A DNA stretch of 64,000 nt from Allobosea sp. Leaf344 (GTDB lineage Bacteria > Pseudomonadota > Alphaproteobacteria > Rhizobiales > Beijerinckiaceae): positions 462,648 to 526,647 of the forward strand of contig NZ_LMRT01000001.1 of the NCBI RefSeq assembly GCF_001426225.1, in the 5' to 3' direction. Shown here piece by piece: positions 1 through 64,000 of this stretch. Numbering within the stretch: position 1 is the first letter of the stretch; each line of letters opens with the position of its first letter. The translations under genes were made by a program, and so were the position numbers. The notes under the pieces were generated by a model. The model searched no databases and was not told the origin of the DNA. It was given only the letters and a program-made list of their open reading frames with translations.

Positions 1-882
1 GCGGTGGCGGCAGGGCTGGTCGATTTCGCCATCGGCTCGGATACTGCCGGCTCGCTGCGCATCCCGGCGCATTGCTGCGGCGTCACCGCCTGGAAGCCGA
101 GCTTCGGCCTGCTGCCGGTCGAGGGCGCGATGGCGCTCGCTCCCTCGCTGGACGTGCTGGGGTTCCTGGCGCGCGATGCCGAGACGCTGGTGAGGCTGGC
201 GCGCTGCCTGCTGCCGCAGCCGGCGCCCGCCCCGCTGCGCCGGATCGCCCATGCCGCGGATGTGAGCGCCGCCGCGGCCACTTCCATCGCCGCCGCCTGC
301 AGCGGATTGGCGGGGCAGCTGAAGGCGAGCGGGCTGCAGCTGGAAGAGGAGCCGCTCGGCGCGCTGCTGCAGGCCTGTGACAGGCTGGTGCTCGACGTAC
401 TGCAGGGCGAGATGGCGGCCGAGCATGGCTGGCGGATCGGCAGCGGAACGCTCGACCCGACGCTCGAGACGCGGCTGCGCAAGGGCCTGTCGATGCCGCA
501 GGAGCGGCTCGCCGAGGCGCGAGAGCGCCTGCAGGCGATCGCGCGGGCGCTGACCCTGTTCCGCCATCACGACGCCGTCCTGCTGCCGGTGATGCCGATC
601 GAGACGCCCGATATCGCCAGCTGCGACCCGGAGTCCCCGGGCTTCGCCCCGCGCTCGCTCTATGCGCTCTCGTCCTTCACCCGCTTCGTCAACGGGCTCG
701 GGCTGCCTGCCGTCGCCCTGCCCTGCGGTTTCGATGGCCATGGCCTGCCGATCGGCGCACAATTGGTCGGGCCGCGCGGCAGCGATCTCGCTCTGCTCAC
801 CCTGGCGGCACGGATACAGGGTGAAACCGCCTGGCATGGCCGCGAACCCTCGGCACTCGCTGGACTTCTGGAGGCCGCATGA
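1..882 (+). CDS. Amidase-signature hydrolase, 5' end outside window
   Basis: Hydrolase of the amidase-signature family (Ser-cisSer-Lys triad), which cleaves C-N amide bonds; the substrate is unknown. The reading frame is open from base 1, so the N-terminus lies upstream. What is visible begins at the end of the signature: GSDTAGSLRIPA, whose Ser (codon 52-54) is the expected nucleophile. The Lys and cis-Ser would be in the missing part. The C-terminal half shows the family's LPVMPIETP and GLPAVALPCGF...GLPIGAQLVG segments. The stop overlaps the next start by ATGA (879-882), so the two genes are probably translationally coupled. AtzF/AtzE-type and GatA-type amidases look alike at this level, and I cannot choose a substrate class. 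Confidence 0.9.
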   Translation, partial: AVAAGLVDFAIGSDTAGSLRIPAHCCGVTAWKPSFGLLPVEGAMALAPSLDVLGFLARDAETLVRLARCLLPQPAPAPLRRIAHAADVSAAAATSIAAACSGLAGQLKASGLQLEEEPLGALLQACDRLVLDVLQGEMAAEHGWRIGSGTLDPTLETRLRKGLSMPQERLAEARERLQAIARALTLFRHHDAVLLPVMPIETPDIASCDPESPGFAPRSLYALSSFTRFVNGLGLPAVALPCGFDGHGLPIGAQLVGPRGSDLALLTLAARIQGETAWHGREPSALAGLLEAA

Positions 883-2078
883 TCCATCCCGGCGCATCAT
901 CCGCCAAGGCGCTGTCGCATCTGCGCGTGCTCGATCTGACGCGTGTGCGGGCGGGGCCGACCTGCTGCCGCGTGCTGGCCGATTTCGGCGCGGACGTCAT
1001 CAAGATCGAGGCGCCGGACGGGGTCGATCCGAATGAGGGCATGTCGGGCGCGCGCGACGGCTACGACATGCTCAACCTGCACCGCAACAAGCGCTCGATG
1101 ACGCTCAACTTGAAGACGCCGCAGGGTCTGGCGGTGTTCATGCGCATGGTCGAGACGGCCGATATCGTCGTCGAGAACTACCGGCCGGACGTGAAGGAGC
1201 GGCTCGGCATCGCCTATGAGGATTTGCGGGCCGTCAATGCGCGGATCATCCTGGCGTCGGTGTCGGGTTTCGGGCAGGACGGGCCCTATCGCGAGCGCGC
1301 CGGCTTCGACCAGATCGCCCAGGGGATGGGCGGGCTGATGTGGATCACCGGGCTGCCGGGCCAGGGACCGGTCCGGGCCGGGGCCGCCGTGGCCGATTCG
1401 ACGGCCGGGCTCTATGCGGTCACCGGCATCCTCGTGGCGCTGGCCGAGCGCGAGCGCTCCGGCGAGGGGCAATGGGTCCATACCTCGCTGCTCGAGGCGC
1501 AGATCGCGCTCTGCGATTTCCAGGCGGCGCGCTACCTCGTCGACGGCGTCGCCCCCGCCCAGGCCGGCAACGACCATCCCTATGCGACGCCGATGGGCGT
1601 GCTCGCCACGGCCGATGGCTACATCAATATCGGCGTCGGCGGCGAGGGCCAGTGGCAGGCGCTGTGCCGGGTTCTGGACCGGCCCGACCTCGCCAACCAT
1701 CCGGATTACGCGAAAATGCCCGACAGGCTGCGCAACCGGCCGGCCTTGATGGGGCTGCTCACGCAGATCTTCTCCGCCGCGACATCCGATGAATGGCTGG
1801 AGCGGCTGGCCGCCGCCGGGGTGCCGGCGGGGCCGATCTACAAGATGGACGAGGTCTTCGACGATCCGCAGGTGCGCCATCTCGGCATCGCCCAGCCGGT
1901 GCCGCATGGCGCGCGCGGCGAGATCAGGCTGGTGGGCCAGCCGGTCACGCTGTCGCGGACGCCGGCGGTGCTCGAGACCCCACTGCCGGAGAAGGGCGAG
2001 CATTCCGAGGCGGTGCTGCGCGAGATCGGCTATTCCGCCGCCGACATCGCCAGGCTGCGCGAAGCGGGGGCGATCTGA
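879..2078 (+). CDS. CaiB/BaiF family (class III) CoA-transferase
   Basis: 399-residue family III CoA-transferase, expected to move CoA between carboxylic acids through an aspartyl-CoA anhydride. Visible family features are the N-terminal VLDLTRVRAGPTCCRVLADFGADVIKIE block, NLHRNKRSMTLNLK, and AAVADSTAGLYA, where Asp173 fits the catalytic aspartate. Length is typical of the family. The gene overlaps the upstream amidase by ATGA and the downstream crotonase gene by TGATG (2076-2080), so it sits inside a tight operon. The context suggests activation of a carboxylate released by the amidase, or of an imported acid, to its CoA ester. That role is inference. Confidence 0.92.
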   Translation: MIHPGASSAKALSHLRVLDLTRVRAGPTCCRVLADFGADVIKIEAPDGVDPNEGMSGARDGYDMLNLHRNKRSMTLNLKTPQGLAVFMRMVETADIVVENYRPDVKERLGIAYEDLRAVNARIILASVSGFGQDGPYRERAGFDQIAQGMGGLMWITGLPGQGPVRAGAAVADSTAGLYAVTGILVALAERERSGEGQWVHTSLLEAQIALCDFQAARYLVDGVAPAQAGNDHPYATPMGVLATADGYINIGVGGEGQWQALCRVLDRPDLANHPDYAKMPDRLRNRPALMGLLTQIFSAATSDEWLERLAAAGVPAGPIYKMDEVFDDPQVRHLGIAQPVPHGARGEIRLVGQPVTLSRTPAVLETPLPEKGEHSEAVLREIGYSAADIARLREAGAI

Positions 2079-2860
2079 TGGGCAGCGTCCGCTACAGCAG
2101 CGAAAACGGCATCGCCACGCTGGTCATCGACCAGCCGGACAGGCTCAACGCCATGACCTACGAGATGTGGGCGAGCCTGGAAGGGCTGGTGGCGCGTGCG
2201 GAGGCCGATGCGTCGGTCCGCGCCATCCTCGTCACGGGCGAAGGCGGGCGCGCCTTCTGCGCCGGGGCCGATATTTCGCAATTCGGATCGCAGCGCGACG
2301 GTGAGGACGCGACCCGCGCCTATGACCAGGCCTATCTCAGCGGCTGCGCCGCCATCGCCAAGGCGAGCAAGCCGAGCGTCGCGGTGATCCGCGGCGTCTG
2401 CTTCGGCGGCGGCTTCGGCCTGGCGATGAGCTGCGATCTGCGGCTCGCCCGCAGCGACGCCCGCTTCTGCGTCCCGGCCGCCAGGCTCGGGCTGGGCTAT
2501 GCCTATGAGGGCGTACGCGCGCTGTTCGGCAAGCTCGGCGCCGGCCCGGTCGCCGATCTGCTGCTGAGCGCCCGGATCATCGCAGGCGAGGAGGCGCTGC
2601 GGCTCGGCATCGTCAACGCGCTGTGGGGCGCCGACAGTTTCGAGCAGGAGGCGCAGGCCTATCTCGGGCGGATCGCGGCCAATGCGCCGCTGACCCTGCG
2701 CGCCGTCAAGCAGACGCTGAACGCGCTCCTCGCCGGCGAGCAGGAGAGAGACATCGACGCGGCGGACCGGGCGATCGCCGCCTGTTTCACCAGCGCCGAT
2801 TACAAGGAAGGCCAGCGAGCCTTCCGGGAAAAGCGGGAACCCGCATTCATCGGGGAATAG
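2078..2860 (+). CDS. Crotonase-fold protein (enoyl-CoA hydratase/isomerase family), non-canonical active site
   Basis: 260-residue member of the enoyl-CoA hydratase/isomerase superfamily. FCAGADISQF supplies one half of the oxyanion hole and the GGGFGLAMSCD region the other. The start is the ATG overlapping the previous stop (TGATG); the same frame stays open upstream but only as a shadow of the CoA-transferase gene. Oddity: classical hydratases have Glu at GGGCE and at QPE. Here the matching positions read GGGFG and VPAAR, so both general acid/base glutamates are replaced (Gly and Ala). Hydratase activity is therefore doubtful. Hydrolase, decarboxylase, isomerase or other crotonase chemistry is possible. 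It works on a CoA ester, probably the product of the adjacent CoA-transferase. Confidence 0.9.
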   Translation: MGSVRYSSENGIATLVIDQPDRLNAMTYEMWASLEGLVARAEADASVRAILVTGEGGRAFCAGADISQFGSQRDGEDATRAYDQAYLSGCAAIAKASKPSVAVIRGVCFGGGFGLAMSCDLRLARSDARFCVPAARLGLGYAYEGVRALFGKLGAGPVADLLLSARIIAGEEALRLGIVNALWGADSFEQEAQAYLGRIAANAPLTLRAVKQTLNALLAGEQERDIDAADRAIAACFTSADYKEGQRAFREKREPAFIGE

Positions 2861-2921
2861 GCCCGAAGGGGCCAAGATCGTGCAGAAAGCGGGTTTGCCC
2901 GCGACAGTGGAGGTTGAGACC

Positions 2922-3896
2922 ATGAAGCGCCGGACATTCTGTGGCGGCCTTGCCGCGCTGACATTCGCCTTCGCCGCTCCGGCGCAGGCGCAGACGCCCC
3001 TCTCCCCGCCGGTCCAGCTCACCGTCGGCTATCAGAAGGTCGGCCATCTCGCGCCGATCACGCTGATCGAGGAGGAGCTGAAGAAGCAGGGCGTCGAGAT
3101 CAAGCTGGTCGAATTCGCCCGCTATGCCGATGCGCGCACCGCCCTGCTCGCGGGTTCGCTCGACGTCGCCTCGGTCGGCCCCGCCGACCTCGCCATCGCG
3201 CTGGCCAACGGCTCGACCGGGATGGTCGGCATTATGGGCGTCGGGGCTTCGCCGAAATACGTCATCGGCCGCAAGGGCGTGAAGCTCGACAGCTGGGACG
3301 ACATCAAGGGCAAGAAGATCGCGATCGCGCCGGGCTCGGCCGTCTGGTTCCAATATGCGGCGACGCTGATCGAGAAGGGCATCCCCTACAACGCCTTCAA
3401 CGCCATCAACATCCAGGGCGGCGGCGCCAATTTCAACCAGGCGCTGGAGAAGGGCGAGGTCGACGCCATCGTGACCTGGGAGCCGTTCGAATCGATCCCG
3501 GTGATGAAGGGCTATGGCTTCTTCGCCAAGAATCTCGACTATTCCGCCTCCAAGGCGGTCGGCGCCGAGCTCGGCATGCTCGCCGCGTCGAAAGCCGCCG
3601 TCGACGGCAAGCGCGAGGCGGTGCAGCGCGTCGTCACCGCCTATGTCAGGAAGATGAAGGAGCTCGAGAGCTCGCCCGCCGCCTTCGGCACGGCGATCGC
3701 AAAGCTGACCGGGCTGGAGGAGGCCGTCTCGGCCGAGATCGCCAAGGTGATCAAGCTCGGGCCGGTGATCACCGTCGATCAGATCAAGCGCCAGGCCAAG
3801 GCCTTCAACGAGCTCGGCGTGATCCCCAAGGACGTCTCCGGCGATATCGAGAAATATTGGGATGCGAGCTTCCTGGAGCAGGCGGCCAAGAGCTGA
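2922..3896 (+). CDS. ABC transporter substrate-binding protein, SsuA/NMT1-THI5-like
   Basis: 324-residue periplasmic binding protein of the nitrate/sulfonate/taurine (NMT1/THI5-like) type. The start is ATG 2922, preceded by a GGAGG-type site around 2910; the frame is open from 2880 but without signal-peptide character. The N-terminus MKRRTFCGGLAALTFAFA-AQAQ is a signal peptide (twin-basic followed by a hydrophobic stretch, cleavage near AQA). The mature part has the typical VGYQKVGHLAPITLIEE opening, an ARTALLAGSLDVASVGPAD loop and a GEVDAIVTWEP hinge region. It is followed by its permease and ATPase, so it defines the ligand of this importer. The ligand cannot be read from sequence. Confidence 0.9.
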   Translation: MKRRTFCGGLAALTFAFAAPAQAQTPLSPPVQLTVGYQKVGHLAPITLIEEELKKQGVEIKLVEFARYADARTALLAGSLDVASVGPADLAIALANGSTGMVGIMGVGASPKYVIGRKGVKLDSWDDIKGKKIAIAPGSAVWFQYAATLIEKGIPYNAFNAINIQGGGANFNQALEKGEVDAIVTWEPFESIPVMKGYGFFAKNLDYSASKAVGAELGMLAASKAAVDGKREAVQRVVTAYVRKMKELESSPAAFGTAIAKLTGLEEAVSAEIAKVIKLGPVITVDQIKRQAKAFNELGVIPKDVSGDIEKYWDASFLEQAAKS

Positions 3897-3925
3897 GCGG
3901 CCAAAGAGCTGAGGCGGACAAGAGC
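3887..3925 (+). repeat. Three imperfect copies of an AAGAGCTGAG element
   Basis: The element AAGAGCTGAG, with small changes, occurs three times in about 40 bases. The first copy holds the stop codon of the binding-protein gene. It looks like local duplication of the gene end. The 140-base gap to the permease gene holds no other feature I can support. Confidence 0.5.
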
Positions 3926-4036
3926 TGAGCCGAGGCGGCCCGGCCGCCGCGAGAGACTCCGACTGAAGGCGGCAGCCCGGCACCGATCGCCCCGGCTGCC
4001 GCCCCCTTCTCCTCGAGGTCGAGACTGGAACATCCG

Positions 4037-4903
4037 ATGACCGCCACGGCCGAAACCTCTCCCCCGCCCTCCGCTTCCGGCGAGAGCCTGCGCTATCTCG
4101 GCGCGCGGCTGCGGCAATACGGCGCCGCGATCCTGCTGCCGCTGACGCTGGTCGTCCTGTGGCAGCTCGCCGGCAAGGACGGCTCGCTCGCCGGCGGCGC
4201 GCTGCCGACGCCGGACCGGGTCTGGGCGGCGTGGAAGATCTGGGCCTTCGGCACGCCGAGCGGCATGAGCCTCTCGCCCTATGTCGGCACCTGGGCCGAG
4301 AGCGTGCTGTTCTCGGCCCAGCGCGTGGCGAAGGGCTTCGCGCTGGCGATCCTGGTCGGCGTGCCGCTCGGCATCCTGATCGGCTGGTCGAAGCTGGCGC
4401 AGGCCATGGTCGACCCGACGATCCAGTGGCTGCGGCCGGTCCCGATCACCGCCTGGCTGCCGATCTCGATCGCGATCTTCGGCATCGCCGATTTCGGCGC
4501 GGTCTTCCTGATCACCATCGGCGCCTTCTATCCGATCGTGATCAACACCACCCAGGGCGCCCGTGACGTCGAGAAGAACTGGATCCGCGCCGCGCTGATG
4601 ATGGGCGCCGGGCGGCTGGACATCCTGCGCCGCATCGTCCTGCCCGCCGCCCTGCCCTCGATCTTCACCGGGCTGCGCATCGGGCTCGGCATCGGCTGGA
4701 CGGCGGTGATCGTCTCGGAGATGGTCGCGGTGAAATCCGGCCTCGGTTACGTGCTGTGGGATGCCTATTACGTCGGCCGCATGGATATCGTCATCGCCGA
4801 CATGGTCTCGATCGGCCTCGTCGGCTTCCTCTCGGACTGGCTGATCGTCAGGCTCGAGATGTGGGTGCTGCGCTGGCGCCGCCTGCAGAACTTCAACGGT
4901 TGA
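4037..4903 (+). CDS. ABC transporter permease, SsuC/TauC-like
   Basis: 288-residue inner-membrane permease with about six hydrophobic segments. The first is ILLPLTLVVLWQLAG after a short cytoplasmic N-terminus. The EAA-type cytoplasmic loop is visible as NWIRAALMMGAGRLDILRRIVLPAALPSIF, with the conserved Gly, followed by TGLRIGLGIGWTAVIVSEM, a hallmark of the nitrate/sulfonate/taurine permease group. It lies 140 bp after the binding-protein gene and 8 bp before the ATPase gene, giving a complete SBP-permease-ATPase set. No strong ribosome site precedes ATG 4037. Confidence 0.92.
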   Translation: MTATAETSPPPSASGESLRYLGARLRQYGAAILLPLTLVVLWQLAGKDGSLAGGALPTPDRVWAAWKIWAFGTPSGMSLSPYVGTWAESVLFSAQRVAKGFALAILVGVPLGILIGWSKLAQAMVDPTIQWLRPVPITAWLPISIAIFGIADFGAVFLITIGAFYPIVINTTQGARDVEKNWIRAALMMGAGRLDILRRIVLPAALPSIFTGLRIGLGIGWTAVIVSEMVAVKSGLGYVLWDAYYVGRMDIVIADMVSIGLVGFLSDWLIVRLEMWVLRWRRLQNFNG

Positions 4904-4911
4904 GCGCGCAG

Positions 4912-5670
4912 ATGGGCACGATTTCCTTCAACGCCGTTTCCAAGGTCTATGGCGGACCGGCCGGGGTGCGGGCGCTCGACAATGTCGATTTCCAGATCGG
5001 CGAGGGCGAGTTCGTCGCCCTGCTCGGTCCCTCCGGCTGCGGAAAATCCACGCTGCTGAACCTTCTGGCGGGGTTCGAGCCGCTGAGCGACGGGGTGCTG
5101 ACCTTCGACGGGCAGGCGATCAGCCGGCCGGGCCCCGATCGCGGCGTGGTGTTCCAGGAGGCGGCTCTGCTGCCCTGGCTCAGCGTCTGGGAGAATGTCG
5201 TGTTCGGGCCGAAGGTGCAGGGCCGCAGCGCCGCGGAATACGAGGACAAGGCCCGCGACATCCTGAAGATCGTCGGGCTGGAGAATTTTCACCAGGCGCT
5301 GCCGGTGCAGCTCTCGGGCGGGATGCGCCAGCGCGTCGGCATCGCCCGCGTGCTGGTGATGGAGCCGCGCGCGCTGCTGATGGACGAGCCCTTCGGCGCG
5401 CTCGACGCGCAGACGCGGCTCTCCATGCAGCAATTGCTGCTGGAGGTGTGGCAGCGGCTGAAGACCACCGTGCTGTTCGTGACGCATGACATCGACGAGG
5501 CGATCCTGCTCGCCGACCGGGTCTGCGTGATGACCGCGCGGCCGGGCCGGATCACCCGCGACATTCCGATCACCCTGCCGCGGCCACGGTCGCTCGACGA
5601 CCTCACCACCTCCGATTTCACGCGGTTCAAGGCCATGATCATGGCCGAGATGCGCGCCGGCCATCACTGA
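4912..5670 (+). CDS. ABC transporter ATP-binding protein, SsuB/TauB-like
   Basis: 252-residue ABC ATPase that would energise the adjacent permease. It carries Walker A GPSGCGKST, Q-loop VVFQEAALLPWL, signature LSGGM, Walker B LLMDEP and H-loop FVTHDIDEA, all in the expected order. The PWLSVWENV segment after the Q-loop is typical of nitrate/sulfonate/taurine importers. ATG 4912 gives the standard MGTISFNAVSKVYGG opening. The reading frame is open upstream only because it overlaps the permease gene in another frame. A C-terminal extension such as a NIL domain is absent. Confidence 0.93.
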   Translation: MGTISFNAVSKVYGGPAGVRALDNVDFQIGEGEFVALLGPSGCGKSTLLNLLAGFEPLSDGVLTFDGQAISRPGPDRGVVFQEAALLPWLSVWENVVFGPKVQGRSAAEYEDKARDILKIVGLENFHQALPVQLSGGMRQRVGIARVLVMEPRALLMDEPFGALDAQTRLSMQQLLLEVWQRLKTTVLFVTHDIDEAILLADRVCVMTARPGRITRDIPITLPRPRSLDDLTTSDFTRFKAMIMAEMRAGHH

Positions 5671-5683
5671 CGAGGCTGATCCC

Positions 5684-6565
5684 ATGGCCAACCCCCGGAT
5701 ACCCTACCGCCTCTCCTCGCAGCGGCCGGAACTGCCGGCGCTGCGCGGCAAGCGGATCTTCGTGCATCTCGTCGTCAATGTGGAGCATTGGCAGTTCGAC
5801 CAGCCGATGCCGCGCACCATCATCACGCCGCCGCATGGCCGCGAGACGGTGCCGGACGTGCCGAATTTCTCCTGGGCGGATTACGGCATGCGTGCCGGGC
5901 TGCCGCGCATCCTCAAGCTGTTCTACGAGCGCGGGCTGCCGGCCTCGGCCAGCTTCAACGCCGGGGTGATCGACGCCTATCCCGCCGCCGCCGAAGCGAT
6001 GCTGGAAGCGGGCTGGGAGTTCATCGGCCATGGCATCCACCAGAAGGCGATCAACCATGCGGAGGGCGGCGAGGAGGCCGTCATCCAGGGCGCGCTGGAC
6101 AAGATCGCCGCCTTCACCGGCAGCCGGCCGCGCGGCTGGCTCTCGCCCGGCCTGCGCGAGACGGTCGACACGCCGGACCTGCTGAAGCGCAACGGCATCG
6201 ACTATGTCTGCGACTGGGTGGTGGATGATCTGCCGAGCTGGATGGCGACGCGCCACGGGCCGATGGTCGCGATGCCCTATAATCTCGAGATCAACGATTC
6301 GATCATCTATGCGGTGGAGCGTCACGCTACCGGCGAGATGGCGAAGCGACTGGCGCATACGCTGCGGCTGTTCGAGGACGAGGTCAGCGAGAACCCGCGC
6401 GTACTGGCGATCGGGCTGCATCCGCATCTGATCTCGGTGCCGCATCGCTTCCACGAACTCGTCCAGATGATCGAGATGCTGCACGCCAGCAGCGAGGTGA
6501 TCTTCGTGACCGGCAGCGAGATCTGCGACTGGTACATCCAGGCGGAACCGCTGCGCGGCGCCTGA
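5684..6565 (+). CDS. Polysaccharide-deacetylase-fold protein, PuuE-like
   Basis: 293-residue NodB-fold hydrolase of the subgroup that includes PuuE-type allantoinases. The classical TFDDG metal motif is replaced by LVVNVEHW, as in that subgroup. A metal-binding pair is visible in FIGHGIHQK (H-x2-H) and a third motif in SRPRGWLSPG. There is no signal peptide, so it should be cytoplasmic and act on a small molecule rather than a polysaccharide. It starts 13 bp after the ATPase gene with GAGG eight bases before ATG. The neighbours (amidase and CoA-transferase) suggest hydrolysis of a cyclic or acyl amide imported by the ABC system; this is inference. Confidence 0.85.
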   Translation: MANPRIPYRLSSQRPELPALRGKRIFVHLVVNVEHWQFDQPMPRTIITPPHGRETVPDVPNFSWADYGMRAGLPRILKLFYERGLPASASFNAGVIDAYPAAAEAMLEAGWEFIGHGIHQKAINHAEGGEEAVIQGALDKIAAFTGSRPRGWLSPGLRETVDTPDLLKRNGIDYVCDWVVDDLPSWMATRHGPMVAMPYNLEINDSIIYAVERHATGEMAKRLAHTLRLFEDEVSENPRVLAIGLHPHLISVPHRFHELVQMIEMLHASSEVIFVTGSEICDWYIQAEPLRGA

Positions 6566-6584
6566 AGCGACCGAGGAAATCGAG

Positions 6585-7352
6585 ATGGACCTGAAACTGA
6601 GCGGGCGCCGCGTGCTGATCACCGGCGGCTCGAAGGGCATCGGCGAGGCCTGCGCCCGGATCTTCCTCGCCGAGGGCTGTTCGGTGGTGCTGGTGGCGCG
6701 GGACGCGACCCGTCTCGCCGCTTGCGCCTCCGGGCTCGGCGCCGGCAACCGCGTCGCCACCTGCGCGGCCGATCTCTCCGACGGGGCGGAGCGCGAACGG
6801 GTCGCCGCCAGCTTCCCGGACATCGACATCCTGATCAACAATGCCGGGGCGATCCCGGGCGGCGGATTGCTCGATCTCTCGATGGAGACGTGGGAAGAGG
6901 CCTGGGCGCTCAAGGTGATGGGCTATATCCACCTGACCAAGCTCTATCTCGCCGGGATGAAGGAACGGCAGGCCGGCTGCATCGTCAACATCATCGGCGC
7001 CGCCGGCCGCAGCCCGCGCTACGACTATGTCTGCGGCGGCACCGGCAATGCCGCGCTGATGGCCTTCACCGGGGCGGTCGGCGGCAAATCGGCGGATTGG
7101 GGCGTGCGGGTGATGGGCATCAACCCCTCGCAGACCCGCACCGACCGCATCGTCTCGCTCAGCAGGATGCGGGCGAAGGCCGCCTTCGGCGACGAGACGC
7201 GCTGGGAGGAGATGCTGGCCAACCTGCCGCTGGACCGGCTGATCGAGCCCGAGGAGATTGCCAATGCGGCCGCCTTCCTCGCCTCCCCGGCCTGCGGCTA
7301 TGTCAGCGGCACCGTGCTCGACATCGATGGCGGCGGCGCGTTTCGCGGCTGA
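6585..7352 (+). CDS. Short-chain dehydrogenase/reductase-fold protein lacking the canonical catalytic triad
   Basis: 255-residue Rossmann-fold SDR, last gene of the operon, with GAGGAAATCGAG before ATG. The nucleotide-binding motif TGGSKGIGEA and the NNAG motif are intact, as is the C-terminal GYVSGTVLDIDGGGAF segment. The active-site region reads IVNIIGAAGRSPRYDYVCGG then TGNAALMAFT. Aligned on NAAL with the usual KAAL, the Tyr, Lys and Ser positions become Gly, Asn and Gly. So it binds a dinucleotide but cannot use the textbook Ser-Tyr-Lys relay. The nearby tyrosines of RYDYV could substitute. I recall similar -GNAALMAF sequences among proteobacterial SDRs, so this is probably a subgroup trait and not damage. 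Confidence 0.88.
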   Translation: MDLKLSGRRVLITGGSKGIGEACARIFLAEGCSVVLVARDATRLAACASGLGAGNRVATCAADLSDGAERERVAASFPDIDILINNAGAIPGGGLLDLSMETWEEAWALKVMGYIHLTKLYLAGMKERQAGCIVNIIGAAGRSPRYDYVCGGTGNAALMAFTGAVGGKSADWGVRVMGINPSQTRTDRIVSLSRMRAKAAFGDETRWEEMLANLPLDRLIEPEEIANAAAFLASPACGYVSGTVLDIDGGGAFRG

Positions 7353-7415
7353 TCCGCTCCGCCCGATGGCTGCCGGGCGCCCCGTCAGCGCGACGAGCGG
7401 GACGCCGCATGACCT

Positions 7416-7724
7416 TCAATCTCCGGGCTGCGCGCCGTCATAGCCGCCGATGATCACCAGGTCGGTCTTGCCGGCCTGGGCGAGATGCTTCACCGCCTCC
7501 TGATACTCCGCCGATTCGTAGCAGGCGCGCGCGGTGGCCTCGTCCTTGAACTCGATCACCACATTATGCTTGCGGCCTTCGCCGCGGGCGAGCTTGTAGT
7601 CGCCGCCGCGCACCAGGAATTTCCCGCCGTATTTGGCGAAGGCGATGGCGTTGAGCGAGCGATAGGCGTCATAGGCCGCCTGGTTCTCGACATCGACGCG
7701 CGCGATCCAGTAACCCTTGGCCAT
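7416..7724 (-). CDS. DUF1330 family protein (downstream copy)
   Basis: 102-residue protein of the DUF1330 (dimeric alpha/beta-barrel-like) family. It starts MAKGYWIARVDVENQAAYDAY and contains GGKFLVRGG and NVVIEFKDEATARACYESAEYQ, the family hallmark. Its start lies 2 bp after the stop of a second DUF1330 gene, so the two form a tandem duplicate pair transcribed together. The family fold is ferredoxin-like; the function is unknown. The long open frame upstream of ATG 7724 is a shadow of the neighbour. It converges on the catabolic operon, with a 63-bp gap. Confidence 0.88.
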   Translation of the reverse strand: MAKGYWIARVDVENQAAYDAYRSLNAIAFAKYGGKFLVRGGDYKLARGEGRKHNVVIEFKDEATARACYESAEYQEAVKHLAQAGKTDLVIIGGYDGAQPGD

Positions 7725-7726
7725 GG

Positions 7727-8014
7727 TCACATGCCCTCCACGACGACGATGTCGATCTCGCCGGCGCCCTCGCGCAGCTTGCGCGCCTCGGCATATTCCG
7801 GGGAATTCGCATAGGCCTTGGCCGCGTCGAAATCCTTGAACTCGATCACCACGTTGCGGGCGCGGCCCTCGCCCTCGGCCACCGTCATCTGGCCGCCGCG
7901 CACGATCGGCGTGCCGCCATAGATCTTCATGGCTTCGCCGGCTTTCGCGGCATAGGCGGCCCATTGCGTCGCATTGGTCACCTTGGCGCGGGCGATCACA
8001 TATCCCTTGGGCAT
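7727..8014 (-). CDS. DUF1330 family protein (upstream copy)
   Basis: 95-residue DUF1330 protein, MPKGYVIARAKVTNATQWAAY..., with GGTPIVRGGQMTVAEGEGRARN and VVIEFKDFDAAKAYANSPEY. It is clearly homologous to the gene immediately downstream: same length class and the same RGG and VVIEFKD blocks. The C-termini differ (VVVEGM here, VIIGGYDG in the other), so the copies have diverged. It lies 32 bp downstream of pyrF on the same strand. The function is unknown; proteins of this fold often bind small molecules as dimers. Confidence 0.88.
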   Translation of the reverse strand: MPKGYVIARAKVTNATQWAAYAAKAGEAMKIYGGTPIVRGGQMTVAEGEGRARNVVIEFKDFDAAKAYANSPEYAEARKLREGAGEIDIVVVEGM

Positions 8015-8046
8015 GGTCGTTTCCTGATTCCGATGGGACAGCGAGC

Positions 8047-8754
8047 TTAGGAGGCGGCGGCGATCTCGTCCATGATCGCGGCGGCCGCGCCACGCGGGTC
8101 CGGGGCGCGGATGATGGGACGCCCGACCACGAGATGGTCGACGCCGGCCCGGATCGCCTCGCCCGGCGTCAGCGTGCGCTTCTGGTCGCCGACATCGGCG
8201 CCGGCCGGCCGTATGCCGGGGGTGACGATCACCATGTCGGCGCCGACGACATCCCGCACGATCTCGGTTTCGGCCGCGGAGCAGACGATGCCGTCGATGC
8301 CGGTGGTGCGGGCCTGCTCGGCCCGCAGGCGCACGAGATCGCGGATCGCCAGGCCATAGCCGGCATCCCTGAGGTCGCCATCGTCATAGGAGGTCAAGGC
8401 GGTGACCGCGAGCAGCTTCAAATCGCTGTCGGCTCGGCCCTCGACCGCGCCGCGCATGGTCTGGGGATAGGCGTGCACGGTCAGGAAGGTGACACCGAGC
8501 TTGGTGAGCGAATCCACGCCCTCGGTGACGGTGTTGCCGATATCGTGCAGCTTGAGATCGAGGAAGACCTTCTTGCCCTCGGCGACCAGCTGGCGCGACA
8601 GGTCGAGCCCGCCGGCGAAGGCCAGGCGATAGCCGATCTTGTAGAAGCTCGCCCCGTCCCCCAGCGTCGAGACGATGCGATAGGCGTCCCAGATGGTGGG
8701 GACGTCGAGCGCGACGATCATCCTGTCGCGCATGTCGTTGATCTTGCGGGTCAT
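8047..8754 (-). CDS. pyrF: Orotidine-5'-phosphate decarboxylase
   Basis: 235-residue PyrF, last step of UMP synthesis (OMP to UMP plus CO2), cytoplasmic TIM barrel. The catalytic Lys/Asp cluster is visible in [23 protein letters not shown] forms the first strand, and VTPGIRPAG with VVGRPI form the phosphate site. ATG 8754 is chosen because CCCTCC at 8761-8766 (GGAGGG on the coding strand) is spaced correctly for it; ATG 8760 would sit directly on that site. The DUF1330 pair follows on the same strand. Length is normal. Confidence 0.95.
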
Positions 8755-8850
8755 CGGCATCCCTCCGGCGGCTGCCGCGATGGGCCATGATTCGAGAAGG
8801 GATGCAAGACGGGTCGCAGGAACGGGCGCTCGACCGGCGCGAGCGCGGCT

Positions 8851-9501
8851 TCAGGTCCCGCCGCCCTGCCCCAGCACCTGCTGGAAGACCTGCGCCCAGA
8901 CATCGCCGGTCTGCGCGCCCGAGACGGCGAGCTTGCCGTCGATGATGAAGAAGGGCACGCCGGTGACGCCGACCTTCTGGGCATGGGCTTCCAGCCCGAT
9001 GATGGTCTCGCGCAATTCCTCGTTGTCGAGCTCGTCGCGAGCGGATTGCTCGTCGAAACCCTGCTCCACGGCGATCGCGACCAGGGTTTCGAGATCGCCG
9101 ATGTCGCGGCCCTCCTGGAAATAGGCACGGAACAGCGCCGCGGTCATCTCGCTGCCCTGCTGCACGGTGGAGGCGGCGGCGACCAGCATATGGGCGCGGC
9201 GGGTGTTCACGCTCTTGGTCACCCTGCCCCAGTTGAAGGTGACCCCGCTCTCCAGCGCCGCCTCCGAGAGGCGCAGCTCGATCTCCTTGCGTTTCCCGGG
9301 GCCGAATTTGGCGTCGAGATAGGCCGTCCGGTCCATGCCTTCCTCGGGCATGTCCGGATTGAGCTCATAGGGCAGCCAGGTGATGGCGACGCGGTCGGTC
9401 AGGCCATGGGCGCGCAGCGCCGCCTCGAGCCTCGCCTTGCCGATGAAGCACCAGGGGCAGACGATGTCGGAGACGATGGCGATCGGGAGTTTGTCCTGCA
9501 T
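8851..9501 (-). CDS. DsbA-family (FrnE-like) thiol oxidoreductase
   Basis: 216-residue cytoplasmic DsbA-superfamily protein with no signal peptide. The thioredoxin-type active site CPWC is in IVCPWCFIGKARLE near the N-terminus, followed by the helical insertion and the cis-Pro segment VTGVPFFIIDGK. The arrangement matches FrnE / 2-hydroxychromene-2-carboxylate isomerase-like proteins. FrnE relatives are disulfide isomerases linked to oxidative stress; the physiological partner here is unknown. It is not obviously in an operon, with 96 bp to pyrF and 93 bp to epmB. Confidence 0.9.
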   Translation of the reverse strand: MQDKLPIAIVSDIVCPWCFIGKARLEAALRAHGLTDRVAITWLPYELNPDMPEEGMDRTAYLDAKFGPGKRKEIELRLSEAALESGVTFNWGRVTKSVNTRRAHMLVAAASTVQQGSEMTAALFRAYFQEGRDIGDLETLVAIAVEQGFDEQSARDELDNEELRETIIGLEAHAQKVGVTGVPFFIIDGKLAVSGAQTGDVWAQVFQQVLGQGGGT

Positions 9502-9594
9502 GATGGGCTTTCGTTCTGCTGGTGCCGCGCTGCGTGTTCGAGGGGCCGGAGCCCGACCTTGCTATCGGAAGCGTCCCGGTCGGGACGTCCTCCG

Positions 9595-10665
9595 TCACCG
9601 GGGCGTCTCGCCGCCGGGGGGCGGATAGGCATGGCTGACGCCTAGCCTGTCCTCGACGGCCGCCTCGGCACCGGGCATCTCGCAGCCGGACAGGTAGGAG
9701 GGCCCGACGGGCACCTTGCCGGCGCCGCCGGGGATATCGAGGATATAGGTGGGCTGGCACAGCCCCGAAAGATGGCCGCGCAGGCTTTTGACCAGCGCCT
9801 GCCCCTCGTCCAGCGACAGCCGGAAATGGCCGGTGCCGGGGGCGAGATCCGGGTGATGCAGGTAATAGGGCTTGACCCGGTTCTCGACGAAGGCCCGCAT
9901 CAGCGCCGCGAGCGTGTCGGGATCGGCATTGACGCCCTTGAGCAAAACGCTCTGGCTGATCAGCACATGGCCGGCATCGGCCAGCCGCGCCAGCGCCAGG
10001 CGGGCCTCGCCGGTGAACTCGCGCGGGTGGTTGGCGTGGATGGCGATATAGCTCGCCTTGCCCGGCACGCGCAGCGCCCGGGCGAATTCCGCCGTGATCC
10101 GCTCGGGCTGGACCATCGGGACGCGGCTGTGCCAGCGCGCCACCTTGATATGCGCGATGGCGGCGAGCCGCGCCGTGACCGCGCGGATGCGCCGTGGCGA
10201 CAGGATCAGCGGGTCGCCGCCGGTCATGATCACCTCCCAGATCTCGGGATGCGCCGCGAGATAGGCCAGCGCCGCCTCGAGCCTGTCGCCGGTCAGCGCA
10301 TCGCCGCCCGGCCCGACCATCTCGCGGCGGAAGCAGAAGCGGCAATAGACCGGGCAGGCATGGACGAGCTTCAGCAGGGCACGGTCGGGGTAGCGATGCA
10401 CCACGCCCTCGACCGGGGAATGCGCCGCGTCGCCGATCGGGTCGGCACGTTCCTGCGGCGCGGCCTCCAGTTCGCGGGCGGTCGGGACGAATTGGCGCGC
10501 GATCGGGTCGGCCGGATCGGCAGGGTCGATCAGCCCGGCCATGGCCGGCGTCACGGCGACGGCGTAACGCGCGGCGACGGCGTCGAGCGCCGCGCGCCCG
10601 GCCGGATCGGCCAGGCCCCGGGCGATCAGGGCGTCGATGCTGCGTAGCGGGGTATGAGCGGTCAT
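9595..10665 (-). CDS. epmB: EF-P beta-lysylation protein EpmB (lysine 2,3-aminomutase-like)
   Basis: 356-residue radical-SAM protein of the EpmB/lysine-2,3-aminomutase family. The cluster motif CxxxCxxC is read as [10 protein letters not shown], followed by GGDPLIL and the PLP-binding C-terminal region. EpmB converts alpha-lysine to beta-lysine for transfer to elongation factor P. ATG 10665 overlaps the epmA stop (ATGA at 10662-10665), which fixes both start and operon. The frame is open for another 89 codons upstream, but that is epmA in another frame. With epmA and efp adjacent, the EF-P role is firm. Confidence 0.94.
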
Positions 10666-11726
10666 GGCGGTTCCCTGCCCGGTTCCGCCACCGGCGTCCA
10701 GAGCACATCGTCGATGCGGCGCGCGCCGGTGCAGAGCATCACCAGGCGGTCGAAGCCGAGAGCGATGCCGCAGGCCTGCGGCATCAGCGCCAGCGCCGCC
10801 AGGAAATCCTCGTCGATCGGATAGCGCTCGCCATAGATCCGGGCCTTCTCGTCCATATCGGCCTCGAAGCGGCGGCGCTGCTCGGCCGGGTCGGTCAATT
10901 CGCCGAAGGCATTGGCCAGTTCGACGCCGCAAGCATAGAGTTCGAAGCGCTCGGCGACACGCGGATCCCCCGGCTTCGGCCGCGCCAAGGCGGCTTCCGA
11001 GATCGGATACTCCATCAGGATCGTGGCGCGGTCCTGTCCGAGATGCGGCTCGATCCGCTCCGACAGGATGCGGCTGAAAATATCGGACCAGCTGTCATCG
11101 GCGGCGACGCGGATGCCGGCCTGCACCGCATCCGCCGCCAGCCCGTCGCGATCGACATCGTGATCGGCCGTCACCGTGCGCAGGAGATCGATGCCGGCAT
11201 GGCGGAGGAAGGCCTCCTGCAGAGTGAGGCGCTCGGGCTGCGCAAACGGATCGACGCTGCGGCCGCGCCATGTCAGACGCGACGCGCCGGCAGCCTCTGC
11301 CGCCTCGGCGAGAAGGGCCGCGCAATCCTGCATCAGCGCCGTATAGCTCTCGCCCGCCCGGTACCATTCGAGCATGGTGAATTCCGGATGATGCAGCGCC
11401 GTGCGCTCGCGATTGCGGAAGACGCGGGCGAATTCGAAGAGCCGCGGCTCGCCCGCCGCCAAGAGCTTCTTGGCCGCGAATTCCGGCGAGGTGTGGAGAT
11501 AATAGGGGTGGGAAAGCCCTGCATCGTCGATCAGGCTGGTGGCGAAACCGTGCAGATGCGTCTCGTTGCCCGGCGAGACCTGCAGGATCGCCGCCTCGAC
11601 CTCGATGAAATCGCGCGCCTCGAACCAGTGCCGCAGCGCCCTCCTGATCCGGTTGCGGGCCAGCAGCGCCGGCCGCCGGTCGGCGTGGATATCCGGCCGC
11701 CAGAAGGGCGGTCTCCGTTCGGCCAT
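10662..11726 (-). CDS. epmA: EF-P lysine lysyltransferase EpmA
   Basis: 354-residue class II aminoacyl-tRNA-synthetase paralogue (also called PoxA, GenX or YjeA) that ligates beta-lysine onto elongation factor P. Motif 2 is visible as [20 protein letters not shown] and motif 3 as [14 protein letters not shown]. The anticodon-binding domain of LysRS is absent, as expected. ATG 11726 opens [12 protein letters not shown]; the frame is open much further upstream but only antisense to efp. epmA and efp are divergent and share an intergenic region of about 215 bp. Confidence 0.94.
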
Positions 11727-11942
11727 GTCGCGTCCTTCAGCCGGCGCACTCCCGGGCAGCGCCGCGCGCAAGATGAAGGGGAAGCGCCGCAGGGTCCAGC
11801 GGGCGATGATCGGAGAGCGCGCTCCGGGCGCTCGATGCAGGGCCCGCGCGCGAAACGCTTCCGTTTTCGGCCCCGATGCGGTAGTGGCGCGGCAATGAAT
11901 TCGATCGCGCGGATGCCGCGCAGCAGCAAGGAAGACATCGCC

Positions 11943-12512
11943 GTGGTCAAGGTCATCGCCTCCTCCGTCCGAAAGGGCAATGTGCTCGAGCTCGACGGGC
12001 ATCTCTGCTCGGTCCTCTCCGCCGAAAGCTTCTTCCCCGGAAAGGGCACGCCGACGACGCAGATCGACATGCGCCGCATCTCCGACGGCGTGAAGATGAC
12101 CCAGCGCTACAAGACGACGGAGCAGGTCGAGCGCGCCTATGTCGAGGATCGCGACTTCACCTATCTCTACCAGGATGGCGAGCAATACGTGTTCATGAAC
12201 CCCGAGACCTTCGACCAGATCAATGTCGATGGCGACGTGGTCGGCGACATGGCGCCCTATCTCCAGGAAGGCATGAAGGTTTCGCTCTCGGTGTTCGAGG
12301 ACAAGGCCGTCGCGATCGAGCTGCCGCAGCGGGTGACCGTCGAGGTCGCCGAGACCGAGCCCGTGACCAAGGGCCAGACCGCCTCCTCCTCCTACAAGCC
12401 CGCCATCCTGGTCAACGGCGTGCGCACCGCCGTGCCGCCGCATATCGGCCCCGGCGTCCGCATCGTGGTGATGACCGCCGACGGCTCCTATGTCGAGCGC
12501 GCCAAGGACTGA
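11943..12512 (+). CDS. efp: Translation elongation factor P
   Basis: 189-residue EF-P, which relieves ribosome stalling at polyproline. I chose the GTG at 11943: AAGGAAG lies 8 bases before it, and it puts the modified lysine of FPGKG at residue 34, the family's position. An ATG at 11913 would add ten residues without a better ribosome site. The three beta-barrel domains are complete, ending [18 protein letters not shown]. The modifying enzymes EpmA and EpmB are encoded divergently next door, so this EF-P is expected to be beta-lysylated. A terminator hairpin follows at 12563. Confidence 0.94.
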
Positions 12513-12562
12513 GGACGTCCCTGCTGCAATCGGCGCGGGAGCGCCTATATCGGCAACGCAAG

Positions 12563-12584
12563 CGGGCCCGACCGGGCCCGTTTT
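12563..12584 (+). terminator. Rho-independent terminator after efp
   Basis: A perfect 7-bp GC stem (CGGGCCC / GGGCCCG) with a 4-base loop, followed directly by TTTT, lies 51 bp after the efp stop on the same strand and before the next gene. Confidence 0.8.
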
Positions 12585-12604
12585 CCGTTGAGGGAACTCG
12601 CACA

Positions 12605-13123
12605 ATGCCCATCTCAGCCCGCTCCGCCGCACTCGCCGGCTTCGTCCAGACGCTCAAGGCGCTCGACGCCATTCTCGACAAGACGGTCGAACAGGCCGCT
12701 TCCCGCAAGATCCAGCCCGAGGTGTTGCTGGACGCCCGGCTCGCGCCCGACATGCTGCCCTTCACCCGGCAGATCCAGCTCGCCTGCGATTTCGCCAAGA
12801 ACGCCGCCGCGCGGCTGTCCGGCGGCGAGAACCCCCGCCATGCGGATGAGGAGACGAGCTTCGACGAGCTGAAGGCGCGCATCGCCAAGGTGCTGGCCTT
12901 CATCGGCGCGGTGGACGATGCGAGCTTCGAGGCGGGGCTGACCCGCGACGTCACCTTCCCGCGCGGCCCCAGCGCCACGGTGACGATGCGGGGAGAGAAA
13001 TATCTGACGCTGTTCGCCGTGCCGAACTTCTATTTCCACGCAACGACCGCCTATGCGATCCTGCGCGAGAACGGCATCCAGATCGGCAAGCAGGATTTTC
13101 TGCTGGGCGTGCTCGATAGCTGA
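12605..13123 (+). CDS. DUF1993 family protein
   Basis: 172-residue protein of the DUF1993 family (DinB-like helical-bundle fold). Characteristic parts are the N-terminal helix with FVQTLKALDAILDKT, LAPDMLPFTRQIQLACDFAK, DELKARIAKVLAFI, and the C-terminal FYFHATTAYAILRENGIQIGKQDFLLG. There is no signal peptide or membrane segment. Function is unknown. It starts 20 bp beyond the efp terminator, so it is probably its own transcription unit. Confidence 0.88.
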   Translation: MPISARSAALAGFVQTLKALDAILDKTVEQAASRKIQPEVLLDARLAPDMLPFTRQIQLACDFAKNAAARLSGGENPRHADEETSFDELKARIAKVLAFIGAVDDASFEAGLTRDVTFPRGPSATVTMRGEKYLTLFAVPNFYFHATTAYAILRENGIQIGKQDFLLGVLDS

Positions 13124-13133
13124 ACGGCGGCCC

Positions 13134-13314
13134 TTGTAAGCGCCGCGCGGCCCCCCATATCAGGGTCACGGCGATGTCGAGGGCGTTCCACTGTCCTCCA
13201 CCGTCGAGAAGACGGCCTTGGCCGAACTGTGACGCCGGATGTACGCGCACCGTTCAGGGCCTTGGCCGTTGGTTCTTCCGAGGCCCGTAGCGATCACTCG
13301 CTGCGGGTCTTTTC
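13134..13314 (+). ncRNA. Candidate intergenic small RNA with promoter and terminator
   Basis: This 250-bp gap between the DUF1993 stop and the convergent MBL gene has no convincing ORF but is structured. A possible promoter (TTGTAA at 13134, 17 bp, ATATCA at 13157) precedes CCGTC-GAGAA-GACGG and a GGCGT...ACGCC pairing. It ends in a 10-bp stem at 13284-13307 (one G-T pair) followed by TCTTTT. A CCTCC stretch lies in the middle. A transcript of about 145 nt is predicted. It could instead be the 3' UTR of the DUF1993 gene. I cannot assign an Rfam family; rhizobial suhB-type RNAs near efp come to mind but were not verified. Confidence 0.35.
13284..13314 (+). terminator. Rho-independent terminator
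   Basis: Stem CCCGTAGCGA / TCGCTGCGGG with loop TCAC, followed by TCTTTT on the plus strand. It ends either the candidate small RNA or the DUF1993 transcript. Confidence 0.7.
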
Positions 13315-13374
13315 GTATTCGGACTTCGCCGGCCGGCGATCACAGGGCCAGCGATCACATGGCGGCTTCTGCCC

Positions 13375-14031
13375 TCAGCCGGCCAGGAACTGGTTGTTCA
13401 GCCGCTCCTCGCCCAGCGTGCCGGCGGGGCCATGGCCGGGCAGGAACTGGACATCGTCGCCGAGCGGCAGGAGCTTCGTCCTGATACCGGCGATCAGCTG
13501 GTCATGGCTGCCATAGGGAAAATCGGTGCGGCCGACGGATCCGGCGAACAGCGTGTCGCCGGCCAGCAGAAAGCGCAGATCCTTCTGGAAGAAGGTGACA
13601 TGGCCGGGGGTGTGGCCGGGCACGTGCTGCACGGAAAACCGGATATCCCCGATCGCGACCTCGTCGCCTTCGGCGAGCCAGCGCGTCGGCGTGACCGGGC
13701 GCATGCCTCTGATGTCGAAGCGCATCCCCGAGGCCGGCAGGTCGTCGAGAAGGAACCGGTCGGCCTCGTGCGGGCCGATGATCGGCAGGCCGAGGGTCTC
13801 GGCCAGCTCGGACGCTCCCCCCGCATGATCGAAATGGCCATGGGTGAGCCAGATCGCGGCTCCCGTGACGCCGATCTCTTTCAGCGCACCCATGATCAGC
13901 GGGAGATCCCCGCCGGGGTCGACGATCGCCGCCTGCATCGTGCGCGTGCACCAGACGATGGAGCAGTTCTGCTGGAAGGGCGTCACCGGCACGACGGCGA
14001 TGCCGAGCGGCGGCTTTGTCTGGTCGGACAT
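13375..14031 (-). CDS. MBL-fold metallo-hydrolase, GloB/YcbL-like
   Basis: 218-residue metallo-beta-lactamase-fold hydrolase. The zinc motif HxHxDH reads LTHGHFDHAGG, with further metal ligands in VQHVPGHTPGHVTF and the C-terminal FLPGHGPAGTLGEE. Length and motif spacing fit the glyoxalase-II-like / YcbL group, which hydrolyses thioesters. There is no signal peptide. It converges with the DUF1993 unit and is 18 bp downstream of the small secreted protein gene on the same strand. Confidence 0.9.
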   Translation of the reverse strand: MSDQTKPPLGIAVVPVTPFQQNCSIVWCTRTMQAAIVDPGGDLPLIMGALKEIGVTGAAIWLTHGHFDHAGGASELAETLGLPIIGPHEADRFLLDDLPASGMRFDIRGMRPVTPTRWLAEGDEVAIGDIRFSVQHVPGHTPGHVTFFQKDLRFLLAGDTLFAGSVGRTDFPYGSHDQLIAGIRTKLLPLGDDVQFLPGHGPAGTLGEERLNNQFLAG

Positions 14032-14049
14032 CGGTTTATTCCCTCGGGG

Positions 14050-14373
14050 TCAGCGCCTGCAGCGATTGGCGACGAGGCCGCGAAATTCCGCGAGCTCCGC
14101 ATCCATCTGCGCCACGTTGCGCTCGCGCTCGGCGCCGCTCTGGCAGCTGGCGAAGACCGAGCGGGCCTGTTGCAGGAAGCCGACATGCTCGCGCCACAGC
14201 CGGCATTGCGTCGGCTGATCGGCCGTGCCGCCGTCGCGCAGCAGGCGGAGCTGGCGGTTCATGCCAGCCTCGTTCTGCAGCAGGTCGCGCGAGCAGGTGA
14301 CCGGCCGCGCCTGGCCAGCGGCGGGGCCGGCGGCCAGCAGCAGGCCGAGCAGCATCAGCGAGACATGCTTCAT
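14050..14373 (-). CDS. Small secreted protein of unknown function
   Basis: 107-residue protein with a clear signal peptide ([22 protein letters not shown], probable cleavage after AGQA). The mature part is about 85 residues, helical and charged, with four cysteines (TCSRD, QCRLW, SCQSG, NRCRR) that could form two disulfides in the periplasm. The start overlaps the fumarase stop by ATGA, so it is translated with fumarase, an unexpected pairing. I recognise no family. Confidence 0.75.
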
Positions 14374-15986
14374 CCGAGGTTCAGCTCCTTGAAGAAATCA
14401 TTGCCCTTGTCGTCGATGACGATGAAGGCCGGGAAATCGACGACCTCGATGCGCCAGACGGCTTCCATGCCGAGCTCCGGATACTCCAGCACCTCGACCT
14501 TCCTGATGCAATCCTGCGCCAGCCTCGCAGCCGGCCCGCCGATCGAGCCGAGATAGAAGCCGCCATGGCGGGCGCAGGCATCGCGCACCGCCGAGGAGCG
14601 GTTGCCCTTGGCGAGCATGATCATCGAGCCGCCGAAGGACTGGAACTGATCGACGAAGGAATCCATCCGCCCGGCCGTGGTCGGTCCGAAGGAGCCCGAC
14701 GCCATGCCGTCCGGGGTCTTGGCCGGGCCGGCGTAATAGACCGGATGGTTCTTGAAATAATCGGGCATCCCCTGCCCCGCTTCCAGCCGCTCACGGATCT
14801 TGGCATGGGCCGCGTCGCGGGCGACGATGATGGTGCCGGTCAGCGACAGCCGCGTCTTCACCGGATATTGCGAGAGGGTCGCGAGAACCTCGCTCATCGG
14901 CCGGTTGAGGTCGATCTCGACCACAGCCCCGCCGAGCGACGCGTCCTCGACCTCCGGCAGATAGGTCGCCGGATTGGTCTCCAGCGCCTCGAGATAGATG
15001 CCGTCGCGCGTGATCTTGCCCTTGGCCTGGCGGTCGGCCGAGCAGGAGACGCCGAGGCCGATCGGCAGCGAGGCGCCATGGCGCGGCAGGCGGATGACGC
15101 GCACGTCATGGCAGAAATACTTGCCGCCGAATTGCGCGCCGACGCCCAGCGCCTGCGTCATTTTGTGGACCTCCGCCTCCATCTCGAGATCGCGGAAGGC
15201 ATGGCCGCTTTCCGAGCCCTGCGTCGGCAGCGCGTCGAGATAGCGGGTCGAGGCGAGCTTCACCGTCTTCAGATTCTGCTCGGCCGAGGTGCCGCCGATG
15301 ACGATGGCGAGATGGTAGGGCGGGCAGGCGGCGGTGCCGAGCGTCAGGATCTTCTCCTTCAGGAACGCCATCATGCGCTCCCTGCTGAGCAGCGAGGGCG
15401 TCGCCTGGAACAGGAAGGTCTTGTTGGCCGAGCCGCCTCCCTTGGCGACGAACAGGAATTTATAGGCGTCCTCGCCCTCGGCATAGATGTCGATCTGCGC
15501 CGGCAGGTTGGTGGCGGTGTTCTTCTCCTCGAACATCGAGAGCGGCGCCACCTGGGAATAGCGCAGATTGCGCTTGTAATAGGCATCGGCGACGCCCTGG
15601 CCGAGCGCGGCCTCGTCATCGCCTTGCGTCCAGACCTTGCGGCCCTTCTTGCCCATGATGATGGCGGTGCCGGTGTCCTGGCACATCGGCAGCACGCCGC
15701 CGGCGGCGATATTGGCGTTCTTCAACAGGTCATAGGCGACGAATTTGTCGTTCGAGGTCGCCTCGGGGTCGTCGAGGATTTTCGCCAGCTGCGCGAGATG
15801 GCCCGGGCGCAGCAGATGGTTGATGTCGATGAAGGCCTGTTCGCTGAGGCGGCGGATCGCCTCGCGCGAGACGCTCAGCACCTCCTGGTCGCCGAGCATC
15901 GTGACCGAGACGCCCTCCGTCCCGAGCTTGCGGTAAGGCGTCGTGTCCTCGCCGAGCGGGAAGAGTTCGACATGCTGATAGGCCAT
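14370..15986 (-). CDS. fumA: Fumarate hydratase, class I (Fe-S)
   Basis: 538-residue oxygen-sensitive class I fumarase (fumarate to malate, TCA cycle). The N-terminal part carries [18 protein letters not shown] with a cluster cysteine, the middle has [19 protein letters not shown], and a C-terminal beta domain follows, with [15 protein letters not shown] and [20 protein letters not shown]. The single-chain architecture and length match FumA/FumB-type enzymes. The gene symbol follows that similarity. Start ATG 15986 ([14 protein letters not shown]). The stop overlaps a small secreted protein gene. Confidence 0.94.
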
Positions 15987-16110
15987 GGAAGTCAGGCTCC
16001 GGAGCAGAAAGCGCGCCTGTCCCGCACGAGGCGGACGGCGCCGTCGCGGGCGTCATAGCCGCTCGTGGAGCCGCATCCAAGCCCAGGCTGGAAAGGTTCC
16101 AGCCGAGGCG

Positions 16111-16584
16111 TCAGGCGGCCTTGGCGGCGGATTCGGCGAGGATGGCGTAGATCGCCTCGGGGTCGCGCGTATGGCGCACCTGATCGAGCACGGACTGGTT
16201 GCGCAGCACGCGCGCGACACGAGCCAGCGCCTTGAGGTGATCGGCGCCGGCCCCCTCGGGCGCGATCAGCACGAAGATGATGTCGACCGGCTGGCCGTCG
16301 AGCGCCTCGAACTCGATCGGCTTCTCCGCCCGCGCGAACAGCCCGACCAACCGATCGATGCCGAGCATGCGCCCATGGGGAATGGCGATGCCGTCGCCGA
16401 TGCCGGTGGAACCCAGCCGCTCGCGCTGCAGCAGCGCCTCGAAGAGCTCGCGCTCCGGCAGACCCGTCAGGAGCGCGGCATGCTGGGCCAGCTCGTGCAG
16501 CGCCTGCTTCTTGCTGTTGGCCCGCAGCGGCGAGATGACCGCGGCCGGCGTCAGGAGATCGATCAGCGTCATGCGCCAGTCCAT
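16111..16584 (-). CDS. ptsN: PTS IIA-like nitrogen regulatory protein PtsN
   Basis: 157-residue EIIA(Ntr), the terminal phospho-acceptor of the nitrogen-related phosphotransferase system, a regulator of potassium and nitrogen homeostasis. The phospho-histidine is in GDGIAIPHGRM. I use ATG 16584 (MDWRMTLIDLLTPAAV). ATG 16572 is possible, and the frame is open to 16617 without support. It follows hpf and rpoN on the same strand, the classical rpoN-hpf-ptsN arrangement. Confidence 0.93.
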   Translation of the reverse strand: MDWRMTLIDLLTPAAVISPLRANSKKQALHELAQHAALLTGLPERELFEALLQRERLGSTGIGDGIAIPHGRMLGIDRLVGLFARAEKPIEFEALDGQPVDIIFVLIAPEGAGADHLKALARVARVLRNQSVLDQVRHTRDPEAIYAILAESAAKAA

Positions 16585-16655
16585 GCATGTCCCGTGCCGG
16601 CCGGAAGCGTCCGGCACGAGTCAACCGTGGTGACCGGGCAATAGCGGCGCCCGTC

Positions 16656-17240
16656 TTACGAAAGCGACGCCGGCGGATCGATCCAGCCGATATTCCCGTC
16701 GCGCCGGCGGTATACGATGTTCACCCGCCCATGGCCAGCGTGACGGAAAACGATCACCGGCGCGCCCGTCAGGTCGAGCTCCGCGACAGCGTCGCTGACG
16801 GTCAGATTATGCAGGGATTTGGTGGATTCGGCCACGATAACCGGGTTGTCGCCCTCGCCCGTCGCCTCGATCTCCTCGATATCGTCATCCGGAGCGGCAA
16901 TGACATAGCTGGGGATTTCGATGCCCGGCTCGCGGCCATTGGCGGCGGAACGGTCCTTCAGCCGGCGCTTGTAGCGCCTGAGGCGCTTCTCGATGCGCTC
17001 GGCCATCTTGTCCAGGCTGGCATAGGCGTCATGGGCGGTGCCGGATGCTTCCAGGGTGATTCCCGAGGAGAGATGCAGCACACCATCGGTCTTGAACGCC
17101 GTTCCGTCCTTCCCGACCGTGACGTGGCCCTGATAGCCGCCTTCGTAATATTTGCTCAGGGCGGCTGCGACGCGGGCTTCGGCCTGGCCCCGCAGGGCCT
17201 CGCCGACATCGAGGTTCTTGCCGGAAATCCGCAAGCTCAT
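16656..17240 (-). CDS. hpf: Ribosome hibernation promoting factor, long form
   Basis: 194-residue long-form HPF/RaiA. The N-terminal ribosome-binding domain (MSLRISGKNLDVGEALRGQ, VTVGKDGTAFKTDGVLHL) is joined by an acidic linker to the C-terminal dimerisation domain (SVSDAVAELDLTGAPV-type segment, VNIVYRRRDGNIGWIDPP). The long form alone drives 100S ribosome dimers. ATG 17240 is preceded by GAGGGG at proper spacing; the eight extra N-terminal codons from 17264 lack one. It lies between rpoN and ptsN. Confidence 0.94.
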   Translation of the reverse strand: MSLRISGKNLDVGEALRGQAEARVAAALSKYYEGGYQGHVTVGKDGTAFKTDGVLHLSSGITLEASGTAHDAYASLDKMAERIEKRLRRYKRRLKDRSAANGREPGIEIPSYVIAAPDDDIEEIEATGEGDNPVIVAESTKSLHNLTVSDAVAELDLTGAPVIVFRHAGHGRVNIVYRRRDGNIGWIDPPASLS

Positions 17241-17450
17241 GGAGTGTGACCCCTCATTTGCCATGGCCAGTGAACGGCCATGTATCGGAGCTAAGAACTG
17301 GTCCCCCGCCCTGTCAATGACGCTGCCGACATTCCTTCGGGCGGCCGCCCGGCGCAGCGCGGCAGGCCGATTGCCCCAAGGTCATCGGGCCCTCGTTCGG
17401 ACACATTGCGGTTCGATGCTGGGCGGTCGCGCGGCGGATGGAGGAGCGCT

Positions 17451-18983
17451 TCAGCCTCGGCCCATGGCCATCGCCACCTTCTCCCGGCGCCGCTCCATCG
17501 ATGAGGGAATGCGCAGGGATTCCCGATATTTGGCGACGGTGCGGCGCGCGATCTCGATGCCGCTCGATTTCAGCCGGGCGACGATCGCGTCGTCGGAGAG
17601 CACCTCGCTCGGTGCCTCCTCGTCGATCATCTGCTTGATGCGGAAGCGCACCGCCTCGGCCGAATGGGCCTCGCCATAGCCGGTGGCGGCGATGGCGGCC
17701 GAAAAGAAATATTTCATCTCGAAGACGCCGCGCGCGCAGGTCAGGTATTTGTTCGACGTCACCCGCGAGACCGTGGATTCATGCATGCCGATCGCGTCGG
17801 CCACGGTCTTCAGGTTGAGCGGGCGCAGATGCTCGACGCCATGGGCGAAGAAACCGTCCTGCTGGCGCACGATCTCGCTGGCGACCTTCAGGATGGTGCG
17901 GGCCCGCTGCTCCAGCGAGCGCGTCAGCCAATTCGCCGTCTGCAGGCATTCCGCGATGAAGGCCTTGTCCTCGTCGTTGCGCGCCGCGCGCGACACCCGC
18001 GCATGATAGGTCTGGTTGACCAGCACGCGCGGCAGGGTGTCGGGGTTGAGATCGACGAGCCAGGATCCGTCAGGCGCGGCGCGGATGAAGACGTCCGGCA
18101 CCACCGTCTCCGCCATGGCGCCGCCGAAGCCGCGGCCGGGCTTGGGATCGAGCCGCCGGATCTCGGCGACCATATCGGCGATATCCTCGTCATCGACGCC
18201 GCAGATCCGCTTCAACCCGGCGAAATCCCGCTTGGCGACGAGGTGGAGATTGGCGACCAGCGCCTGCATGGCCGGGTCGAAGCGGTCGCGGTCGCGCAGC
18301 TGGATCGACAGGCATTCGCGGACGTCGCGGGCCGCGACGCCCGAGGGATCGAAGCCCTGGATGACGCGCAGCACCTGCTCGACCCTGTCCAGCCCGATGC
18401 CGAGCCTCTCCGCGATGTCGGTGATGGGTTCGGAGAGGTAGCCGGCATCGTCGACCGCATCGATCAGGTGCCGGCCGATGATGCGGTCGACCGGCTCCGT
18501 CACCGCTAGGTCGAGCTGCTGGCTGAGATGTTCGTGAAGGGAGGTCTCGGCGGTGAGCCCGCTCTCGAACCCGTCGGGTCCGTCCTCGAAGGAGCCGCCG
18601 GCGCCGCCATAGGAGCCGCCGACGATCGGCAGGCTGTCGGCGCCTCGCGTATCGAGCCGCGCCACGCTCGGCTGCTCGCCCTGAAAGACATTGTCGAGCC
18701 CGGTGCCGAGCCGGTTCTCCATCCCCTCTTGCGTGTTCAGGCTCTCGGCCCGCGCATAGCTCTCGGGATCGGCCGCGAGCGGGCCGTCGCCGGCGCCGTT
18801 GAGCTGGAGCGGGCCGTCCGAGGCGTCGTCGCGCTCCAGCAGCGGATTGCGCTCCAGCTCGGTCTCGACAAAGCTTTGCAGCTCCAGATGCGACAACTGC
18901 AGGAGCTTGATCGCCTGCAGCAGCTGCGGCGTCATCACCAGGGACTGGCCCTGGCGCAGCTCCATGCGCGGCATCATCGCCAT
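17451..18983 (-). CDS. rpoN: RNA polymerase sigma-54 factor
   Basis: 510-residue sigma-54. The N-terminal activator-interaction region is LRQGQSLVMTPQLLQAIKLL followed by LSHLELQSFVETELERNPLLE. The core-binding part is in the middle, then the HTH (TVADAIGMHESTVSRVTSNKY), and the RpoN box near the C-terminus is ARRTVAKYRESL. It directs nitrogen, C4-dicarboxylate and similar regulons with enhancer-binding proteins. Start ATG 18983 (MAMMPRMELRQ); ATG 18977 is an alternative. It lies downstream of lptB as in other rhizobia. Confidence 0.95.
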   Translation of the reverse strand: MAMMPRMELRQGQSLVMTPQLLQAIKLLQLSHLELQSFVETELERNPLLERDDASDGPLQLNGAGDGPLAADPESYARAESLNTQEGMENRLGTGLDNVFQGEQPSVARLDTRGADSLPIVGGSYGGAGGSFEDGPDGFESGLTAETSLHEHLSQQLDLAVTEPVDRIIGRHLIDAVDDAGYLSEPITDIAERLGIGLDRVEQVLRVIQGFDPSGVAARDVRECLSIQLRDRDRFDPAMQALVANLHLVAKRDFAGLKRICGVDDEDIADMVAEIRRLDPKPGRGFGGAMAETVVPDVFIRAAPDGSWLVDLNPDTLPRVLVNQTYHARVSRAARNDEDKAFIAECLQTANWLTRSLEQRARTILKVASEIVRQQDGFFAHGVEHLRPLNLKTVADAIGMHESTVSRVTSNKYLTCARGVFEMKYFFSAAIAATGYGEAHSAEAVRFRIKQMIDEEAPSEVLSDDAIVARLKSSGIEIARRTVAKYRESLRIPSSMERRREKVAMAMGRG

Positions 18984-19149
18984 TGCGCTCTCGACTCCCT
19001 TCGCGCAAGCGTGCCGGTTCGGCACAGTTCTTGCCTTCGAAGCGAAGCCTAACCCTGCTGGAGCCCCCCGTCAAAGGGGAGAGGCGCCCGTCTGGCCGCG
19101 AAGTTAATGCAGTGCAGCAATGGGCCGCGGATCCGCCGCGGCCGGCTGC

Positions 19150-20016
19150 TCAGAGCCGGAAATCCTCGCCGAGATAGACCCGGCGCACATCGGCATTGGC
19201 GATGATCTCGGCCGGCGAGCCCTCGGTCAGCACCCGTCCGGAATGGATGATGTAGGCGCGGTCGACCAGGCCCAGCGTCTCGCGGACATTGTGGTCGGTG
19301 ATCAGCACGCCGATGCCGCGATCCGTCAGCTGCCGGACCAGGGCCTGGATGTCGCCGACGGCGATCGGATCGATGCCCGCGAAAGGCTCGTCGAGCAGGA
19401 TGAAGGAGGGTTTGCCGGCGAGAGCGCGGGCGATTTCGCAGCGCCGCCGCTCGCCGCCCGACAGGGCGATGGACGGCGCCTTGCGCAGGCGGGAAATGTT
19501 GAACTCGTCGAGCAGCGTGTCGAGCTGCCGCTCGCGCGCCTTGCGGTTGGGCTCGACCACCTCGAGCACCGAGCGGATATTGTCCTCGACCGAGAGGCCG
19601 CGAAAGATCGAGGCCTCCTGCGGGAGGTAGCCGATGCCGAGCCGCGCCCGCTGGTACATGGGCAGGCCGGTGATGTCGTTGCCTTCCAGCGAGATCACGC
19701 CGAGATCGGCCGCGACCAGCCCGGTGATCATGTAGAAGATCGTCGTCTTGCCCGCGCCATTGGGGCCGAGCAGCCCCACCGCCTCGCCCTGCCGGACATT
19801 CAGGCTCGCTTCGGACACCACCGTCCGGCCGCCATAGCTCTTGCGCAGCCCGCTGACGGCGAGCACGCCCGGCCCGCCAATGGCGGCGGCGGTGGCGTCG
19901 TCGCTGCGGCTGCGGGCCGTGCTGAACCAGCCGAACAGGCCGCTGCGGCGGGAAGACGGGGCGGCGGGCTCACGCGGGGGCGCGGTCATCGCGGGGGTCG
20001 GATCGGCCAGAGACAC
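19150..20016 (-). CDS. lptB: LPS export ABC transporter ATP-binding protein LptB
   Basis: 288-residue ATPase of the LptB2FG exporter that pulls LPS from the inner membrane. Walker A GPNGAGKTT, signature LSGGERRR, Walker B FILLDEPFAGID and H-loop ITDHNVRE are all present. A 45-residue Pro/Ala/Ser-rich N-terminal extension precedes the conserved GVLAVSGLRKSYGG start; such tails occur in alphaproteobacterial LptB and the true start could be internal. It is 14 bp downstream of lptA on the same strand. Confidence 0.94.
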   Translation of the reverse strand: MSLADPTPAMTAPPREPAAPSSRRSGLFGWFSTARSRSDDATAAAIGGPGVLAVSGLRKSYGGRTVVSEASLNVRQGEAVGLLGPNGAGKTTIFYMITGLVAADLGVISLEGNDITGLPMYQRARLGIGYLPQEASIFRGLSVEDNIRSVLEVVEPNRKARERQLDTLLDEFNISRLRKAPSIALSGGERRRCEIARALAGKPSFILLDEPFAGIDPIAVGDIQALVRQLTDRGIGVLITDHNVRETLGLVDRAYIIHSGRVLTEGSPAEIIANADVRRVYLGEDFRL

Positions 20017-20030
20017 TGCGAGCGCTTCGA

Positions 20031-20777
20031 TCAGTTGGTCGGGGCGGCAGGACGGGCGGGCGTCCCCGCGGCGGGCTTGTTGGCGTCGCCGGAATTCGGG
20101 ACGAAAAAGCCCTGGACGCGGCCCTTGTTGTTCTCGACATTGGCGACGCCAGTGACCGTATTATAGACCAGCCGCTCGCCGCGCGTGATGTTGGGACCGT
20201 CGTTCAGGGCGACGTTGCCGGTCATGATCACGACGTTGTTGGCCCGGTCGAACACCGCATTGTCGGAGGTGGCGGCCTGCGTCTTCGAGACGATGGTGAC
20301 GGGGCCGGCGCATTCGATGCGCTTGATGCTGCTGTCGTTGCCCTGCCCCGGCTGAGCGCCCGGCTGCGGCGCGGGCGCCGCGGCGCGCGCCGTGGCGGCG
20401 CCGCCACCCTGGCCGCCGCGGCCCTCGTAGAACACCGTCATCTTCGAGCAGCGCACCGTCGTCTCGCCCTGGACGGCGACGACATTGCCGCTGAACACGG
20501 CCTTGTTCTCCTTGTCGAGCACGTCGAGCTTGTCGGCGTCGATCTTGATCGGCTCCTTGCTGTCGCCGCCGAGCCCGCCGAGCGCATCGCCGCTGCCGCC
20601 GCGCGGCTTGCGGGCCGCCGGCGCCGCCTGGGCGAGCTTGGTGACGCCCGGTGCCGGCTGCTGGGCCTGCGCCTGCGGCATCGCCAAAGCGATGGCAGCC
20701 GCCGAGACGCCGAGCCAGGCCAGGCGACGGGCCGAGCGCGAGAGCGAGATGACGAGGGGCGGGATCACGTGACGCAT
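20031..20777 (-). CDS. lptA: Lipopolysaccharide transport periplasmic protein LptA
   Basis: 248-residue periplasmic LPS bridge protein. The signal peptide is around RRLAWLGVSAAAIALAMPQAQAQ. The OstA/LptA core reads PIKIDADKLDVLDKENKAVF then GNVVAVQGETTVRCSKMTVFYEG, interrupted by a Gly/Ala/Pro/Gln linker, and resumes at VTIVSKTQAATSDNAVFD. ATG 20777 comes one base after the lptC stop, so translation is likely coupled; the longer open frame upstream belongs to lptC. The low-complexity insert of about 30 residues is unusual compared with E. coli LptA. Confidence 0.92.
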   Translation of the reverse strand: MRHVIPPLVISLSRSARRLAWLGVSAAAIALAMPQAQAQQPAPGVTKLAQAAPAARKPRGGSGDALGGLGGDSKEPIKIDADKLDVLDKENKAVFSGNVVAVQGETTVRCSKMTVFYEGRGGQGGGAATARAAAPAPQPGAQPGQGNDSSIKRIECAGPVTIVSKTQAATSDNAVFDRANNVVIMTGNVALNDGPNITRGERLVYNTVTGVANVENNKGRVQGFFVPNSGDANKPAAGTPARPAAPTN

Positions 20778-20778
20778 C

Positions 20779-21564
20779 CTATAATCTGGGACCCGCGGGG
20801 TCGCTGCGCGAGTCGGCCGCCTTATCCTGCGGGACAACGGGACGTGGCGCCAGCAGTTCCGGAGCCGGGGTGCTGCCTTCGCGCTCGGGCCCCGCGATCG
20901 TCCGCGCCGGCGCATTGGGGATATAGGCGCGCACCCGCCCCTGGAAGACGATGAGGGCGCCGTTTTCGGTGACGTTCAGCGAATCGGCATCGATCGTCGT
21001 CGTGCCGAGGCTGACCTTGACGGGTTCCTTGGACTGAACTGTGCCGCCCTTGAAGTCGACATCGGCCGTCTTCATCGAGGCGACATAGCCGGTCTGCGTC
21101 TTCACCTCGACGGAATCGACCAGACGCAGCTTCTCCTTCTGCGTGTCGAACAGCCCGGTCTTGGCCGAGACCGTGACCTCGCCCTCCCGCTCCACCTGCA
21201 GCCGCGCGCGCAGCGCGACGAGTTCGACCTGGGTCGGGTTGCGGATGTCCTGCAGGGCGTTCTCGGCCGTCACCTCATAGGGGCGATTATCCTTGCGATA
21301 GCCCGAGAGCCGCGGCGTCTCCATCCTGACCTTGCCGTTGGAGATGCCGACGGCGTCGATCGAGACATTGGCGAGGCGCTGCATCGGGCTGAGGAAGGGC
21401 GTGACGATCAGCACGGCCACGGCGGCGACGGCCGTGATCGGGATCGCCTTGCGCAGGACGCGCACGAGCAGCGTGTGCCGCCGGGCCGCCCGGAAGGCCT
21501 TCTGCCGTCGCCCATCGCGCGCGCTCGGCGCGGTCCAGTCATTTGCCGTCATCGCCACAGTCAT
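20779..21564 (-). CDS. lptC: LPS export system protein LptC
   Basis: 261-residue bitopic inner-membrane protein of the Lpt bridge. After a basic N-terminus, one membrane helix is seen (AIPITAVAAVAVLIVTPFL), then a periplasmic OstA-like beta-jellyroll (YEVTAENALQDIRNPTQVEL, TGYVASMKTADVDFKGGTV). The start is uncertain among ATG 21600, 21564 and 21552; none has a strong ribosome site, and I use 21564. The frame is open far upstream over rnd as a shadow. The CTTGACA at 21670-21676 could be the -35 of its promoter. Confidence 0.9.
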   Translation of the reverse strand: MTVAMTANDWTAPSARDGRRQKAFRAARRHTLLVRVLRKAIPITAVAAVAVLIVTPFLSPMQRLANVSIDAVGISNGKVRMETPRLSGYRKDNRPYEVTAENALQDIRNPTQVELVALRARLQVEREGEVTVSAKTGLFDTQKEKLRLVDSVEVKTQTGYVASMKTADVDFKGGTVQSKEPVKVSLGTTTIDADSLNVTENGALIVFQGRVRAYIPNAPARTIAGPEREGSTPAPELLAPRPVVPQDKAADSRSDPAGPRL

Positions 21565-21671
21565 GTCCCGCGCAATGCCAGTCGCAGACGGCTTTTTCAT
21601 GTCGGGCGTCGCTGCGAACACCCTGCGCCTTCGGCTGATGTGCAGACTGACGCAAGACAGTTCGAAATTTG

Positions 21672-22286
21672 TCAAGTGTGGGCGAAGATGTCCGTCTCGG
21701 CCCAGCCCGCGAGATCGAGTTCCGAGCGGAAGGGCAGGAAGGCGAAACAGGCTTTTGCCAGATGCGTCCGGCCTTCCCGCGCCAGCATCGATTCCAGCCG
21801 GGCATGCAGCGCGTGGAGATGCAGCACATCCGAGGCGGCGTAGGCGAGCTGCGCCTCGCTCAAGGTCTCGGCGCCCCAATCCGAGGATTGCTGCTGCTTG
21901 GAAAGATCGATCCCGAGCAGCTCGCGCACCAGATCCTTCAGCCCGTGGCGATCGGTATAGGTCCGGGTCAGCTTCGAGGCGATCTTGGTGCAGTAGACCG
22001 GGCCGGTGACGACGCCGAAAGCGTGTTTCAGCACGGCGACGTCGAACCGCGCGAAATGGAAGAGCTTGAGCACGGCCGGATCGGCCAGGAGACGGATCAG
22101 CCGCTCGGGGCGCGGCCCGTCCTTGAGGATCTGCACGATATCGGCCGAGCCGTCGCCGCGGGAGAGCTGGACGACGCAGAGCCGGTCGCGATGCGGGTTG
22201 AGCCCCAGCGTCTCGGTGTCGATCGCGATGCTGGCGCCCGCATCGAATCCGTCGGGCAGGTCGCCGCGGTGGAATCGGATGGTCAT
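21672..22286 (-). CDS. rnd: Ribonuclease D-type 3'-5' exonuclease
   Basis: 204-residue DEDDy exonuclease. The motifs are clear: ExoI IAIDTETLGL, ExoII HFARFDVAVL and ExoIII YAASDVLHL with the Y-x3-D pair. The HRDC domains of E. coli RNase D are missing, so this is the short catalytic-domain-only form common in alphaproteobacteria. The role is presumably tRNA 3'-end or small-RNA trimming. It is immediately upstream of lptC on the same strand (107 bp). Confidence 0.92.
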   Translation of the reverse strand: MTIRFHRGDLPDGFDAGASIAIDTETLGLNPHRDRLCVVQLSRGDGSADIVQILKDGPRPERLIRLLADPAVLKLFHFARFDVAVLKHAFGVVTGPVYCTKIASKLTRTYTDRHGLKDLVRELLGIDLSKQQQSSDWGAETLSEAQLAYAASDVLHLHALHARLESMLAREGRTHLAKACFAFLPFRSELDLAGWAETDIFAHT

Positions 22287-22429
22287 GTCTCGGCCCTCGC
22301 CTCAATGGCGCAAGCGCCTCTCCCGCAGCTAGCGGGCCGCTTTCACGCATTCAAGCACTTTCTGCCGCGCGGGCCGCCGCGCCGCCGTTAACCTTTCATT
22401 GACCATGTTCTTCAACGGCCGGCACGGAT

Positions 22430-22870
22430 ATGGGACAAGCGACCATGACCCTGTTCCGCCTCCTCACCGATGTCGACGGCCGCATCGGACTCAACGCCTT
22501 CTGGCTGGGCAATGTGCTGGTCGTGCTCGGCGTGCTCGCCCTGCAGCAGGTCGGGGCCGCGATCGGCGGGCTGGAGGGGGACCGGCTCGGCGCCTTCGCC
22601 GGCGCCTTTGCCCTGTTTCCCTGGGCCGCGCTCGCCGCCAAGCGCGCGGCGGATCGCGGGCGTCCGCGGCTCTACGGCATCGTCCTGGTCAGCGCGATCG
22701 TGCTGCTCGACCTGGCGGAGACGGTGGTGGCGCCGGATCGGCGGCAAATGCTGGGGGCGGCCTCGTCGCTGCTCTGGCTGGTGGCGCTGGTCGATCTCGG
22801 CCTGCTGCCGGGCAGCCGCCGCCAGGAAGCGGTTGCAGAGCCGCCGCCCGATGCTAAACGGGCGGGATGA
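22430..22870 (+). CDS. DUF805-like small membrane protein
   Basis: 146-residue integral membrane protein with about four hydrophobic segments. The DUF805-type start (DVDGRIGLNAFWLGNVLV) and the conserved AAKRAADRGRP loop are visible. The family's function is unknown. The stop overlaps the dapE start by ATGA (22867-22870), so the two are co-translated. ATG 22445 (MTLFRLL) is an alternative start. Confidence 0.82.
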   Translation: MGQATMTLFRLLTDVDGRIGLNAFWLGNVLVVLGVLALQQVGAAIGGLEGDRLGAFAGAFALFPWAALAAKRAADRGRPRLYGIVLVSAIVLLDLAETVVAPDRRQMLGAASSLLWLVALVDLGLLPGSRRQEAVAEPPPDAKRAG

Positions 22871-24063
22871 CCGACACAGCCGCTCCTCCCCTCGCCTTCG
22901 ACCCGCTCGATCCCGTAGCGCTGACACAGGCGCTGGTGCGCTGCCCCTCGGTGACGCCGGAGGAAGGCGGGGCGCTCGATCTGCTGGCGCGGGTGCTGGG
23001 CGCGCATGGCTACCGGGTCGAGCGTCCGATCTTCACCGAGGCCGATACGCCGCCGGTCGAGAATCTCTATGCGCGGATCGGGACGCAGGCGCCGGTCTTC
23101 GTGATCGCCGGCCATAGCGACGTCGTGCCGGTCGGCGATGCCGCTTCCTGGACGCGGGACCCGTTCGGCGGCGAGATCGTCGACGGCGCGCTGTTCGGCC
23201 GCGGCGCCTGCGACATGAAGGGCGGGCTCGCCGCGATGATCGCCGGCGCGCTGCGCTACCGCCGCGACAATCCCGATGCGCCGGGCTCGATCGCCTTTCT
23301 GGTCACCGGCGACGAGGAAGGGCCGGCGGTGAACGGCACGGTGAAGCTGCTGGATTGGGCGCATCGCCGTGGCGAACGCTTCGACCATTGCCTGCTGGGC
23401 GAGCCGACCAATCCGGCGACGATGAGCGACATGATCAAGATCGGGCGGCGCGGCTCGCTGACCGGCGAATTGCTGGTCAAGGGCAAGCAGGGCCATGTCG
23501 GCTATCCGCATCTGGCGGACAACCCGATCCGGGGCATGGTGCGCCTGCTGGCCGCGCTCGATGCGACCCCGCTGGACAGCGGCACGGCCTATTTCGATCC
23601 GAGCAATCTCGAAGTGACGACCGTCGATGTCGGCAATGCCGCCAGCAACGTCGTCCCGGCCCAGGCGCGGGCCGTCTTCAACATCCGCTTCAACGACATC
23701 TGGACGCCGGAGACGCTCGCGGCCGAGCTGGAGCGCCGCCTGCGCGAGGCCGCCGGCAATACGGTGCGCTACGAGCTGATTTGCCGGGCCACCAACGCCG
23801 TGGCCTTCCTCACCGAGCCCGGGCCCTTCGTGGCGATGGTGGCCGATGCGGTGGAGGCCGAAACCGGGACGCGTCCCGTGCTCTCGACCACCGGCGGCAC
23901 CTCCGATGCCCGCTTCATCAAGAGCTACTGCCCCGTGGTGGAATATGGTGTCGTGGGGCAGACCATGCATCAGATCGACGAGCGGGTCGCGGTCGCGGAC
24001 CTCATCGCGCTGCAGCGCATCACCGAGCGGCTGCTCGGCCGGTATTTCACTGAGGCGGGCTGA
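22867..24063 (+). CDS. dapE: Succinyl-diaminopimelate desuccinylase
   Basis: 398-residue zinc peptidase-family (M20) enzyme of lysine/meso-DAP synthesis: N-succinyl-LL-DAP to LL-DAP plus succinate. Metal ligands and catalytic residues are visible in VIAGHSDVVPVGD, FGRGACDMKGG and LVTGDEEGPAVNGT, and the C-terminal His in VGQTMHQIDERV. Length is normal apart from a short N-terminal extension (MTDTAAPPLAFDPLDPVA). It is coupled to the DUF805 gene upstream and converges with a lipoprotein gene. Confidence 0.94.
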   Translation: MTDTAAPPLAFDPLDPVALTQALVRCPSVTPEEGGALDLLARVLGAHGYRVERPIFTEADTPPVENLYARIGTQAPVFVIAGHSDVVPVGDAASWTRDPFGGEIVDGALFGRGACDMKGGLAAMIAGALRYRRDNPDAPGSIAFLVTGDEEGPAVNGTVKLLDWAHRRGERFDHCLLGEPTNPATMSDMIKIGRRGSLTGELLVKGKQGHVGYPHLADNPIRGMVRLLAALDATPLDSGTAYFDPSNLEVTTVDVGNAASNVVPAQARAVFNIRFNDIWTPETLAAELERRLREAAGNTVRYELICRATNAVAFLTEPGPFVAMVADAVEAETGTRPVLSTTGGTSDARFIKSYCPVVEYGVVGQTMHQIDERVAVADLIALQRITERLLGRYFTEAG

Positions 24064-24103
24064 TACCCCGGCGACCGGCCTCGGCGCCGCTGCCCGCGAT
24101 CGC

Positions 24104-24808
24104 TCAGAGCCCGGTGAGGGGACGAAGCTTGACGCCGTAATAGAGCGACTTGCCCTTGCTGGTGAAGGTTTCGCCCGCCTCGGCGTTGAAGCCGGCATTG
24201 ACGAGCTGCCGTCCCGCCTCGGCCTTGACGCCGGCCGATGCGCCGGCCTTCAGCGTGACGGTGAGATCCACCGTCGCCTGCAGCACCTGCTCGACCTGCC
24301 AGGCATTGCCCGTGCTGATGTTGTCGCGGACCAGCGACCGGCATTTCGAGCGCAGCAGGCCGCGGATCTCGGCCAGCTCGTCGGGCGCATAGGCCAGGAT
24401 CTTCGTATCGGCGATCGTCGCGACGACGCTGCCGGCGGCACTGGCGGAGAGGTTGACATTGAAGAGCTTCTGCAAGGCCGGGATATCGAGCGACACGCTG
24501 CCGCCTTTCGGGCTGCTGATGCCCTGCCGTTCGGTCTCGCTGCTGCTCGGCGGGTTCGGGTAGAGCGCGACGGAATAGCGATCGGTGCAGAGATAGCCGA
24601 GCTGCACCTCTGCCAGGCGCCTGTCAGCGGGATCGTATCGGACGAGATGCACCAGGCTGCCCGGCCCGTACAGGGTGTTCGGCGGGATGTTGCGGCTGAA
24701 GCCATAGGAGGCGACGACATCCGTCAGGGTCTTGTCGCTGGACTGGCACCCGGCGAGCCCCAGGCCGAGTATGATGCAACAGCCGATCCGCGCGATCTGC
24801 AAACCCAT
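24104..24808 (-). CDS. Lipoprotein of unknown function
   Basis: 234-residue predicted lipoprotein: signal sequence MGLQIARIGCCIILGLGLAGC with lipobox LAGC. The mature protein shows YGFSRNIPPNTLYGPGSLVH and later GNAWQVEQVLQATVDLTVTL and GVKAEAGRQLVNAGF, suggesting a beta-rich periplasmic domain. I recognise no family. It ends 40 bp from the convergent dapE stop. The region upstream holds the inverted repeat GGTTGCA / TGCAACC (24838-24866), which could be a regulatory site. Confidence 0.8.
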   Translation of the reverse strand: MGLQIARIGCCIILGLGLAGCQSSDKTLTDVVASYGFSRNIPPNTLYGPGSLVHLVRYDPADRRLAEVQLGYLCTDRYSVALYPNPPSSSETERQGISSPKGGSVSLDIPALQKLFNVNLSASAAGSVVATIADTKILAYAPDELAEIRGLLRSKCRSLVRDNISTGNAWQVEQVLQATVDLTVTLKAGASAGVKAEAGRQLVNAGFNAEAGETFTSKGKSLYYGVKLRPLTGL

Positions 24809-24837
24809 GACCTATCCCCCCTGAGGCAATGAGTCAT

Positions 24838-24866
24838 GGTTGCATTTCCTAAACGTCATTGCAACC
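24838..24866. promoter_or_regulatory. Inverted repeat GGTTGCA-N15-TGCAACC
   Basis: Perfect 7-bp arms spaced by 15 bases lie between the truA stop and the start of the lipoprotein gene (both minus strand), 30 bp upstream of the latter. The same GGTTGCA/TGCAACC arms, 13 bases apart, occur at 54719-54745 before another gene. A repressor site is possible; a weak truA terminator is the alternative. Confidence 0.35.
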
Positions 24867-24880
24867 TGAAGGTGAATTAT

Positions 24881-25618
24881 TCAGTAGTCCACCCCGGCGA
24901 GGTAGAGGCCGCAGGGTGGTGCCAGCGCCGCGCATTGCGAGCGGTCCCTGGCGGCCAGGACCTTGCCGATCTTGTTCTCCGGCCAGCGTCCCATGCCGAC
25001 CATCTTAAGGCAGCCGACGATCGAGCGGACCTGATGGTGCAGGAAGGACCGCGCATGGACATAGACCACGATCTCCGCGCCCTCGCGCGCCACGTCGCAG
25101 CGGTCGAGCGTGCGCAAAGGGCTGTTCGCCTGGCATTCCGCCGCACGGAAGGTGGTGAAGTCGTGATGGCCGAGCAGCGCCTTGGCGGCGCGGTCCATCG
25201 CCTCGTGGTCGAGCTTCACCGGCACGTGCCAGACACGGTCCCGCTCGAGCGTTGGCTGGGCCCGCCGGTCGAGGATGCGGTAGATGTAATAGCGCCGGCG
25301 CGCGGAGATGCGGGCGTCGAACGCGTCGGTGACCGCATGGGCGCTGATCACCGCGACCGGCAGGGCCTTGAGCCTGGCATTGGTCGCGTCGCGTACGACG
25401 TCGGTGCGCCAGTCCTTGTCGAGATCGACATGGACGACCTGATGCGTGGCATGCACCCCGGCATCGGTGCGCCCGGCGCAATGCAGCCGCACCGGGTGAC
25501 CGCAAAAGGCCTCGATCGATTCCTCGACGCTCTGCTGCACCGAGGGACCGTTGATCTGGCGCTGCCATCCGGAGAAGGGCGTGCCGTCATATTCGATGAC
25601 GAGCTTGAAGCGCGGCAT
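24881..25618 (-). CDS. truA: tRNA pseudouridine(38-40) synthase TruA
   Basis: 245-residue TruA, which makes pseudouridine in the tRNA anticodon stem. The catalytic Asp is in CAGRTDAGVHA, and YDGTPFSGWQRQ and RSFLHHQVRSIVGCL are classical TruA segments. The start overlaps the fmt stop (TGATG at 25616-25620), so truA follows fmt and def in one operon, a standard alphaproteobacterial order. Confidence 0.95.
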   Translation of the reverse strand: MPRFKLVIEYDGTPFSGWQRQINGPSVQQSVEESIEAFCGHPVRLHCAGRTDAGVHATHQVVHVDLDKDWRTDVVRDATNARLKALPVAVISAHAVTDAFDARISARRRYYIYRILDRRAQPTLERDRVWHVPVKLDHEAMDRAAKALLGHHDFTTFRAAECQANSPLRTLDRCDVAREGAEIVVYVHARSFLHHQVRSIVGCLKMVGMGRWPENKIGKVLAARDRSQCAALAPPCGLYLAGVDY

Positions 25619-26547
25619 CAGAGCCTGGAGCCGGGGCTGAGCCGGGACCCGCGCAGGAATTCGCCGCCGCTCATCGGGCTTCGGCCGGCGCGCTGGACCT
25701 GGAGCAGCTTCACCGCGCCTTCGAGGCAGGCGACGCTGCCTTCGCCGTCGAGCAGGGTGCCCGGTTCGGCGGCCCCCCCGGCGAGGGCCGTGCGCAGGAT
25801 CTTCAGCCGCTCCGGCCCCTTGCCGAGATCGATCTCGGCGAAGGCGCCGGGAAAGGGCGACAGCCCGCGCACGAGGTCATGGACCTGCTTCGCCGGCCGC
25901 GCCCAGTTCACCTTGCATTCGGCATTGCCGATCTTGGCGGCGTAGGTGACGCCCTCCTCCGGCTGCGGCGTGAAGCGCAGGGCGCCGCGCCCCAGCGCCG
26001 CGAGCGCCCGCACCATCAGATCCGCTCCGAGCGGGGCCAGCCGGTCATGCAGCTCGCCCGCAGTCATGTCGGGCCCGATCGCCAGTCTCTCGACCATGCC
26101 GACCGGGCCGGTATCGAGGCCGGCCTCCATCTTCATGACGCAGACGCCGCTCTCGCCATCGCCCGCCATCACCGCCCGCTGGATCGGCGCGGCGCCGCGC
26201 CAGCGCGGCAGCAGCGAGGCATGAAGATTCAGGCAGCCGAGCTCGGGCAGATCGAGGATCGCCTGGGGCAGGATCATGCCATAGGCGACGACCACCGCGA
26301 CATCGGCATCATGCGCCGCGAAGGCCGCGGCGGCATCGGGCGATCGCAGCGAGGCGGGCGTCAGCACCGGAATGCCGAAGCGCTCGGCCGCGCTCTGCAC
26401 CGGGGAGGGCCTGAGGTCGAGGCCGCGGCCGGCCTGGGCCGGGGCGCGGGTGTAGCAGGCCACGACCTCGTGCCCCTGGCCGATGATCTCGGTCAGCGTC
26501 GGCACCGCGAAATCCGGCGTGCCCATGAAGACGACGCGCAGGCTCAT
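25618..26547 (-). CDS. fmt: Methionyl-tRNA formyltransferase
   Basis: 309-residue Fmt, which formylates initiator Met-tRNA with 10-formyl-THF. The formyltransferase site Asn/His/Asp is visible in [18 protein letters not shown] and [15 protein letters not shown] sequence ([14 protein letters not shown]). The N-terminal [12 protein letters not shown] is the family start. The C-terminal tRNA-binding domain is present. It sits between def (34 bp upstream) and truA (overlapping), giving the def-fmt-truA operon. Confidence 0.95.
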
Positions 26548-26581
26548 GCGCAGCGTCCGGCCGAATGGCGTCGCGGCGCGC

Positions 26582-27100
26582 TCACGCGGCGCTCTCGCGT
26601 CTGGCCTGCTTGGCGAACCGCTTGGTCACGCGCTCGCGCTTCAGCCGCGAGAGGTAATCGATAAAGAGGACGCCGTTGAGATGATCGATCTCATGCTGCA
26701 GGCAGGTGGCGAGCAGGCCCTCGGCCTCGATCTCGGCGGTCTTCCCGTCGAGGGTGAGGTAGCGCACCTTGACCGAAGCCGGGCGCTCGACCTCCTCGTA
26801 ATATTCCGGGATCGACAGGCAGCCCTCCTCATGGACGTTCAGCGCCTCGGAGGACCAGACGACCTCCGGATTGATGAAGACCATCGGCGATTTCTCCTCC
26901 TCGGCCTTGGCGAGGTCGATGGTGACGACCCGGCGGGGAACGCCGATCTGGATGGCCGCCAGCCCGATGCCGGGGGCATCATACATCGTCTGCAGCATGT
27001 CGTCGGCCAGCGCCCGGATCTCGGGCGTGACCGAATCCACGGGAGAGGAGACCTGGCGCAGCACGGCGTCGGGCAGGATGACGAGGGGGCGAATGGCCAT
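26582..27100 (-). CDS. def: Peptide deformylase
   Basis: 172-residue metal-dependent deformylase that removes the N-formyl group after Fmt has acted. All three motifs are visible: [10 protein letters not shown] (motif 1), [10 protein letters not shown] (motif 2, Cys ligand) and [12 protein letters not shown] (motif 3, HExxH). Motif 1 has Ile where many enzymes have Gln-Val, a mild change. It opens the def-fmt-truA operon and diverges from rmuC. Confidence 0.95.
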
Positions 27101-27212
27101 GGGGGCTCTGCAGGATGCTGGATTGATGGCGGGACATAAGCATTTGTGGGCAGCGGGTCAAACCGTTCCGCTTTCGTTCGATTCCCCGGCGCGAATCGGC
27201 TAGCGTGGGGCG

Positions 27213-28397
27213 ATGAACGAGATCGCCTTCACCCTGCTCGACCGCCCGTTCAGCTTCGCCGAGGCCGCGCTCGCCTTCGCCGGGCTGAGCCTGCTGCTGC
27301 TGCTGACCACCACCGTCGCGATCTGGCGAGGCGCGTCGCGGCGCGCCCTGACCGAGGCGCTGGCCGTCGAGCGGGCCCGCGAGATGGACGACAAGGTGGC
27401 GGAGATGAACCGGGCGCAGGCGGAGCTGGCCGGGCGGCTGCAATCCATGGCGGAGATCCTGTCGACGCGGCAGGGGGATCTCGCGCGGCTGGTGGCGGAG
27501 CGCATGGACGGGCTGAGCCACAAGGTCGGCCAGGGGCTGGAGCAGAACGTCCGGCAGACCACGGAGAGCCTGGGAAGGCTTCAGGAGCGCCTCGCCGTGA
27601 TCGACAGCGCCCAGAAGAACCTGACCGACCTGACCTCGGAAGTGGTGACGCTGAAGGACGTGCTGTCGAACAAGCAGGCGCGCGGTGCCTATGGCCAGGG
27701 CCGGATGGAGGCGATCATCCGCGACGGGCTGCCCGCCGCCTTCTTCCTGTTCCAGCCGCAATTGTCGAACGGCAAGCGGCCGGATTGCCTGGTGACGCTG
27801 CCGGGAGACGGGCGCGGCCTGGTGATCGACGCGAAATTCCCGCTGGAGAGCTTCACCCTCCTGCGCGAGGCGCGCAGCGAGGAGCTGCGCAAGGCGGCGA
27901 TGACGCGGGTGCGCAACGATGTCGGCGTCCATGTGAAGGACATCGCCGAGCGCTATTTCCTGCCGGGCGAGACGCAGGACCTCGCCCTGCTCTTCGTCCC
28001 CTCGGAATCGATCTATGCCGATCTGCACGAGCATTTCGACGATGTGATCCAGAAGGCGCATCGCGCCCGGATCATGATCGTCTCGCCCTCGCTGCTCGCT
28101 CTGGCGATCCAGCTGATGCAGTCGCTGGTGCGCGACGCGCGGATGCGCGAGGAGGCGCAGGTCATCCAGTCCGAGGTCGGCAAGCTGCTCGCCGATGTCC
28201 GCCGGCTGAGCGATCGCGCCGAAAAACTGGAGACGCATTTCCGCCAGGCGCAGGAGGATGTCTCGGGCATCCGCACCTCCGCCGGCAAGGTGATGAGCCG
28301 CGGCGAGCGGATCGGCGCGCTCGATTTCGAGGACGCCAAATCCGAGCCGGCCCTGCCCTTCGAGAAGGGGCTGGCGCTGAAGAAGGCGGCCGAGTGA
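27213..28397 (+). CDS. rmuC: DNA recombination protein RmuC
   Basis: 394-residue RmuC-family protein. An N-terminal membrane anchor (ALAFAGLSLLLLLTTTVAIW) is followed by a long coiled coil (about residues 45-145) and the RmuC nuclease-like domain: GAYGQGRMEAIIRDGLP, DCLVTLPGDGRGLVIDAKFPLE (PD-(D/E)xK-type DAK), and FLPGETQDLALLFVPSESIYA. RmuC limits recombination at inverted repeats. It is divergent from def and converges with the OsmC gene 3 bp apart. Confidence 0.93.
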   Translation: MNEIAFTLLDRPFSFAEAALAFAGLSLLLLLTTTVAIWRGASRRALTEALAVERAREMDDKVAEMNRAQAELAGRLQSMAEILSTRQGDLARLVAERMDGLSHKVGQGLEQNVRQTTESLGRLQERLAVIDSAQKNLTDLTSEVVTLKDVLSNKQARGAYGQGRMEAIIRDGLPAAFFLFQPQLSNGKRPDCLVTLPGDGRGLVIDAKFPLESFTLLREARSEELRKAAMTRVRNDVGVHVKDIAERYFLPGETQDLALLFVPSESIYADLHEHFDDVIQKAHRARIMIVSPSLLALAIQLMQSLVRDARMREEAQVIQSEVGKLLADVRRLSDRAEKLETHFRQAQEDVSGIRTSAGKVMSRGERIGALDFEDAKSEPALPFEKGLALKKAAE

Positions 28398-28400
28398 GGC

Positions 28401-28910
28401 TTAGCCGCGGGCCAGCGCCGAGGACAGCTCCGGCTTCACGTTCAGCGTCTGGAACACCACGCAATAGCGCTCGGTCAGCTTCAGCAGCGTGTCGAGCTTG
28501 TCCTGCGGCGCATCCGTTTCGACCTCGAAGGACAGGCGGATCGCCCTGAAGCCGACGGGCGCATCCTTGGCGACGCCGAGCGTGCCACGGAAATCGAGAT
28601 CGCCCTCGGCCCGTACGACACCCTTCTTCAGCTCGATCTCGAGCGCGGTGGCCACGGCCTTCAGCGTCACGCCGGCGCAGGCGACCAGCGCCTCCAGCAG
28701 CATGTCGCCGGAGCAGAGCTCCGCACCGGAGCCGCCCGTGGCCGGATGCAGCCCGGCCAGCGCGATGGCGCGGCCGGTCTCGACCTTGCAGGCGATGTGC
28801 TGGTCGTCCAGCTCGCCCTGCGCCTTCAGCGTGATCACCGCCGCATCGGGCGTCTCGCGGTACTGCTCCTTGAGCGGGGCCTGGAGGGCGCGGAGGGCGG
28901 TGACATCCAT
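28401..28910 (-). CDS. OsmC family protein
   Basis: 169-residue OsmC/Ohr-like protein. Two cysteines are spaced as in peroxidatic OsmC proteins (GAELCSGDMLL and LVACAGVTLKAVA). The N-terminal extension, LQAPLKEQYRETPDAAVITL, suggests the C-terminally related OsmC subgroup, not classical Ohr. Probable role: thiol-dependent removal of organic hydroperoxides or other small-molecule chemistry in the cytoplasm. It stands alone, with a gap of about 100 bp to the ABC gene that follows on the same strand. Confidence 0.88.
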   Translation of the reverse strand: MDVTALRALQAPLKEQYRETPDAAVITLKAQGELDDQHIACKVETGRAIALAGLHPATGGSGAELCSGDMLLEALVACAGVTLKAVATALEIELKKGVVRAEGDLDFRGTLGVAKDAPVGFRAIRLSFEVETDAPQDKLDTLLKLTERYCVVFQTLNVKPELSSALARG

Positions 28911-29013
28911 GGCAGAAACCTCGGTTCGACGTGACAGGGGAAATCAGGGGGGTGATAGCCGCGGCGCCGGCATTCGGGAAGCGGGCAGCCCGGTGTGACG
29001 CGGCGGCGGCCGG

Positions 29014-29796
29014 CTACCACCACATGCCGGCGGTCTCCGCCGCCTTGTGCTGGTTCGGCGCCTCCTTGCGCAGCGATGCGCCCAGGCTGCGCAGCGCCTC
29101 GCGCTTCAACGCCTCGAAGGCCGGCGAGAGCGGGTCGCGCGGGCGGGCGAGCGGGTTGTCGATCTCGTCGAAGATCCGCCCGGGCCTGGGCTGCATCACC
29201 AAAATGCGGTCCGCCAGCGTCACCGCCTCCTCGACATCATGGGTCACCATCACCACGGTCGGGCGGCTCTCCTCCCAGAGCGACAGGAGATGCCCGTGCA
29301 GGCTGGTGCGGCTGGTGGCGTCCAGCGCCGAAAACGGCTCGTCCATCAGCAGCAGCTTCGGCCGGGTCACCAGGGCGCGGGCGATGGCGACACGCTGCTG
29401 CTGGCCTCCCGAGAGCTCCCGCGGCCAGCGCTTCTCATATCCGCCGAGCCCGACGCGGACCAGGGCGTTGGCGACCAGCCCCTCGCGGGCGAAGGCGCCG
29501 AGATGGGCCAGGCCGAAGGCGACGTTGTCGGCGACGCTGAGCCAGGGAAACAGGCGCGGCTCCTGGAAGATCACGCCGACATCGGCACGCGGCTCGCGGA
29601 TCTCCTCGCCCTCCAGGACGATCCGCCCGGCGCTGGCCTGGTCGAGCCCCGCGATCAGGCGCAGCAGCGTGGTCTTGCCGCAGCCCGAGCCGCCGAGCAG
29701 TGCGAGGATCTCGCCGGTGCCGACCCGCACGCTGATCTCGGCGAGCGCCTGGGTGCCATCGGCATAGGTCTTGGACAGCGTGTCGAAGCGCAGCAT
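29014..29796 (-). CDS. ABC transporter ATP-binding protein, SsuB/TauB-like
   Basis: 260-residue ATPase. Walker A is GGSGCGKTT, Q-loop GVIFQEPRLFPWLSV, signature LSGGQQQR, Walker B LLLMDEPFSALD and H-loop MVTHDVEEAV. The PWLSV segment after the Q-loop marks the nitrate/sulfonate/taurine importer class. It is the last gene of a three-gene operon read from the promoter at 31726-31754. The C-terminal tail (KEAPNQHKAAETAGMWW) is unusual. Confidence 0.93.
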   Translation of the reverse strand: MLRFDTLSKTYADGTQALAEISVRVGTGEILALLGGSGCGKTTLLRLIAGLDQASAGRIVLEGEEIREPRADVGVIFQEPRLFPWLSVADNVAFGLAHLGAFAREGLVANALVRVGLGGYEKRWPRELSGGQQQRVAIARALVTRPKLLLMDEPFSALDATSRTSLHGHLLSLWEESRPTVVMVTHDVEEAVTLADRILVMQPRPGRIFDEIDNPLARPRDPLSPAFEALKREALRSLGASLRKEAPNQHKAAETAGMWW

Positions 29797-29806
29797 GAGA
29801 CGGCTT

Positions 29807-30625
29807 TCAGAGCTTGCCGCGGCCCAGATCCTGCCAGGCCAGGAAGGGACGCGTCAGGGCGAGGAGCAGGCCGTCCGCCAGTTTTCCGAGGACGGCGAAG
29901 GCGATGATGGCGGCGATGATCGTGTCGGGGCGTCCGAGCTGCTGGCCGTCGACGAGGAGATAGCCCAGCCCCTCGCTGGCCCCCATGATCTCGGCCGCGA
30001 CCACGAACATGAAGCCGAGGCCGAGGCCGGAGCGCAGGGCCGTGAACCAGGCCGGCAGGATGGCCGGCAGCAGGACCCGCCGGACCATCTGCAGCCGCGA
30101 CAGCCTGAAGACACGGCCGACCTCGATGATCTTGCGGTCGATGTCGTGGATCGCGGCGGCGACCCCGAGATAGACCGGGAAGAACACGCCCACCGCGATC
30201 AGGGCGACCTTCGAGGCCTCGAAGATCCCGAACCAGAGGATGAAGAGCGGCACCCAGGCGATCGAGGGAATGGCACGCAACGCCTGCAGCGTCGGGTCGA
30301 GCAGGCCGCGCGCCACCGGCAGGGCGCCGGTCAGGGCGCCGAGCGCGGTGCCGATGCCGGCGCCGATGCCGAAGCCGGCGGCGACGCGCGACAGGGTCGC
30401 GACGCTGTGGGTGAGCAATTCGCCCGAGACGGCAAGGCTCCAGAGCGTCTGGAAGACCGCGCTGGGCGGCGGCATCAGCCTGGTATTGGCCAGGCCCGCC
30501 CGCGCCACCCCTTCCCAGAGCGCCGCGAGGGCGATCGGCAGCAACAGGCCGGCGAGGCCGAGCCGGCCCCAGCGGCCCGGCCCGGCCGGCGCGGCCCGGT
30601 CAGCGGCATCGCTGCCCATCGTCAC
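29807..30625 (-). CDS. ABC transporter permease, SsuC-like
   Basis: 272-residue permease with about six membrane segments. The first is LGLAGLLLPIALAALWEG. The cytoplasmic loop reads EVGRVFRLSRLQMVRRVLLP then AILPAWFTALRSGLGLGFMF, typical of sulfonate-type permeases. It lies between the binding-protein and ATPase genes of the same operon (10 bp before the ATPase start and 20 bp after the binding-protein stop). Confidence 0.93.
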   Translation of the reverse strand: MTMGSDAADRAAPAGPGRWGRLGLAGLLLPIALAALWEGVARAGLANTRLMPPPSAVFQTLWSLAVSGELLTHSVATLSRVAAGFGIGAGIGTALGALTGALPVARGLLDPTLQALRAIPSIAWVPLFILWFGIFEASKVALIAVGVFFPVYLGVAAAIHDIDRKIIEVGRVFRLSRLQMVRRVLLPAILPAWFTALRSGLGLGFMFVVAAEIMGASEGLGYLLVDGQQLGRPDTIIAAIIAFAVLGKLADGLLLALTRPFLAWQDLGRGKL

Positions 30626-30645
30626 TGCTGCCAGCCCGCGCCCGC

Positions 30646-31620
30646 TCAGTTCGAGGCGGCGGCGAAGCGGCGGTCGAGCAGCGCGTCGACGGCCGCCTTC
30701 ACATCGGTCTCGGCCGGCAGCACCCCGGCCTGCTTCAGCGCCAGCCCGGCGGCGAGGATGGTGTCGGCCTGCGCCTGGCCGATGCCGGAATGGGTCAGCT
30801 CGGTGCGGGTCAATTGCCGCTCGATGACCGCTTCGGAGAGTTTGGTGTAGCCGACCAGAACCTTCTTCAGTTCCTCGGGATTGGCGAGAGCGAAGCGGCG
30901 CGCCTCCTCATAGGCGCCGATCACCGTGCGGACGAGCTCGGGATTGGCGGCGGCGAACGCCTCGCGGACATTCAGGATGCCCCAGGTATTGTCCTCCGCC
31001 TTGCGGTGGAACAGCCTGGCGCCGCTCTCGATCTCGGCGGCGGCCATCAGCGGGTCGAGCCCCGCCCAGGCATCGACGTCGCCGCGCTCCAGCGCCGTGC
31101 GCCCATCGGCATGCTGCAGCAGGACGAGCTTGACGTCCTTCTCCGTCAGCCCCGCCTCGGCCAGCGCCCGGACGAGGAAGATATGCGGATCGGTACCGCG
31201 GGTCACGGCGACGCGCTTGCCCTTGAGATCGGCGACCTTGCCGATCTCGCTCTTGGCGCCGGTGACCAGCGCCGTCCATTCCGGGCGGGAATAGACATAG
31301 ATCGACTTGATCGGGTTGCCGTTGATCTTGCCGATCAGGGCGGCCGCCCCGGCCGTGGAGCCGATGTCGAGAGAGCCGGCGTTCAGGAATTCCAGAGCCT
31401 TGTTGGAGCCGGCCGACTGCACCCAGCGGACCTTGACGCCGGAGGGCGCGAGCGCCTTTTCCAGAAGGCCCTGCTCCTTCAGCACCAGGCTGATCGGGTT
31501 GTAGGTCGCGAAATCGACGCGGATTTCGCGTGGCGCCTGGGCCGGCGCGGGGCCGGTCGTGAGGGCGAGAGAGCCGGCCGCCAGCGCGGCGAGGGCAAAG
31601 CGACGTGTGATGATCTTCAT
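30646..31620 (-). CDS. Aliphatic sulfonate-type ABC substrate-binding protein
   Basis: 324-residue periplasmic binding protein, SsuA-like: EIRVDFATYNPISLVLKEQG, SNKALEFLNAGSLDIGSTAG and YSRPEWTALVTGAKSE are recognisable. ATG 31620 gives a signal peptide (ITRRFALAALAAGSLALTT...PAQA); the frame is open 47 codons upstream without signal-peptide sense. First gene of the operon, with a leader of about 100 nt from the promoter at 31726. The ligand (sulfonate, taurine or another organic acid) is not readable, and no SsuD/TauD oxygenase is nearby. Confidence 0.92.
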   Translation of the reverse strand: MKIITRRFALAALAAGSLALTTGPAPAQAPREIRVDFATYNPISLVLKEQGLLEKALAPSGVKVRWVQSAGSNKALEFLNAGSLDIGSTAGAAALIGKINGNPIKSIYVYSRPEWTALVTGAKSEIGKVADLKGKRVAVTRGTDPHIFLVRALAEAGLTEKDVKLVLLQHADGRTALERGDVDAWAGLDPLMAAAEIESGARLFHRKAEDNTWGILNVREAFAAANPELVRTVIGAYEEARRFALANPEELKKVLVGYTKLSEAVIERQLTRTELTHSGIGQAQADTILAAGLALKQAGVLPAETDVKAAVDALLDRRFAAASN

Positions 31621-31725
31621 GGCCGACGATCCTTGATCCGCAAGGGACCGGACGCTGCCGCACCCCCGCTTTAGCTGCACTTGTTTCGCGCCCGCAAGCT
31701 GTTGCTCAAATCGGCGCGTATCCTT

Positions 31726-31754
31726 CTTATAGGTCGATCCGTTCTGTATGTCAA
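31726..31754 (-). promoter_or_regulatory. Consensus promoter for the sulfonate-type ABC operon
   Basis: On the minus strand: TTGACA, 17 bp, TATAAG. This is a near-perfect housekeeping promoter, in an AT-rich gap of an otherwise very GC-rich window. The predicted start is near 31719, about 100 bases before the binding-protein ATG. Confidence 0.75.
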
Positions 31755-31801
31755 ACAACACATCGATCTCCGGGCAATCATATATTTCACGCTGTGGTGC
31801 G

Positions 31802-31807
31802 TATAAT
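31802..31807 (+). promoter_or_regulatory. Possible -10 box (TATAAT) upstream of glnD
   Basis: A perfect TATAAT lies 73 bp before the glnD GTG in the AT-rich divergent region. No convincing -35 is seen at 16-18 bp, so the promoter is tentative. Confidence 0.4.
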
Positions 31808-31879
31808 TTTCCCCGTTCCTCGGCATCGGCCCCGTGCTAGGAGCACCGGATCGTCCAGCTTCGGATAAGGTGTCGCCTC

Positions 31880-34690
31880 GTGTCCCTCGCCGCTGCCTTG
31901 CCGCCGATCCCGCTGGCGTTGTTCCTGGAAAAGCCGGCGCTGGCGGTCGAGCGCGTGGTCGAGGCGGTGGCGGAGCAGCCGCGCGAGGAACTGCGGCCGG
32001 CGCTTGTCGGCGTCCTGCGCGGCATGCTCGACGAAGGCCATGCCACGGCGAAGGAGATCCTGAAGGGTCCGCGCAACGGGCTGGCCTGCGCGATCCGAAT
32101 TTCGGCGGTGATGGATGCGGTGGTCTCCTGCCTGCACCATGCCGCGGTGACCCAGTTCTATCCAGTGCAGAACCCCTCGGCCTCCGAGCGCATCGCTGTG
32201 ATCGCGGTCGGCGGCTATGGCCGCGGGACGCTCGCCCCCGGTTCGGATGTCGATCTGCTCTTCCTGTTCCCGCACAAGCAGACGGCCTGGGGAGAAAGCG
32301 TGGTGGAAGCGATGCTCTACCCGCTCTGGGATCTGAAGCTGAAGGTCGGCCATTCCGTCCGCTCGATCGAGGATTGCGTGCGCGAGGCGCGCGCCGACAT
32401 GACGATCCGCACGGCGCTGCTGGAGGCGCGCTTCCTCTCGGGCGACCGCGCCCTGTTCAGCGAGATGGTGCGGCGCTACCAGGCCGAGGTGGTGGAGGGC
32501 AGCGCCCAGGCCTTCACCGAGGCGAAGCTCGCCGAGCGCGAGACACGCGTGCGCCGGGCCGGCACCTCGCGCTATCTGGTGGAGCCGAACGTCAAGGACG
32601 GCAAGGGCGGCCTGCGCGACCTGAACACCCTGTTCTGGATCGCGAAATACGCCTACCGCGTCGAGGATGTGCGCGCCCTGGTCAGCGCCGGCCTGTTCGA
32701 CCGCAAGGAACTGCAGATGTTCCAGCGTTCGGAGGAGTTTCTCTGGCGGGTGCGCTGCTGGATGCATTTCATCACCGGCCGCGCCGAGGAACGGCTGTCC
32801 TTCGATCTGCAGCGCCAGGTGGCGGCGGCCATCGGCTATGCCGGGCGCAGCGGCCAGGCGCCGGTCGAGCGCTTCATGAAGGCCTATTTCCTCGTGGCCA
32901 AGGATGTCGGCGACCTCACCGCCATCGTCTGCGCGGCGTTGGAAGCGCGCCAGCAGAAGCCGCGCGCCAGCCTCAGCCGGCTGCTCGGCTCGTTTTCCAA
33001 GCGCAGCCGGGTTCGCAAGCTCGGCCATCCCGATTTCACCCTGAAGAGTCAGCGGCTCAGCATGATCGACGACGACGCTTTCGAGCGCGACCCGGTGAAC
33101 CTGCTCCGGCTCTACGAGATCGCCAGCCGCGACGACCTCGCCATCCATCCCGACACCAGCCGGCTGGTGACGCAGTCGCTGCGGCTGGTGACGACGCAGA
33201 TGCGCAACGATGCCGAGGCCAACAAGATCTTCCTCGAGATCCTCACGGCGCGGCGCTCGCCGGAGGTGGTGCTGCGCCGGATGAACGAATCCGGGCTGCT
33301 CGGCCGCTTCATCCCGGATTTCGGGCGGGTCGTGGCGATGATGCAGTTCAACATGTATCATCACTATACGGTCGACGAGCATCTGATCCGCTCGATCGGC
33401 GTGCTCGCCGAGATCGATGCCGGCGCGCTCGAGGCCGAGCATCCGCTCGCCAATGTCGTCCTGCCGACCATCGCCAACCGCCGCGCGCTCTATGTCGCGC
33501 TGTTCCTGCACGACATCGCCAAGGGCCGGCCGGAGGATCACTCGCTGGCCGGCGCCCGCATCGCCCGCAAGCTCTGCCCGCGGCTGGGGCTGAGCGACGC
33601 GCAGACGGAGACCGTGGCCTGGCTGGTCGAGCATCATCTCGACATGTCGACCGTGGCGCAGAGCCGCGATCTCGGCGACCCCAAGACGATCGAGACCTTC
33701 GCGGCGACGGTGCAGACGCTGGAGCGGCTGAAGCTGCTGCTGATCCTGACGGTCGCCGACATCAAGGCGGTGGGGCCCGGGGTCTGGAACGGCTGGAAGG
33801 GTCAGCTGCTGCGCACGCTCTATTACGAGACGGAAGTGGTGCTGGCGGGCGGGCATTCCGCCATCGAGCGCAAGGCGCGGGTCGAGAAGAAGCAGGATGC
33901 GCTGAAGGCGACGCTGTCCGATTGGAGCGCGGCCGAACGCAAGGCCTATCTCGCCAGGCATTACCCCGCCTATTGGATCAAGACCGATCTGCCGCGCCAG
34001 GAGAAGCATGCGCGTTTCCTGCGCCAGGCCGAGACCGAGGGCCGCAGCACCGCGACGCTCGTCGAGACCGACCAGTTCCGCGGCGTGACCGAGCTGACCA
34101 TCCTCGCCCCCGACCATCCGCGCCTGCTCGCCATCGTCACCGGCGCCTGCGCCGCGGCCGGCGGCAACATCGTCGATGCGCAGATCTTCACCACCACCGA
34201 CGGGCTGGTGCTCGACACGATCTATGTCTCGCGCGCCTTCGAGCAGGATGATGACGAGCTGCGCCGGGCCGAACGCATCGCCGCCGCCATCGAGCGGGCT
34301 CTGAAGGGCGAGATCAAGATCGCCGATCTGGTCGCACAGAGACGGGCGCCGCCGCCGCGCGGGCAGACCTTCCAGCTCGCGCCGGAGGTGATCATCGACA
34401 ATGTCCTGTCGGCGCGGCACACGGTGCTGGAGGTCTCGGGCCTCGACAGGCCGGGGCTGCTCTATGATCTGACCACCGCGATCGGCAAGCTCAACCTCAA
34501 CATCGCCTCCGCCCATATCGCGACCTTCGGCGAGAAGGCGGTCGACGTGTTCTACGTCACCGACCTGACCAATGCGAAGGTGGTGAGCACGGCGCGCCAT
34601 CTCGCCATCCGCAAGGCGCTGCTCGAGGTCTTCACGCTGGATGCCGAGCGGACCGTCGCCGCGCGGGCCAAGGCTGCCGCCCGCGCTTGA
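31880..34690 (+). CDS. glnD: PII uridylyltransferase / uridylyl-removing enzyme GlnD
   Basis: 936-residue bifunctional nitrogen sensor that uridylylates and de-uridylylates PII proteins in response to glutamine. Domain order: nucleotidyltransferase ([20 protein letters not shown], about residues 111-130, with the GSDxD metal motif); helical domain; HD domain ([14 protein letters not shown], about 540); two ACT domains near 735 ([15 protein letters not shown]) and 848 ([15 protein letters not shown]). The start is GTG 31880. All signature residues are intact. It is followed by grpE after about 100 bp. Confidence 0.96.
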
Positions 34691-34793
34691 TTTCGCGGCC
34701 GACAAGTCCGATATCGGCCTCGAATGGCGCCGCATGCCGCAGGCGGGCGGCCCCACTGGCGATGGCACGACACAGTTTGAATTGGATGATGCG

Positions 34794-35402
34794 ATGACGC
34801 AGAACCCTGCGACCGACGAACCCACGCCCGAGCTGCAGGACGGCCAGGCCGCCTCTCCCGAGGCTTTCCTGGCGGGGGAGCTGACCCGCGTCGAGGCCGA
34901 GCGCGACGACCTCAAGGACAAGCTGCTGCGCACGCTGGCCGATATGGAAAATCTTCGCCGGCGGACCGAGCGCGAGGTCTCCGACGCCAAGGCCTATGCG
35001 GTCACCAGCTTCGCCCGGGACATGCTGGGCTCGGCGGATAATCTGCGCCGTGCTTTGGAAAGCGTGCCGGATGCGGCGCGCGCCGGCAATGAGGCGGCGC
35101 TGAAGGCGCTGATCGAAGGCGTCGAGCTGACCGAGCGCGACCTGCTGAAGACCCTGGAGCGGCACGGGGTGAAGAAGCTCGAGCCGCAGGGCGAGAAATT
35201 CGACCCCAACATGCATCAGGCGATGTTCGAGGCGCCGGATGCCGAGATCCCCAAGGGCATGGTCTCGAAGGTGGTGCAGAGCGGCTACAAGATCGGCGAG
35301 CGGGTGCTGCGCCCGGCGCTGGTGGGGGTTTCCGCCGGCGCGCCGAAGCCCAGCGAAGCCGCTCCGACCGGCGAGGCCGGCGACGGCGCGGCCGGTCACT
35401 GA
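34794..35402 (+). CDS. grpE: Nucleotide exchange factor GrpE
   Basis: 202-residue DnaK co-chaperone. An acidic/Pro-rich N-terminus is followed by the long helix ([33 protein letters not shown]) and the beta-wing domain with [20 protein letters not shown] and the [20 protein letters not shown] signature. ATG 34794 is used; ATG 34734 in the same frame would add 20 residues of poor character. The stop is 3 bp before the GTG of the TRIC gene, in the same frame. Confidence 0.94.
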
Positions 35403-35405
35403 CCG

Positions 35406-36023
35406 GTGGTCGAGGCCGCGGGCGTCGCCGTCTTTGCCCTGACCGGCGCGCTGGTGGCGGCCCGCAAGGGCATGGACCCGTTCGGCTTCATCCTGCTCGG
35501 CATCGTCACGGGGGTGGGCGGCGGGACGCTCCGTGACCTCGTGCTCGGCCGCACCGTCTTCTGGGTGCAGGATCCGACGGACGTGCTGCTCTGCTCCGGC
35601 GTCGCCTTGGCGGCCTGGTGCTTCTCCTATGCCAGGCCGGGGCTGATGGATGGCTGGGCGGGCAAGCGCCTGCTGGTCTGGGCCGATGCCGCGGGGATGG
35701 CGCTGTTTGCGGTGATCGGCACGCTGAAAGCCCTGGACAGCGGCGTGCCCATGCTGTCGGCGACGGCCCTGGGCGCGATGACGGCCACTTTCGGCGGCAT
35801 CCTGCGCGACATCCTGGCCGGCGACCGGCCGATGGTGCTGTGGAGCCGGGATTTCTACGTCACCGCCGCCGCCGCCGGCGCAGCCGCGACGGCGCTGCTC
35901 GCCGGCTTCGGCGTGCATCCCGCGGTGGTGATGCTGGGCGGGCTCCTAGTCGGCTTCGGCCTGCGCGCGGGATCGATCCTGTTCGGCTGGTCGTTCCCGC
36001 CGCTGCCGGGTCACGGCAGCTGA
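35406..36023 (+). CDS. TRIC-type cation channel family protein (UPF0126, YadS-like)
   Basis: 205-residue membrane protein with seven predicted helices in two repeats. GGGTLRDLVLGR in the first and FGGILRDILAGDRP in the second are the paired signatures of prokaryotic trimeric intracellular cation channels. The start is GTG 35406, immediately after the grpE stop. The first helix (AAGVAVFALTGALVAAR) is complete enough to be functional. Its 3' end overlaps the convergent alkB gene by 13 bases. Confidence 0.88.
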   Translation: MVEAAGVAVFALTGALVAARKGMDPFGFILLGIVTGVGGGTLRDLVLGRTVFWVQDPTDVLLCSGVALAAWCFSYARPGLMDGWAGKRLLVWADAAGMALFAVIGTLKALDSGVPMLSATALGAMTATFGGILRDILAGDRPMVLWSRDFYVTAAAAGAAATALLAGFGVHPAVVMLGGLLVGFGLRAGSILFGWSFPPLPGHGS

Positions 36024-36637
36024 GGCGGCGGCGTCACGCGGCGCAGGGTCAGGTTCAGGCGTCCGCCCTGCGGCAACAGCGCCGATGAGCCGGCGAGAAT
36101 GCGGTCGATGCCGTGATAGGCGAGGCGCGCCGCGCCGCCGAACGAGAGCGCATCGCCCGAGGCCAATTTGAGCGAGACCGTGCGGCCGCCGCGCTGCGTG
36201 CCGCCGATGCGAAACAGGGCGGTGTCGCCGAGCGACAGCGACAGCACCGGCGCCTCGAAATCCTGCTCGTCCCTGTCCTGATGCAGGCCCATCCGGGCGC
36301 TCGCCTCGTAGAAATTCACCAGGCAGGCCTCGGGCGGATGTGGGTAGCCCGACAGCTCCCGCCAGGCCTGCATCAGGATGGGCGGCATGGCGGGCCAGGG
36401 CTGCCCGGTCTGCGGATGGGCGGGCTGGTAGCGATAGCCGCGCTCGTCGGACACCCAGCCCAGCGCGCCGCAATTGGTCATGCGCACCGAGAAGGGCTTG
36501 CCGGTGCCGGGCATGCGCGGGACGAAGAAGGGCGCGGCCCGCGCGATCTCGCGCAGCGCCGCCACCAGCTCGCTTTGGGCGCTGGCGTCGAGATAGCCCG
36601 GCCAATGCGTAACGCCCGGCGCGACGACCAGCTTCAT
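36011..36637 (-). CDS. alkB: DNA oxidative demethylase AlkB
   Basis: 208-residue Fe(II)/2-oxoglutarate dioxygenase that repairs 1-methyladenine and 3-methylcytosine. The iron ligands are in GLHQDRDE (HxD) and RLAYHGIDRI (distal His), and the 2-oxoglutarate-binding arginines are in RLNLTLRRV. VNFYEASARMG is also typical. ATG 36637 is chosen; the longer open frame belongs to dapB in another frame. dapB lies 5 bp upstream on the same strand. Confidence 0.93.
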   Translation of the reverse strand: MKLVVAPGVTHWPGYLDASAQSELVAALREIARAAPFFVPRMPGTGKPFSVRMTNCGALGWVSDERGYRYQPAHPQTGQPWPAMPPILMQAWRELSGYPHPPEACLVNFYEASARMGLHQDRDEQDFEAPVLSLSLGDTALFRIGGTQRGGRTVSLKLASGDALSFGGAARLAYHGIDRILAGSSALLPQGGRLNLTLRRVTPPPQLP

Positions 36638-36642
36638 GGCCG

Positions 36643-37458
36643 TCAGAGCGCCTCGAGGCCCAGCACATCGGCCATGCTGTAGAGGCCGGGCTTGCGCCCC
36701 CTGCCCCAGAGCGCGGCCTTCACCGCCCCCCTGGCGAACAAGCCGCGATCCTCGGCGACATGGGCGAGCTCGATGCGTTCGCCGGCGCCGGCGAAGATCA
36801 CCTTGTGCTCGCCGATCACCGTGCCGCCTCGCAGCGAGGCGAAGCCGATCGTGCCCGGCGGGCGCGCCCCGGTCTGGCCGTCGCGCACGGCGACGCGGCT
36901 CTGCGCGAGATCGACGCCCCTGCCCTGCGCCGCGGCCTCGCCGAGCAGCACGGCCGTGCCGGAGGGCGCATCGACCTTCATGCGATGATGCATTTCGAGG
37001 ATCTCGATGTCCCAATCGGTGCCGAGCGTTGCGGCGACCTTGCGCACCATCGCGGCCAGGAGATTGACCCCGAGCCCCATGTTGCCGGAGCGGATGATCG
37101 GGGCGTGGCGGGCCGCGGCCTCGAGCTTCGCCAGATGCTGCGGCTCGAGCCCGGTGGTGCCGATGATATGGGTGATGCGCGCCTGGGCGCAGAGCCCGGC
37201 GAACTCGACCGTCGCCTCGGGCGAGGAGAAATCGAGCACGCCATCCGCATCGACGAAGGCCGGCAGCGCCTCGTCGGTGACCGGAACGCCCGCGGGTGGC
37301 AGCCCCGCCAGCACCGCCGCATCCTGCCCGATGGCGGGCGAACCGGGGCGCCCGATCGCCGCCGCGAGCGTGCAGCCCGGCGTCTCGTGAACCGCTTTGA
37401 TCAGCATCCGGCCCATGCGGCCGGCGGCCCCGACGACGACGAGACGCATATCGGTCAT
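36643..37458 (-). CDS. dapB: 4-hydroxy-tetrahydrodipicolinate reductase
   Basis: 271-residue DapB of the lysine/DAP pathway. The N-terminal NAD(P)H-binding motif is [14 protein letters not shown], with IGTTGLEPQ mid-way. The catalytic and substrate-binding region reads [17 protein letters not shown], which holds the His-His, Lys and PSGT residues. The last residues [20 protein letters not shown] match the family end. alkB follows after 5 bp. Confidence 0.95.
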
Positions 37459-37520
37459 GGCAGCAGGCTCCGCGCGGCATTCGACGTGACGGCCCTACAG
37501 GACGAGGGCGCGGGAGTCGA

Positions 37521-37553
37521 ACGCAAAACGGCCGGGCGAGGCCCGGCCGTTCG
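37521..37553 (-). terminator. Rho-independent terminator after the Tim44-domain gene
   Basis: A perfect 10-bp stem at 37528-37537 / 37541-37550 with a 3-base loop, followed on the minus strand by TTTT. It lies about 20 bp after the stop of the Tim44-domain gene and before dapB. Confidence 0.85.
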
Positions 37554-37572
37554 ACGTCTCAGATCAGCTGGA

Positions 37573-38544
37573 TCAGCCGGCGGCCTGGATGCCGGAGAGT
37601 TTCCAGGCGCCGCCGCGCTCGCGCACGAAGGTCCAGAATTCCGTGACCTCCTGCACCTGCGCCGGATCGCCGTCGACGACCTTGCCGGAGGCGCGCTCAT
37701 ACAGCGCGTTGATCAGGCTGAAGCGCATCGAGACGGTGGCGTAGTCGAGATTGCCCTCGCGCCAGGCTTCCGACAGGTCGCCCTGCAGCAGCTTGACGTC
37801 GGAGACGCGGTCGACGAGCCCCTTGCGGACGTTGTTCGTCAGATCCTCGTCGAAGAAGCCGAACATTTCCGGCGTCGTGACGCGGCGCAGGCCGGCCTCG
37901 TCCTCATTGGAATAGCTGGCGTTGACCTCGGTCAGCAGCTTCTCGAACGCCGCGAAATCGGCATCGACCAGCTCGAGCGGCGCGGTCGCGGGGGCTGCCG
38001 AACCGCCGCCGAGCATGGCGCCGAGACGCGGCGACACCGGCTGCTGCAGCGGCTCGCGCGGCAGCGGCGCGCCGCCGGCCGCGGCCATCTGCGGCTCGGA
38101 GCGGCGGCGGAAGAAGCGGATCGCCAGCCAGATGGCGCCACCGATCAGGGCGATCTGCAGCAGGAAGCCGAGCATGCCCGCGAAGGAGGCGAGGCCGCTG
38201 AAGAAGCCGGAGCCCGACAGCATGCCGAACAGGCCGGCACCGAGCAGACCGGCGCCGAGACCCATCATCAGATTGCGCGCCATGGAGGGCCGAGCGGCCT
38301 GCGCCGCGGCGCCGGCGGCCTGGCTCGCGGCCGGGGCCTGCGTGGGCTGCGCGCTGCGCTGGAAGGGCTGGGCGCCATTGGGCGCCGTGTTGGTGCGGGC
38401 CGGCGCGGATTCGGTGCGCGAGCCGCGGCTGCCGAAGCCCTTGCCGCCACCCGGGCGCGCCTCGGCGACAATCGGCACCAGCAGCAGCGCGCCGGCGAGA
38501 ACTGCGATGACCCGGCCACGCCGGGCGAGCGAAATCAGAGACAT
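37573..38544 (-). CDS. Tim44-domain membrane protein
   Basis: 323-residue protein. An N-terminal signal/anchor (VIAVLAGALLLVPIVAEA) precedes a low-complexity Gly/Ser/Ala/Pro/Gln linker and two hydrophobic segments (LMMGLGAGLLGAGLFGMLSG and MLGFLLQIALIGGAIWLAI). A C-terminal Tim44-like domain runs from about residue 190: AFEKLLTEVNASYSNEDEAG, then LRRVTTPEMFGFF, VSDVKLLQGDLSEAW and VQEVTEFWTFVRERGG. Related to mitochondrial Tim44/Mba1; bacterial members are thought to aid membrane-protein handling. ATG 38544 is chosen because it starts the signal sequence. Confidence 0.88.
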   Translation of the reverse strand: MSLISLARRGRVIAVLAGALLLVPIVAEARPGGGKGFGSRGSRTESAPARTNTAPNGAQPFQRSAQPTQAPAASQAAGAAAQAARPSMARNLMMGLGAGLLGAGLFGMLSGSGFFSGLASFAGMLGFLLQIALIGGAIWLAIRFFRRRSEPQMAAAGGAPLPREPLQQPVSPRLGAMLGGGSAAPATAPLELVDADFAAFEKLLTEVNASYSNEDEAGLRRVTTPEMFGFFDEDLTNNVRKGLVDRVSDVKLLQGDLSEAWREGNLDYATVSMRFSLINALYERASGKVVDGDPAQVQEVTEFWTFVRERGGAWKLSGIQAAG

Positions 38545-38741
38545 GGTTCCTCCCGGAGCCCCCCTCGGGCTCTCTTCCGGCCAATATGGTGAGAGCATCC
38601 GGGCGACGCAAGAGTTCCGGATCGAAGCCTTTGGACTCCCTTTAAAACACAAAGAATAGATGTGGTTTCGGCAAGTCCTTCGATCGTGCTAGAGTTGCAT
38701 CGGGCGGCGCTGTCGGTGTTCCGCCACGGAGGGATGCGGCC

Positions 38742-39041
38742 ATGGGCGCCATCTCATCTGCCGGAGCCTGGTGCGGTCGCACGTTCTACGTGCTGGCCCT
38801 GGCAGGAATGACCGCGCTTTCCGCAGCGCCCGCCGCCGCCGAAGCGCCGCGCGCGCTGGAGCCGCCGCGCCTGACCCAGACGCCTGAGCCCCTGTGCTTC
38901 TGCTGGAATGACGGGCGCAAGATCCCCGAAGGCGCCTCGGCCTGCATCAGGACCACGCAGGGCCGGCGGCTCGCCGCCTGCGGACGCGTCATCAACATGA
39001 TGTCCTGGCAGGTCACCGAGCAGCCCTGCCCGGAAAGCTGA
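38742..39041 (+). CDS. Small secreted cysteine-containing protein
   Basis: 99-residue protein with a signal peptide (FYVLALAGMTALSAAPAAAEA). The mature part of about 65 residues holds five or six cysteines (LCFCWNDGRKIPEG, SACIRTTQG, AACGRV, QPCPES), suggesting disulfides in the periplasm. I do not recognise the family. Standalone, with a gap of about 200 bp upstream that includes the Tim44 gene's promoter side. Confidence 0.75.
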   Translation: MGAISSAGAWCGRTFYVLALAGMTALSAAPAAAEAPRALEPPRLTQTPEPLCFCWNDGRKIPEGASACIRTTQGRRLAACGRVINMMSWQVTEQPCPES

Positions 39042-39065
39042 GGCGGAGCGCGCCTGAACCGCAAC

Positions 39066-39093
39066 GAAAAACGCCGCCGGTGGCCCGGCGGCG
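39066..39093 (-). terminator. Rho-independent terminator for the 27-residue ORF
   Basis: A 9-bp GC stem CGCCGCCGG / CCGGCGGCG with a 4-base loop at 39072-39093, followed on the minus strand by TTTTTCG. It lies 43 bases past the stop of the small minus-strand gene. On the plus strand the hairpin is followed by CTTGAAAAAA, so it is a terminator only in the minus direction. Confidence 0.75.
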
Positions 39094-39135
39094 CTTGAAA
39101 AAATGTCCAGTCGGTTCAGCGGGGGCTGACGATCG

Positions 39136-39219
39136 TCAGACGGCGCCCAGAACGACGGCGAGCATGAATACGAAGGCCGCACCCATCATCAAACGGTCGA
39201 GACGTAGCGTGAGGCTCAT
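39136..39219 (-). CDS. 27-residue single-helix membrane protein
   Basis: A very short gene: ATG 39219 preceded by AGGAGG with 5-base spacing, 27 codons, TGA at 39136-39138. The product starts MSLTLRLDRLMM and ends in a hydrophobic helix GAAFVFMLAVVLGAV. An amphipathic, positively charged start plus one transmembrane segment is typical of small membrane proteins. A matching rho-independent terminator follows at 39066-39093, giving a complete transcription unit. Function unknown. A hairpin (39286-39314) lies in its upstream region. Confidence 0.7.
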   Translation of the reverse strand: MSLTLRLDRLMMGAAFVFMLAVVLGAV

Positions 39220-39285
39220 CACACCCTCCTGTGTCATTGACCTGACCTCAGGCTAGCAGAACTGACGGTGGCCGCAAGGGGGCGG

Positions 39286-39314
39286 CTTCGTGGCGGCGAG
39301 CCGGCGCCACGAAG
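39286..39314. repeat. Perfect 10-bp inverted repeat (hairpin)
   Basis: CTTCGTGGCG / CGCCACGAAG with a 9-base loop, between the amidase stop (39367, minus) and the 27-residue gene. No T-run follows on either strand, so it is either a weak amidase terminator or a leader structure. Confidence 0.5.
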
Positions 39315-39366
39315 AGTATCGCTAAAAGAGTGTTAAACCACTGTAGCGGATTGGGGATAACGCGCT

Positions 39367-40617
39367 CTAAGCTTCGGCACCGACAAGTCTTTCCAGCGCC
39401 TTTGCCACCGCGATGACGACTTCGTCTGCGCCGAATCCGGCGATGATCTGAATGCCGACCGGCAGCCCTCGCGGACCCTGCAGCACCGGTATGGTGAGGC
39501 AGGGCACGCCGAGCAGCGTCCAGAGCCGGTTGAACTTGGAATCCCCGGTCGAGCCTATCGTGTCCGGCGCCTCGCCCGGCGCGGCATAGGAGATCACCAC
39601 GTCGCAGGCGCCGAAGAAGCCGCGCGCCGCGTCACGGCCCCGGCGCGAGAGCCGGCGCGCCTCGTCATAGCTCGCGGCACCGGCGGATTGGACGCCGTCG
39701 AGATAGCTGCGCAGCTTGGGCGGGATCGCCTCGCGATGATGCCGGTATTCCCAGGCGAGGGCGTGGCGGGCCTCGTAATCCTGCAGCGGCGCATGCGCCT
39801 CATAGGCCGCGGCCAGGGCGGCAGGCGTCTCGAGAGGCACGATGACCGCTCCCGCCGCCGCGGCGATCTCGGACAGGCGCTGCAGCGCCGTCTCGCAAGC
39901 GGGTTCGGCCGCGCCGGCGAAATCCTGGCGCGTCACGCCGATCCGCAGGCCCTGCAGCGTGGCGGGGCCGGCATCGAGCTCCGGCCGCTGCGCGATCGCC
40001 GCCAGCGCCAGCCCCAGATCATCGGCGCTGGCCGCCATCAGGCCGAGCGTGTCGAGCGACCAGGAAAAGGGCTTCACGCCGACGGTGGGCAGCAGGCCAT
40101 AGGAGGTCTTGATCGCTGCGACCCCGCAATAGGAGGCCGGTCGGATGACCGAGCCACCGGTCTGCGTGCCGATCGCGAGCGGGATCATCCCGGCCGCGAC
40201 CGCGGCGGCGGATCCGGCCGAGGAGCCGCCGGGGCTGGCCGTCGCGTCATGGGGGTTATGGGTGGGGGCCGGGTCGAGAAAGGCGAAGGCGGTGGTGTGG
40301 GTCTTGCCGGCGACGCTGGCGCCGGCCGCCTTCAGCGCCATCACGATCGGGGCGTCGGCGCGCGGCTGCCAGCCCTCATAGATCGGCGAGCCCATCCGCG
40401 TCGGCAGATCGGCGGTGTCGATGATGTCCTTGACCCCGCAGGCGATGCCGGCCAGCGGGCCGGTGCCGGCGCGGAGCCCCTCCGGCCGGCTGGCGAAGGC
40501 CTGGATCGCCGGCTCGCGCGCGTCGATCCGCTCCTGCGTCGCGGCGAGTTCGGCCTCGGCCGTGCTCTTGCCCGCGCTGACGCGCCCGACGATGTCCCGC
40601 ACGCTCAGCATGCTCAT
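39367..40617 (-). CDS. Amidase-signature hydrolase
   Basis: 416-residue amidase. The triad is complete: Lys in CGVKDIIDTADLP, cis-Ser in SPGGSSAGSAAAVA and nucleophile Ser in GTQTGGSVIRPAS. Shorter than GatA, with no glutamyl-tRNA amidotransferase context. ATG 40617 overlaps the stop of the DUF2798 gene (ATGA, 40614-40617), so the two are co-translated. The longer open frame upstream is a shadow. Substrate unknown; it is only distantly similar to the amidase at the window start. Confidence 0.92.
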   Translation of the reverse strand: MSMLSVRDIVGRVSAGKSTAEAELAATQERIDAREPAIQAFASRPEGLRAGTGPLAGIACGVKDIIDTADLPTRMGSPIYEGWQPRADAPIVMALKAAGASVAGKTHTTAFAFLDPAPTHNPHDATASPGGSSAGSAAAVAAGMIPLAIGTQTGGSVIRPASYCGVAAIKTSYGLLPTVGVKPFSWSLDTLGLMAASADDLGLALAAIAQRPELDAGPATLQGLRIGVTRQDFAGAAEPACETALQRLSEIAAAAGAVIVPLETPAALAAAYEAHAPLQDYEARHALAWEYRHHREAIPPKLRSYLDGVQSAGAASYDEARRLSRRGRDAARGFFGACDVVISYAAPGEAPDTIGSTGDSKFNRLWTLLGVPCLTIPVLQGPRGLPVGIQIIAGFGADEVVIAVAKALERLVGAEA

Positions 40618-40841
40618 TCTCCGATGATCGAAATGATGAAGCCGGTGCCGCGCCGCGCCAGCGGAATGGCGAGGAAGGCGGTCAGCGCGGCGCAGGGCCA
40701 GGCGATGGCGAAGGCCTTCATCCAGCGCGCCAGGAAATCGGGCGGCAGGCCGAGATTGAGGATGGTGACCAGGGCCGTCATCAGGAAGGCCATCACGCCG
40801 GACATCAGAATGGGGAAGATGAAACGCGCCTTGCCGGTCAT
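40614..40841 (-). CDS. DUF2798 family small membrane protein
   Basis: 75-residue protein with two membrane helices: FIFPILMSGVMAFLMTALVT and AFAIAWPCAALTAFLAIPLA. The NLGLPPDFLARWMKAFAIAW segment is the DUF2798 hallmark. GAGGAG lies 8 bases before ATG 40841; the upstream extension of the frame has no such site. Coupled to the amidase gene by overlapping stop and start. Function unknown. Confidence 0.85.
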   Translation of the reverse strand: MTGKARFIFPILMSGVMAFLMTALVTILNLGLPPDFLARWMKAFAIAWPCAALTAFLAIPLARRGTGFIISIIGE

Positions 40842-40998
40842 GCAGGTCACTCCTCGCTGCCGGTCCCTGTCTGGCATGCGGCGGCGCGGCTCGCCAGCGC
40901 CATGCCGGCGATCCGGCCTGCGCGACAAGCAATTCTCGCTTCGCGCCGTCTCCGGCCCCGCCGGCCCAGATGCCCTTCGGAGAGCCCGTGAGGGCGCG

Positions 40999-41014
40999 TT
41001 AACAGCGCGTTAAC
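40999..41014 (+). promoter_or_regulatory. Perfect CtrA-type binding site TTAA-N7-TTAAC
   Basis: TTAA at 40999, seven bases, TTAAC ending at 41014, about 90 bp before the extensin-like gene. This is the full consensus for the alphaproteobacterial cell-cycle regulator CtrA. The site also forms a direct repeat GCGCGTTAAC x2 with an 11-bp period (40994-41014). In a genome of this GC content TTAA is rare, so chance is unlikely but not excluded. Confidence 0.6.
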
Positions 41015-41100
41015 CGCGCCGCCAAAGTTAATCCCGCTGTGGCGGCACGGGCTCACCGGGTTGAGAAACCGTTCACGAACAGGGTCGCATTTGATCCTTC

Positions 41101-42225
41101 ATGCGACGCATTCATCTCGCCCTCATCGCCCTCGGCGTGCTCGGTACCGGGCTCGCAGGCTGCGGCAAATTCCAGAAGCCGCAGCGCGCGGCCTGGCGCG
41201 ACCAGGCGGAGGCGGCCTGCCTCTCCTCGCGCCAGGTGCAGCTCTCGGCCTATGTCAGCCTGCGCGGCAAGCCGATCGACGGGCCGGGCACCTGCGGCAT
41301 GGAGAAGCCGCTGCGCGTCCAGGCCTTCGCCAATGGCGGGATCGGGCTGACCAGCACCGCCACCCTCTCCTGCCCCGTGGTGGCGACCACCGACAAATGG
41401 CTGGCCGAGGTGGTGCAGCCCGCGGCGCAGAACGTGCTGGGCGCGCAGGTGATCGAGATGCGCGCCGGCTCCTATTCCTGCCGGGCGATGAACAACGGCT
41501 CCGGCACCAGCCGGACCTCCGAGCACGCCTATGGCAATGCCGTGGACGTGTTCTCCTTCCGGCTGAACGACGGCCGCAACATCACGGTCAAGGATGGCTG
41601 GCGCGGCTCGCCGGAGGAGCAGAACTTCCTGCGCGAGGTGTTCGTCGGCGCCTGCGAGCATTTCTCGACGGTGCTGGGCCCGGGCGCCGACCTGTTCCAC
41701 TACGACCATTTCCACATCGATCTCGCCCGGCATGCCCGCGGCCGCAAGATCTGCAAGCCGATCATCAAATACACGCCCAATTACAACCTGCCGCCGCCGG
41801 ATCCGGCACGGCCCTATCTCTCGGCCCAGCCGCGGGATCGCGGCGTCGTGGCGGCGCCGGTGGTGGCTGCCGGCCCGCTGCTGCGGCAGCCCGGCGAGGG
41901 GCTTCGCCCGCCGGGCACCGTGCAGGGCGGCTATCCCCTGGCCTATCGCGGCGGCTCGTCGCTCGACGCGCAGCGCCGCTTCATCGAGGAGCCGGCGAGC
42001 CAGCCGCTGAACCAACCGCGCCGCCCCTATGAGGAGCCGATGCCGACGCCGACCCGCGGCCCGCTGCAATTGCCGGGATCCGTGCCGCCGACGGAGGAGA
42101 TGATCATCGGCGACGACGAGGGAACGGGCGTGCTCGACCAGGAGGGGATGGATCAGGGCGTGCCGGCGATCTCGCCGCAGAAGGACCCCTTCGCCTACAG
42201 CTCCGGGCGCAACCCGCGGCGCTGA
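41101..42225 (+). CDS. Extensin-like family lipoprotein (putative cell-wall peptidase)
   Basis: 374-residue protein with lipoprotein signal (LIALGVLGTGLAGC, lipobox LAGC). The extensin-like C-terminal domain covers about residues 30-230. It carries SEHAYGNAVDVFSF (His and Asp) and LFHYDHFHIDLARH (second His pair), the zinc-ligand layout of LAS/M15-type peptidases, so murein hydrolysis is plausible. Residues from about 235 to the end are a Pro/Arg-rich unstructured tail. It follows a CtrA-type site and converges with mepA. Confidence 0.88.
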   Translation: MRRIHLALIALGVLGTGLAGCGKFQKPQRAAWRDQAEAACLSSRQVQLSAYVSLRGKPIDGPGTCGMEKPLRVQAFANGGIGLTSTATLSCPVVATTDKWLAEVVQPAAQNVLGAQVIEMRAGSYSCRAMNNGSGTSRTSEHAYGNAVDVFSFRLNDGRNITVKDGWRGSPEEQNFLREVFVGACEHFSTVLGPGADLFHYDHFHIDLARHARGRKICKPIIKYTPNYNLPPPDPARPYLSAQPRDRGVVAAPVVAAGPLLRQPGEGLRPPGTVQGGYPLAYRGGSSLDAQRRFIEEPASQPLNQPRRPYEEPMPTPTRGPLQLPGSVPPTEEMIIGDDEGTGVLDQEGMDQGVPAISPQKDPFAYSSGRNPRR

Positions 42226-42274
42226 GCGCCGCGGAGGGGCCTCGACTGCCCGCCGGAACGGGGCTCCCTCGGCG

Positions 42275-43219
42275 TCAGCGCGCCAGCAGCACCTGCCGGC
42301 ACTCGGCCGGCAGCGCATCCAGCGACATCGGCGGCTTCGGCCTGGCGGGTTTGCCGCTCGGCTTGGGCGGCGAGAAGATCGCCTTGTGCTGGCGCTCGAC
42401 CCAGCCGCTCAGCTCCTCGCCGCAGCCATCCCCGGAGCTCGGCGGCTCCTGGCCGTCGCAGCCCTCCATGCCGGCCGGGCAGCTCATCCGCACGTGAAAA
42501 TGATAGTTATGGCCCCAGATCGGCCGCACCTTGCCGAGCCAGCCGCGATCGCTGCCGGATTCCCGGCAAAGCGCGACCTTCAACGCCGGATTGACGAAGA
42601 TGCGCTCGACCCGCGGATCGCTGGCCGCCGCCCTGATCAGCCTGGTATGGGCCGGCGTCCAGTGCCTGGGATCGACGTCGCGCCAATCGGCCCTGGCCAT
42701 GTTGACCGCCGGCATGTTCTCGCGCTCCTGCGCCGTCAGTCGCTGGCGCGGCATCGGGGTCAGCCAGAGATCGGCGTCGAGCCCGATCTGATGCGAGGCG
42801 TGGCCGGTCAGCATGGGACCGCCGCGCGGCTGCGAGATGTCGCCGACGAGCAGGCCCGGCCAGCCATTGATGCGCGGCACGTCCCGGGCGAGCTTCTCGA
42901 GATAGTCGATCAGCACCGGGTGGCCCCAGTTGCGGTTGCGGTTGAGCCGCATCACCTGCCAGCTCGGCCCGTCGACCGGCAGCGCCGTCGCCCCGGCGAG
43001 GCAGCCGCGCGCATAGGATCCGATGGCGCGCGCCTCCAGGCTCGCCGGTGCGGTCTTCTGTCCGAAGAGCGACCGCGCGGCATCGGGATAGGCGGCGATA
43101 TTGGCGGCCCGGCGCTTCGCCTCCTCGTCGGCGGTCGATTGCGCCCGGGCCATCACCGGCGCGACCATCGCCAGAGCGAGGCAGGACAGGCCGGCGATTC
43201 GACGATTCACTGCATGCAT
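42275..43219 (-). CDS. mepA: Penicillin-insensitive murein endopeptidase MepA
   Basis: 314-residue M74 zinc endopeptidase that cuts DD- and LD-crosslinks in peptidoglycan. Signal peptide: RRIAGLSCLALAMVAPVMARAQ. Metal-binding motifs are GHASHQIGLDADLWL and GHNYHFHVRMSCP. The long Pro/Lys-rich tail (SPPKPSGKPARPKPP) is usual in rhizobial forms. ATG 43219 starts MHAVNRR; the frame is open from 43255. It is tail-to-tail with the extensin-like gene (49 bp apart). Confidence 0.93.
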   Translation of the reverse strand: MHAVNRRIAGLSCLALAMVAPVMARAQSTADEEAKRRAANIAAYPDAARSLFGQKTAPASLEARAIGSYARGCLAGATALPVDGPSWQVMRLNRNRNWGHPVLIDYLEKLARDVPRINGWPGLLVGDISQPRGGPMLTGHASHQIGLDADLWLTPMPRQRLTAQERENMPAVNMARADWRDVDPRHWTPAHTRLIRAAASDPRVERIFVNPALKVALCRESGSDRGWLGKVRPIWGHNYHFHVRMSCPAGMEGCDGQEPPSSGDGCGEELSGWVERQHKAIFSPPKPSGKPARPKPPMSLDALPAECRQVLLAR

Positions 43220-43374
43220 CGCGCGAGACTCGCCGGTTTGACCGGATCGCGTCAAGCGAGCGCGGCGCTTTTGCCGATGGACAAGCCGGCGGCGACGCGG
43301 CAGCCTGAGCGCAACGAGAGCGGCAGCGCCGAAGCGGGCGCTCGCCGACGCGTCCGCCGGGGAGAGAGACCGCC

Positions 43375-44358
43375 ATGACCGATTTCAGCATCGACCGCCG
43401 CCACCTCCTGGCCGCGCTGGCGGCGGGCCTCGCCCTGCTGGGGGGTGCCGCCGCGCAGGCGCCCTGGCCGCAGGGCCGCACGCTGAAGCTGGTCGTGCCC
43501 TTTCCCCCCGCCGGGGCGACGGATGTGCTCGGCCGGCTGGTGGCCGACAAGCTCGGCCAGAGCTGGGGCACGAATTTCGTCGTCGAGAACCGGGCCGGCG
43601 CCGGCGGCAATATCGGCACGGATGCGGTGGCCAAGGCCGAGCCGAACGGCGATACGCTGCTGATCGTCTCGGTCGGCATGGCCACCAACCAGTATCTCTA
43701 TCCCAAGCTCAACTACGACCCGGCCAAGGATCTGGCGCCGATCACCATGGTGGCGATGGTGCCGAACCTGCTCGTCGTCAACAACGAGCTGCCGATCAGG
43801 AGCGTGGCCGAGCTCGTGGCCTATGCCAAGGCCAATCCCGGCAAGCTGACCTATGGCTCCTCCGGCATCGGCACCTCGGTGCATCTCTCCGGCGAGCTGT
43901 TCCAGAAGCTGACCGGGACGAAGATGGTCCATGTCCCCTATCGCGGCACGGCCCAGGCGACGCAGGATCTGATCGGCGGGCGGATCGACCTGATCTTCGA
44001 CAACATCACCCAGGCGCTGCCGCATGTGCGCGCCGGCTCGATCCGCGGGCTCGGCGTCACCACGGCGCAGCGCGCGCCGACGGCGCAGGAATTCGCGCCG
44101 ATCGCCGAGACCGTCCCCGGCTTCGACGTCTCCTCCTGGTTCGCGCTGTTCGCACCGGCCAAGACGCCCCAGGCGATCATCGACAAGATCCAGGCCGACA
44201 CCAAGGCCGGGCTCGCCGACCCCGTCCTGCGGGAGAAGATGGACGCTCTGGCGGCGCAGCCGGTCGGCAACAGCCCGGCCGAGATGGCGGCCTTCCTGCA
44301 GGCCGAAATGAAGCGCTGGGGCGATCTGATCCAGGAAGTCGGCGTCAAGATCCAGTAG
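43375..44358 (+). CDS. Tripartite tricarboxylate transporter substrate-binding protein (Bug family)
   Basis: 327-residue Bug-type periplasmic binding protein: signal peptide with HLLAALAAGLALLGGAAAQA, then KLVVPFPPAGATDVLGRLVAD, GAGGNIGTDAVAKAEPNGDT, TYGSSGIGTSVHLSGELF and KMVHVPYRGTAQATQDLIGG, all family hallmarks. No TctA/TctB membrane genes are nearby; orphan Bug proteins are common in alpha- and betaproteobacteria. The ligand is probably a carboxylate. Confidence 0.92.
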   Translation: MTDFSIDRRHLLAALAAGLALLGGAAAQAPWPQGRTLKLVVPFPPAGATDVLGRLVADKLGQSWGTNFVVENRAGAGGNIGTDAVAKAEPNGDTLLIVSVGMATNQYLYPKLNYDPAKDLAPITMVAMVPNLLVVNNELPIRSVAELVAYAKANPGKLTYGSSGIGTSVHLSGELFQKLTGTKMVHVPYRGTAQATQDLIGGRIDLIFDNITQALPHVRAGSIRGLGVTTAQRAPTAQEFAPIAETVPGFDVSSWFALFAPAKTPQAIIDKIQADTKAGLADPVLREKMDALAAQPVGNSPAEMAAFLQAEMKRWGDLIQEVGVKIQ

Positions 44359-44461
44359 CGGCACCCGCCGGCGCCCGCGCCGGTGGAACCAGTTCCGTCA
44401 GGCTGACGTTCTCCGTTCGCCGCCACGGGTTGCGTGGCGCGACTGGAGAAGGGTTGCCGCC

Positions 44462-44635
44462 ATGTCCACCACAGTTATCATCATCCTGCTCGTCATCCTG
44501 CTGTTCGGCGGCGGCTTCTATGGGCATCGCAGCTACGGCACGGCGGGGCTCGGCGGCGTGCTCGGCCTCGTGCTGGCGATCGTGATCGTGCTGTGGCTGC
44601 TCGGCGCGCTGGGCGGGGTGCCGGTCAGGGCCTGA
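44462..44635 (+). CDS. 57-residue two-helix glycine-rich membrane protein
   Basis: Small gene, ATG 44462 preceded by GGAGAAGGG, TGA at 44633-44635. The product has two hydrophobic helices, TVIIILLVILLFGGGF and GLGGVLGLVLAIVIVLWLL, around a GHRSYGTAG turn. It resembles DUF3309-type tiny membrane proteins, but I am not sure of the family. It lies between the Bug gene and the convergent ornithine-cyclodeaminase gene (5 bp apart). Function unknown. Confidence 0.75.
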   Translation: MSTTVIIILLVILLFGGGFYGHRSYGTAGLGGVLGLVLAIVIVLWLLGALGGVPVRA

Positions 44636-44640
44636 CCGGT

Positions 44641-45591
44641 TCAGGCCGCGTTCGACCGTTCCCAGACGGTGATCGCGGCCGCCAGGTCCTCCAGCGAGAC
44701 ACCTGTCGATTTGAAGACGGTGATGCCGCTGTCGGGGTGCGGTCCGGAGATCGTGCCCCGGCAGAGCTCACCGAGCGTCCCGAGCACCTGATCGGCGCTG
44801 TAGCTGCCCTCGCGGATCGCCAGAGCGACGTCGCCGCCCTCCTCGATCGCCTTGCTGGAATCGACGACGACGCGGCCGCGCTGCAGCGCTTCCGCGTCCG
44901 CCTCGCGCATCTGCATGGTGAAGGCGCCGACGAGATCGAGATGGGCGTGGCGCTTCAGCCAGCGGCCATGGATCAGCGGCTCCGTCGCATTGGTGGCGCA
45001 GGAGATGATGTCGGCGGCGCGCGCCTCCCCTTCCAGATCGGTCACCGCACGCGCCGCGATGCCGTCCCGCGCGAGATCGTCGACCACCGCCATCGCAGCC
45101 TCGGGCCGGCGCGCCCAGATCGCGATATCGGTCAGCGGCCGGACGGAGCGATGGGCGCGGATCAGGAAGGGCGCGAGATTGCCGGCGCCGACCATCAGCA
45201 TGCGGCTGGCTTCGGGATAGGCCATGTAGCGGGCCGCCAGCGCCGAGGCGCAGGCCGTGCGCCAGACCGTGAGGCGGTTGCCATCCATCACCGCGAGCGG
45301 CTGGCCGGTCTCGCCATCCATCAGCAGATAGGCCCCCATCACCCCCGGCAGATTGCGCTTGCCGTTGCCGAAGAAGACCGAGACGATCTTGGTCCCGATA
45401 TAGGGCCGCTGCGCCTCCGGCCCGCTCCAGGCCGGCATCACCAGGAGCACGGCCTGCTCGCCCGGCCGCTCGATGCTGTGATGGGCGCGTGGCGGCATCA
45501 CCACATCGGAGCGGAAGGCGAGGTCGAGCCCGTCGATCAACCCCTCGAAGCTGAGCGCGGCGTCGATCTCGGCGGCGTTGAACAGGCGCAT
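44641..45591 (-). CDS. Ornithine cyclodeaminase family protein
   Basis: 316-residue NAD(P)-dependent protein of the ornithine cyclodeaminase / mu-crystallin family. RLTVWRTACASALAARYMA is the substrate/cofactor region and MLMVGAGNLAPFLIRAH the Rossmann motif, with DIISCATNATEPLIHGRWLK and VDSSKAIEEGGDVA near the C-terminus. Members include ornithine cyclodeaminase, alanine dehydrogenase and pyrroline-2-carboxylate reductase; sequence alone cannot choose. It starts 1 bp downstream of the LapA-domain gene's stop. Confidence 0.9.
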   Translation of the reverse strand: MRLFNAAEIDAALSFEGLIDGLDLAFRSDVVMPPRAHHSIERPGEQAVLLVMPAWSGPEAQRPYIGTKIVSVFFGNGKRNLPGVMGAYLLMDGETGQPLAVMDGNRLTVWRTACASALAARYMAYPEASRMLMVGAGNLAPFLIRAHRSVRPLTDIAIWARRPEAAMAVVDDLARDGIAARAVTDLEGEARAADIISCATNATEPLIHGRWLKRHAHLDLVGAFTMQMREADAEALQRGRVVVDSSKAIEEGGDVALAIREGSYSADQVLGTLGELCRGTISGPHPDSGITVFKSTGVSLEDLAAAITVWERSNAA

Positions 45592-45592
45592 C

Positions 45593-45931
45593 TCAGTTGC
45601 GTCCGCTGGTCAAAGCCGGCAGCGCGGAATCCGGCACGGCGGAGCGCAGCATCTGGGTCTCGTTGCGCAGCGCCTCGGCTTCCCGGCGGTTGCGGCGCGC
45701 CGCCTTGCGATGCCGGCTCTGGCCGATCCAGGACGCGAAGCCGCCGATCAGCACGCCGAGCGCCAGCGCGATGAGCACCACGGCGAAGAGCGGGACCTGA
45801 TAGGCCAGCACCGGATTCTCCAGGCTGACCGGATCGAAGGAGACGCGCACCGGCGCCCGGTTGGCGACGGAGAACAGGACGATCGCCAGCGCCACCGGAA
45901 CCAGGATGAGCGCCTTGAAGAAGGATTTCAT
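45593..45931 (-). CDS. LapA (DUF1049) domain membrane protein
   Basis: 112-residue protein with two membrane helices: ALILVPVALAIVLFSVANR and PLFAVVLIALALGVLIGGF, then a basic cytoplasmic coiled coil (HRKAARRNRREAEALRNETQ). This is the LapA / YciS-type layout associated with LPS assembly. GAGGAG lies 6 bases before ATG 45931; the upstream frame extension is not supported. It sits between ihfB and the ornithine cyclodeaminase gene on the minus strand. Confidence 0.87.
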   Translation of the reverse strand: MKSFFKALILVPVALAIVLFSVANRAPVRVSFDPVSLENPVLAYQVPLFAVVLIALALGVLIGGFASWIGQSRHRKAARRNRREAEALRNETQMLRSAVPDSALPALTSGRN

Positions 45932-46028
45932 TGCTATCTCCTCGCGGCTGCGGGCCTGAATTCGGTCAGGGTCGAGCCTGGCCCCGCCGGCCTGCCGGGT
46001 ATGATGGGTCTCGCCGCTGCGGCGCCGC

Positions 46029-46313
46029 TCAGGCCTTGCCGTTGAGCCTGAGGCGCAGCTCCTTGCCGGTCTTGAAGACCGGCACGAATTTCTCCTCGAC
46101 CTCGACCGCGTCGCCGGTGCGCGGATTGCGCCCGACACGGGCCGAGCGGGCCTTGCGGGAAAAGGCACCGAAGCCGCGCAGCTCGACCCGGTCGCCGCGG
46201 GTCAACGCCTTGACGATCTCGTCGAGGATGGCGGTGACGATGGTTTCGATGTCACGCTGATACAGATGCGTGTTGCGTTCGGCAATGCGTTGGACGAGCT
46301 CTGATTTAATCAT
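46029..46313 (-). CDS. ihfB: Integration host factor subunit beta
   Basis: 94-residue DNA-bending protein. [34 protein letters not shown] and the arm tip [20 protein letters not shown] identify IhfB, not HU. ATG 46313 begins MIKSELV. It lies 28 bp downstream of sppA on the same strand, a common order in alphaproteobacteria, and is followed by the LapA gene. Confidence 0.95.
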
Positions 46314-46341
46314 TGTTCTAGCATAACCACTTGTAGCAACA

Positions 46342-47310
46342 TCATTTTTCGAGGGCAGGCTGCCAGAGCGCCAAGGGCGCGTCAAGCTGCAAACCGAGGG
46401 GCTGTTCGGCGGCGCGGGCGATCAGCGCCGCGACGCTCTGCAGCCCCGCGGCCCGTGCCAGCGCCTCGCCCGCGCTCCAGATGCCGAAGGAGGACGACTC
46501 GCTGCGCCGGCGCCAGTCGCGGATCGGCAAATCTTTCGCCACCCCCTTCTCGCGCTCCAGCCAGCCGATCGCTTCCTCTTCGCCGCCGATCGCATCGACC
46601 AGCTTCAGCGACAGGGCCTGGCGGCCGGAATGCACGCGCCCGTCGGAGACCGCGGCGAGTTCCGCATCGGCGAGCTTGCGCCGGTTCTGCACCAGGCGCT
46701 TGAACCAGTCGTAATTATCCTCGACCACGCGCTGCAGCGCGGCGCGCGCCTCCGGCGAGGTCGGCTCGAAACCGCTCGGCGCCGCCTTCAGCGGGCTCGA
46801 TTTGACGGTCTCGATATTGACGCCGAGCGTATCGAGCAGCCGCCCGACATTGGGGATCTGGAACAGCACGCCGATCGAACCGACAAGCGAGGTCTGCCGG
46901 GCCACGATATGGTCCGAGCCGAGCGCGGCGATATAGCCGCCAGAGGCGGCGAGCCCGTCGACCACCGCGACGACCGGCTTCTTGGCCGCGAGCTGGCGCA
47001 GCGCGTCATGCAGCGCTTCCGAGCCGGTGGTGGTGCCTCCGGGGCTGCTGATCGACAAAAGGACGGCGGAGGCCTTGCTGGTCTCCAGAGATTTGATCAG
47101 CTCCAGGGTGCGCCGATCGCCGGAGATGAATCCGGAGATGGTGACCCGCGCGACATGGGCCTGGGCCAGCGTGCCCGGCGTGCGGCCGGACCAGGCCAGG
47201 CCGGCGACGACCGCGACGGCGACCACCGCCAGCGCGGCGAGCAGCCGCCACAGCGTCAGTTTTCGCCGCAGACTGCGACGGTCTGCGAGCAGATCGGCAT
47301 CGGACGACAT
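46342..47310 (-). CDS. sppA: Signal peptide peptidase SppA (S49 family)
   Basis: 322-residue single-domain S49 protease that degrades cleaved signal peptides in the inner membrane. N-terminal anchor [20 protein letters not shown]. The catalytic Ser is in [15 protein letters not shown] and the Lys in [15 protein letters not shown]. It has the short form (36K type) of length. ATG 47310 ([12 protein letters not shown]) follows GAAACG; the longer frame is not needed. ihfB follows. Confidence 0.93.
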
Positions 47311-47389
47311 CGGTGAAACGCTCCGTTCGTGGTCCCGTGATGTAGACGCCCGCGGGCGGGCGGGCAAGGTGACCGAAAGGCACCAGGCC

Positions 47390-48679
47390 TCAGGCCGCGA
47401 CGTGGCCCCGCGCCCGGTCCAGCGCCAGCAAGGCGAGGCCGCTGGCGACCGAGCGGAAGGCGTCGCCGACATGGATGCGCCCGGCGCCGAAGCGGCGGTC
47501 GAACAGCGCCCGCACGGCGGGGACATGGGAGGTGCCGCCGGTCATGAACACGGCCTCGATCGCGCCCGAGCCGAGCCCCGCCTCGGCCAGGGCCCGGTCG
47601 AGCGCGGTCTCGATCGCGCCGACATCCTCGGCGATCCAGCTCTCGAAATCATGCCGGGTAATCGGCGTCTCGATGGCGAGGGAGAGCTGCTTGAAGCGCA
47701 GCACGGTGGCGTCGGCGCCGGAGAGCGCGATCTTGGCGGCGGAGACCGCCCGGTAGAGCTCGTAGCCGAGATCATATTCGATCACCGTCAGCAGATCCTC
47801 GAGCTTGCGCGGCTCGACCGCGTCGCGGATCAGCGCGTGCAGCTCGGCCAGGGTCTCGCGGCTCTTCATCAGCGAGAGCCTGTGCCATTGCGCGAAGGCG
47901 GCATGGTAATGCGCCGGGATGGGCAGGAGCTTCTCGAAGGAACGGTATTGCGAGCCCTTGCCGAGCCGCGGCGAGACGGCGTGCTCGATGATACGATAGT
48001 CGAAAGTGTCGCCGGCGACGCCGACGCCGGCATGCGACAGCGGGATCGCGTCGAGCCGGCCCTGCGCGCCGGGCTCGAAGCGCATGACGGAGAAATCGCT
48101 GGTGCCGCCGCCGAAATCGGCGACCAGCATGGTCTGCGCCCGCTTCAGGTCACGCGCGTACCAATAGGCCGCGCCCAGCGGCTCATAGGCGAAATCGACC
48201 TGCGCCATCCCGGCCTTGGCATAGGAGGCGCGCAGCCGGCCGAGCGCCAGCTCCTCGTCGGGCCGCTCGCCGGCGAAGACCACGGGCCGGCCGGAGACGA
48301 GCGGCGTCGCGCCGAGCCCGTCCAGCCCCGCCGCGAGATCGGACAGGAACACCCCGATCAGATCCTCGAGCCGGTAGAGTTTTCCGAACAGCCGGGTCTC
48401 CTGGAAGGCGCGGCTGGAGAGATAGGTCTTGAGCGACTGCAGGAAGCGATGCTCCGTCGTCATGCCCAGCGCCATGTCGAGCGCGTCGGGGCCGCTGACA
48501 TGGGCGATATGGCTTTTGGGCGGGCGGCCCTCGCGCCAGAACATCAACGCCGAGCGATAGGCGTCGACCGCACCCTGCCGCGTGGCGAAGCTGCGGGTCG
48601 TGACCGCGCCATCCGCGTCGGCCAGGGCCACCACGCTGTTGGTGGTGCCGAAATCGATGCCGATGGCGGCGGTGGGCAT
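47390..48679 (-). CDS. Hsp70 family protein, YegD-like
   Basis: 429-residue Hsp70-type ATPase domain without the usual substrate-binding domain. Phosphate-1 motif AIGIDFGTTNSVVAL, phosphate-2 MLVADFGGGTSDFSVM and adenosine motif VFMTGGTSHVPAVR are intact. This is the layout of YegD-like chaperone homologues, whose function is unknown. ATG 48679 is chosen; the open frame further upstream runs into 7-bp repeats and gives repetitive nonsense. Confidence 0.9.
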   Translation of the reverse strand: MPTAAIGIDFGTTNSVVALADADGAVTTRSFATRQGAVDAYRSALMFWREGRPPKSHIAHVSGPDALDMALGMTTEHRFLQSLKTYLSSRAFQETRLFGKLYRLEDLIGVFLSDLAAGLDGLGATPLVSGRPVVFAGERPDEELALGRLRASYAKAGMAQVDFAYEPLGAAYWYARDLKRAQTMLVADFGGGTSDFSVMRFEPGAQGRLDAIPLSHAGVGVAGDTFDYRIIEHAVSPRLGKGSQYRSFEKLLPIPAHYHAAFAQWHRLSLMKSRETLAELHALIRDAVEPRKLEDLLTVIEYDLGYELYRAVSAAKIALSGADATVLRFKQLSLAIETPITRHDFESWIAEDVGAIETALDRALAEAGLGSGAIEAVFMTGGTSHVPAVRALFDRRFGAGRIHVGDAFRSVASGLALLALDRARGHVAA

Positions 48680-48710
48680 GGGATGGGTCCTGTCGGGAAT
48701 GGGATGAGGG

Positions 48711-48861
48711 CGAGTGGCGAGTGGCGAGTGGCGAATGGGGAATGGGGAATGGGGAATGGGGAATGAGGAAGCGAAGCTTCTGATTGCGGCAAGGAACGCG
48801 TTACCCACTCGCCATTCGCCACTCGCCATTCGCCACTCGCTATTCGCCACTCGCCATTCGC
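48711..48861. repeat. Palindromic array of 7-bp repeats
   Basis: Left arm 48711-48766: eight 7-mers, CGAGTGG x3, CGAATGG, GGAATGG x3, GGAATGA. Right arm 48806-48861: eight 7-mers alternating CACTCGC and CATTCGC (one TATTCGC). The right arm is roughly the reverse complement of the left, separated by about 39 bases of non-repeat sequence. It lies between yegD-like and rpsA. It can form a large cruciform or hairpin. It is not CRISPR (units too short, no spacers). Confidence 0.9.
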
Positions 48862-48881
48862 CCCGATCCTTTCGCCGAAAC

Positions 48882-48912
48882 AAAAGCCCGCGCGGATCGC
48901 TCCGCGCGGGCT
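48882..48912 (-). terminator. Rho-independent terminator of rpsA
   Basis: A perfect 12-bp stem (AGCCCGCGCGGA / TCCGCGCGGGCT) with a 4-base loop, followed on the minus strand by TTTTG, lies 34 bp past the rpsA stop. Confidence 0.85.
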
Positions 48913-48946
48913 GCGATGGGGGCCGGCCGCCGGAGCGGCCGAGGCC

Positions 48947-50653
48947 TCACTTCTTCTCGGTCGTCGCCTTCTTGAGGGCGGCGCCCAGGATGTCGCCGAG
49001 CGAGGCACCGGAATCGGCGGAGCCGTACTGGGCCATCGCCTCCTTCTCCTCGGCCATCTCCAGAGCCTTGATCGAGACCTGGATCTTGCGGGCCTTCTTG
49101 TCGAAGAGGACGACGCGGGCATCGACCTTCTCGCCGGCCGCGAAGCGCTCGGGGCGCTGCTCGGACCGCTCACGCGCGATTTCGGCGCGCTTGATGAAGG
49201 TGGTCATGTCGGTGCCGGCGATCTTCACGTCGAGACCGGCCTCCTTGACCTCGATCACCTCGCAGGTGACGACCTGGCCCTTCTTGAACTCGCCGGCATC
49301 CACGAAGGGATCGCCGCCGAGCTGCTTCAGGCCGAGCGAGATGCGCTCCTTCTCGACGTCCACATCGAGCACGACAGCCTGCAGCATGTCGCCCTTCTTG
49401 TATTCCTCGATGACCTGCTCGCCCGGACGGTTCCAGTCGAGATCCGAGAGGTGGATCATGCCGTCGATATCGCCTTCCAGGCCGAGGAACAGGCCGAACT
49501 CGGTCTTGTTCTTGACCTCGCCCTCGACCACCGAACCGGACGGGTGGGTCTCCGCGAAGACCTCCCACGGGTTGCGCAGGGTCTGCTTGAGGCCCAGCGA
49601 GATGCGGCGCTTGACCTGATCGACCTCGAGGATCGCGACATCGACTTCCTGGGAGGTCGAGACGATCTTGCCGGGGTGGACGTTCTTCTTGGTCCAGGAC
49701 ATCTCCGAGACGTGGATGAGGCCTTCGATGCCCGGCTCCACCTCGACGAAGGCGCCGTAATCCGTGATGTTGGTGACGCGGCCCTTGAGGCGCGCACCGA
49801 CCGGATAACGGGCGGCGATGCCATCCCACGGATCGGCGAGCAGCTGCTTGATGCCGAGCGAGATGCGGTGGGTGTCCTGGTTGATCTTGATGATCTTGAC
49901 CTTGACCGTCTGGCCGATGGTCACGACCTCGGACGGGTGGTTGACGCGGCGCCAGGCCATGTCGGTGACATGGAGCAGGCCGTCAATGCCGCCGAGATCG
50001 ACGAAGGCACCGTATTCCGTGATGTTCTTGACGACGCCGTCGATGACCTGGCCCTCTTCGAGCGAAGCCACTAGCTCGGAGCGCGCCTCGGCGCGGGTCT
50101 CTTCGAGGACGGTGCGGCGCGACACGACGATGTTGCCGCGGCGGCGATCCATCTTGAGGATCTCGAAGGGCTGCGGCTGGCCCATCAGCGGGCCGACGTC
50201 GCGGATCGGACGGATATCGACCTGCGAGCGCGGCAGGAAGGCGACGGCGCCGTCGAGATCGACGGTGTAGCCACCCTTGACCGTGTTGAAGATGACGCCC
50301 GAGACCTTCTCGCGAGCCTCGAAAGCCTTTTCGAGCTTGACCCAGCTCTCCTCGCGGCGCGCCTTGTCGCGCGAGATGACGGCTTCGCCCAGCGCGTTCT
50401 CGATCCGGTCCAGATAGACCTCGACCTCGTCGCCGACCTTCAGCTCCTGGTCACGGCCCGGGCCGGTGAATTCCTTGAGCGCGACGCGCCCTTCCGTCTT
50501 CAGGCCGACATCGATGATCGCCATGTCCTTCTCGATGGCGACGACGATGCCCTTGATGACGGAGCCTTCCAGCGCATCGTTGCGATTGAAGGACTCTTCG
50601 AGCAGGGCGGCGAAATCCTCGCGGCCTGCATTATAGCTCTCTACGGCTGACAT
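48947..50653 (-). CDS. rpsA: 30S ribosomal protein S1
   Basis: 568-residue S1 with six S1/OB repeats. [20 protein letters not shown] (repeat 3) and [20 protein letters not shown] (repeat 4) are textbook S1 motifs, as is [20 protein letters not shown] (repeat 5). It binds mRNA and helps initiation at structured leaders. ATG 50653 is preceded by AGGAGCACAT. An upstream in-frame extension over the leader is not translated. A consensus-like promoter lies at 50917-50945, giving a leader of about 257 nt. cmk, often adjacent in rhizobia, is not in the window here. Confidence 0.96.
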
Positions 50654-50855
50654 ATGTGCTCCTGACGCCGGGCGCGTATCCCGCGCATGACCGGCAAGCG
50701 CCGATTGGGTTGGTGTTGCGGGCCGGATCCGCACGACGGCGCCTCCGAAGAGGGATGCCTGGGTCGAGCCTGCGCCGAGGGCGCCGGGGCTCTGGCAGGC
50801 GGCGCTGGGCCGTCGCTTGAATCCGCATCGGAAGGGTCCGCTCCAAACACCAAAC

Positions 50856-50880
50856 GGGAGCCGGCCCTTCGGCCGCTCCC
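50856..50880 (-). terminator. Hairpin in the rpsA leader / after the chemoreceptor gene
   Basis: A bulged stem (GGGAG-C-GGCC / GGCC-G-CTCCC) with loop CTTC, followed on the minus strand by GTTTGGTGTTTGG. It lies about 110 bp past the chemoreceptor stop and 50 bp into the predicted rpsA leader. It could end the upstream transcript or act as a leader element. Confidence 0.4.
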
Positions 50881-50916
50881 GGCGCATGATCGATCACGGC
50901 CATTCGGACAGTCGCG

Positions 50917-50945
50917 ATGTAGTGGAAAGCGGGTTTCAGGGCAAG
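50917..50945 (-). promoter_or_regulatory. Predicted rpsA promoter
   Basis: Minus strand: CTTGCC, 17 bp, CTACAT. This fits the alphaproteobacterial housekeeping pattern CTTGAC-N17-CTATAT. The predicted start near 50910 leaves about 257 bases of leader before the rpsA ATG. The 338-bp gap between rpsA and the chemoreceptor gene holds no other gene. Confidence 0.5.
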
Positions 50946-50991
50946 AGGCCAGGCCGGAGCCCGGCCCGCTCCCCGGCGGCGCGAGCCCGCC

Positions 50992-52821
50992 TCAGAACTC
51001 CGACCAGCCTCCGCCGCCGCCGGCGGCGGCCCGGCGCGCCGGGGCGGGCGCGGGCGCGGGCGCCCGGGCGGGCTGGCGGACCGCCCCCATATGCGGCGCC
51101 GCCTGGCGCAGCTCGGCCAGGACGCTGCCTTCGAGATCGCGCGAGATGCCCCCCGACAGGCGGAACTGGGTGACCATCTCCTTGAGGGCGGCAGTCGCCT
51201 GCTCGAGCTCGCGCGCGACGCCGGCGCTCTGCTCGGCCATGGAGGAGTTCTGCTGGGTGATGTCGTCCATATGGGCGACGACCTTGGCGACCTCCTCGAT
51301 GCCGTTGGCCTGTTCGGCCGAGGCGCTGGAGATGTCGCCGAGGGCGGAGGCGACGCTGGTCGAGGAGGTGACGATCTCCGACAGCGCGGTGCCCGCATCC
51401 TGGACCAGCTTGACCCCGCTCGCCACCTGCTGGGTCGAGTTCAGGATCAGCTTCTTGATGTCGTTGGCCGCCTCGCTGGAGCGCTGGGCGAGAGCCCGCA
51501 CCTCCGAGGCCACCACCGCGAAGCCCTTGCCGGCATCGCCGGCGCGCGCCGCCTCGACCGCGGCGTTCAGCGCCAGGAGATTGGTCTGGAAGGCGATGTT
51601 GTCGATGACCGTGATGATCTCGGCGATGTCGTTCGAGGCCTGTTCGATGCGCTGCATCGCGCCGACCGCCTCGGTGACGATGGTGCCGCCCCGCTTGGCG
51701 ACCTCATTGGCCTGGGCACCGAGCTCGGTCGCCTCCTGGGCCCGCCCGGCGCTCTGCTTCACGGAGGCCGAGAGCTCCTCCGTCGTTGCCGCCGTCTCCT
51801 CCAGGCTGCTCGCCTGCTCCTCGGCGCGCTGCGCGAGATTGCGGCTGTCATGGCTGATCCGCGTCGCGCCGGACGAGATCTGCACCGAGATCTCCGAGAC
51901 CGTGCGGATGACCCCGGAGACCGAATCGAGCAGCTCGTTCACGCCCTGGCAGAGATCGGCGATCTCGCCGCTCTTGCCCAGCGTGTCGACGCGGCTGGTG
52001 AGATCCTTGTTCATCGCGGCCTGGACCACGGTGCGGGTCTCGGCGACGGCCAGGCGCAGCACCTCCTGCGCCGCCTTGGTGGCAGTGATGTCGGTCGCGA
52101 ATTTCACCACCTTGTAGGGCTTGCCGAGCGCGTCGAAGATCGGGTTGTAGCTCGCCTGGATCCAGATCTGGCGGCCGCCCTTGCCGAGGCGGAGATATTG
52201 CCCCTCGTCATATTCGCCGCGGCCGAGCTTCTCCCAGAAACGGGCGTAATCCGAGGATTTGCGCTCCTCGGCCGCGATGAACATGCTGTGATGCTTGCCG
52301 ATGATCTCGGAGCGCTGATAGCCCAGCGCATCGAGGAAGTTCTGGTTGGCGTCGAGGATGTTGCCCGCCAGATCGAAGGAGATGATCGCCTGCGACTTGT
52401 TGATCGCCGCGATCTGCCCTTCGAGATCGGCGAAGACGCTCTTGGTCGCGGTGATGTCGGTGGCGAATTTGACCACCTTGACCGGCTTGCCGGCGCTGTT
52501 GAGGATCGGCGTATAGGTCGCCTGCAGCCAGATCCGCTTGCCGCCCTTGCCGACGCGCAGGAACTGGGCCTCAATGGCCTCGCCCGCCTTGAGCCGGCTC
52601 CAGAACGCCGCATAATCGGAAGACGACGCATAGCCGCTTTCGACGAAGAGAGAATGATGCTTGCCGACCACCTCAGAGCGGTCATAGCCGACGACGCGCA
52701 GGAAATTGTCGTTCGCCTCGAGGATGCGACCGGTCACATCGAATTCGATAACCGCTTGCGAGCGCCTGATGGCGGCAGCTTCGCCTGCCACGCTCTTGCC
52801 GCCGAATATGCCCAGTGCCAC
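50992..52821 (-). CDS. Soluble methyl-accepting chemotaxis protein with two PAS domains
   Basis: 609-residue chemoreceptor with no membrane segment, so it is cytoplasmic. Two tandem PAS/PAC modules (about residues 18-115 and 140-237) are near-duplicates: both contain GKHHS, SSDYA, a W-Q-A-(T/S)-Y segment and end [17 protein letters not shown]-like linker follows, then the signalling domain with the hairpin tip [20 protein letters not shown]. The C-terminus is Ala/Pro-rich and ends GGGWSEF, resembling the W-x-x-F pentapeptide that tethers CheR/CheB. No che genes are adjacent. PAS suggests redox, light or ligand sensing. Confidence 0.93.
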
Positions 52822-52891
52822 GGTCGCTCTCTCCTCTGTCGCTGGCCCGACGCCAGCGGAACATGGTTACCGTATGGGCAAATTCCTGACC

Positions 52892-52974
52892 GTACGTTAA
52901 TAACGGCCCTAATCAGAAATGATCTTCGTTATATTTTTACGGAAAGATTGACCTTAAGAGTGAAATTAACGTAC
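52892..52974. promoter_or_regulatory. Divergent intergenic region with inverted repeat GTACGTTAAT / ATTAACGTAC
   Basis: Perfect 10-bp arms at 52892-52901 and 52965-52974, 63 bp apart, lie in the AT-rich gap between the chemoreceptor gene (minus) and lemA (plus). Each arm contains a TTAA-type half-site. TTAA-N8-TTAAC at 52954-52970 is one base off the CtrA spacing. Coordinated control of both genes by a dimeric regulator is possible. Confidence 0.4.
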
Positions 52975-53018
52975 CTGCACAACTACTGCGCGGGCTAATG
53001 GAATAAATGGGAGCGGCT

Positions 53019-53576
53019 ATGGGTTGGGTGATTCTCGGACTGGTCGCCGCGGCGGCGCTCTATGCGGTCACGGTCTATAACGGGCTGGTCGCGATGCGGC
53101 AACGCGTGGGGCAGGCCTATGCGGATGTCGACGTGCAGCTAAAGCAGCGCCACGACCTGATCCCCAATCTGGTCGAGACGGTGCGGGGCTACGCCACCCA
53201 TGAGCGCGAAACCTTCGATGCCGTGATCGCGGCGCGCAACGCGGCGCAGGGCGCCGGCGGCGTGCAGGCGCAGGCCGCCGCGGAGCAGCAGCTCGCCGGG
53301 GCCGTCGGCCGGCTGCTGGCCCTGGCGGAGGCCTATCCCGATCTCAAGGCGAGCGCCAATTTCCAGCAGCTCCAGACCGATCTCGGCAATGTCGAGGACA
53401 AGCTCGCCGCGGCGAGGCGCTTCTTCAACCTGGCGGTGGGCGAGTACAACGCCGCGATCCAGGCCTTCCCGGCCGTGCTCTTCGCCGCTCCGATGGGTTT
53501 CGCCCCGCGCGAGTTCTTCGATGTCGGCGAAACCGCGCGGATCCAGCTCGACAAGCCGCCCAGCGTCAAGTTCTGA
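53019..53576 (+). CDS. LemA family protein
   Basis: 185-residue LemA protein: one N-terminal membrane helix (MGWVILGLVAAAALYAVTVY) followed by a helical bundle with QAYADVDVQLKQRHDLIPNL, TVRGYATHERETF, YPDLKASANFQQLQ and FFNLAVGEYNAAIQAFPAV. The start ATG 53019 has GGGAGC five bases before it; ATG 53007 has none. An M48 protease gene follows after 36 bp, the common LemA-protease pairing. Function in the envelope is unclear. Confidence 0.9.
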   Translation: MGWVILGLVAAAALYAVTVYNGLVAMRQRVGQAYADVDVQLKQRHDLIPNLVETVRGYATHERETFDAVIAARNAAQGAGGVQAQAAAEQQLAGAVGRLLALAEAYPDLKASANFQQLQTDLGNVEDKLAAARRFFNLAVGEYNAAIQAFPAVLFAAPMGFAPREFFDVGETARIQLDKPPSVKF

Positions 53577-53612
53577 CGGCACCGGCCGGTGGCGTGACGG
53601 GAGCCGCAAGCG

Positions 53613-54668
53613 ATGTTCGGCCAGGCTTTCGGTCTCTACAGCCATCAGCGCAACAACCGCATCCGCTCGCGCTTCCTGATCGCGGGGCTGTTCCTGCTGA
53701 TCTATCTCTTCAGCTGGGGGCTGATCCTGATCGGCTACGGCGCGGCCGATGGCGGCGGCATCGCCGATGCGACATCGGCCTTCCTGCGCTGGCTGCCGCT
53801 CGTCACGCTGTTCGGTGCCGCCTGGGTCTATATCGGCTTCAAGATCAATGTCGGGCTGATCGGCAGCCTGACGGGGGCCAGATCGATCGAGAAGGCCGAT
53901 GATCCCAGGCTCTACGCCATGCTCGAGAACCTCTGCATCTCGCGGGGAATGAGCGTTCCGCGGCTGGCGATCGTCGAGAGCGAGGCGCTGAACGCCTTCG
54001 CCTCGGGTGCCAATGACGCGCAGTTCACCATCACGGTCACGCGGGGCCTGCTGCAGCAGCTCGACGATGCGGAAACCGAGGCGGTGCTGGCGCATGAGCT
54101 GACGCATATCCGCAATGGCGATGTGCGGCTGATGATCGTCGCGGTGGTGATCGCCGGCGTGATCTCGCTGGTCGGCGAGATCATCTTCCGCGGCCTGTCG
54201 CGCAACAGCATCCGCGTCTCGAGCGACGACCGGAAGGGCGGCGGGCTGGCGATCCTGCTCGGATTCGCGATCATCGCGCTGTCCTGGCTGCTGGCGGTGC
54301 TGATCCGCCTGTCGCTGTCGCGCTCGCGCGAATATCTCGCCGATGCCGGGGCGGTGGAGCTGACCAAGAACCCCGACGCGATGATCTCGGCGCTGCTGAA
54401 GATCGCCGGCCGCGCCGATCTCGAGGATGTGCCCTCGGGGGTGATGGACATGTGCTTCGAGAATGATCCGGATGATTTCGCCGATCTGTTCTCCACCCAT
54501 CCCTCGATCGCCAAGCGCGTGCAGGCGCTGGTCGAGACGGCGGGCGGGCGGATCCCGACGATGCCGCCCCACCCGCCCAAGATCGGCCAGCGCCAGCCGC
54601 TGCCGACGATGATGGAGGAGGCCGCCGCGCGCAGCGGGCGCGGCCCCTGGGAGAGCGGCGGGCCCTAA
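53613..54668 (+). CDS. M48 family zinc metalloprotease, HtpX-like
   Basis: 351-residue membrane protease. Two N-terminal helices (FLIAGLFLLIYLFSWGLILI and FLRWLPLVTLFGAAWVYIGF) are followed by the HExxH site LAHELTHIRNGD, a membrane pair (VAVVIAGVISLVGEIIF, ILLGFAIIALSWLLAVLIRL) and REYLADAGAVELT, with the third zinc ligand Glu/Asp region. Relative to E. coli HtpX it has a longer C-terminus (HPSIAKRVQALVETAGG). It is paired with lemA. Role: quality control of membrane proteins, inferred. Confidence 0.92.
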   Translation: MFGQAFGLYSHQRNNRIRSRFLIAGLFLLIYLFSWGLILIGYGAADGGGIADATSAFLRWLPLVTLFGAAWVYIGFKINVGLIGSLTGARSIEKADDPRLYAMLENLCISRGMSVPRLAIVESEALNAFASGANDAQFTITVTRGLLQQLDDAETEAVLAHELTHIRNGDVRLMIVAVVIAGVISLVGEIIFRGLSRNSIRVSSDDRKGGGLAILLGFAIIALSWLLAVLIRLSLSRSREYLADAGAVELTKNPDAMISALLKIAGRADLEDVPSGVMDMCFENDPDDFADLFSTHPSIAKRVQALVETAGGRIPTMPPHPPKIGQRQPLPTMMEEAAARSGRGPWESGGP

Positions 54669-54699
54669 TCCCGGGGCGGGCACCCCCGCCGCTTCCGCA

Positions 54700-54705
54700 T
54701 TGACA
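54700..54705 (+). promoter_or_regulatory. Possible -35 (TTGACA) upstream of the M15 peptidase gene
   Basis: A perfect TTGACA lies 48 bp before the favoured GTG start, with no good -10 at 17-18 bp (GCATGA/CATGAC). The palindrome at 54719-54745 would cover the -10 and start site, as an operator would. Confidence 0.35.
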
Positions 54706-54718
54706 AGCCAGCTTCATC

Positions 54719-54745
54719 GGTTGCATGACTTTTGGTCATGCAACC
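54719..54745. promoter_or_regulatory. Perfect 11-bp palindrome upstream of the M15 peptidase gene
   Basis: GGTTGCATGAC / GTCATGCAACC with spacer TTTTG. Such perfect arms in an upstream region suggest an operator for a dimeric repressor or a strong RNA hairpin. GGTTGCA/TGCAACC arms recur at 24838-24866. Confidence 0.55.
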
Positions 54746-54753
54746 TTGGAGAC

Positions 54754-55161
54754 GTGGCTGCGACGATCCTGAACCCGCGTTCGGAAAGCAATCTCGAGGG
54801 AGTCCATCCCGATCTCGTCAAACTGGTCCGCCGCGCCGCGGAGATCACCGCGGTGCCGTTCATCGTCATCGAAGGCGTGCGGACGCTGGCCCGGCAGCGA
54901 CAGCTCGTGGCGAGCGGCGCCAGCCAGACGCTGAAATCGCGCCATGTCCCGGAGATGAACGCATGCGGCGTCGCCTGCGCAGTCGATCTCGCGGCGCTCA
55001 TCGGCAAGACGGTGCGCTGGGACTGGCCGCTTTACGAGAGGCTGGCTGTGGCGGTGAAGCTCGCGGCCGGGGACGTCGCCATCCCGATCGAATGGGGCGG
55101 CGACTGGCCGCATTTCAAGGATGGTCCGCATTACCAGCTGCCCTGGCGCGACTATCCCTGA
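54754..55161 (+). CDS. Phage-endolysin-like M15C peptidase
   Basis: 135-residue L-Ala-D-Glu-type endopeptidase. The family start SNLEGVHPDLVKLVRRA, the ligand region KSRHVPEMNACGVACAVDLA and the C-terminal WGGDWPHFKDGPHYQLPW are clear. The His-to-Asp distance in the first motif is about 14 instead of the canonical 7, so an insert (PEMNACG) lies in the metal loop. The start is uncertain: GTG 54754 matches family length; in-frame TTG codons at 54721 and 54700 are alternatives. There is no holin or other phage gene nearby, so this is a domesticated or orphan lysin. Confidence 0.85.
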   Translation: MAATILNPRSESNLEGVHPDLVKLVRRAAEITAVPFIVIEGVRTLARQRQLVASGASQTLKSRHVPEMNACGVACAVDLAALIGKTVRWDWPLYERLAVAVKLAAGDVAIPIEWGGDWPHFKDGPHYQLPWRDYP

Positions 55162-55171
55162 GCGGCCGCGT

Positions 55172-55780
55172 TCAGCGGCCGTTGCGGGCCCAATCCAGCG
55201 CCTCTTCCAGCCGGTCGTCGCCCCAGAACAGCTCGCCATCCTCGGTGACGAAGGTCGGCGCGCCGAAGATGCCGAGGGATTTCGCATATTCGGTCTCGGC
55301 CTTCAGCCGGCCCTTGACCTCCTCGCTGCGCGAGGCCGGGAAGGCGACCCCGGGATCGGCGCCCGCCTGTTTGAGCGCAGCACTCAGCACCGCCTCCTCG
55401 GCGATGTTCTTGCCTTCGCAGAACTGCGCGCGGAACAGCGCCTTGGAGAAGGCCGGCATCCAGCCCGCCTCGCGCCCGGCGAGGGCGAGCCGCGCCGCGA
55501 TCAGCGAATTCTGCGGGAAGGTCTCAGGCCTGATGATGCTCAGGCCCTGGCGCCCCGCGCGGCGGGCGAGATCCCGCCACATATACCGCCCCTTATTGGG
55601 AAACAGGTTGAAGGGGGAGCTGGTCCAGCCCTGGGCGGCGAAGATCGGCCCGAGCAGGAAGGGGCGCCAGCGCAGGGTGACGCCCGCCTCCTCCGCGAGC
55701 TCTTCGATCCGCAAGGCGCTGAGGCAGGAGTAAGTCGAGGCGAACTCGTACCAAAAATCCAGAACTGGGCGATTCGGCAT
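55172..55780 (-). CDS. 2-hydroxychromene-2-carboxylate isomerase-like protein (DsbA/kappa-GST family)
   Basis: 202-residue cytoplasmic thioredoxin-fold protein. The N-terminal strand LDFWYEFASTYSCLS has Ser in place of the first DsbA cysteine, as in HCCA isomerases and kappa GSTs. FLLGPIFAAQGW, PFNLFPNKGRYMWRDL and IFGAPTFVTEDGELFWGDDR are family hallmarks (cis-Pro in GAPTF). Probable role: glutathione-dependent isomerisation of an aromatic intermediate. ATG 55780 follows GGAGG. It converges with the M15 gene (10 bp). Confidence 0.9.
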   Translation of the reverse strand: MPNRPVLDFWYEFASTYSCLSALRIEELAEEAGVTLRWRPFLLGPIFAAQGWTSSPFNLFPNKGRYMWRDLARRAGRQGLSIIRPETFPQNSLIAARLALAGREAGWMPAFSKALFRAQFCEGKNIAEEAVLSAALKQAGADPGVAFPASRSEEVKGRLKAETEYAKSLGIFGAPTFVTEDGELFWGDDRLEEALDWARNGR

Positions 55781-56046
55781 CAAGCCTCCGACTCGGTCTT
55801 CAAAGTTTCAAGTCGCGCCTCTCAACCTTCGGCTGCACCAGACGCGACTGCAAGAGCGGAAATGCATCGGCCGAGGAGCGGGAGCCCCCGTCAACACCGA
55901 TTCATCACGACCAGACGCCAGATCGATCAGAAGGTTCCGATTGCGTCGTTCGATGCCGTGGGATAGTGCGCCATTGAGCCCAAATAACGGCCAGCCGAGG
56001 CCGGAGACGCGGGGTCGACAGGCCCCGATCAGCAGGACCAGCAGAC

Positions 56047-57279
56047 ATGACGGACACGCGCGTGAAGAAGGTCGTCCTCGCCTATTCCGGCGGGCTCGAC
56101 ACCTCGATCATCCTGAAATGGCTGCAGACCACCTATCAATGCGAGGTGGTGACCTTCACCGCCGATCTCGGCCAGGGCGAGGAGCTGGAGCCGGCCCGCC
56201 AGAAGGCGCTGCTGCTCGGCATCAAGCCGGAGAACATCTTCATCGAGGATCTCCGCGAGGAATTCGTGCGGGACTACGTCTTCCCGATGTTCCGCGCCAA
56301 TGCCGCCTATGAAGGCGTCTATCTGCTCGGCACCTCGATCGCGCGGCCGCTGATCGGCAAGAAGCTGATCGAGATCGCCGAGAAGGTCGGGGCCGACGCG
56401 GTTTCGCATGGCGCCACCGGCAAGGGCAACGACCAGGTCCGCTTCGAGCTGACCGCCTATGCGCTGAAGCCGGACGTGCATGTGATCGCGCCCTGGCGGG
56501 AGTGGGATCTGCGCTCCCGCGAGCAGCTGATCGCCTTCGCCGAACAGCACCAGATCCCGATCGCCAAGGACAAGCGCGGCGAGGCGCCCTTCTCCACCGA
56601 CGCCAACCTCCTGCACGTCTCCTCCGAGGGCAAGGTGCTGGAAGACCCGGCGCAGGAGGTCCCGGACTACGTCTTCTCCCGCACCGTCTCGCCGGAGGAT
56701 GCGCCGGACAAGCCGACCTACATCACCATCGACTTCAACAAGGGCGACGCGGTCGCCGTCGACGGCGTTTCGCTGTCGCCGGCCAAGCTGCTGACGCGGC
56801 TGAACGAGCTCGGCCGCGACAACGGCATCGGCCGGCTGGATCTGGTCGAGAACCGTTTCGTCGGCATGAAGTCGCGGGGCATGTACGAGACCCCGGGCGG
56901 GACGATCCTGCACGCCGCCCACCGCGCCATCGAATCGATCACGCTCGACCGCGGCGCGGCCCATCTCAAGGACCAGCTGATGCCGCAATATGCGGAGCTG
57001 ATCTATAATGGCTTCTGGTTCTCGCCCGAGCGCGAGATGCTGCAGGCGCTGATCGACAAGAGCCAGGAATTCGTCGCCGGGCAGGTGCGGCTCAAGCTCT
57101 ACAAGGGCGGGGTGCATGTGGTCGGCCGGTCCAGCCCCTATTCGCTCTACGACCAGGATCTCGTGACCTTCGAGGAGGGCGCGGTGGCCTATGATCATCG
57201 CGACGCGGCCGGCTTCATCCGGCTGAACGCGCTGCGGCTGAGGACGCTGGGCCAGCGCAAGAAGAAGCTCGGGCTCTGA
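56047..57279 (+). CDS. argG: Argininosuccinate synthase
   Basis: 410-residue ArgG (citrulline + aspartate + ATP to argininosuccinate). The ATP-binding P-loop is [34 protein letters not shown] and [20 protein letters not shown] are also typical. Start ATG 56047; length normal. The 266 bp upstream have no gene that I can support. It is followed by a small secreted protein gene. Confidence 0.96.
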
Positions 57280-57403
57280 CATCTGACGGGTCTGACCGAT
57301 GGCGATGGCGGGGCACCCGCCGTCGCCGCACCGGGACCACCATAGCGTGCGAACATCCCGGGCGGTCGCGCGTTCAGCTCTCTCCTCCCGCAGAGAGTTC
57401 CCG

Positions 57404-57769
57404 ATGATCCGCCACGCCAGCGCCGCCCTGCTTTCCGCCCTGCTCCTGACCGGGCAGGTTTTTGCTCAGACCGCAGGGCCGGTCTCCCCGACCCCGCCCG
57501 AAAAGACCGCCTCGCCCGAGATCGCCGCCTGCAAGACGGCGGCGCTGAAGACGATCTCGGCCAAGGAGCCGGAGATCAAGGACATCTATATCGACGAGGA
57601 CGGCGCCTCGATCGCCACCTCCGACACCAAGGTCGAGGACACGCCGATCAAGCGCATCATCATGGGCGAAGCCTATCTGCGCACCGATCGTTCGGACAAG
57701 CCGCGGCGCTTCCTCTGCCTGATCGGCGAGGAAGGCAAGGTGCTGCTGACCTTCTTCACCGTGCGCTGA
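57404..57769 (+). CDS. Small secreted protein of unknown function
   Basis: 121-residue protein with a signal peptide (MIRHASAALLSALLLTGQVFAQTA). The mature part has an N-terminal Pro-rich stretch (GPVSPTPPEKTASPE), then a domain with two cysteines (AACKTAAL and RFLCLIGEEG) and VEDTPIKRIIMGEAYLRTD. I recognise no family; similar genes sit near argG in related bacteria as far as I recall, unverified. ATG 57404 has AGAGAG upstream. The open frame from 57299 is not supported. Confidence 0.75.
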   Translation: MIRHASAALLSALLLTGQVFAQTAGPVSPTPPEKTASPEIAACKTAALKTISAKEPEIKDIYIDEDGASIATSDTKVEDTPIKRIIMGEAYLRTDRSDKPRRFLCLIGEEGKVLLTFFTVR

Positions 57770-57804
57770 ACCACGGCCTCAATGGCGCCGTGGCGGCGGA
57801 GCGC

Positions 57805-58059
57805 TCAGCTCCGCTCGGGCTCGTCGACGACCTCGGTCGCCGGCCGGTCGCGCCCGCTCGCCACCTCCTCGTGCCAGCGCCCGTCCCGGTCCTGGTACTG
57901 GATGCCGTCGGTCTCGCCCGCGACGGTCTGGCGGGCGGCGGCGTCGGACGCCGCGCTCAGCGCCGCGTCATGGCTGGGAAAGGTCTCGGAGAAGACGTCG
58001 CCGACCTTGTAGGCCCAGCCGCCATCATGCTCGACAACTTCGTATTTCACCGTGACCAT
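57805..58059 (-). CDS. DUF2188 family protein
   Basis: 84-residue soluble protein. VKYEVVEHDGGWAYKVGDVF followed by SETFPSHDAALSAASDAAAR and IQYQDRDGRWHEE is the DUF2188 pattern (small alpha-beta fold, roles unknown). AGGAGAGAACC precedes ATG 58059. It lies between the convergent secreted protein gene and fabI on the minus strand. Confidence 0.85.
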   Translation of the reverse strand: MVTVKYEVVEHDGGWAYKVGDVFSETFPSHDAALSAASDAAARQTVAGETDGIQYQDRDGRWHEEVASGRDRPATEVVDEPERS

Positions 58060-58135
58060 GGTTCTCTCCTGTGCTGCGGAGAGAACCCCGTCCCGGTTTG
58101 GCGGTTCCGTCTGAGCCGGGCGCAAGCCCCGGCGC

Positions 58136-58969
58136 TCAGTCGCCGGCTGCGCTGTCCGCGGCGCGCAGACCTTCGAGCACCGGCATCGAGGTGATGTGGT
58201 AGCCGGCATCGACATGATGGATGTCGCCGGTCACCCCGCCGGCGAGGTCGGAGAGGTAATACAGGGCCGAGCCGCCGATCTCCTCCAGCGACACCGATTT
58301 GCGCAGCGGCGAATTGGCCCGCTGCCAGGAATACATCGCCCGCGCATCCGAGATGCCGGCGCCGGCCAGAGTCCGGACCGGCCCGGGCGAGAGCGCGTTG
58401 ACCCGGATGCCGCGCGGCCCGAAATCGGCGGCGAGATAGCGCATGCTGGCTTCCAGAGCCGCCTTGGCGACGCCCATGACGTTGTAATTGGGCATGACCC
58501 GGATCGAGCCGCCATAGGTCAGCGTCAGCATGCTGCCGCCCTTGGGCATCCGCGCGGCGGCGCGCTTCGCCGCTTCTGTGAAGGAGAAGCAGGAGATCAC
58601 CATTGTGCGCGTGAAATTCTCGCGGCTGGTGTCGGCATAGAGCCCCTTCAGCTCGTTCTTGTCGGAGAAGCCGATCGCGTGGACGAGAAAATCCAGCGTG
58701 TTGCGCCCGGGATCGCCACCCCAGGCCTCGTCGAGCGCCGCGAAGGTCGCGTCGACCGAGGCGATGTCCTCGACGTCGCAAGGCAGCACCAGTTTTGAGC
58801 CGATGCTGTCGGCCAGCGGCTTGACGCGCTTGCCGAGCGCCTCGCCCTGATAGGTGAAGGCCATTTCGGCCCCGTGAGCGCTCAGCGTGCGTGCAATGCC
58901 CCAGGCGATGGAATTCTGGTTGGCCACGCCCATGACGAGGCCGCGCTTGTTGTGCATGAGGGGGAGCAT
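58136..58969 (-). CDS. fabI: Enoyl-[acyl-carrier-protein] reductase FabI
   Basis: 277-residue NADH-dependent enoyl-ACP reductase, final step of the fatty acid elongation cycle. NAD motif GLVMGVANQNSIAWGIA and the catalytic Tyr-x6-Lys in NYNVMGVAKAALEAS are intact. Target class of triclosan. It is the third gene of the fabA-fabB-fabI operon, 282 bp after fabB. The intervening stretch holds an 81-codon ORF that I do not accept as a gene. Confidence 0.95.
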   Translation of the reverse strand: MLPLMHNKRGLVMGVANQNSIAWGIARTLSAHGAEMAFTYQGEALGKRVKPLADSIGSKLVLPCDVEDIASVDATFAALDEAWGGDPGRNTLDFLVHAIGFSDKNELKGLYADTSRENFTRTMVISCFSFTEAAKRAAARMPKGGSMLTLTYGGSIRVMPNYNVMGVAKAALEASMRYLAADFGPRGIRVNALSPGPVRTLAGAGISDARAMYSWQRANSPLRKSVSLEEIGGSALYYLSDLAGGVTGDIHHVDAGYHITSMPVLEGLRAADSAAGD

Positions 58970-59251
58970 GAGGGCCTGTTCGGTTCTGGTTCAGGAGGCG
59001 GAGACGGCGGAGGGCAGGACGTTATGATGGAAATCCTCGTCCTTGAACAGGATCGGGATGGCGCCCGCCCGGCTCCACGTCAGAGGCCGGTCGGGGGCCG
59101 GCGCCCGCCGATCGCCGCGTCGGGACCTGACCCGTCGCGAGGCAGAGCGTAGCCGCCTCTTCGCCTTACCGCGAGGCTCGGCCTGCGGCGCCCCGCCATC
59201 CTCGCCCCGGAAGGCGCTCGGACTCGCGGCGAGCAAGCGTCGGACGCGCCG

Positions 59252-60478
59252 TCAGGCCTCGAGCTTCTTCATCACGATGGTGGCGTTGGTGCCGCCGAAG
59301 CCGAAGGAGTTGGAGAGCACGCAGCCCAGGCCGGCATTGTCAATGCGCTTGCGCACGATCGGCATGTCGGCGAAAGCCGGGTCCAGCTCCTCGATATGCG
59401 CGCTCTCGCAGATGAAGTCGTGGTTCAGCATCAGGAGCGAGTAGATCGCCTCCTGGACGCCGGTGGCGCCGAGCGAATGGCCGGTGAGGGATTTCGTGGC
59501 GGAGATCGGCGGGCTCTTCTCGCCGGCGCCGAAGACCTCGCGGATCGCCTCGATCTCCTTGGCGTCGCCGACCGGGGTCGAGGTGCCGTGGGGGTTGATG
59601 TAGTCGACCTTGGCGTTGACGCCCTGCAGGGCCATGCGCATGCAGCGCACCGCGCCCTCGCCCGACGGCGCGACCATGTCGTAGCCGTCCGAGGTGGCGC
59701 CGTAGCCGACGATCTCGCCATAGATCTTGGCGCCGCGAGCCCGGGCATGCTCCAGCTCCTCCAGCACCACGACGCCGGCGCCGCCGGCGATGACGAAGCC
59801 GTCGCGGTTGACGTCATAGGCGCGCGAGGCCTTGGCCGGCGTGTCGTTGAAATTGGACGACATGGCGCCCATCGCGTCGAACAGCACGGAGAGCGTCCAG
59901 TCCAGCTCCTCGCAGCCGCCGGCGAAGACGACGTCCTGCTTGCCCCATTGGATCAGCTCATAGGCGTTGCCGATGCAGTGATTCGAGGTCGCGCAGGCGG
60001 AGCTGATCGAATAGTTCACGCCCTTGATCTTGAACCAGGTGGCCAATGTCGCCGAGGCGGTCGAGGACATGCCCTTCGGCACCGCGAAGGGGCCGACCTT
60101 CTTGGAGGAGCCGCTTTCGCAAGCCTTGTCATAGGCGTCGATCAGGGCGCGGGTGGAGGGCCCGCCGGAGCCCATGACGATGCCCGTGCGCTCATGGCTG
60201 ATCTCGCTCGTCTCGAGGCCCGAATCGGCGATCGCCTGTTCCATGGCGACCTGGTTCCAGGCCGAGCCGCCGCCGTGGAAGCGCATGGCGCGGCGGTCGA
60301 GAACCGTCGCGGGATCGAGCGAGGGAGCCCCGCCGACACGGCTGCGGAAGCCATGCTCCGCGAAATCCGGCATGAAGGCGATGCCGGATCTGGCGTCCCT
60401 GAGGGAGGCCAGCACGTCCTGCGTATTGTTGCCGATGGACGAGACGATGCCCATCCCGGTGACCACCACGCGTCTCAT
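59252..60478 (-). CDS. fabB: 3-oxoacyl-[acyl-carrier-protein] synthase I (FabB)
   Basis: 408-residue KAS I, essential for unsaturated fatty acid synthesis with FabA. The catalytic Cys is in [13 protein letters not shown], and the two His are in [12 protein letters not shown] and [32 protein letters not shown] is the canonical start (ATG 60478). It lies 118 bp downstream of fabA on the same strand. Confidence 0.95.
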
Positions 60479-60596
60479 GCTTCTCACTCCGGCTGCTCTC
60501 GCACGTCACGGCCCGATGGCGGGCCGGCGCGCTCCCTGTGCTTCCGCGCAAATGGACCGCGCGGCGGATGGGCGCAAGGCTGCGCCCCGTTTTTCC

Positions 60597-61109
60597 TCAG
60601 GCAGCGTCCGGCTTGAACAGGCCGACCCGCATGTCGCTGGTGGTGTAGATGCGCTTGCCGTCCGCCTCCAGCCAGCCATCGGCGATGCCGAGCACCAGCT
60701 TCGACTTGAAGACCCGCTTGAACTCGACGCCGTAGACGACCTGCTTGACGCTCGGCAGCACCTGATCGGCGAATTTCACCTCGCCGACGCCGAGCGCACG
60801 GCCCCGGCCGGGCAGGCCCAGCCAGCCCAGGAAGAAACCGGTCAGCTGCCAGAGCGCATCGAGGCCGAGGCAGCCCGGCATCACCGGATCGCCCTTGAAG
60901 TGACAATCGAAGAACCAGAGATCGGGGCGGACGTCGAGCTCGGCCCGGACGAAGCCCTTGCCATGGGGGCCGCCGGTCTCGGAAATCTCGGTGATGCGGT
61001 CGAACATCAGCATCGGCGGTAGCGGCAATTGTGCATTGCCGGGGCCGAAAAGCTCGCCACGGCCGCAGCTGAGGATGTCCTCGTAGCTGAAGGAGGATTG
61101 CCGCTCCAT
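60597..61109 (-). CDS. fabA: 3-hydroxydecanoyl-[acyl-carrier-protein] dehydratase FabA
   Basis: 170-residue hot-dog-fold dehydratase/isomerase that makes cis-3-decenoyl-ACP. The catalytic His is in [20 protein letters not shown], and [15 protein letters not shown] precedes it. The FabA-FabB pair drives the anaerobic unsaturated pathway. Start ATG 61109 ([13 protein letters not shown]). It is divergent from irr across 268 bp, the conserved rhizobial irr/fabA arrangement. Confidence 0.95.
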
Positions 61110-61377
61110 ACGCTTGTCGCTCCGTATCCTGGGCCCGCACCGCGCGGTTCATGCACCATCCGGGCGTGCCTAACACAGCCGCGCGCGTCAACGGAAGCTG
61201 CAAAGCCGCGGCCGCGACGCAGAGCCCGGGGCCGGCCTTGCCCCCGCCCGCCGGTGCCAGACGCTTGCGAGGGCCGGGCCGAGGCCTTACATCTGCGGCA
61301 GTCAGGCCGCGGATGCGGCCCGCCCCGGCGCAGCGCATCGAGCCTCGGGCGCACTGCAGAAAGAGGCCGTTGTCAGC

Positions 61378-61842
61378 ATGAGCGATCTGATTCCCCAGGA
61401 CCAGGGCTACGGATCGACCGTCAGGCAGGGCTGCCCCTTCAACGACGTGCGCCAGCGGCTGCGCCGCGTGAAATTGCGGCCGACCCGCCAGCGCGTCTCG
61501 CTGGGCTGGCTGCTCTTCGCCAAGGGCGACCGCCATGTCAGCGCCGAAATGCTCTATGAAGAGGCGATGAAGGCGCGCGTGCCGGTCTCGCTGGCGACGG
61601 TCTACAACACGCTGCACCAGTTCACCCAGGCCGGGCTGCTGCGCGAACTGGCGATCGATGGCGCCAAGACCTATTTCGACACCGACAACAGCGAGCATCA
61701 CCATTTCGTGGTCGATGGCGAGAACACGGTCATCGACATCCCGGCCGCCGCCGTGGACGTGGCCGAGCTGCCCGAGCCCCCGGAGGGCTACGAGATCGCC
61801 CGGGTCGACGTCGTCGTCAGGCTGCGCAAGATCTCCGCCTGA
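61378..61842 (+). CDS. irr: Iron response regulator Irr (Fur family)
   Basis: 154-residue Fur-family repressor Irr. The N-terminal heme-regulatory motif QGCPFNDVRQRL is present (Cys-Pro), matching heme-dependent turnover in Bradyrhizobium. The HTH is in LRPTRQRVSLGWLLF and SLATVYNTLHQFTQAG, and the HHH motif is in SEHHHFVVDGEN. It ends GYEIARVDVVVRLRKIS. It probably regulates heme and iron-storage genes by sensing heme. It is divergent from fabA; I could not find a clear iron-control element in the intergenic region. Confidence 0.94.
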   Translation: MSDLIPQDQGYGSTVRQGCPFNDVRQRLRRVKLRPTRQRVSLGWLLFAKGDRHVSAEMLYEEAMKARVPVSLATVYNTLHQFTQAGLLRELAIDGAKTYFDTDNSEHHHFVVDGENTVIDIPAAAVDVAELPEPPEGYEIARVDVVVRLRKISA

Positions 61843-61882
61843 TCTCCGGCCCGCGCCGGCGGGCGGCCCCGCCTGCCCCCGG

Positions 61883-62416
61883 CTATTTCACGCTCTCATT
61901 GGGGTAGACGCCCCAGAGGCGCTCCTGCCGGACATAGCCCTCGACCTTGCCGATGCCGACGCGGCACCAGGCGTTGCCGCAGCTCTCGACATTGGCGATG
62001 ACGCCGGGCTGCAGCTGGGCCACCACGGCGGAGGTCTCGCTGGCGTCGGCGCGCAGCATGAAGGTCTCGTCCTTGGCCTTGGACCAGGGCGCGACCAGAG
62101 CCGTGCGCCGGCCGGACAACAGGCTGTGCAGCACCCAGCCCTCGGCGCCGTCGGCGTCGCGCACGCGGCGCCAGGTCTCGAATTCCGCGACGATCTCGAC
62201 CGGCATGCCGGCGCGCTGGAAGACCCAGCGCGTGCGATGCTCCTTGGACGGCCCCTCGCGCAGATTCACCCGGTCGGATTTCAGGCTGACATAGCGCGGC
62301 ACCGGCAGGCCGGTCACCGAGCCCGGCTGCATGTCCTGCGCCTGCGCCGCCCGGCCGCCTCCCAGCATCGCGAGACATCCCGCAGCAACGATCCAGCGCA
62401 TCGACAGGCCAGCCAT
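61883..62416 (-). CDS. SH3-domain protein, periplasmic
   Basis: 177-residue protein with a signal peptide (RWIVAAGCLAMLGGGRAAQAQ) and two bacterial-SH3-like repeats: YVSLKSDRVNLREGPSKEHR with WVFQRAGMPVEIVAEFETWR, and FMLRADASETSAVVAQLQPG with WCRVGIGKVEGYVRQERLWG. Such proteins bind cell-wall components. ATG 62416 has GGAGGAG nine bases before it; a TTG at 62425 lies on that site and is less likely. It converges with irr. Confidence 0.88.
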   Translation of the reverse strand: MAGLSMRWIVAAGCLAMLGGGRAAQAQDMQPGSVTGLPVPRYVSLKSDRVNLREGPSKEHRTRWVFQRAGMPVEIVAEFETWRRVRDADGAEGWVLHSLLSGRRTALVAPWSKAKDETFMLRADASETSAVVAQLQPGVIANVESCGNAWCRVGIGKVEGYVRQERLWGVYPNESVK

Positions 62417-62606
62417 CCGGTTCAACTCCTCCTGCGGGCTTCGCCGGGATCGCCCCCCGGCGAAGGGTCATGTTGTCATCCGCGCCCGCGCCACTTAGAC
62501 AACGCTGAGGCACGCATTCGACGCCCTCATTCCTGTAGCGCCTGGGTTAATGACGGGTTGAGGCTGAAAGGCGGCGAAGCGCGCGCCGGGGGACAAGGAG
62601 CCGCCA

Positions 62607-63602
62607 ATGCCGAAGAAGAAGCCGCTGGTCGTGGTCACGCGCAAGCTGCCGGCCATCGTCGAGACGCGGATGCGCGAGCTGTTCGACGCGCAGCTCAACA
62701 TCGACGACGTGCCGATGAGCCAGGCGGCGCTGGTGGAGGCCGTGAAGACGGCCGATGTGCTGGTGCCGACCGTGACCGACCGGATCGACGCGGCGCTGAT
62801 CGCGCAGGCCGGCGACCAGCTCCGGCTGATCGCCAATTTCGGCAATGGCGTCGACAATATCGACGTGGCCAGCGCCGTGCAGCGCGGCATCACCGTGACC
62901 AATACCCCGGGCGTTTTGACCGACGACACCGCCGACATGACGATCGCGCTGATCCTGGCCGTGGCGCGCCGCGTCGTGGAAGGCGCCCGCGTGATCCCGG
63001 ACGATGAATGGAGCGGCTGGTCGCCGACCTGGATGCTGGGCCGCCGCATCACCGGCAAGCGCCTCGGCATCGTCGGCATGGGCCGCATCGGCCAGGCCGT
63101 CGCCAGGCGCGCCGCCGCCTTCGGCCTGTCGATCCATTACCATAACCGCCGGCGCGTCGACGCCCGCACCGAGGAGGCGCTGGACGCGACCTATTGGGAT
63201 TCGCTCGACCAGATGCTGGCGCGCATGGACATCGTCTCGGTGAACTGCCCGCACACCCCGGCCACCTATCACCTGCTCTCCGCGCGCCGGCTGAAGCTGA
63301 TGAAGCCGGATGCGATCCTGGTGAACACCGCCCGCGGCGAGGTGGTTGACGAGACCGCGCTGGCGCGGATGCTGGAGGCGGGCGAGCTGGCGGGAGCGGG
63401 GCTCGACGTGTTCGAGAGCGAGCCCGCGGTCAATCCGCGCCTGCTCAAGCTCGCGCGCAATCACCGCATCGTCGTGCTGCCGCATATGGGCTCGGCGACG
63501 CATGAGGGCCGCGCCGACATGGGCGAGAAGGTCATCGTCAACATCAAGACCTTCATGGACGGGCACAAGCCGCCGGACCGCGTGCTGCCCAGCATGCTCT
63601 GA
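62607..63602 (+). CDS. D-2-hydroxyacid dehydrogenase (glyoxylate/hydroxypyruvate reductase type)
   Basis: 331-residue D-2-hydroxyacid dehydrogenase. The NAD(P) motif LGIVGMGRIGQAVARRA, the catalytic Arg region (VSVNCPHTPATYHLLSAR), and the Glu/His pair in FESEPAVNP and VVLPHMGSAT are intact. The adenine-pocket sequence after the motif (HYHNRRRVD) has Asn-Arg-Arg rather than Asp, which suggests NADPH preference. D-glycerate dehydrogenase, glyoxylate reductase and similar activities are possible. It is divergent from the SH3 gene. Confidence 0.9.
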   Translation: MPKKKPLVVVTRKLPAIVETRMRELFDAQLNIDDVPMSQAALVEAVKTADVLVPTVTDRIDAALIAQAGDQLRLIANFGNGVDNIDVASAVQRGITVTNTPGVLTDDTADMTIALILAVARRVVEGARVIPDDEWSGWSPTWMLGRRITGKRLGIVGMGRIGQAVARRAAAFGLSIHYHNRRRVDARTEEALDATYWDSLDQMLARMDIVSVNCPHTPATYHLLSARRLKLMKPDAILVNTARGEVVDETALARMLEAGELAGAGLDVFESEPAVNPRLLKLARNHRIVVLPHMGSATHEGRADMGEKVIVNIKTFMDGHKPPDRVLPSML

Positions 63603-63665
63603 GCCGAAGAGCCGTCGCCAAGGCGGCGCGCGACGAGGCCTGGGCCTCGCGCGCCCCCCGCGCTC

Positions 63666-64000
63666 TCAGCCGGCGCGCTGCGTGTCGAACTGGCCGGTCT
63701 TGCGGAAGCGCCAGAGATAGGACGGCACCACGGCCTCGACCGAGGTCGGGGCGATCCCGATGCCCTCGAAACTGCGGCCCTCGGCCTTGGCGGCTTCGGA
63801 GACGATGTTGTCGCTTTCGAGCAGCGTGACCTGGTCGCGCGTCAGCCGGAAGGCGGATGGCATCAGCCCGAGGGTGAGGAGATCGACGATCTCGAAGATG
63901 CGGGCCTGGAGCCGGGCGACCGGAAAGGGCAAAGTGACCAGCGGCCGGTTGCGGCCGGTGACCTCGCAGATATAGGCGAGCAGGTCGCGGAAGCTCTTCA
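63666..64000 (-). CDS. NDUFA9-like NAD(P)H-binding protein, C-terminal part
   Basis: Only the last 111 codons are inside the window; the 5' end is beyond base 64000. The readable end is SFRDLLAYICEVTGRNRPLV then TLPFPVARLQARIFEIVDLL, followed by FRLTRDQVTLLESDNIVSEA, EGIGIAPTSVEAVVPSYLWR and FRKTGQF. This is the C-terminus of the atypical SDR/complex-I NDUFA9-type family (NAD-dependent epimerase fold). The LTRDQV-LLESDNIVS block is the recognisable part. Role is probably in NADH/quinone metabolism, inferred. The stop is 63 bp from the dehydrogenase stop (convergent). Confidence 0.8.
   Translation of the reverse strand, partial: KSFRDLLAYICEVTGRNRPLVTLPFPVARLQARIFEIVDLLTLGLMPSAFRLTRDQVTLLESDNIVSEAAKAEGRSFEGIGIAPTSVEAVVPSYLWRFRKTGQFDTQRAG

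Follow-up and report, generated by a model that had tools for sequence, protein, structure and literature searches.

A conserved nine-gene cluster of Allobosea sp. Leaf344 with a tentative role in cyclic imide degradation

A one-strand cluster of nine genes, which from its sequence is likely to form a single operon, occupies the start of a 64,000-nucleotide stretch of the Allobosea sp. Leaf344 genome (the window) and its upstream flank. From the gene content, gene order, conservation, predicted fold and residues that we observed, we infer the reactions and the substrate. We tentatively propose, with somewhat less than even confidence, that the cluster imports a small cyclic imide or a related ring amide, whose degradation would consist of two hydrolyses followed by CoA activation. 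The ring compound would be taken up by the importer, and its imide ring would be hydrolysed to a half-amide by the PuuE-like enzyme. From this half-amide the amidase would free the amide nitrogen as ammonia, and the CoA-transferase would charge the resulting dicarboxylate with CoA taken from, for instance, succinyl-CoA. Reworking of the acyl-CoA may fall to the crotonase-like and SDR-like proteins, and the LysR-type protein may respond to the substrate or to an intermediate. Should the cyclic-imide reading prove true, bacteria would have in this cluster a defined set of genes for growing on imide rings, one that includes two superfamily members with conserved loss of catalytic residues.

A preliminary description had already proposed that the PuuE-like protein and the amidase hydrolyse an amide or cyclic amide. 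We still judge this logic the likeliest, the reactions themselves being predictions. It also knew of no named pathway with this gene set. As a matter of fact, among the matches listed from open-licence full texts, we found no such pathway and no characterised cluster for the gene set or for imidase, imide or maleimide pathways.

Layout of the cluster

The eight genes first described are all present on the + strand, with strong family matches (Table 1). The amidase is truncated by the window edge, the C-terminal 293 of its 420 residues lying inside; the full reading frame spans L009:16620-17882, where L009 is upstream DNA of the same genome (window position = L009 position minus 17000). The suggestion that upstream genes might complete the set was borne out, since the amidase N-terminus and a LysR-type gene were found there, the latter on the same strand and separated by 80 bases from the amidase start. 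Three overlaps or near-contacts had been claimed. We found two true overlaps, of 4 bases between the amidase and CoA-transferase genes (879-882) and of 1 base between the CoA-transferase and crotonase-like genes (2078), and three near-contacts, namely 8 bases from permease to ATPase, 13 from ATPase to PuuE-like gene and 19 from there to the SDR-like gene. Wider gaps of 61 and 140 bases precede and follow the binding protein gene, respectively. A promoter and terminator scan of positions 1-7600 gave no signal above shuffled controls, and Rfam gave no match at gathering score in positions 1-9000.

Table 1. Features of the cluster (window positions unless prefixed with L009)
Feature	Position	Strand	Family evidence or assignment
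LysR-type gene	L009:15634-16539	same as amidase	LysR models match, none over cut-off
Amidase, amidase-signature family	1..882	+	PF01425 130 bits for in-window piece
Family III CoA-transferase, 399 aa	879..2078	+	PF02515 409 bits
Crotonase-superfamily protein, 260 aa	2078..2860	+	PF00378 157 bits; PRK06127 subfamily 325 (cut-off 291)
NMT1/SsuA-like periplasmic binding protein, 324 aa	2922..3896	+	PF13379 53 bits, PF09084 45 bits
SsuC/TauC/NtrB-like permease, 288 aa	4037..4903	+	PF00528 84 bits
SsuB/TauB-like ATPase, 252 aa	4912..5670	+	PF00005 114 bits
PuuE-like hydrolase, 293 aa	5684..6565	+	predicted cyclic-imide (ring-amide) hydrolase
SDR-fold protein, 255 aa	6585..7352	+	PF00106 125 bits; PRK06125 subfamily 357.5 (cut-off 261)

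Conservation across species

The gene order, which the preliminary description wished to see sought elsewhere, recurs in other species. Most of the nine genes keep their order in other Alpha- and Betaproteobacteria, and Azospirillum brasilense Sp7 has the same order on plasmid p3. For counting, we used the best 80 of 180 loci encoding a relative, some of which are short contigs; a locus was eligible for a partner if it reached far enough to contain that gene, and the partner was counted if on the + strand within 9 kb. Reading frames in the relatives were called mechanically by codon-position G+C, which misplaced some starts and overlooked some genes, including the L020 ATPase and the L137 hydrolase. 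Among eligible loci of this set, the permease was present in 68/72, the ATPase in 72/76 and the CoA-transferase in 53/58; of 52 eligible near loci, 41 had an amidase on the same strand. Importer, hydrolases and CoA-transferase are conserved together. Permease and ATPase were both absent from four eligible loci. In three Bradyrhizobium loci, the amidase, importer and hydrolase occur with no CoA-transferase, crotonase-like or SDR-like gene nearby, indicating that the CoA steps are not obligatory.

The amidase was the least conserved partner, with 41-54% identity to that of the window in alphaproteobacterial and 31-39% in betaproteobacterial loci; for the PuuE-like hydrolase, the identity is 64-88%. 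In Limnohabitans-type loci, the sole amidase is often on the opposite strand (31-34% identity). Among 20 distant loci, seven had an amidase and 13 showed none, figures that are not a clean statistic because these loci were chosen by hand and partly from related genomes. Further clues, a maleate-isomerase-like protein and a monooxygenase, come from other species: in the genome of the window, a search run with no positive control gave no match to the former, and the best match to the latter was only 27%. Incidentally, two Bradyrhizobium loci (L024 and L041) carry, some 3-6 kb downstream of the hydrolase, genes of the porphobilinogen deaminase and URO-D types (Pfam assignments from L024 only); we took these for a neighbouring housekeeping pair and left them uncounted.

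The PuuE-like protein and the proposed ring-opening step

The PuuE-like protein shows the PuuE fold, and PuuE allantoinase (3cl6) is one of its three tied best structural matches. Yet it reached only 110.4 bits against the PuuE allantoinase model TIGR03212, far below the 424.6 cut-off, and the genome has a separate PuuE-UraD protein (in L011) scoring 531.6 bits. On these grounds, we rejected an allantoinase identity. At the CE4 metal site, the D-D-H-H of the genome's CE4-type paralogue in L012 is replaced by N32-E34-H116-Q120, the equivalent positions in PuuE being N-E-H-W. N32, E34 and H116 were kept in 81/81 aligned rows, and the protein differs from PuuE at six further conserved positions. 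The Asp-His-His metal site of CE4 deacetylases is absent. The replaced ligands led us to reject a CE4 deacetylase identity as well, and with it the "deacetylase" label first given to the protein. There were 2103 relatives at E <=1e-10, and among the 120 listed, the ones bearing a name from their source are labelled allantoinase, peptidoglycan/xylan/chitin deacetylase or polysaccharide deacetylase; judged by the score and residues of the window protein, neither function fits it.

Could the ring be a ureide, hydantoin or lactam, opened by the PuuE-like enzyme so that the amidase acts on the carbamoyl or amide product? The match to PuuE and the presence of allophanate and biuret hydrolases among the amidase relatives are consistent with this, but the low allantoinase score and the existing PuuE-UraD argue against it. 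Moreover, the nine genes include no urate, allantoate or other purine gene, and a ureide would have no obvious need for the CoA-transferase found in most eligible loci. We consider this possibility rather unlikely. Less probable still would be import of an N-acylated compound that the PuuE-like protein would genuinely deacetylate, leaving the acid to be recycled by the CoA-transferase. The Pfam family name (Polysaccharide deacetylase) and the NodB-type fold point that way, and one study called the related HP0310 a peptidoglycan deacetylase after a test on crude peptidoglycan (PMC3084791). In that study, however, the purified HP0310 protein showed no activity on allantoin or on the acetylated compounds tried (PMC3084791). 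The altered metal ligands speak against deacetylation too, as does the lack of a secretion signal on reading the sequence.

The closest known systems include cyclic imide hydrolases. According to the portion of the source available, nicotinate catabolism in Aspergillus nidulans uses a PuuE/HP0310-related cyclic imidase, HxnM, then a half-amide amidase, HxnN, whose closest structural homologue is FAAH1, and yields 2-hydroxyglutarate; the Pseudomonas putida YZ-26 imidase (AAY98498), a cyclic imide hydrolase homologue, is 64% identical to HxnM (PMC9304392). Likened by description only, the roles predicted for the PuuE-like protein and amidase would match those of the HxnM/HxnN pair of ring hydrolase and amidase, and the predicted role of the PuuE-like protein would match that of the YZ-26 enzyme. 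Unlike the present cluster, HxnM/HxnN are fungal and act within a pyridine pathway, for which the portion available names no CoA-transferase or ABC importer (PMC9304392).

Importer, amidase and CoA enzymes

The "sulfonate-type importer" of the preliminary description is indeed a three-part SsuABC-family importer. The ligand label did not hold, since the binding protein scored 110.6 bits against the SsuA aliphatic sulfonate model TIGR01728 (cut-off 163.5); "sulfonate-type" is therefore a fold family name and not a ligand. Among solved structures it has weak SsuA-type relatives, none scoring above 36 bits. An acesulfame-like cyclic sulfonamide or other N-sulfonyl ring would suit an SsuABC-type importer, and Bosea and Chelatococcus degrade acesulfame by a ring hydrolase and an amidase-signature enzyme, from clusters that, in the part of the source available, share with ours an ABC importer (adjoining the sulfatase gene) and a LysR gene (PMC10413263). 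Those clusters have a metallo-beta-lactamase-type sulfatase in place of the PuuE-like enzyme, and the same part mentions no CoA genes (PMC10413263). No such sulfatase occurs among the nine genes, and we rejected an acesulfame-type cluster; given also the sub-threshold binding protein, an N-sulfonyl substrate seems the least probable of all.

The amidase, whose GGSS motif was kept in 53/54 aligned rows, is predicted to be a half-amidase. The CoA-transferase has Asp173 in 58/58 rows, which corresponds to the catalytic Asp 169 of formyl-CoA transferase, and is predicted to activate a dicarboxylate. Its nearest solved structure is succinate-hydroxymethylglutarate CoA-transferase (9br7, 262 bits). 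It thus shares family and catalytic Asp with SUGCT-type family III enzymes, but its best NCBIfam model, succinate-glutarate CoA-transferase NF052585, gave only 320.9 bits, below the equivalog cut-off of 750. This best model, together with an acyl-CoA dehydrogenase gene in 31 of the 80 related loci, raised the possibility of a route from glutarimide via glutaramate, glutarate and glutaryl-CoA to crotonyl-CoA. However, the same genome has a better glutarate-type CoA-transferase at L116 (604.7 bits, also <750) beside an acyl-CoA dehydrogenase, so that a second one would be redundant; this made us reject the glutarate route as the main reading. With the crotonase-like protein devoid of crotonyl-CoA hydratase residues, such a route appears very improbable.

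Indeed, the crotonase-like protein carries G114 and A134 at the positions of the two hydratase catalytic Glu residues, 144 and 164 in rat numbering. The second Glu was found in 0/56 core copies and the first in 14/56 (61 rows minus five that are a second, complete crotonase). The SDR-like protein keeps the nucleotide-binding motifs TGxxxGIG and NAG, as TGGSKGIG and NNAG, and by alignment register has Gly138-Gly151-Asn155 in place of Ser-Tyr-Lys. G138 and N155 were present in 65/65 rows, and the Tyr position was G in 63/65 and P in 2/65. Hence the names "crotonase" and "SDR" were right as to superfamily, fold and NAD-binding motifs and wrong as to chemistry, since the defining residues of hydratases and dehydrogenases are missing. 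By these residues, the former is not a hydratase and the latter not a classical dehydrogenase. Because the loss is conserved across species, both proteins may do something new.

A bolder version of the cyclic-imide reading, which we regard as unlikely, would be a dedicated and widespread bacterial route that uses CoA thioesters to mineralise substituted rings of the maleimide or glutaconimide type, for example tetrapyrrole or hydroxypyridine fragments. Tetrapyrrole-derived maleimides are candidate substrates; literature on maleimide and tetrapyrrole breakdown gave no bacterial imide genes among the matches listed. A PuuE-derived imidase and a half-amidase would yield a cis-dicarboxylate for the CoA-transferase, after which the two re-purposed proteins, the crotonase without its Glu pair and the SDR-fold protein without Ser-Tyr-Lys, would catalyse new reactions of a non-hydratase, non-classical kind, for instance decarboxylation or cleavage of a C-C bond.

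Gene layout and conservation of the cluster

The window opens with a predicted catabolic gene cluster whose families are known; full-text searches of open-licence papers turned up no characterised example of their combination, in agreement with the preliminary description, which knew of no named pathway for this gene set. All eight genes that it had listed were found on one strand, the SDR-fold gene being last and ending at 7352. The window starts within the amidase gene, and, as had been considered possible, the upstream DNA (L009) completes the set, supplying the rest of the amidase and a LysR-type gene.

Features of the cluster and its surroundings (window position = L009 position minus 17000)
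Feature	Position	Strand	Remarks
Prophage-like ORFs	L009:1-12700		upstream of window; capsid/protease, terminase, tail tape measure; by reading only
LysR-type gene	L009:15634-16539		80 bases ahead of amidase
Amidase, complete	L009:16620-17882		420 aa; from upstream DNA
PuuE-like hydrolase	window:5684-6565	+	predicted cyclic-imide hydrolase
DUF1330 gene	window:7443-7724	-	106 bits; downstream, opposite to cluster and directed towards it
Both DUF1330 genes	window:7443-8012	-	second, behind the first, read by eye
EF-P lysylation set	window:9595-12512		EpmB-, EpmA- and elongation factor P-like ORFs; read from translations only
Second amidase-family ORF	window:39415-40473	-	213 bits; G000:C1:502062-503120 in own genome

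By reading only, the prophage-like ORFs stop a few kilobases ahead of the LysR gene, and by eye a pyrF-like ORF lies beyond the second DUF1330 gene, downstream of the cluster.

One scan with the PuuE-like hydrolase gave 180 stretches encoding a relative, the best 80 of which were retained, and partners were counted as same-strand neighbours, solely in loci long enough for judgement. The ATPase (72/76 loci) and the permease (68/72) were found beside the hydrolase on its strand. The CoA-transferase (53/58), the crotonase-like gene (53/63), the SDR-like gene (56/66) and the binding protein (54/66) shared that strand as well, the last being on the opposite strand in several Betaproteobacteria, and so did the amidase in 41 of 52 near loci. 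A same-strand LysR gene occurred in 27/50 loci, that is, 27/32 in Alphaproteobacteria and 0/18 in Betaproteobacteria; GntR-type genes were present in 18 Betaproteobacterial loci. Of 48 eligible loci, 23 (21 alpha, 2 beta) keep all eight structural genes in the window order, and the annotation of Azospirillum brasilense Sp7 shows the nine-gene order on its plasmid p3. The cluster is nevertheless patchy, since just 8 of the 99 genomes searched in the window's own family, its own genome counted, have a hydrolase of at least 70% identity, and the best matches in the three other genomes of the genus reach 28-30%.

Amidase pairing and the predicted fate of the product

Among 20 distant loci, which had been chosen by hand and came in part from related genomes, 7 also had an amidase, as compared with a chance expectation of about 1 in 20 derived from 11 amidase ORFs in 4.35 Mb of the own genome; it directly adjoins the hydrolase in three of these loci (L139, L141 and L142). 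Because this second hydrolase accompanies the PuuE-like one, the substrate would most simply be a ring giving an amide on opening, followed by a second amide hydrolysis, that is, a cyclic imide. Counting against the cyclic-imide reading, conservation among the partners is lowest for the amidase, at 31-54% identity across related loci. The nearest described precedent found is HxnM together with HxnN of Aspergillus nidulans (PMC9304392).

The closest relatives of the cluster CoA-transferase are dicarboxylate enzymes, and its catalytic Asp is kept in 58/58 aligned rows, as would be expected if the hydrolysis product is a dicarboxylate. An acyl-CoA dehydrogenase occurs in 31 of the best 80 loci; the window's genome has a relative (66%) on another contig, adjoining another CoA-transferase.

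The interpretation first proposed, amide or cyclic-amide hydrolysis, was partly supported and made more specific, an imide being the likelier substrate; its closing conversion step is only putative, since the crotonase-like and SDR-like proteins lack catalytic residues. In the alignment, the former has Gly114 and Ala134 where the complete crotonase of related loci has Glu. Setting apart the 5 complete crotonases among 61 rows, the first Glu was found in 14/56 and the second in 0/56. At the Ser, Tyr and Lys positions the SDR-like protein carries Gly138, Gly151 and Asn155, the first and last of which are present in 65/65 aligned rows; its nucleotide-binding motifs are intact.

Accessory genes and the choice of imide

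Related loci carry a maleate-isomerase-like gene (12/80; nearest solved, maleate isomerase, 49 bits), a flavin monooxygenase (11/80; PnpA, 209 bits, and HspB, 167 bits) or an MmgE/PrpD gene (16/80; IRG1-type, 104 bits), which point to unsaturated dicarboxylates. None of the three lies within the window's cluster, and searches of the own genome gave no match for the maleate-isomerase-like protein (a search run without positive control) and a best match of just 27% for the flavin monooxygenase, so that these genes inform on the family only. Glutarimide was the obvious guess as substrate, but the genome holds elsewhere a better glutarate-type CoA-transferase than the cluster's (604.7 vs 320.9 bits). 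Judged by the accessory genes, substituted maleimides or glutaconimides are better candidates than glutarimide.

The 604.7-bit enzyme is found together with an acyl-CoA dehydrogenase and a thiamine-diphosphate enzyme at L116:8651-12915 (own genome, G000:C1), possibly as a separate glutarate module. In another genome (G073), a cluster at L124:1-12808 encodes a 55-56% PuuE-like hydrolase, a maleate-isomerase-like protein, an amidase, two flavin monooxygenases, two NMT1 binding proteins, ABC genes and an SDR-like gene, a candidate pyridine-type pathway. On a plasmid of Variovorax paradoxus VAI-C (L146:6616-12300), amidase, CoA transferase, enoyl-CoA hydratase family, PuuE-like (60%) and MmgE/PrpD genes form one run, close to an NtaA/DmoA monooxygenase.
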